17,191 nucleotides of DNA from Microcaldota archaeon (GTDB lineage Archaea > Micrarchaeota > Micrarchaeia > Micrarchaeales > Micrarchaeaceae), in the NCBI GenBank assembly GCA_030039935.1, contig JASHUQ010000108.1:1-17191 (forward strand), written 5' to 3'. Within the stretch, counting starts at the first letter, position 1, and the number at the start of each line of letters is the position of its first letter. The notes beneath the pieces were generated by a model. The model did no database searches. It worked only from the letters and a program-made list of their open reading frames with translations, and was not told where the DNA came from. Shown in pieces: positions 1 to 17,191 of this stretch. The translations under genes were made by a program, and so were the position numbers.

Positions 1-930
1 CTTCCTCATGTCCATATGCGTTTCTTGTTCAGCCATTGTAGAGCCCGTTATCTTCATAAATGCGGTATCCAAGCTTGGCCGTATGAGTTTCACAGAATCA
101 ACTACAAACAAATTTATCTTTTTTAGCACAGATACTACTGAATCCTTTCCTCTCCTTAATTCTATTCTTACAACATTTCCATTCCTTTTCCATTTCAGGC
201 TTTTTATGGAATTTGTGTAGAAGTTATTCGTGACAGTCAGTTCCAGCACATCCCCTCCTACCTTTGATTTTAGCGCTTCTGGAGTGCCGATCGCAGCTAT
301 AACGCCCTTGCTTATTATCGCTATCCTGTCGCACAGCTCATCAGCCTCTTCCATATAATGCGTTGTAAGGAATATCGTAACCTTATTGTCTTCTCTTATC
401 TTCTTTATAAGGTCCCAAAGCATGCTGCGCGTGCCCACGTCAAGTCCTATGGTAGGTTCATCCATGAAGATTATCTTTGGAGAGCCGAGCAGAGCCTCGC
501 TTATCTCCAGCTTCTTTCTCATGCCTGTTGACAATGTACCTACACGCGCGTTCCCAAAATCCTCTATTCCAAAATATTTTAGCAAACTGTCGGCCATTTT
601 CCTCCATTCATTTATTCCCTGAAGATCAGCCTGCAATTTCAGGTTTTCCAATACTGTTAGATCATCGTCGAGTATTACTTCTGATGCAACCCATCCGATT
701 TCCCTCTTTACAGCATTTGGATTCTTTACCGTATCGTTGCCGTTAACAGTTGCACTTCCAGAGGTTGGTTGAATGAGAGTTGTCAGTATCTTTATCATGG
801 TTGTTTTTCCCGCCCCATTCGGTCCAAGCAATCCAAACATCTCGCCCTCTTCTATGCTAAGGTTTATCCTGTTCACAGCTGTGAGTTTTCCGAACCTTTT
901 CGTAAGATTGCTTGTTACAATAACACGCAT
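1..930 (-). CDS. ABC transporter ATP-binding protein (DrrA/CcmA-like), 3' end outside window
   Basis: ATPase subunit of an ABC exporter of the DrrA/ABC-2 type. It would power transport by a partner membrane protein, probably encoded just beyond the left edge. The frame is open from ATG at 930 to base 1 (310 codons) with no stop, so the C-terminus is missing. Visible motifs: Walker A GPNGAGKTT (residues 36-44), signature LSTGM (133-137, in place of LSGGQ), Walker B IIFMDEP (153-159), D-loop GLD (162-164) and switch histidine in TTHYMEEAD (189-197). The extended C-terminal tail after residue 225 is typical of DrrA-type proteins. The Q-loop glutamine expected near residue 83 is read as Ser (IGWVASE). 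The gene is divergent from dcd, and an AT-rich TATA-like stretch lies at about 952-967. Family is sure; substrate is unknown. Confidence 0.93.
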   Translation of the reverse strand, partial: MRVIVTSNLTKRFGKLTAVNRINLSIEEGEMFGLLGPNGAGKTTMIKILTTLIQPTSGSATVNGNDTVKNPNAVKREIGWVASEVILDDDLTVLENLKLQADLQGINEWRKMADSLLKYFGIEDFGNARVGTLSTGMRKKLEISEALLGSPKIIFMDEPTIGLDVGTRSMLWDLIKKIREDNKVTIFLTTHYMEEADELCDRIAIISKGVIAAIGTPEALKSKVGGDVLELTVTNNFYTNSIKSLKWKRNGNVVRIELRRGKDSVVSVLKKINLFVVDSVKLIRPSLDTAFMKITGSTMAEQETHMDMRK

Positions 931-1033
931 AATTACCACAAATATATGATATCCTATATTTTTATACTTTGTTGGGAAATCTGTTTTCAATAATAAATAA
1001 AAACTCTTTGATGCAAATATTCTTAGTGGTTAC
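931..1033. promoter_or_regulatory. Divergent promoter region between ABC ATPase and dcd
   Basis: This 103-bp AT-rich spacer separates two divergent genes. On the minus strand a TATA-like TATAAAAATATA run (about 956-967) lies 26-37 bases before the ABC-ATPase ATG. On the plus strand an AATAAATAAA run (about 990-999) lies 35-44 bases before the dcd start. No gene is visible here. Promoter placement is inferred from archaeal spacing rules only. Confidence 0.45.
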
Positions 1034-1579
1034 TTGATTCTTTCAGACTACGACCTTATAAATGCGATAAAGAGCAAGAGGATAGTGATAAAGCCATTCT
1101 CAAAAGAGACTGTCAGGGAGAATGGAATAGACTTTAGATTAGCCAACGAAATTGCACACCACAACGAATTCAGCGAGGGATTTGTACTTGATCCAAAAAA
1201 CGAGAACCATGTGAGTGAAACATACAAGCTGGTTAAGAGGCCGCAAACCCTTGTTATAAAAAAGCACGAACAGGTTCTTCTTTCAACACTTGAATACATG
1301 GAAATGCCAGATGATGTGATGGGATTTGTTGAACTGAGAAGCACATGGGCCAGGCACGGGCTTACTCTTCCTCCAACAATAATAGATGCTGGATTTAAGG
1401 GAACAATAACCCTTGAAGTGATAAACAATGCGCCATACGGCATAATGCTTTCCCCAGGGCAGAGGTTCGCGCATATAATATTCCAGAAGACGAACAGCAG
1501 GGTGCAGAACGCATATTCAGGAAACTATCTAAACCAAAGAGGGATAAAGCTGCCAAAGGCGATAAAGGAAGAAAAATGA
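1034..1579 (+). CDS. dcd: dCTP deaminase
   Basis: Deaminates dCTP to dUTP, feeding dTTP synthesis; a cytosolic homotrimer of the dUTPase fold. The N-terminus MILSDYDLINAI is the usual family opening, and it fixes the start at a TTG codon (1034) rather than an ATG. Also present are GIDFRL (31-36), the trimer-interface motif ELRSTWARHGL (100-110), and IIDAGFKGTITLEV (116-129), where Glu128 matches the catalytic glutamate and Asp118 sits in the substrate pocket. The C-terminal YSGNYLNQRG closes over the nucleotide in relatives. Length (181 aa) is normal for the family. Some archaeal members also have dUTPase activity (bifunctional DCD-DUT), and the sequence alone does not decide this. Confidence 0.93.
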   Translation: MILSDYDLINAIKSKRIVIKPFSKETVRENGIDFRLANEIAHHNEFSEGFVLDPKNENHVSETYKLVKRPQTLVIKKHEQVLLSTLEYMEMPDDVMGFVELRSTWARHGLTLPPTIIDAGFKGTITLEVINNAPYGIMLSPGQRFAHIIFQKTNSRVQNAYSGNYLNQRGIKLPKAIKEEK

Positions 1580-1678
1580 TGTGGCAGACAAATTTCCAAA
1601 TCCGTAAATAATCATAGCAAGAATTTGAATAAAGCAAAAGCATAAATATGTGGAAATCGCTCACTATTATGTGATTAA

Positions 1679-2164
1679 ATGATAGGTGTTCAAGAAACTA
1701 ATACGGTAGCAAATTTGAAAGAAAAGTTGTCAGAGCTGTTCAGATTGGAAGCAAATAGGCGCAATATTTGGGTTGATTATGCGGCTGCGCATCCTGGGGA
1801 GGAGAAACTGATGTACTTAAAAAAGATATCCTTTAAAAATAATGAAGCCCCAGTTAAACCAAAATCCCCCCAAGAAATATTGGAGGAAAAGGTAGCCACA
1901 CTTCAAAATCAGGTTTGCGACTTGCAAATACAGATGATTGTTTTACAGCACCCAGTACTTGGAGGAATATTTGAGAGGTATAAAAACAAGGTTGTCCAGC
2001 CAGTTCCTGATTTCAAACATGCCTTGCGGAGCGGCAAAGATGGAGGCTATTCTTTTGTTGGAAGCGATGACATGATATACAGATATGGCGTTGCTACTAA
2101 TATTGAACAGGAGGCCCTTAGAGAACTAGAGCAAGAGAGGCGCCCAATTCCGACTACTGCATAA
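1679..2164 (+). CDS. Hypothetical protein with short coiled coil
   Basis: I do not recognise this 161-aa protein. It is hydrophilic, without signal peptide or membrane segment. Residues about 66-90 (from ILEEKVATLQNQV) show heptad-like hydrophobic spacing, suggesting a short coiled coil and oligomerisation. The C-terminal 25 residues are Glu/Arg-rich. A TATA-like CATAAATATG (1641-1650) lies about 30 bases before the ATG, so it probably has its own promoter and a very short leader. It uses some Arg codons (CGC, CGG) and CAA Gln codons that are uncommon in neighbouring genes, a weak hint of a different origin. It ends at a hairpin shared with the convergent PRC-barrel gene. Confidence 0.65.
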   Translation: MIGVQETNTVANLKEKLSELFRLEANRRNIWVDYAAAHPGEEKLMYLKKISFKNNEAPVKPKSPQEILEEKVATLQNQVCDLQIQMIVLQHPVLGGIFERYKNKVVQPVPDFKHALRSGKDGGYSFVGSDDMIYRYGVATNIEQEALRELEQERRPIPTTA

Positions 2165-2184
2165 ACACAAAACAAAATAAAAAG

Positions 2185-2205
2185 AACCCACACATTGTGT
2201 GGGTT
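2185..2205. terminator. Perfect hairpin between convergent genes, candidate bidirectional terminator
   Basis: AACCCACACA (2185-2194) is the exact reverse complement of TGTGTGGGTT (2196-2205), with one base between, so a stem of at least 8 bp with a small loop can form. On the plus strand it runs into TTTT. On the minus strand it runs into a T-rich CTTTTTATTTTG. It lies 20 bases after the stop of the 161-aa gene and 17 bases beyond the stop of the convergent PRC-barrel gene. Function is inferred; archaeal terminators often need only the T-run. Confidence 0.6.
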
Positions 2206-2222
2206 TTAGACGAAGAAAATTA

Positions 2223-2519
2223 TTATCTTACCGCAAGATCAACTACTTCTCCGCTCGATTCTCCGATTGTTGCCCTCTGCGCTCCCGGAACCCCTCCAGA
2301 AACAAGAACAACATCTCCTACGTTCTTCACGTTCTTGAACAATACGCTCTTTTGCTGCAGTATTCTTCTCACTTCTGTCTTGTCCGAGCTTCTCCATTCC
2401 TGCATAAGAAGTCTGCTGACCTCTCCTCTTTCCAAATCTATTATAGCATCACGAACCTCTCCGAGATACTGTCCGTTGTCGCTATATATATCCATGCTGT
2501 AGATTTCGCTTATTTTCAT
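2223..2519 (-). CDS. PRC-barrel domain protein
   Basis: Small (98 aa) cytosolic protein made of a single PRC-barrel fold. The opening MKISEIYSMDIYSDNGQYLG followed by EVRDAIIDLERGEVSRLLM is the classic pattern of this family, in which a beta-strand pair and a conserved 'G..LG.V.D..ID...G.V..L' motif define the barrel. The C-terminal half (KNVGDVVLVSGG) supplies the remaining strands. In archaea such stand-alone PRC-barrel proteins are widespread; some (CdpB-type in haloarchaea) act in cell division and others are proposed RNA-binding or adaptor proteins. A TATA-like TTTTTAAAC on the minus strand (about 2551-2560) is 32-41 bases before the ATG. The specific role here is unknown. Confidence 0.85.
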   Translation of the reverse strand: MKISEIYSMDIYSDNGQYLGEVRDAIIDLERGEVSRLLMQEWRSSDKTEVRRILQQKSVLFKNVKNVGDVVLVSGGVPGAQRATIGESSGEVVDLAVR

Positions 2520-2812
2520 CTAATCGCCTGAAATCATATCATATGTCAAGTTTAAAAACCTTATTGATATTGATATTGACCGGAAGTTAAGGAACCCATG
2601 CGAAAATCCTATTTTTAAATAGCCCAAAAAGTTCCGGAAATTTGTCATTTTCATCCCTCGAAGCTTCCTCGACAGGATTTTTGGCGTTTACCTACCGAAA
2701 GGTTTAAATATCTATTTGTTCAAATTTATATTGCTGATTATAGAAAAATTTATAAATGTTTTTACTTGTTTTACCCAGCAAATTTCATGCTAAAACAACA
2801 TGGTGAAAAACT
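2520..2812. promoter_or_regulatory. Divergent regulatory region between PRC-barrel gene and tfb
   Basis: This is the longest gene-free stretch (293 bp). It holds a probable minus-strand promoter (TTTTTAAAC, about 2551-2560) and two plus-strand TATA candidates for tfb: TTTAAATA (2703-2710, preceded by a BRE-like CGAAAG) and TTTATAAAT (2749-2757). An SD-like GGTGA at 2802-2806 sits 6 bases before the tfb ATG. Between the promoters are three copies of ATTGA(T/C) hexamers (2563-2580), a perfect TTCCGGAA palindrome (2632-2639), a GGAAC/GTTCC pair (2591-2595, 2631-2635) and the nested hairpin CTATTT-TT-AAATAG (2609-2622). No convincing coding sequence is seen. Confidence 0.55.
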
Positions 2813-3934
2813 ATGGCCAAGAATTCAAAATCAACAAAGAACAAGGCGCAGAACTCCCAGTCTGAGATAAGGAAGATTGTTGTACAGGACAACAAGCTAA
2901 GCATAACAGACGGGCCTGTGAAAAGGAAAAGGGGGAGGCCAAGAAGCTCATTCAGCGAAAGCACATACCCTTCTAGTTCGGGATCGCAGCAGCTCAGCAT
3001 GCAGGTATCTGAACACGAAGTACAGGGGCAGCCAAAGAGGTGTCCATCATGCGGATCAAGCGACATAATATTTGACAATGAAAGGGGAGAGCTTGTCTGC
3101 AATAACTGTGGATTAGTAATAGAGGAAAATGCAACAGACACTGGACCGGAGTGGAGGGCATTCGATGCTGATCAGAGGAATGCACGTGCAAGGACTGGCG
3201 CTCCAATAAAGTACACAAAGCCAAACCGCGGCCTTGTGACTGAAATAGACCTATACAACAAGGATATAAGAGGAGTTAGAATTCCATCAAAAAGGCAGGC
3301 CCAGCTTTACAGAATGAGGAAGTGGCACAAACGTGCAAGCATATCCAGCTCAAGCGAAAGGAACTACCTTATTGCATTGCCAGAGCTCAACAGGGTTGCA
3401 AGCTATCTTGGGCTTCCAGACAATATAAGGGAAAACGCTGCACTTCTTTACAGGAAGTGCGTTCAGAGCAACATGATTAGGGGAAGGCCTATAGAGACTG
3501 TTGTTCAGGCTGTTATCTATGCCGCTTGCAGGAGCGCTGGAATGCCTAGAACCCTTGATGAGATATCAAGCATATCTGGACTTCCAAAAAAAGAGATAGG
3601 AAGAGCATACAGAGTCATATCCCACGAGCTTGGCCTTAAGATTCCTCTTACAGATCCTATAAGCTATGTTCCAAGATATGTGAACTCGCTCAAGCTTTCC
3701 GGGGAGGCGCAGGAGAAGTCTATAGAGCTTCTGAAGCAGGCAATGAAGAGAGGGCTAGTCTCAGGAAGAAGCCCAACAGGCGTGAGCGCAGCCGCGGTAT
3801 ACATTGCCGGGGCGCTGTGCGGCGAAAGAAGGACTCAGAAGGAGGTAGCGGATGTTGCCGGAGTAACAGAAGTGACTATAAGAAACAGGTACAGGGAGCT
3901 AAAGGAGCAATTGAACATAGATGTAAATCTATGA
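2813..3934 (+). CDS. tfb: Transcription initiation factor B (TFB/TFIIB)
   Basis: Archaeal TFIIB homologue that binds the TBP-TATA complex and recruits RNA polymerase. Residues 77-99 form the zinc ribbon (CPSC...CNNC; Cys77, 80, 96, 99). GPEWRAFD plus the ARTGAP region (111-131) matches the B-reader/linker. Two cyclin-like repeats follow (about 180-275 and 280-368), the second ending in the BRE-contacting helix-turn-helix QKEVADVAGVTEVTIRNRY. Relatives are about 300 aa. This one has 373 because of a 76-residue basic, Ser-rich N-terminal extension holding an AT-hook-like KRKRGRPR (37-44). ATG at 2813 is chosen because GGTGA (2802-2806) precedes it. The gene is followed 4 bp later by a small membrane-protein gene. 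Identity is certain; the role of the extension is unknown. Confidence 0.97.
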   Translation: MAKNSKSTKNKAQNSQSEIRKIVVQDNKLSITDGPVKRKRGRPRSSFSESTYPSSSGSQQLSMQVSEHEVQGQPKRCPSCGSSDIIFDNERGELVCNNCGLVIEENATDTGPEWRAFDADQRNARARTGAPIKYTKPNRGLVTEIDLYNKDIRGVRIPSKRQAQLYRMRKWHKRASISSSSERNYLIALPELNRVASYLGLPDNIRENAALLYRKCVQSNMIRGRPIETVVQAVIYAACRSAGMPRTLDEISSISGLPKKEIGRAYRVISHELGLKIPLTDPISYVPRYVNSLKLSGEAQEKSIELLKQAMKRGLVSGRSPTGVSAAAVYIAGALCGERRTQKEVADVAGVTEVTIRNRYRELKEQLNIDVNL

Positions 3935-3938
3935 TTAG

Positions 3939-4340
3939 ATGAAAATCCTCTATATAGCAATAGGTTCAACCCTATTGCTCTTTTTGTTTATTCTTAATGC
4001 ATTTGCAAGCGGTGCGAGCAATACAAGCATATCAATTGCGATAAACAGCACAGAGTCTTTTCTAAATACTGTGAACAAGAGCACATACCTTTTCTTTTCA
4101 CCGAACCTTTCACAGGCATACGGCTATCTTGACAATGCGATAAACGTATCAAAGACGGATCCAAATGCGGCTTATCCTCTTCTAAACAGCGCAATGCAGA
4201 GCGCGCAAGAGCAGGAAAACAAAATAGATTCATATAGAAATGATTCGTTCATAGTTATGCTCGTCCTTTTTGTTGTATGCCTTGGAATCCTATACATAAT
4301 GATGAAGCCGCAGAGGAAAATCCGACGACAAAAAATTTGA
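3939..4340 (+). CDS. Small membrane-anchored protein, sequon-rich, unknown function
   Basis: Unrecognised 133-aa protein. Residues 1-24 look like a signal peptide (hydrophobic ILYIAIGSTLLLFLFILNAF, then an AFASGAS possible cleavage site). Residues about 104-122 form a single membrane helix followed by a basic tail (KPQRKIRRQKI), giving an outside domain of about 80 residues with its C-terminus in the cytoplasm. That domain carries six N-X-S/T sequons (Asn28, 36, 46, 56, 69, 101), suggesting an N-glycosylated surface protein. It begins 4 bp after the tfb stop and is likely cotranscribed with it. A T6 run (4346-4351) and a second T-run (4377-4381) after the stop may end the transcript. Confidence 0.75.
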   Translation: MKILYIAIGSTLLLFLFILNAFASGASNTSISIAINSTESFLNTVNKSTYLFFSPNLSQAYGYLDNAINVSKTDPNAAYPLLNSAMQSAQEQENKIDSYRNDSFIVMLVLFVVCLGILYIMMKPQRKIRRQKI

Positions 4341-4470
4341 AGAAATTTTTTCGGTGGGGTTAGACAACTGTCAAAATTTTTGATTTCTACAGAGCACGTT
4401 TAAAAAGCTATGTTTTCATATTACTCTGTAAGAGAATTGGGTCCAGAAAATTTGAAAAAAATTATCATTC

Positions 4471-4731
4471 ATGTTGGGTGAGGAAATGGATGGAATAAAT
4501 GAGAGAGTGGAGGAAGGGTCATTGTATGACCTGAGAGTGAACGCCAAGGGCGCCCGGGGAGAGGGAATTGGCAGAATAGCCAACCTTGTTGTCTTCATAA
4601 GGAACGCGAAGACAAGGATTGGAAACACATACAAAGTCAAGGTGACAAAGGTGCACCGAACCTTTGCATACGCAGAGATAAACGACGCAAAGAGGCAGTT
4701 CATAGGCAACGGAAGCCAGCTTGAGTTCTGA
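4471..4731 (+). CDS. TRAM domain protein, small RNA-binding protein
   Basis: Stand-alone TRAM domain of 81-86 residues. The pattern LYDLRVNAKGARGEGIGRIANLVVFIRNAKTRIGNTYKVKVTKVHRTFAYAEI is the TRAM beta-barrel that binds RNA in tRNA-modifying enzymes. Many archaea encode such single-domain proteins, proposed to act as RNA chaperones or cold-shock-like factors. Two in-frame starts exist: ATG 4471 and ATG 4486. The SD-like GGTGAGG (4477-4483) lies between them, so 4486 (an 81-aa protein) may be the real start, although the spacing is short. A TATA-like TTTAAAAAG (4399-4407) precedes the gene, and a T-rich stretch (4774-4784) follows it. Confidence 0.88.
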   Translation: MLGEEMDGINERVEEGSLYDLRVNAKGARGEGIGRIANLVVFIRNAKTRIGNTYKVKVTKVHRTFAYAEINDAKRQFIGNGSQLEF

Positions 4732-4773
4732 AAAAAGAGCAGCGCTTCCATTTTGCTAGGACTTTCCACCCAA

Positions 4774-4784
4774 TTTTTATTTTT
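4774..4784 (+). terminator. T-rich candidate terminator after TRAM gene
   Basis: TTTTTATTTTT lies 43 bases after the TRAM stop codon and before the promoter of the proteasome gene. A short T-run without a hairpin is a typical archaeal termination signal. Assignment rests on composition and position only. Confidence 0.45.
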
Positions 4785-4819
4785 GATTGATTAACTTTTG
4801 CAAAAAATATAGATAGCCT

Positions 4820-4911
4820 TTTATATTTAACTATGGCTAACTAATTAAGGCGAATTGAAAGATGTGGATGCATCTTTTCTTTAATTCTCAATTCATTTCT
4901 CGTTAAGGGGT
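4820..4911 (+). promoter_or_regulatory. Promoter and structured leader of proteasome beta gene
   Basis: TTATATTTA (4820-4828) is a good TATA box; with usual archaeal spacing, transcription would begin near 4850. The predicted leader of about 65 nt contains AAAGATG (4858-4864) and its exact complement CATCTTT (4871-4877) around a 6-base loop, flanked by GAATT (4852-4856) and AATTC (4883-4887), which can extend the stem across an internal loop. A G-rich AAGGGG (4905-4910) lies just before the ATG at 4916. A structured leader is unusual here, where many genes look nearly leaderless. Confidence 0.5.
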
Positions 4912-4915
4912 TAAA

Positions 4916-5557
4916 ATGGACGACAAATCTGGATATGAAAAATACATGAAAGGAACAACAACAATAGGGGTTATCTGCAGCGACGGTGTTGTTATAGGAT
5001 CAGATTCAAGGTCTACTATGGACACTTATATTGCAAGCTCAGAGGCAAGGAAGGTATTCAAGATTGACAGCAATCTTGCAATGACTATTGCTGGAGGAGT
5101 GGGGGATGCGCAGGAGCTTATCAGGATAATGAAGGCGCAGAACGAGATATACAAGATGAATGAGGGTAGACCATTGTCTCCAAAATCGGCGACATCGCTT
5201 CTTTCTATTATACTGCAGGAAAACAAGATGATGCCATTCTATGTTCAGCTTATAGTTGCCGGACTTGATGGAGAGGAACCGCAGCTTTACAGCCTAGACC
5301 CATTCGGCGGCTATTCTGAGGAAACAAAGTTCACAGCTACTGGAAGCGGATCACCGGTTGCGATAGGTTACATAGAGGACGCTTACAAAAAGGGGATAAC
5401 GACAAAGGATGCGATAAGGAGCGTTGCAAAGGCGCTCAGCATTGCAATGAAAAGGGATTCTGCAACTGGCGACAACATATTGGTTGCCGCAATAACAAAA
5501 ACCGGATATGCAGAATATTCCGGGAAAGACTTGGAAAAGTTGATTGCTGCAAAGTAA
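4916..5557 (+). CDS. psmB: Proteasome subunit beta (20S core peptidase)
   Basis: Catalytic beta subunit of the archaeal 20S proteasome, an N-terminal threonine protease forming the two inner rings. A 13-residue propeptide ends in Gly13 before the catalytic Thr14 (KG|TTTIGV). Mature-position Asp17 is Asp30 (GSDSR) and Lys33 is Lys46 (EARKVFKI). GSGS (143-146) and RDSATGDNI (180-188) supply the remaining active-site residues; the Ser169 equivalent is Thr184, a conservative change. Length (213 aa) is normal. No alpha subunit lies in the window. It is followed at once by aCPSF1 on the same strand, though a TATA-like box near 5558-5566 suggests that gene can also be expressed separately. Confidence 0.97.
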   Translation: MDDKSGYEKYMKGTTTIGVICSDGVVIGSDSRSTMDTYIASSEARKVFKIDSNLAMTIAGGVGDAQELIRIMKAQNEIYKMNEGRPLSPKSATSLLSIILQENKMMPFYVQLIVAGLDGEEPQLYSLDPFGGYSEETKFTATGSGSPVAIGYIEDAYKKGITTKDAIRSVAKALSIAMKRDSATGDNILVAAITKTGYAEYSGKDLEKLIAAK

Positions 5558-5606
5558 TTTTATACTTCTACAAAGCGATCAGAAGTGGTTCAAATTCTGT
5601 GATTCA

Positions 5607-7574
5607 TTGGAAGAAAGAAACGGAGATAAAGGAAAAAATAGCTCTAAGGAGCAGCTTGAAGAGCTTTTTGGAAAGATAGAGGGAATGCTGCCCAGCGACG
5701 CCAAGTTCGTAAAGGCAGAGTTTGAGGGTCCAGACATAGTCCTTTATCTGAAGAACGCGCGTCTTCTCTACCAGGATGACACAATAGTAAGGAACATCGC
5801 ATCATCAATAAAGAAGAAGCTGATCATAAGAAGCGATGAACAGTCTCTCATGAGCCCTGAAAGCGCAACAGAGAAGATAAAACTGCTGGTTCCCCAGGAA
5901 GCTGGTGTGCACAGCATTAGGTTCATGGCCAGGTTCTCAGAGGTTTACATAGAAGCGCTCAAGCCAGGCCTTGTGATAGGAAAGGGAGGAAGCACGCTAA
6001 AGAGCATTGCGATAGAGACTGGATGGTCACCTAAGGTATTGAGGATGCCGACAATGGAGAGCGACACAATATCTGGAGTAAGGCAGCTTATGTTCAATGA
6101 AGAGGAATTCAGGAAAAAGTTCCTTGCAAAAGTTGGAAAGGACATAAATAGGGTAATGGCAAAGAGCGAATGGCTAAAGGCTACGGCGCTTGGAGGATAC
6201 AGAGAAGTAGGAAGAAGCAGCCTTCTTCTTGAAACTCCTAATTCAAAGGTCATAATAGACTGCGGGATAAGCCCCGAGCCTGGCGCAAAGGGGGTTGATG
6301 CAAACAACGGGTCAGATGCAAACCGTGCATTTCCATACCTTGACAGCGCAAACCTCTCGATAAACGAGCTAAACGCCGTTATAATAACGCACGCGCACAT
6401 GGACCACATGGGGTTTGTTCCATACCTTTTCAAGTACGGATATGAAGGACCAGTATACTGCACGCCGCCGACAAGGGACCTTGCAGCGCTGCTTCTCAAG
6501 GACTATGTCAAGCTTGTGGTAAGGAGCGGGGGAACGCCATTGTATGATGAGAAAGATGTTAGGAAGATGCTGACCCACATGATAACAAGAGAATACAACG
6601 AGGTCACAAATATAACCGATGAGATAAAGCTTACATACCACAATGCCGGTCATATACTCGGCAGCGGCACAGTGCATCTTCACATAGGAGAGGGGATGTA
6701 CAACATAGTGCATACTGGAGACTTCAAGTACGGATTCTCAAGGCTTCTTGATCCGGCCAGCGTAAAATACCCAAGGGTTGATGCGCTGTTCATGGAGAGC
6801 ACATACGGAGGACAAAGCGATGTGACTCCTAATAGGCACGATGCAGAGAGGCATCTTATGGAAACGATAAAGAGGACTGTAGGCAATGGGGGCAAGGTCA
6901 TAATACCCGTATTTGCTGTCGGAAGGTCGCAGGAATTGCAGCTCGTCCTGGAGAGCTACCTCGCTAACGAGGGCCCGTACAAGCTTGACGTTCCAGTTTA
7001 TCTTGATGGAATGATACTAGAGGCTAGCGCAATACATACCGCTTATCCGGAATACCTGAAGGAATCGCTGAGGAACAGGATACTAAACAACAGGAGCCCG
7101 TTCGAAAGCGAGATATTCGAGGTAATGAAAGGAGAGCGCAGCGACATAGTGGACAAAGGCCCAGCAGTAATAGTCGCGAGCGGCGGAATGCTTAATGGAG
7201 GAGCAAGCCTTGAATACGTGAGGATGCTTGCAGAGGATCCAAAGAATGCAATACTGTTCGTTGGCTTCAACAGCGCAGGATCTTTAGGAAGAAGGGTGCA
7301 GAACGGGCTCAAGGACGTGGCTCTTCCAGATGAGGATGGAAAGCTAACACCTGTGAAAATAAACATGGAGGTGCATACGGTTGAGGGCTTTTCCGGCCAC
7401 AGCGACAGGAGGCAGCTTGTAAGCTTTGTCGAGAACCTGAGGCCAAAGCCAAAGACGATATTCACAATGCATGGAGAGGAGCAGAAGTGCGAGGATTTGG
7501 CAAGAACACTGGGAAGGATGATGCACGTGGATGCAAGGGCGCCTATGAACCTTGACAGCATAAGGCTGAAGTGA
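5607..7574 (+). CDS. aCPSF1: aCPSF1 (FttA), KH/metallo-beta-lactamase/beta-CASP ribonuclease
   Basis: Archaeal homologue of the CPSF73 endoribonuclease, which cuts nascent RNA 3' ends and drives transcription termination. N-terminal KH-like domains (about 15-145) include GLVIGKGGSTL (121-131). The metallo-beta-lactamase core has HAHMDH (262-267), HNAGHILGSG (345-354) and GDFKYG (371-376). The beta-CASP part follows, with FMESTYGG (395-402), VFAVGRSQE (435-443) and GFSGHSDRRQL (594-604). The frame opens at TTG 5544, inside psmB. I prefer TTG 5607 (655 aa) because the TATA-like TTTATACTT (about 5558-5566) lies downstream of 5544, and family members are about 635-650 aa. Only 5 bp separate its stop from the convergent dnaJ stop. 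Identity is certain; the exact start is not. Confidence 0.95.
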   Translation: MEERNGDKGKNSSKEQLEELFGKIEGMLPSDAKFVKAEFEGPDIVLYLKNARLLYQDDTIVRNIASSIKKKLIIRSDEQSLMSPESATEKIKLLVPQEAGVHSIRFMARFSEVYIEALKPGLVIGKGGSTLKSIAIETGWSPKVLRMPTMESDTISGVRQLMFNEEEFRKKFLAKVGKDINRVMAKSEWLKATALGGYREVGRSSLLLETPNSKVIIDCGISPEPGAKGVDANNGSDANRAFPYLDSANLSINELNAVIITHAHMDHMGFVPYLFKYGYEGPVYCTPPTRDLAALLLKDYVKLVVRSGGTPLYDEKDVRKMLTHMITREYNEVTNITDEIKLTYHNAGHILGSGTVHLHIGEGMYNIVHTGDFKYGFSRLLDPASVKYPRVDALFMESTYGGQSDVTPNRHDAERHLMETIKRTVGNGGKVIIPVFAVGRSQELQLVLESYLANEGPYKLDVPVYLDGMILEASAIHTAYPEYLKESLRNRILNNRSPFESEIFEVMKGERSDIVDKGPAVIVASGGMLNGGASLEYVRMLAEDPKNAILFVGFNSAGSLGRRVQNGLKDVALPDEDGKLTPVKINMEVHTVEGFSGHSDRRQLVSFVENLRPKPKTIFTMHGEEQKCEDLARTLGRMMHVDARAPMNLDSIRLK

Positions 7575-7579
7575 AAGTG

Positions 7580-8677
7580 CTAGAAAATTCCGAATTTCTT
7601 TTTCTTTGAATCCAGGCTTGCGAATTTTTCCAGATAGTCTCTCTGCTCTTTTGTAAGGCTCTTTGGAACATCAACAACTATCCTTACAATCTCATCCCCC
7701 GCTCCGTTTCTATTGAAATGCGGAATTCCATGCCCCTTTAGCATTATTTCGCTGTCGCTCTGCGTTCCCTCATCCACCTTCACCTTCTTTTCGCCCTCAA
7801 GAGTCGGAACAGCGACCTCGCCCCCAAGGGCGGCAACGTAGAACGGAACACTAACATCAACATGTATATTGTCTCCGCTTCTCCTGAACTTCCTGTCGGG
7901 CATTACATTGACATCTATGTACAAATCTCCCACCCTGTCTTTTCCGAAATCTCCCATTCCCTTTACCCTTAATCTTGTTCCTGTATCGACACCTTTTGGT
8001 ATTGTTACCTTTATCCTATTTTCAGAATGCCTTTTCCCTGTGCCGCTGCAAATTCTGCATGTTTTTGATGGTGCTTTTCCGTTTCCATAGCACTTTGTGC
8101 ATGTTGTTATTGTCTGCATTACTCCAAATGGGGTTCTTCTTGTTGTTGCTATCTGGCCGCTTCCCCCGCACCTGTCGCAGCTTACAATCTTGCTTCCCGG
8201 CTCTGCGCCGCTCCCTTTGCAGTTTTCGCATCTTGCCACATGCCTTAATGATATCTCTTTCTCTGTTCCGTGCGCTGCCTGCAATAGAGTCACGTCAGTT
8301 CTTGCAAGTATGTCATTTCCCAAATCGCCGCCTCTGCTTCCAGGAAAGCCGAATATGTCGCCGAACATGCCGGATCCAAAGTCCATATTTATGCCCATAT
8401 TCTTGAATATCTCGTCGATGTTGAAATTCCTGAATATGTCTTCCTGTGTGTACCTTTGGTTGAATGCATCCGGTCCATATGCGTCATACTGCTTCCTCTT
8501 TTCAGGGTCGCTCAGTACCGCATATGCTTCATTAATATGCTTGAAATGCTCCTCTGCGCCTTTGTCTTTGTTCCTATCTGGATGAAATTTCAGGGCGAGC
8601 TGCCTGTAAGCATTTTTTATATCGTCTTCGCTAGCATTCTTTGGCACACCGAGTATTTTGTAGTAATCATTGTCCAT
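7580..8677 (-). CDS. dnaJ: Chaperone DnaJ (Hsp40), type I
   Basis: Co-chaperone that delivers clients to DnaK and stimulates its ATPase. The J domain (4-66) has HPD at 32-34. Residues 70-120 replace a classic Gly/Phe-rich linker with a shorter segment only mildly rich in these residues ([14 protein letters not shown]). The zinc region holds all four CxxCxGxG repeats: CENCKGSG (150), CDRCGGSG (167), CTKCYGNG (193) and CRICSGTG (207). The C-terminal substrate-binding barrel follows (about 220-342). Length 365 aa is typical. It is the last gene of the operon, starting 9 bp after the dnaK stop, so it is almost certainly cotranscribed. Confidence 0.97.
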
Positions 8678-8686
8678 GTTTCATTT

Positions 8687-10525
8687 TCACTTCTCCACTT
8701 TATAATCTGTGTCTGTTGCACTGGAATCACTGCTGTCAGATGGCGGGGGAGCCTGGTAGGGCTGCCCTTCCTCTTGCTCACCTCCTTTATACACACTGGA
8801 TCCAATCTCTTCCAATGCGCTCTTCAGGCTGTCCATCCTTTCTTTTATAGCATCGTAATTCTCGCTCTTCACCGCTTCTGAGAGTGAATCCTTGGTGCTG
8901 TTTATCCTGTCCACAACATCTTTTGGGATTTTGTCCTTGTATTCCTCAAGCGATCTTTCTGTTGTGTACACAAGAGATTCGGCTGTGTTCTTTAGCTCCA
9001 CCTGCTCTCTTATTGTTTTATCCTGCTCTTCGAACTTCTGCGCCTCGTCTATCTTCTTTTCAATGTCGTCCTTGCTCATTTTATGAGGAGCGACAATGTC
9101 CATTCCCTGCGATTTTCCTGTCTTGAGATCCTTTGCTATCACATGGAGTATTCCATTTGAGTCGATGTCGAATGTAACCTCTATCTGCGGCAATCCCCTC
9201 CTTGCTGGAGGTATCCCCATCAGTGTGAACCTGCCAAGCTGCACATTGTCCTTTGAAAGCGCCCTTTCTCCCTGCGTTATAACTATGTCTACCCTGTCTT
9301 GCATATCATCTGCTGTTGAGAATACCTGTGATTTCTTTATCGGAATTGTTGTGTTTCTCTCAATCAGCTTTGTCGCAACCCCTCCCAGTGTTTCTATTGC
9401 AAGCGACAATGGAGTCACATCTAGAAGAACTATGTCTTTGACTTCTCCTGTTAGCACGCCAGCCTGAATTGCGGCTCCAAGAGCAACACATTCCATAGGA
9501 TCAACTCCTCTTTCTACTTTCTTGCCAAGCAGTTGCTCCACATATCTCTGAACGATCGGCATCCTTGTTGGCCCTCCGACAAGTATTACCTTGTCGAGAG
9601 CATTCGGCTCGAGCTTTGCGTCCTTAAGCGCCTGCATTACGGATTTCGCAGACCTTTCTATTATTGGAACTACAAGCGATTCCAGTTTCGCCCTTGTGAA
9701 GTTATACGTGAAGTTTATCGGGTTTCCCTTTGAATCCTTTGCAAGGAATGGAAGATTTATCTCTGTATTAAGAACAGTAGACAACTCTATCTTTGCCTTT
9801 TCACCCGATTCCCTGAGACGTTGCAGTGCTTGGTGATCCTTTGTTATGTCAATTCCATGTTTGTCCTTTATCTCCTTGACAAGCATGTCAACAATCGCGT
9901 TGTCCATGTCTGTTCCTCCTAATTGTGTATCACCGTTTGTAGAGACAACCTCGAATACCCCCTTTCCGAATTCCATTATTGTTACATCTAGAGTTCCTCC
10001 TCCAAGGTCATAGACCATTATCTTCATGTTCTTGTTTGCCTTGTCAAGTCCGTATGCCAATGCCGCCGCAGTAGGCTCATTTACAAGCCTTACAACTTCA
10101 AGTCCCGCAATCTCTCCAGCGTCTTTTGTAGCCTGTCTCTGGTTGTCGTTGAAGTAAGCCGGAACTGTAATCACAGCCTTTGTCACCTCTTCTCCAAGAA
10201 ATGCCTCAGCGTCTTTCTTTATTTTCTGAAGAAGCATTGCGGACAATTCCTGAGGCTTGTACTCCTTGTTCAATATCCTGTATCTATAATCTGTTCCCAT
10301 CTTTCTCTTGAATGCGGTTATTGTACCGTCGGCGTTTGCTACAGCCTGCCTTCTTGCGGGCTCTCCAACAAGCCTTTGTCCATCTTTTGTGAATGCAACA
10401 TAGCTTGGGAATGCCTTTCCATAAAGAGAGGTTCCCTCTCCGCTTGGTATGAGTGTTGGTCTTCCTCCTTCCAGCACTGCCGCTGCACTGTTTGATGTTC
10501 CTAAATCTATTCCAATTATTTTCAT
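8687..10525 (-). CDS. dnaK: Chaperone DnaK (Hsp70)
   Basis: ATP-dependent Hsp70 of 612 aa. Motifs: phosphate-1 [12 protein letters not shown] (4-15), phosphate-2 [13 protein letters not shown] (171-183), adenosine motif [13 protein letters not shown] (313-325), and the interdomain linker [19 protein letters not shown] (364-382). The substrate-binding and lid domains follow, ending in an acidic Ser/Asp-rich tail with terminal VEK rather than EEVD. I place the start at ATG 10525. The frame extends 11 codons further upstream, but those codons overlap grpE, and GGTGA stands 6 bases before this ATG. That GGTGA also contains the grpE TGA stop, so translation is probably coupled. Archaeal DnaK is generally regarded as acquired from bacteria. 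Confidence 0.97.
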
Positions 10526-10529
10526 GTTT

Positions 10530-11009
10530 TCACCTATTGTTTTCGTTTTTATCATCATTTATTTGATTTTCTTCCTTTGATATTATCACTGAAGCGGGCC
10601 TCAATACGATTCCATTGAAAGTATAGCCCTTCTTTGTGACCTCTAGTATTGTCCCCGGCTTTCTTTTTGCATCTATTTTTGCCATTACTATTTCGTGTTT
10701 GTAAGGATCGAACTTTCCATTCGTTTCCATTTCCTTCAATCCCTCTTTCTTCAGCATTCCAACAAAATTCGAATACACCATCTCTATTCCCTTTGTAAGG
10801 CTCTTGTTGTCTGATCCATTTACTGACAAAAGCGCAAGTTCAAATTCATCAAGTATCGGAAGCATGCTTGCAGCAAGCTCTGCCTTTCCTATGCCTCTTG
10901 CATTGTCCAAGTCATTCTTCACCCTTTTCTTGTAATTGTCAAACTCTGCCGCGAGCCTGAGCATGCGCTCCTTCAGCTCTGCGTAATCCTCTTTCTTTTC
11001 ATTCTTCAC
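10530..11009 (-). CDS. grpE: Nucleotide exchange factor GrpE
   Basis: Releases ADP from DnaK. An N-terminal helical part (about 8-62, [19 protein letters not shown]) forms the long dimer coiled coil. The C-terminal beta domain has the family motif [11 protein letters not shown] (99-109) and ends with [17 protein letters not shown]. The 159-aa length is a little short for the family. The start is a GTG (11007-11009) overlapping the TGA stop of the upstream regulator as GTGA; no ATG lies in frame upstream. This overlap and the shared TGA/SD with dnaK show a tightly coupled operon. Confidence 0.93.
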
Positions 11010-11452
11010 TTCTCCCTTTGCCTCTTCATTCTCGGTAATTTTATCACCTCTCCGCTTTTTGCTGTAAATAATCTGTCGAAATCCCTGGCCATGTCGAGCA
11101 TTCGCCTCATCTCTTTTTCTATATCATATTCAAGTTCCTCTATTACCTTTGACATCTCTCCAGCTCTTAGGTGGTATTTCCTGCCCTTCTTTACTATGAT
11201 TCCTGAATCTATGAACCTGTTTAAATGGTATATGACAGTGCTTCTAGGAATATTCTTCTCGAATCTTAATTCAGAGCTTGATAATCCGTCTATTCCCTCC
11301 TTTGCTGCGTATGCAAAGTCCTTGAGTATCTGTTCCGCTATGCTGTCCTTATGATCTCCTGACAATCCTAATACAGCGACAAACCACCTGAGCATTTTTT
11401 CAGGATCATCATCATCAGGCCTCTGTATAACTCTGATTTCTATTCTTTCCAT
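11006..11452 (-). CDS. Winged-helix transcriptional regulator, first gene of the chaperone operon
   Basis: DNA-binding protein of 148 aa with an ArsR/MarR-like winged helix. Residues about 37-65 form the first helices, about 68-82 (IPRSTVIYHLNRFID) look like a recognition helix, and SGIIVKKGRKYHL (83-95) is the wing. A long charged helix follows (97-128, VIEELEYDIEKEMRRMLDMA), probably for dimerisation, then a basic tail. It heads the operon with grpE, dnaK and dnaJ and overlaps grpE by 3 bp. A perfect palindrome lies 8 bp before its ATG, so it is probably the operon's own repressor, filling the place of HrcA/HspR in bacteria or Phr in Pyrococcus. The fold is well supported; the regulatory role is inferred. 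Confidence 0.85.
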   Translation of the reverse strand: MERIEIRVIQRPDDDDPEKMLRWFVAVLGLSGDHKDSIAEQILKDFAYAAKEGIDGLSSSELRFEKNIPRSTVIYHLNRFIDSGIIVKKGRKYHLRAGEMSKVIEELEYDIEKEMRRMLDMARDFDRLFTAKSGEVIKLPRMKRQREK

Positions 11453-11460
11453 TCAAGCCC

Positions 11461-11477
11461 CAGTATATTATATACTG
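11461..11477. promoter_or_regulatory. Perfect 17-bp palindrome, candidate operator of the chaperone operon
   Basis: CAGTATAT-T-ATATACTG is a perfect 8+1+8 inverted repeat. It ends 8 bp before the regulator's start codon (11452) and lies between that codon and the likely TATA box. With transcription starting near 11456, the palindrome would cover about -21 to -5, where a bound dimer would block polymerase. The symmetry is seen directly; the operator role is inferred. Confidence 0.65.
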
Positions 11478-11500
11478 CTTTATATAGTAAAGATATAAAT
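11478..11500 (-). promoter_or_regulatory. TATA boxes of the regulator-grpE-dnaK-dnaJ operon
   Basis: Read on the minus strand, CTATATAAAG (11478-11487) is a near-consensus archaeal TATA box centred about 30 bases before the regulator ATG. A second candidate, ATTTATATCT (11491-11500), lies just upstream. Either choice puts the palindrome at 11461-11477 inside the core promoter. Confidence 0.55.
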
Positions 11501-11581
11501 ACTTTTCGATTAGTAGAGTATATATTTGATATGTCAAATAAAAGTTGACATTATTATGCTATGCAAAAGAGACAGCACAAA

Positions 11582-12007
11582 TCACTTATCTCTTAGGAAT
11601 TCATAATGAAGCCAATTAGAAAAATTCCCGTTGTATTCAACGCTATCAGCTCTCTGTTTTTTTGCCTTCTCTAGAAGCTCGATCTTCAGCCTTCTATAGC
11701 TCAGGGATTCGAATTGCAGCCTATGCAAATCCTTGCGCCTTTTGTGCCTTGCCTCTTTTATCCTGCTGTCGAATTGGGATAGCATATCGCTTGTGTCCTT
11801 AAGCCTCCACAGAATCTGGAACATTTCCTTTGTGACTTTCGGCCCTCCTGTTCCATCATAAACAAGAGATAAGGTTGCGTCTGAACTTAGCCTTTGCTTC
11901 CATTCCTGCACTGTCATTCTTTCGATTTGCTGTTCGCTCCTTATTGGTACTTCCGGCATATCCGCATCTGCAGCATTGGGCAAAACTCGTTCTACCATAA
12001 GAGGCAT
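11582..12007 (-). CDS. Hypothetical protein, charged helical C-terminus
   Basis: I do not recognise this 141-aa protein. It has no signal peptide or membrane segment. Residues about 60-120 are strongly charged and likely helical (RIKEARHKRRKDLHRLQFES, then LLEKAKKQR), suggesting nucleic-acid or protein binding. Two in-frame ATGs exist, at 12007 and 11998. The TATA-like ATATAAATATTT on the minus strand is centred near 12022, which predicts transcription starting almost at 11998 (leaderless). The N-terminus may therefore be MVERVLPN (138 aa). It lies just outside the tRNA-derived repeat at 12038-12064, reading away from it. Confidence 0.6.
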   Translation of the reverse strand: MPLMVERVLPNAADADMPEVPIRSEQQIERMTVQEWKQRLSSDATLSLVYDGTGGPKVTKEMFQILWRLKDTSDMLSQFDSRIKEARHKRRKDLHRLQFESLSYRRLKIELLEKAKKQRADSVEYNGNFSNWLHYEFLRDK

Positions 12008-12037
12008 TTCGCGCCTAAATATTTATATCTAGTTTTT

Positions 12038-12064
12038 ATGGGCCCGGGGAGAATTGAACTCCCG
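12038..12064 (-). repeat. Distal att-like copy of the tRNA-Val 3' end
   Basis: These 27 bases are identical to 13002-13028. Read on the minus strand they give a T-stem/loop with TTCAATT, the acceptor 3' strand CGGGCCC, and A73. The 5' half of a tRNA is absent: the bases that follow on the plus strand (12065 on) share no anticodon or D-arm with the tRNA-Val and contain no GGGCCCG. It is thus a truncated tRNA fragment. Confidence 0.85.
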
Positions 12065-12097
12065 ATCCCTCTACCCTACGTCGAGGTTTTGGAGTGT

Positions 12098-12128
12098 TTT
12101 ATATGCTAGAGTACGAAAAGCATATAAA
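12098..12128. promoter_or_regulatory. Inverted repeat over the antitoxin promoter
   Basis: TTTATATGCT (12098-12107) and AGCATATAAA (12119-12128) are exact reverse complements with an 11-base spacer. The right arm overlaps the probable TATA box (TATAAATA, 12123-12130), about 30 bases before the antitoxin ATG. Toxin-antitoxin operons of this class repress themselves at such sites, so this is a likely operator. Confidence 0.55.
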
Positions 12129-12159
12129 TAAGAAAGTAAGATAATATTACTGTGATAAT

Positions 12160-12426
12160 ATGGCCGATGAAGTAACCATAATGAGCGTTAGGGGACAGGT
12201 TGTAATACCGAAGGAGGTAAGGAAGAAGTTGCAACTTAAGCCAAAGGACAGGCTTATAGTATATGGTGAGGAAGACACCATAATAATGAAACGCCTTAAT
12301 CTGCCCCAGCTCAAGGAGACCTTTGAGAAGATAAAGATGATTTCAAAGGAGCGCGATGCTAGGCACGGAAGGCTTAGCCAGAAGGACATAGATAGGGAGG
12401 TTTCCGCAGTAAGACATGCGCGCTAG
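12160..12426 (+). CDS. vapB: AbrB/SpoVT-type antitoxin (VapB-like)
   Basis: Antitoxin of 88 aa. Residues 3-46 are the swapped-hairpin DNA-binding domain: VTIMSVRGQVVIPKEVRKKL followed by LKPKDRLIVYGEEDTIIMKRL. The C-terminal half (47-88, LKETFEKIKMISKERDARHG onward) is the charged flexible part that normally wraps the toxin. It starts at ATG 12160 with its own TATA box and an inverted repeat upstream. The toxin gene begins 3 bp after its stop, the usual antitoxin-toxin order. The pair sits between two copies of a tRNA-Val 3' end, which suggests it arrived with a mobile element. Confidence 0.92.
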   Translation: MADEVTIMSVRGQVVIPKEVRKKLQLKPKDRLIVYGEEDTIIMKRLNLPQLKETFEKIKMISKERDARHGRLSQKDIDREVSAVRHAR

Positions 12427-12429
12427 GTT

Positions 12430-12840
12430 GTGCCTATGGTGCGTGTAGTTCTTGACACTAATATCTTAGTCTCTGGCTTGCTGCACAACGGCAAGCCTAG
12501 GAGACTGCTTGAGTTAGCGGTGCAGGGGAAGATAGAGATTGTATCATCGGTAGAGATGATAGAAGAATTGGGAGAAGTCCTTTCAAGAGAGAAGTTTGGA
12601 CTACGTAAGGAAGAACAGGCAATAATGCTAGACTTTGTGATAAGAGTTAGTAGAATAACTGTTCTTAAAAGCAAATTTAAGGCAGTTAAGGAAGACCCTG
12701 ATGATGACACTGTGATAAACACAGCATACGATGGGAATGCAGATTACATAGTATCTGGTGATGGGAAGGTTTTAGGACTGAAGCAATTTGGTAAGATATT
12801 GATAATGAAGGCTGATGACATGCTTAAGCTAGTGGAGTGA
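12430..12840 (+). CDS. vapC: PIN-domain toxin (VapC-like, COG1569-type)
   Basis: Putative Mg-dependent ribonuclease toxin of 136 aa. The N-terminal VVLDTNILVSGLL (6-18) gives the first catalytic aspartate (Asp9). Glu45 or Glu46 in VEMIEEL is the second acid. DPDDDTVINTAYDGNADYIVSGDGKVL (89-115) gives the remaining acids (Asp92/93, Asp111). The wording LLELAVQGKIEIVSS and ADYIVSGDGKVLGLKQF matches the 'putative toxin, PIN family' group more than small classic VapC. The start is GTG 12430 or ATG 12436, which gives MVRVVLDTN; either keeps the domain. It is partnered with the AbrB-type antitoxin just upstream. The RNA target cannot be told from sequence. Confidence 0.9.
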   Translation: MPMVRVVLDTNILVSGLLHNGKPRRLLELAVQGKIEIVSSVEMIEELGEVLSREKFGLRKEEQAIMLDFVIRVSRITVLKSKFKAVKEDPDDDTVINTAYDGNADYIVSGDGKVLGLKQFGKILIMKADDMLKLVE

Positions 12841-13001
12841 TCTTTTAAGGCATTCTGTCTTTTCTGGTGTAAAGGCTCTATCAATTTCTTCATAAAGCTC
12901 CTCTTTTAGCTGTCGCAGTTCGGATTTGGCAAGAATTCTAGTTTCTTTTTTGGGTTTGTTTGGTGCTTCTGAACTCTGACTTTGTCGTTGTAATTTCCAG
13001 A
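12829..13001 (-). pseudogene. C-terminal remnant of an unidentified gene, truncated at the tRNA junction
   Basis: On the minus strand a frame stays open through this whole stretch and stops at TAG (12829-12831). It reads about 55 residues with a protein-like charged pattern, including KPKKETRILAKSELRQLKEE and then LYEEIDRAFTPEKTECLKRS. It has no ATG, GTG or TTG start: going upstream it runs into the tRNA-Val gene and meets a stop there. Its end overlaps the toxin gene by 12 bp. The best reading is the tail of a gene whose front was lost when the element joined the tRNA. Elements of the SSV type split their integrase gene this way, but I cannot identify this piece. It could also be a chance open frame. 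Confidence 0.35.
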
Positions 13002-13028
13002 ATGGGCCCGGGGAGAATTGAACTCCCG
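13002..13028 (-). repeat. Proximal att-like repeat inside tRNA-Val
   Basis: 27-bp copy identical to 12038-12064. It covers one base beyond the discriminator, A73, the 3' acceptor strand, the T-stem and T-loop of the intact tRNA-Val. The match stops at once on either side (13001 and 13029 differ). Confidence 0.85.
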
Positions 13029-13074
13029 GTCTTTACCTTGTGAAGGTAACGTCTTGCCATTCGACCACGGGCCC
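13003..13074 (-). tRNA. tRNA-Val (anticodon CAC)
   Basis: Decodes GUG valine codons. Read on the minus strand: acceptor GGGCCCG pairs with CGGGCCC; the D arm begins GTC and ends GAC with the conserved GG in its loop; anticodon stem TTACC/GGTAA holds loop TTCACAA, giving anticodon CAC; the variable loop is AGACC; T-stem GGGAG/CTCCC holds loop TTCAATT; discriminator is A. Total 72 nt, no intron, CCA not encoded. An AT-rich TATA-like stretch (about 13096-13108) lies 22-34 bases upstream. The 3' half is the target copy of the 27-bp repeat. Confidence 0.95.
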
Positions 13075-13134
13075 GCATTAATGTATCTGTGTCATAAAAT
13101 TAATATATTCTCTTGGCAATATTCACTTGATGCA
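13075..13134. promoter_or_regulatory. Shared divergent promoter of tRNA-Val and cobalamin adenosyltransferase
   Basis: Only 60 bp separate the tRNA 5' end from the adenosyltransferase ATG. There is one strong AT-rich element, AAATTAATATATT (about 13097-13109). It is centred about 28 bases from the tRNA start on one side and about 33 bases from the ATG on the other, so it may serve as TATA box in both directions. The role is inferred from spacing. Confidence 0.45.
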
Positions 13135-13683
13135 ATGACAGTGTATTATACTGGAAGAGGGGACAATGGAGAGACATCTGTTATGGGAAAGGGAAGAGTC
13201 AAGAAAGATGACCCTATAGTAAAGGCAATCGGAGATATTGACGAGCTGAACAGCGTTGTTGGCGTTGTGATTGCAAACACAGATGACGAAAAGGTAAACC
13301 GGAATCTAAGAATAATACAGGATAGGCTTTTCGTTGTCGGCGCTGAGATCGCATCATCTTTAGAAACTGGGATAAAGCCAAAGTCTTCGATAAATGAAAA
13401 CAGCGTAAAGGAGCTAGAAAAAGAGATAGACGAGCTTGGTAAGTCTCTTCCAGAACTGAAGAAGTTCGTTCTTCCAAATGGGTGTGTGTCCAGCTCTTAC
13501 CTGCATCTCGCAAGGTCTGTTGCAAGGAGGGCTGAAAGAAGCGCCGCATCGCTGTCGAAAAGCAACAAGGTCAATCCAGATATCCTCAAATATCTAAACA
13601 GGCTTTCATCCTTCTTCTTCGCCGCAGCTTTGTACATGTACAAGAAAAACAACATAAAGGAAACAAATCCTACTTATTCCTAG
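13135..13683 (+). CDS. Cob(I)alamin adenosyltransferase, PduO/MMAB type
   Basis: Transfers the adenosyl group of ATP to cob(I)alamin to make coenzyme B12. TGRGDNGET (6-14) is the N-terminal ATP-binding motif (TRTGDxGxT in relatives), followed by KDDPIVKAIGDIDELNSVVG (24-43). FVLPNG (111-116) and LARSVARRAERSA (125-137) are the second conserved block, then LNRLSSFFFAAALY (154-167). The 182-aa length is normal. The frame is open back to 13018, but that part lies inside the tRNA-Val gene, so ATG 13135 is the start, with a TATA-like element about 30 bases before it. Its stop TAG overlaps the convergent scpB stop in a shared CTAG. No B12-dependent enzyme is in the window. Confidence 0.92.
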   Translation: MTVYYTGRGDNGETSVMGKGRVKKDDPIVKAIGDIDELNSVVGVVIANTDDEKVNRNLRIIQDRLFVVGAEIASSLETGIKPKSSINENSVKELEKEIDELGKSLPELKKFVLPNGCVSSSYLHLARSVARRAERSAASLSKSNKVNPDILKYLNRLSSFFFAAALYMYKKNNIKETNPTYS

Positions 13684-14120
13684 AAATTGAAGTATTCCTT
13701 GAACTTCTGCGTTGTCTCAAGCCTCTTTGTGCGCCCTATCCTGCTTGTTCTTATAAAATCGTTTTCCACCAATTCCTTTACATAATCATAGACGGATGTC
13801 CCAAATGATTTGACAACGTTGTTCTGCATTATTGGCTCGTTCTTGCTCACATAAGCGAGTACCCTTAGCGCTCCCTTTGAAAGATCCGGCTGACCTGCTA
13901 CGCTGCTGACCTTCGTGGCGTACTGCTCCTTAACGCTGAGAATGTACTTGTCGCCAAGCCTGATCAGCTGTATCGATGTATTCCTATTATTGTATTCATT
14001 GACAAGCTCTTCCACAGTTTTTCTAACATAGCCTATGGAGGCTATTCCAACGGCATTGGCTATCTCTTCTATGCTCATTGCCTTTCCTGACACAAAGAGG
14101 GCAGCCTCTACAAGATTCAT
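13680..14120 (-). CDS. scpB: Segregation and condensation protein B (ScpB)
   Basis: Kleisin-associated winged-helix protein of the SMC-ScpA-ScpB complex, which organises chromosomes. Opening MNLVEAALFVSGKAMSIEEIANAVG is the standard family start and the first winged helix. The second includes SKGALRVLAYVSKNEPIMQNNVVKSFG and ends VENDFIRTSRIGRTKRLETT. ATG 14120 gives 146 aa and has AGGGAG a few bases upstream. The frame also contains a GTG at 14159 that would overlap scpA by 26 bp and add 13 unconserved residues. It lies 13 bp after the scpA stop and is cotranscribed with it. Confidence 0.93.
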   Translation of the reverse strand: MNLVEAALFVSGKAMSIEEIANAVGIASIGYVRKTVEELVNEYNNRNTSIQLIRLGDKYILSVKEQYATKVSSVAGQPDLSKGALRVLAYVSKNEPIMQNNVVKSFGTSVYDYVKELVENDFIRTSRIGRTKRLETTQKFKEYFNF

Positions 14121-14133
14121 GTGCTCCCTTTTC

Positions 14134-14868
14134 TCATTTTGCTCTGCCAACAGTCTCACCGTTTAATTGCTTGATGAATATCTCGTCAAAGAAGTTCTCC
14201 TGCATTATGAGCACCGCATTGTCCTGCGCAAGGAAAAGCAGCGGGACAAAAAGATCCAGCACTATGCTGTCTGAATCCTTGAATGCGCTGGAAAGCGCGG
14301 AGAATGTGGTAAGGCCCTTTCTATCAGCAATGCTCTTTATCGCGTTCACAACAATCTCCTTTTTTTCATCTATATCCTTCTCATTTATCACAAGGTTTAT
14401 CGGTGTGTGCACTCTTTCGAAATTGACGTGCCTCTTCTCCTGCATCTTTATTGCCTCGTCGAGGGCCTCGAGCAGCTCGTTCAGAGTTACCTTCCTTCTT
14501 GGCTGCATCCTCGCCCTCGGTACAAGGGAATCAACGTTCGGCCTTGCCCTCTCTTCAATTCCATCTTGCTCTTGTTCGAGCTGCTGCATCTCGTTTATCT
14601 CAAAAATGGAAAGGCTTTCGCTCTTCATTCTTAGAAGAATAGAGGCAGCAAGGATTATGTTTGCAGGGATCTTAAGGTCGAGGACCTTCATTCTCCTTAC
14701 CATCTTCAAATAGCTGTCAACAACCTTGGTTATGTCTATGTCCCAAGGATCGAGCCTGTTCGAAGTTACAAGCTCTGTAAGAAGCTCCCTCCAGGTCGCG
14801 TTCTGCACAAATTCCTGTATATCTAGATTGCTGAATGTCGGGGCAGATGACTCCATCTCTATCTGCAT
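14134..14868 (-). CDS. scpA: Segregation and condensation protein A (ScpA, kleisin)
   Basis: Kleisin that bridges SMC heads in the bacterial/archaeal condensin. The N-terminal helical domain has the family core WRELLTELVTSNRLDPWDID (26-45) and LDLKIPANIILAASILLRMKS (63-83). The middle is charged and flexible, and the C-terminus (about 190-244, TFSALSSAFKDSDSIVLDLFVPLLFLAQDN) is the winged helix that binds SMC. I choose ATG 14868 (244 aa) because the TATA box (TATTTATAAT, minus strand, 14905-14914) predicts transcription from about 14883. Longer versions starting at TTG 14901 would begin upstream of that point. It is divergent from htpX. An smc gene is not in the window. Confidence 0.93.
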   Translation of the reverse strand: MQIEMESSAPTFSNLDIQEFVQNATWRELLTELVTSNRLDPWDIDITKVVDSYLKMVRRMKVLDLKIPANIILAASILLRMKSESLSIFEINEMQQLEQEQDGIEERARPNVDSLVPRARMQPRRKVTLNELLEALDEAIKMQEKRHVNFERVHTPINLVINEKDIDEKKEIVVNAIKSIADRKGLTTFSALSSAFKDSDSIVLDLFVPLLFLAQDNAVLIMQENFFDEIFIKQLNGETVGRAK

Positions 14869-14956
14869 ATCTATCACGGTCGCAGTAGAATATGGGAACA
14901 AAACATTATAAATATGTTCATGTACAAAACAATATTGGAGGGCTAATCCTGATTTT
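14869..14956. promoter_or_regulatory. Shared divergent promoter of scpA and htpX
   Basis: The 88-bp spacer has one clear TATA-like element, ATTATAAATA (14905-14914), inside the imperfect palindrome ACAT-tataaat-ATGT (14903-14917). It is correctly placed for scpA on one strand (predicted start near 14883) and for htpX on the other (predicted start near 14936). A strong GGAGGG (14937-14942) then lies at the very 5' end of the htpX transcript, 14 bases before its ATG. Confidence 0.45.
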
Positions 14957-15946
14957 ATGGACGAATTGAATCTTCAACTGAAGATGTATCTCACGCTAAT
15001 ACTAATGTTCGCGCTAGGATACTCCATCCTCTACGTAGCGCTTACCCTTCTTGGCGCCAGTGTTTCTATTTTCATAGGATTTGCTGCGCTTATGCTAATA
15101 GCCCAATGGTACATCGGCCCAGCTATGATAAAGTTCGCTTCAAAGCTCAGGTACATAGACAAAAACGAATACCCAGACCTGCACAAAATGGTCGAAGAGC
15201 TTGCAAACGAGGCAAAAGTGCCTGTTCCAAGAATAGCAATATCCCCATCAATGCAGCCGAACGCGTTTGTGTTTGGCAGGACAAGGAAAAGCGCAACGCT
15301 TGCAGTCCATCAAGGACTATTGTCAATACTGGACAATAACGAGATATACTCCGTATTGGCGCATGAGATAGGCCACATAAGGCACAACGACTTCACTATT
15401 ATGACAATCATATCGTTTGTTCCAATGCTCGCATGGATTCTCGCAGAGAACATGTTTCTTAGTGGAATGCTTGGAGGAAACAGGAACAACGGAGCATATC
15501 TTATGCTCATAGGCATTGCATCATTCATTGTCTATGCGGTTTCGCAGCTTTTCATGCTTTCGCTCTCAAGGACAAGGGAGTCTTTTGCAGATGAGTATTC
15601 TGCAAATACGACAAGAAAGCCGGAGGATCTCGCCTCCGCTCTTTTCAAGATTTCAGTATCAAGTGCAAAGGCCCCGCCACAGCAGCAAAAAGGAATGACA
15701 ACAACTACAGAGAGAGCATTGTGCATAATAGATGTTTTCGGGAACCAAAAGAACTTGGAAATGATAAAGCAGCACGCCAGCGAGATAAAGAAGATATTGC
15801 CAAATGTCAAGATTGAAGATATAATAAACAACGCGGAGAAGGAAATGAAAGGGCCAAGGGGAATCATGAACTCGCTTTTCTCAACCCATCCTCCAACATA
15901 CAAGAGGCTTCTTGACTTAGCAGAGATAAAGGCAAGCCTCAATTAG
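14957..15946 (+). CDS. htpX: Membrane zinc protease HtpX (M48 family)
   Basis: Membrane metalloprotease that degrades damaged or misfolded membrane proteins; 329 aa. Two N-terminal membrane helices (about 10-33 and 34-55) are followed by the cytoplasmic catalytic part. The zinc motif HEIGH is at 136-140, and the third ligand region SRTRESFADE (204-213) supplies Glu208 with conserved Asp212. Two further helices lie between them (about 145-168 and 180-203). The late motif STHPPTYKRLLDL is the usual HtpX ending. It is divergent from scpA, and its last 8 bp overlap the convergent trm5-like gene. Confidence 0.96.
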   Translation: MDELNLQLKMYLTLILMFALGYSILYVALTLLGASVSIFIGFAALMLIAQWYIGPAMIKFASKLRYIDKNEYPDLHKMVEELANEAKVPVPRIAISPSMQPNAFVFGRTRKSATLAVHQGLLSILDNNEIYSVLAHEIGHIRHNDFTIMTIISFVPMLAWILAENMFLSGMLGGNRNNGAYLMLIGIASFIVYAVSQLFMLSLSRTRESFADEYSANTTRKPEDLASALFKISVSSAKAPPQQQKGMTTTTERALCIIDVFGNQKNLEMIKQHASEIKKILPNVKIEDIINNAEKEMKGPRGIMNSLFSTHPPTYKRLLDLAEIKASLN

Positions 15947-16808
15947 ATTTCTTTATCGATAAATCTATGCAGATTTCTATGTCTCTTGCAGAATATTTTC
16001 TTACTTCTCGTATCTTGAGAATCCTTGCCTTGTAGTTTTTCTTCTTTGCATGATTCATTATAATTCTTTTTGATTCTCTTATTCCGTTATCTCTGTCGCA
16101 AAACGTATAGAGGTGTATTGTGGCTTTTTTCCTTGATGCGATAATAAAATAATTGAGGAAGCTCAGCCCAGCAGTAGGCATGGGCGCAATAACACGATCT
16201 GCAAAGTTCTTGTATTTGTTCGATATCTTTTTTACATCCCCAAGGACTGGCTCTATGTTGCACACCTTGTTCAATTTTATGTTCTCCATCATATATTTGT
16301 AGGCAAACCTGTTCATCTCAATCGCAACAATGTTCGCATTCTTCCTTCTCTTAGCTATCTCAATGGCGAATGGGCCAATTCCAGCAAACATCACAATGAC
16401 GTTCTCCCTATCTTTTACCAATGTTGATATCCTATTTCTCTCGAATGAGAGCCTATTAGAGAAGAACGTTTTTCTTACATCGAATACAAATGTGCATCCG
16501 TTCTCCTTGTACGTTGCAACGAAGTTTCTTTCCCCAGAAATGTACCTGAAATCCCTTTTCCTGTATCTTCCTTTTACCGCGCTCGCCTTTGCAAGAACTG
16601 TCTTTACCATCTTGTGCGTTTCGAGAATATGCCTCGCAAGCCTGTTTTCCCTTTGTTTTGTCCCATCAGAATCTATTATTGCAATGTTTCCAAGAAGGTC
16701 AAACCTATCACTAAGCTTTATATTTCTTGGTTTCCTAATAGAGTGTGGAAAAGACACATAGCTGTCGCTATCAAGGAAACGATCTTTTCCTTTTGACTTT
16801 GATTTCAT
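15939..16808 (-). CDS. trm5: Trm5-family tRNA methyltransferase (divergent motif)
   Basis: Class I SAM-dependent methyltransferase of the Trm5/TYW2 family, which methylates G37 (m1G37) of tRNA to prevent frameshifting. Visible: FDLLGNIAII (36-45), ILETHKMVKTVLAKASAVKG (61-80), RKTFFSNRLSFERNRI (112-127, typical of Trm5), SAM loop MFAGIGPFAIEIAK (140-153), then VAIEMNRFAYKYMMENIKLNK (161-181) and LGD (189-191). The motif that normally reads MNLP is APMP here (208-211), so the active-site Asn is replaced by Pro. ATG 16808 (289 aa) is chosen: a longer frame exists, but TTAAATAC (minus strand, about 16830-16837) is 26 bases upstream, giving a leaderless start. It could instead be a wybutosine-pathway relative. 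Confidence 0.85.
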   Translation of the reverse strand: MKSKSKGKDRFLDSDSYVSFPHSIRKPRNIKLSDRFDLLGNIAIIDSDGTKQRENRLARHILETHKMVKTVLAKASAVKGRYRKRDFRYISGERNFVATYKENGCTFVFDVRKTFFSNRLSFERNRISTLVKDRENVIVMFAGIGPFAIEIAKRRKNANIVAIEMNRFAYKYMMENIKLNKVCNIEPVLGDVKKISNKYKNFADRVIAPMPTAGLSFLNYFIIASRKKATIHLYTFCDRDNGIRESKRIIMNHAKKKNYKARILKIREVRKYSARDIEICIDLSIKKSN

Positions 16809-16845
16809 AACAAGAAATGAAATAAACAAGTATTTAAGTGGTATA
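16809..16845. promoter_or_regulatory. Very short divergent promoter between trm5-like gene and spt5
   Basis: Only 37 bp separate the two start codons. A TATA-like TATTTAAG (16831-16838) is well spaced for the minus-strand gene. The plus-strand gene would need a TATA near 16815-16825, where only the weaker GAAATAAAC is present. The two core promoters must overlap, and neither transcript can have much of a leader. Confidence 0.4.
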
Positions 16846-17191
16846 GTGTATTTTGTTGTAAAGGTCACATCTGGACAGGAGAAAATAGCAGCAAACATGC
16901 TGCAGAACAAGCTCTCAAAGGACAACCTCGCAATATATTCGATAATAGTTGTCGAGGGAATGCGCGGTTACATCATAGTAGAGGCAGAGGACGAAATTGC
17001 GGTCAGGACATTCATTACAAAAGAGAGGAACATAAGGGGAATACTACCGAAGCCGCTGAGCCTCGAAGAGGTAGACAAGCTCCTTGAGGTAAAAAGCTAT
17101 GCAATGGAAATACACAATGGCGATACCGTTGAGTTTACTACTGGACCTTTCAAGGGATACAAGGCAAAGGTACTAAAGGTTGACGATGTAA
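16846..17191 (+). CDS. spt5: Transcription elongation factor Spt5 (NusG homologue), 3' end outside window
   Basis: Elongation factor that clamps RNA polymerase to DNA as the Spt4-Spt5 complex. The frame opens at GTG 16846 and runs to the window edge (115 codons seen). The NGN domain covers about residues 1-85 (VYFVVKVTSGQEKIAANML, then the conserved MRGYIIVEAED and IRGILPKPLSLEEV). The KOW domain begins about 92 (GDTVEFTTGPFKGYKAKVLKV). The GTG start is supported by the family N-terminus, where the first strand (YFVVKV) begins right after the initiator; no in-frame ATG lies upstream in the spacer. In many archaea spt5 precedes the gene for ribosomal protein L11, which would be off the right edge. 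Confidence 0.95.
   Translation, partial: MYFVVKVTSGQEKIAANMLQNKLSKDNLAIYSIIVVEGMRGYIIVEAEDEIAVRTFITKERNIRGILPKPLSLEEVDKLLEVKSYAMEIHNGDTVEFTTGPFKGYKAKVLKVDDV

Follow-up and report, generated by a model that had tools for sequence, protein, structure and literature searches.

The suicidal integrases described so far carry the Phage_integr_3 domain (PF16795) and are traced to one single event; DPANN and Nanoarchaeota go unmentioned in the accessible text of that work (PMC8371274). In Dehalococcoides, tandem islands at ssrA are bounded by the 3′ end of the RNA gene and short direct repeats, and 15 islands without an integration module were proposed to be cis-mobilizable, moving with their neighbours by accretion (PMC3146451). 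Cryptic integrated elements of Thaumarchaeota span 2.6 to 98 kb, and a VapBC pair is reported there in one provirus-like element (PMC6563490). The word "tRNA" is absent from the accessible main text of the paper on archaeal integrons (PMC9668308). Within the open-access literature searched, we found no report joining Micrarchaeota, an integrase and a tRNA gene, or DPANN, an SSV integrase and tRNA genes; absence in print is not claimed.

The window analysed here, the whole 17,191-nucleotide stretch of contig JASHUQ010000108.1 (Microcaldota archaeon, GCA_030039935.1), comes from a genome (G000 below) of 711,578 bases in 118 contigs that is 88% complete. One of its loci is very probably the relict of a small autonomous mobile element that was integrated in the 3′ end of tRNA-Val(CAC) by site-specific recombination. 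The features of this locus are the following.

13003 to 13074, minus strand: intact tRNA-Val(CAC), the anchor, on the attL side (ARAGORN and Rfam, 69.6 bits)
13002 to 13028, minus strand: 27-bp direct repeat, copy within the 3′ end of tRNA-Val(CAC) (sequence comparison)
12829 to 13032, minus strand: integrase remnant of 67 codons plus stop, with an open frame that leaves the tRNA copy (extent determined by hand)
12430 to 12840, plus strand: predicted vapC-like PIN toxin gene, 136 aa from the GTG at 12430 (PF13470 PIN_3, E 1.4e-22)
12160 to 12426, plus strand: predicted vapB-like AbrB/MazE antitoxin gene, 88 aa (PF04014 MazE_antitoxin, E 2e-9)
12111 to 12159, plus strand: sequence before vapB that is kept in the vapBC loci of two relatives, G043 and G056 (homology from about 12110; query 529/530-1245 of 11582-13683)
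12039 to 12098 (approximate), minus strand: 20-codon open remainder in the integrase frame, without Met, ending in the orphan repeat copy
12038 to 12064, minus strand: 27-bp direct repeat, orphan copy, on the attR side, in the same orientation and 964 bp from the tRNA end

The 27-base 3′ end of tRNA-Val(CAC), CGGGAGTTCAATTCTCCCCGGGCCCAT, is repeated exactly at 12038-12064, so that the perfect direct repeat of the first-pass annotation, placed 964 bp downstream in the same orientation, is borne out (identity 27/27, 97% across 30 nt; 964 bp from start to start). The repeat boundary lies one base beyond the tRNA discriminator, and the identity between the two copies stops at the repeat edges. An intact tRNA gene with a far copy of its 3′ end in the same orientation is the arrangement of a tRNA-integrated mobile element, and between the copies sit vapB and vapC, convergent with the tRNA gene. 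Archaea also have split tRNAs, and the orphan copy might instead be a tRNA gene or a split-tRNA half, decayed or functional in place, with vapBC lying between two tRNAs by chance. It does retain the T arm and acceptor strand, and by eye a tRNA-Ile(GAU) on contig C5 matches it at 26 of 27 positions. No tRNA body lies upstream of it, however, and it is not recognisable as a second tRNA: Rfam scores a 21-nt T-arm stretch only (11.8 bits, E 8.68), by which a second or split tRNA at this place is largely refuted. Two tRNA-Ile(GAU)-like genes occur in this genome (G000:C89:2936-3005, L050, and G000:C5:246-320, L022), with similar-looking neighbouring sequence by eye; the C89 copy has an additional stretch near the D arm and is missed by ARAGORN.

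The wider occurrence of such copies bears on this alternative. We surveyed 126 tRNAs of four genomes (21 of the 37 tRNAs in G015, 36 of 40 in G004, 39 of 40 in G007 and 30 of the 33 Rfam hits in G000; G016 was left out) for exact copies of the tRNA end that are 11 nt or longer, stop no more than 2 nt short of the last base and lie up to 8 kb downstream. Over 820 kb of downstream sequence, 26 copies were found on the same strand and none on the opposite one, with a chance expectation, estimated arithmetically, of about 0.6 of the 26; upstream (446 kb), the single same-strand copy was a true tRNA pair and there was no opposite-strand copy. Downstream copies occur at 7/30 tRNAs in G000, 6/39 in G007, 6/36 in G004 (5 with the 3′-most 11 nt only) and 0/21 in G015, the true pair of the latter being excluded. 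The 3′-most 11 nt alone gave 25 same-strand copies, one a true tRNA pair, versus 0. Shorter words reduce the strand excess (8 nt, 35 same versus 13 opposite; 9 nt, 28 versus 4), and 11-nt words taken 12, 24 and 36 nt inside the tRNA gave 15/4, 4/0 and 3/0, a recurrence of inner words on the same strand that stems in part from the T loop common to tRNAs and from the length of many copies. One of the 26 copies, at tRNA-Cys of the own genome, is complete enough to be called a tRNA by ARAGORN, if not by the Rfam search, and would favour tRNAs in place; this far copy (L039/L199, G000:C93, +669) is a nearly complete tRNA-Cys 3′ half of 45 nt at 91% identity. Against a tRNA in place at the orphan copy stand the break of identity at the repeat edges, the strand bias of 26 to 0 and the integrase debris adjoining tRNA-Val (see below), and we regard this reading as very improbable. 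More improbable still is a chance repeat or an assembly artefact, for which the 118 contigs and 88% completeness of the assembly might speak: 27 bases are identical, and the same arrangement is found in three genomes of the genus as well as in many elements of other genomes, some on contigs of hundreds of kb, which refutes it; chance is also rejected by the strand counts.

A relict of an integrated element is further indicated by the frame that starts inside the tRNA copy and whose end overlaps the 3′ end of vapC. Residues 1-46 of this remnant (about 13032-12895) correspond to the N-terminal part of an integrase and residues 43-67 (about 12906-12832) to its C-terminus. In searches against 89 integrase frames, the former match the first 48 residues of a G109 integrase frame that lies at a tRNA, with 46% identity (E 1.7e-5), the match outside the tRNA-derived part including KKETRILAKSELRQLKEEL versus KKKTRILEKSELEELKTDL, and the latter match many integrase C-termini, with E down to 5e-5; tblastn of the locus gave E 1.6e-6 and 1.3e-5. 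With an HMM of the 89 frames, searched against three sequences, the C-terminal half reached E 1.5e-6, and the N-terminal half alone was insignificant (E 0.08-0.09). The N-terminal half is thus recognised via few relatives, at 46% for the best pairwise match and with a match that partly overlaps the tRNA, and it calls for caution, since tRNA sequence alone can yield such matches (at 4/10 control loci). The remnant is without the catalytic R, HxLRH and Tyr motifs, which as spelled occur in 88, 86 and 45 of the 89 frames, respectively. It is a gutted integrase whose catalytic core is gone. Its join falls on the residues KEEL, and we infer that the core was lost by deletion between short KEEL-encoding repeats. 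The 20-codon remainder at the far end has no Met, therefore the N-terminal piece of the integrase is lost as well, and at the tRNA side the 67-codon remnant is all that represents an integrase gene. Judged from the sequence, attL and attR are retained and the integrase is lost, as in a CIME. The first-pass annotation had seen only a VapBC-like pair and a truncated coding tail, with no integrase; the pair and the tail stand, and the absence of an integrase is wrong in detail, because the tail itself is the integrase remnant.

That annotation had proposed a search of the genome for a tyrosine integrase, and one complete PF00589 integrase was found, beside tRNA-Lys. The tRNA-Lys element has no long far copy, only 12 nt at +3248. 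Relatives of this integrase occur in 106/295 genomes, and 93 integrase hits come from the loci retrieved, which do not represent every one of these genomes. A same-strand tRNA 3′ end lies within 450 bp of the integrase in 69/93 hits; in 32/69 it recurs downstream on the same strand at 1.7-9.1 kb (some copies being only 13-15 nt), and no opposite-strand far copy was found at E ≤ 0.01 among the 69 loci. The remaining loci are not evidence of absence, because many end within a few kb. One of the elements, in G140 (L167), is a complete integrase element of 3,658 bp at tRNA-Val(CAC), the anchor type of the window. In 22/32 cases an open stretch of at least 20 codons with a Met stands before the far copy in the integrase frame (12 of the far-end pieces start M(K/E)LE), against 3/32 and 0/32 in the other two frames; the attachment site therefore most likely lies inside the integrase gene. 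In these 22 elements of the family the integrase thus appears split, with a far piece of only about 30 codons, and the window copy shows the frame leaving the tRNA and a far piece without Met. Seven integrases were scanned, five of them from elements counted as split, and all seven match PF00589, with one weak Integrase_1 and one weak fn3_5 match in addition; PF16795 was absent from the seven at E ≤ 0.01 and at 0.1. The published suicidal integrases carrying PF16795 and those scanned here PF00589, a second origin of the self-splitting ("suicidal") arrangement is suggested. A second T-arm stretch, 47 or 93 nt past the tRNA end, is found in the integrase start region at L090, L093, L097, L098, L100, L103 (tRNA-Glu) and L110/L128, and such stretches are perhaps traces of repeated target replacement.

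The cargo of the island has the ordinary VapBC layout, an AbrB/MazE antitoxin gene followed by a PIN toxin gene, the roles of both products being predicted. The start of vapC that agrees with relatives is the ATG at 12436 (the GTG is at 12430), and from its position the stretch 12111 to 12159 would hold the vapBC promoter. Relatives of VapC (E ≤ 1e-15) occur in 18/295 genomes; within the window's own family, the window's genome alone has one. Among named records, five of six relatives belong to Candidatus Micrarchaeota and one, at 50% identity, is a Nitrosotenuis record. The seven near vapC relatives (G150, G043, G056, G116, G039, G054 and G114; 58-76% identity) belong to a sister family of the same order; three lie beside integrase debris and three beside tRNAs. 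Both genes are intact, and in three pairwise comparisons raw pS was 0.63-0.76 and raw pN 0.08-0.13: the two are conserved as proteins against near-saturated synonymous sites. Eight vapBC loci were checked for integrase debris at E ≤ 1e-4 along with ten control tRNA loci, six of which had no integrase match and four had matches lying, as far as shown, on the tRNA. N- and C-terminal integrase pieces were found in L055 (G150, tRNA-Ile), an N-terminal piece of 134 residues in L060 (G054, tRNA-Ile) and two C-terminal pieces in L056 (G043). In L057 (G056), where vapBC adjoins an intron-bearing tRNA (Rfam; tRNA-Ile by eye), the match is confined to the tRNA. L058, L059, L061 and L062, the loci of G116, G039, G114 and G156, gave no debris at this threshold, some of these contigs being short.

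The comparison with close relatives that had also been proposed gave tRNA-Val(CAC) without island and without repeat at six loci, five of the genus and one of the family, where there is neither vapBC nor a tRNA-end copy of at least 9 nt within 1.5 kb. The tRNA-Val of G008 has no such copy within 8 kb, and that of G007 no 11-nt copy within 7.2 kb. In 17 tRNA-Val loci of relatives (L004-L020), cobalamin adenosyltransferase is close by in 12 and ScpB in 14, and the other side of the tRNA varies. G007 and G008, of the same genus, have one gene, unrelated to ORF 11582-12007, between tRNA-Val and the wHTH-GrpE genes, and no repeat; wHTH-GrpE genes also flank the window island. The former downstream sequence of tRNA-Val was not found past the orphan copy, nor an identical joined site among the relatives compared; the empty site is thus shown by its neighbours, and not by an identical joined sequence. 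Just past the orphan copy lies a 141-aa gene (11582-12007, minus strand) that matched only itself and one partial relative (46%, E 0.004) in 60 relatives, and it may belong to an older insertion.

Small size, which the first-pass annotation had thought far below that of usual elements, is to be qualified: 12 of the 26 intervals between tRNA 3′-end copies that three genomes of the genus contain measure less than 1.2 kb. A complete integrase was recognised in two intervals (G000 Lys and G007 Glu), a remnant in two (G000 Val and G004 Pro) and none in 22, scored on frames of at least 45 aa at BLASTP E ≤ 1e-5, so that short stumps like that of the window would be missed. The +287 end at tRNA-Ala of G007 resembles by eye an integrase N-terminal piece. 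The units of the own genome without a recognised integrase are the following.

tRNA-Ala, copies at +577 and +1069: NUDIX gene, then DUF4258/DUF2283 pair
tRNA-Glu, +706: hydrolase-like gene, below the Pfam cut-off
tRNA-Arg, +794: PIN gene and small partner
tRNA-Cys, +669: DUF2283 gene and partner
Contig C101: short unit, no Pfam match

These units raise the alternative, also named in the first-pass annotation, of a satellite: the window island would be a living integrase-less cassette, like a CIME or an integron cassette, excised and inserted in trans by an integrase encoded elsewhere. Besides the units ending in a tRNA 3′-end copy at tRNA-Ala, Glu, Arg and Cys of the same genome, this is favoured by two or three tandem copies at six tRNAs, by a vapBC unit of 946 bp at tRNA-Ala in G156 with a 12-nt 3′-end copy, by the complete PF00589 integrase that this genome, at 88% completeness, does contain, and by common sequence found across genomes before the tRNA copy at the ends of some integrase-less units.

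Two such end modules were followed among 295 genomes. Module B, of tRNA-Ala, was found in 17 at E ≤ 0.01, by matches of which the weakest are short and partial; in G104 and G093 it occurs in pairs, 0.8 and 1.1 kb apart, that enclose one main frame. It is an inverted repeat in which, over 13 ends, 90.9% of cells are paired and no pair is changed on both sides; for want of covariation, a folded attC-like hairpin was not adopted. One G007 contig has three more B sites (two are degenerate) at a distance of 8.5-10.5 kb from the tRNA and with core-looking genes between, an arrangement not accounted for by a simple tRNA array. Matches to module F occur in 16 of the 295 genomes; nine, the query included, align to the end, and eight of these nine end in CTCTCNGGGCT, which by reading of the sequence is the end of tRNA-Thr. 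One match lies 1.48 kb behind an ARAGORN tRNA-Thr. At L328 (G096:C9) module B follows directly after the tRNA-Ala gene itself, as if it were part of the attachment site. Both cassette ends of L270 (tRNA at G004:C4:412197; copies at +4274 and +6787) have a module in common, some 45 nt long, and by eye the copies of its hairpin differ by paired changes, GATGCGC/GCGCATC versus GATGTGC/GCACATC. A shared GGTTATATATA-like stretch, perhaps a promoter, was seen by eye shortly past several tRNA-end copies (L123 +4263, L252 +5471 and +6520, L118 +3532).

The end of the window island has no end module, however, and no 11-mer outside the tRNA part in common with the other ends compared. Moreover, the one complete integrase found in the genome sits at tRNA-Lys, whose 3′ end differs, and the window unit carries integrase debris and thus has an autonomous ancestor. 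For the window island we therefore consider movement in trans unlikely; for the other integrase-less units of this genome, a satellite moved by an integrase elsewhere is a live reading. The island is one of several small tRNA-anchored inserts in the lineage, some of which line up in tandem and may form a cassette system. A broader proposal would make tRNA genes of this Micrarchaeota-like order the platforms of an integron-like system, in which integrase-less cassettes of one gene or gene pair (cargo: toxin-antitoxin pairs, NUDIX, hydrolases) have a tRNA 3′-end copy as their end, in some preceded by a recombination module specific to the tRNA, and stand in tandem behind the tRNA. They would be moved in trans by a separate lineage of PF00589 integrases that became self-splitting independently of the SSV/PF16795 lineage, and the window island would be a cassette of this sort whose autonomous ancestor lost the integrase core. 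We put this forward tentatively, as conceivable and on balance doubtful.

The preferred reading of the locus, a relict of an autonomous element, entails the following history. An element with the attachment site inside its own integrase gene would have recombined with the tRNA 3′ end, giving a rebuilt tRNA with the larger integrase part beside it and, at the far end, a copy of the 3′ end with a short N-terminal piece. The split integrase would then have decayed, an in-frame deletion, probably between the short repeats encoding KEEL, taking the catalytic core, and the far start codon being lost. The vapBC pair may have been kept by selection, plausibly because its loss is costly (toxin-antitoxin stabilisation), and the tRNA, the integrase stump, vapBC and the orphan repeat would be what is left. 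The order of decay, the addiction effect and the present immobility of the island are our inferences, and so is its fixation by the toxin. Integration directed by the tRNA, as first annotated, is supported by the stump that starts inside the tRNA copy and by complete relatives at other tRNAs and at tRNA-Val(CAC) in G140; the idea of a decayed island gains from the dead integrase, the related complete elements and the tRNA of relatives without island.

The locus would then offer a worked example of a mobile element shrinking to a toxin-antitoxin pair, its integrase stump still readable, and it belongs to a lineage-wide pattern in archaea with sub-megabase genomes: small units anchored at tRNAs are numerous, and some of them stand in tandem and lack a recognised integrase. 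If these units move in trans, tRNA genes would serve as platforms for cassettes, and the gain of accessory genes by reduced genomes could be explained in this way. With the self-splitting PF00589 integrases, suicidal integration would have a second origin, contrary to the single origin proposed in print.

Compared with the SSV-type elements, those described here share the tRNA 3′ end as target and a split integrase whose larger C-terminal part lies beside the rebuilt tRNA; they differ in that the integrases scanned carry PF00589 instead of PF16795, the far piece is only about 30 codons and the window copy is dead (PMC8371274, as far as accessible). Integrons and CALINs, including archaeal ones, likewise have short cassettes without an integrase of their own, same-orientation arrays and a sequence that is conserved at one of the ends (here modules B and F), whereas here the anchor is a tRNA, the ends run into tRNA 3′ sequence and the own genome, searched for PF00589, gave one hit, at tRNA-Lys (PMC9668308, accessible text). 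The elements of Thaumarchaeota are similar as small archaeal integrated elements of mixed cargo, with VapBC in one; their sizes of 2.6-98 kb contrast with the units of 0.3-1.2 kb that are common here (PMC6563490, accessible text). The vapBC pair itself, in which the gene of an AbrB/MazE-type antitoxin immediately precedes that of a PIN-domain toxin, is ordinary. CIMEs and the Dehalococcoides islands are alike in being tandem, bounded by an RNA 3′ end and partly without integration module; there, according to the accessible text, one locus and serine recombinases are involved, and here tyrosine integrases, many different tRNA genes and units as small as about 0.5 kb that hold one gene or gene pair (PMC3146451). 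Tandem islands that lack integration modules have been described in Dehalococcoides (PMC3146451, accessible text), so the general kind is already known, and the variation seen here is one of size, host, anchors and integrase type.
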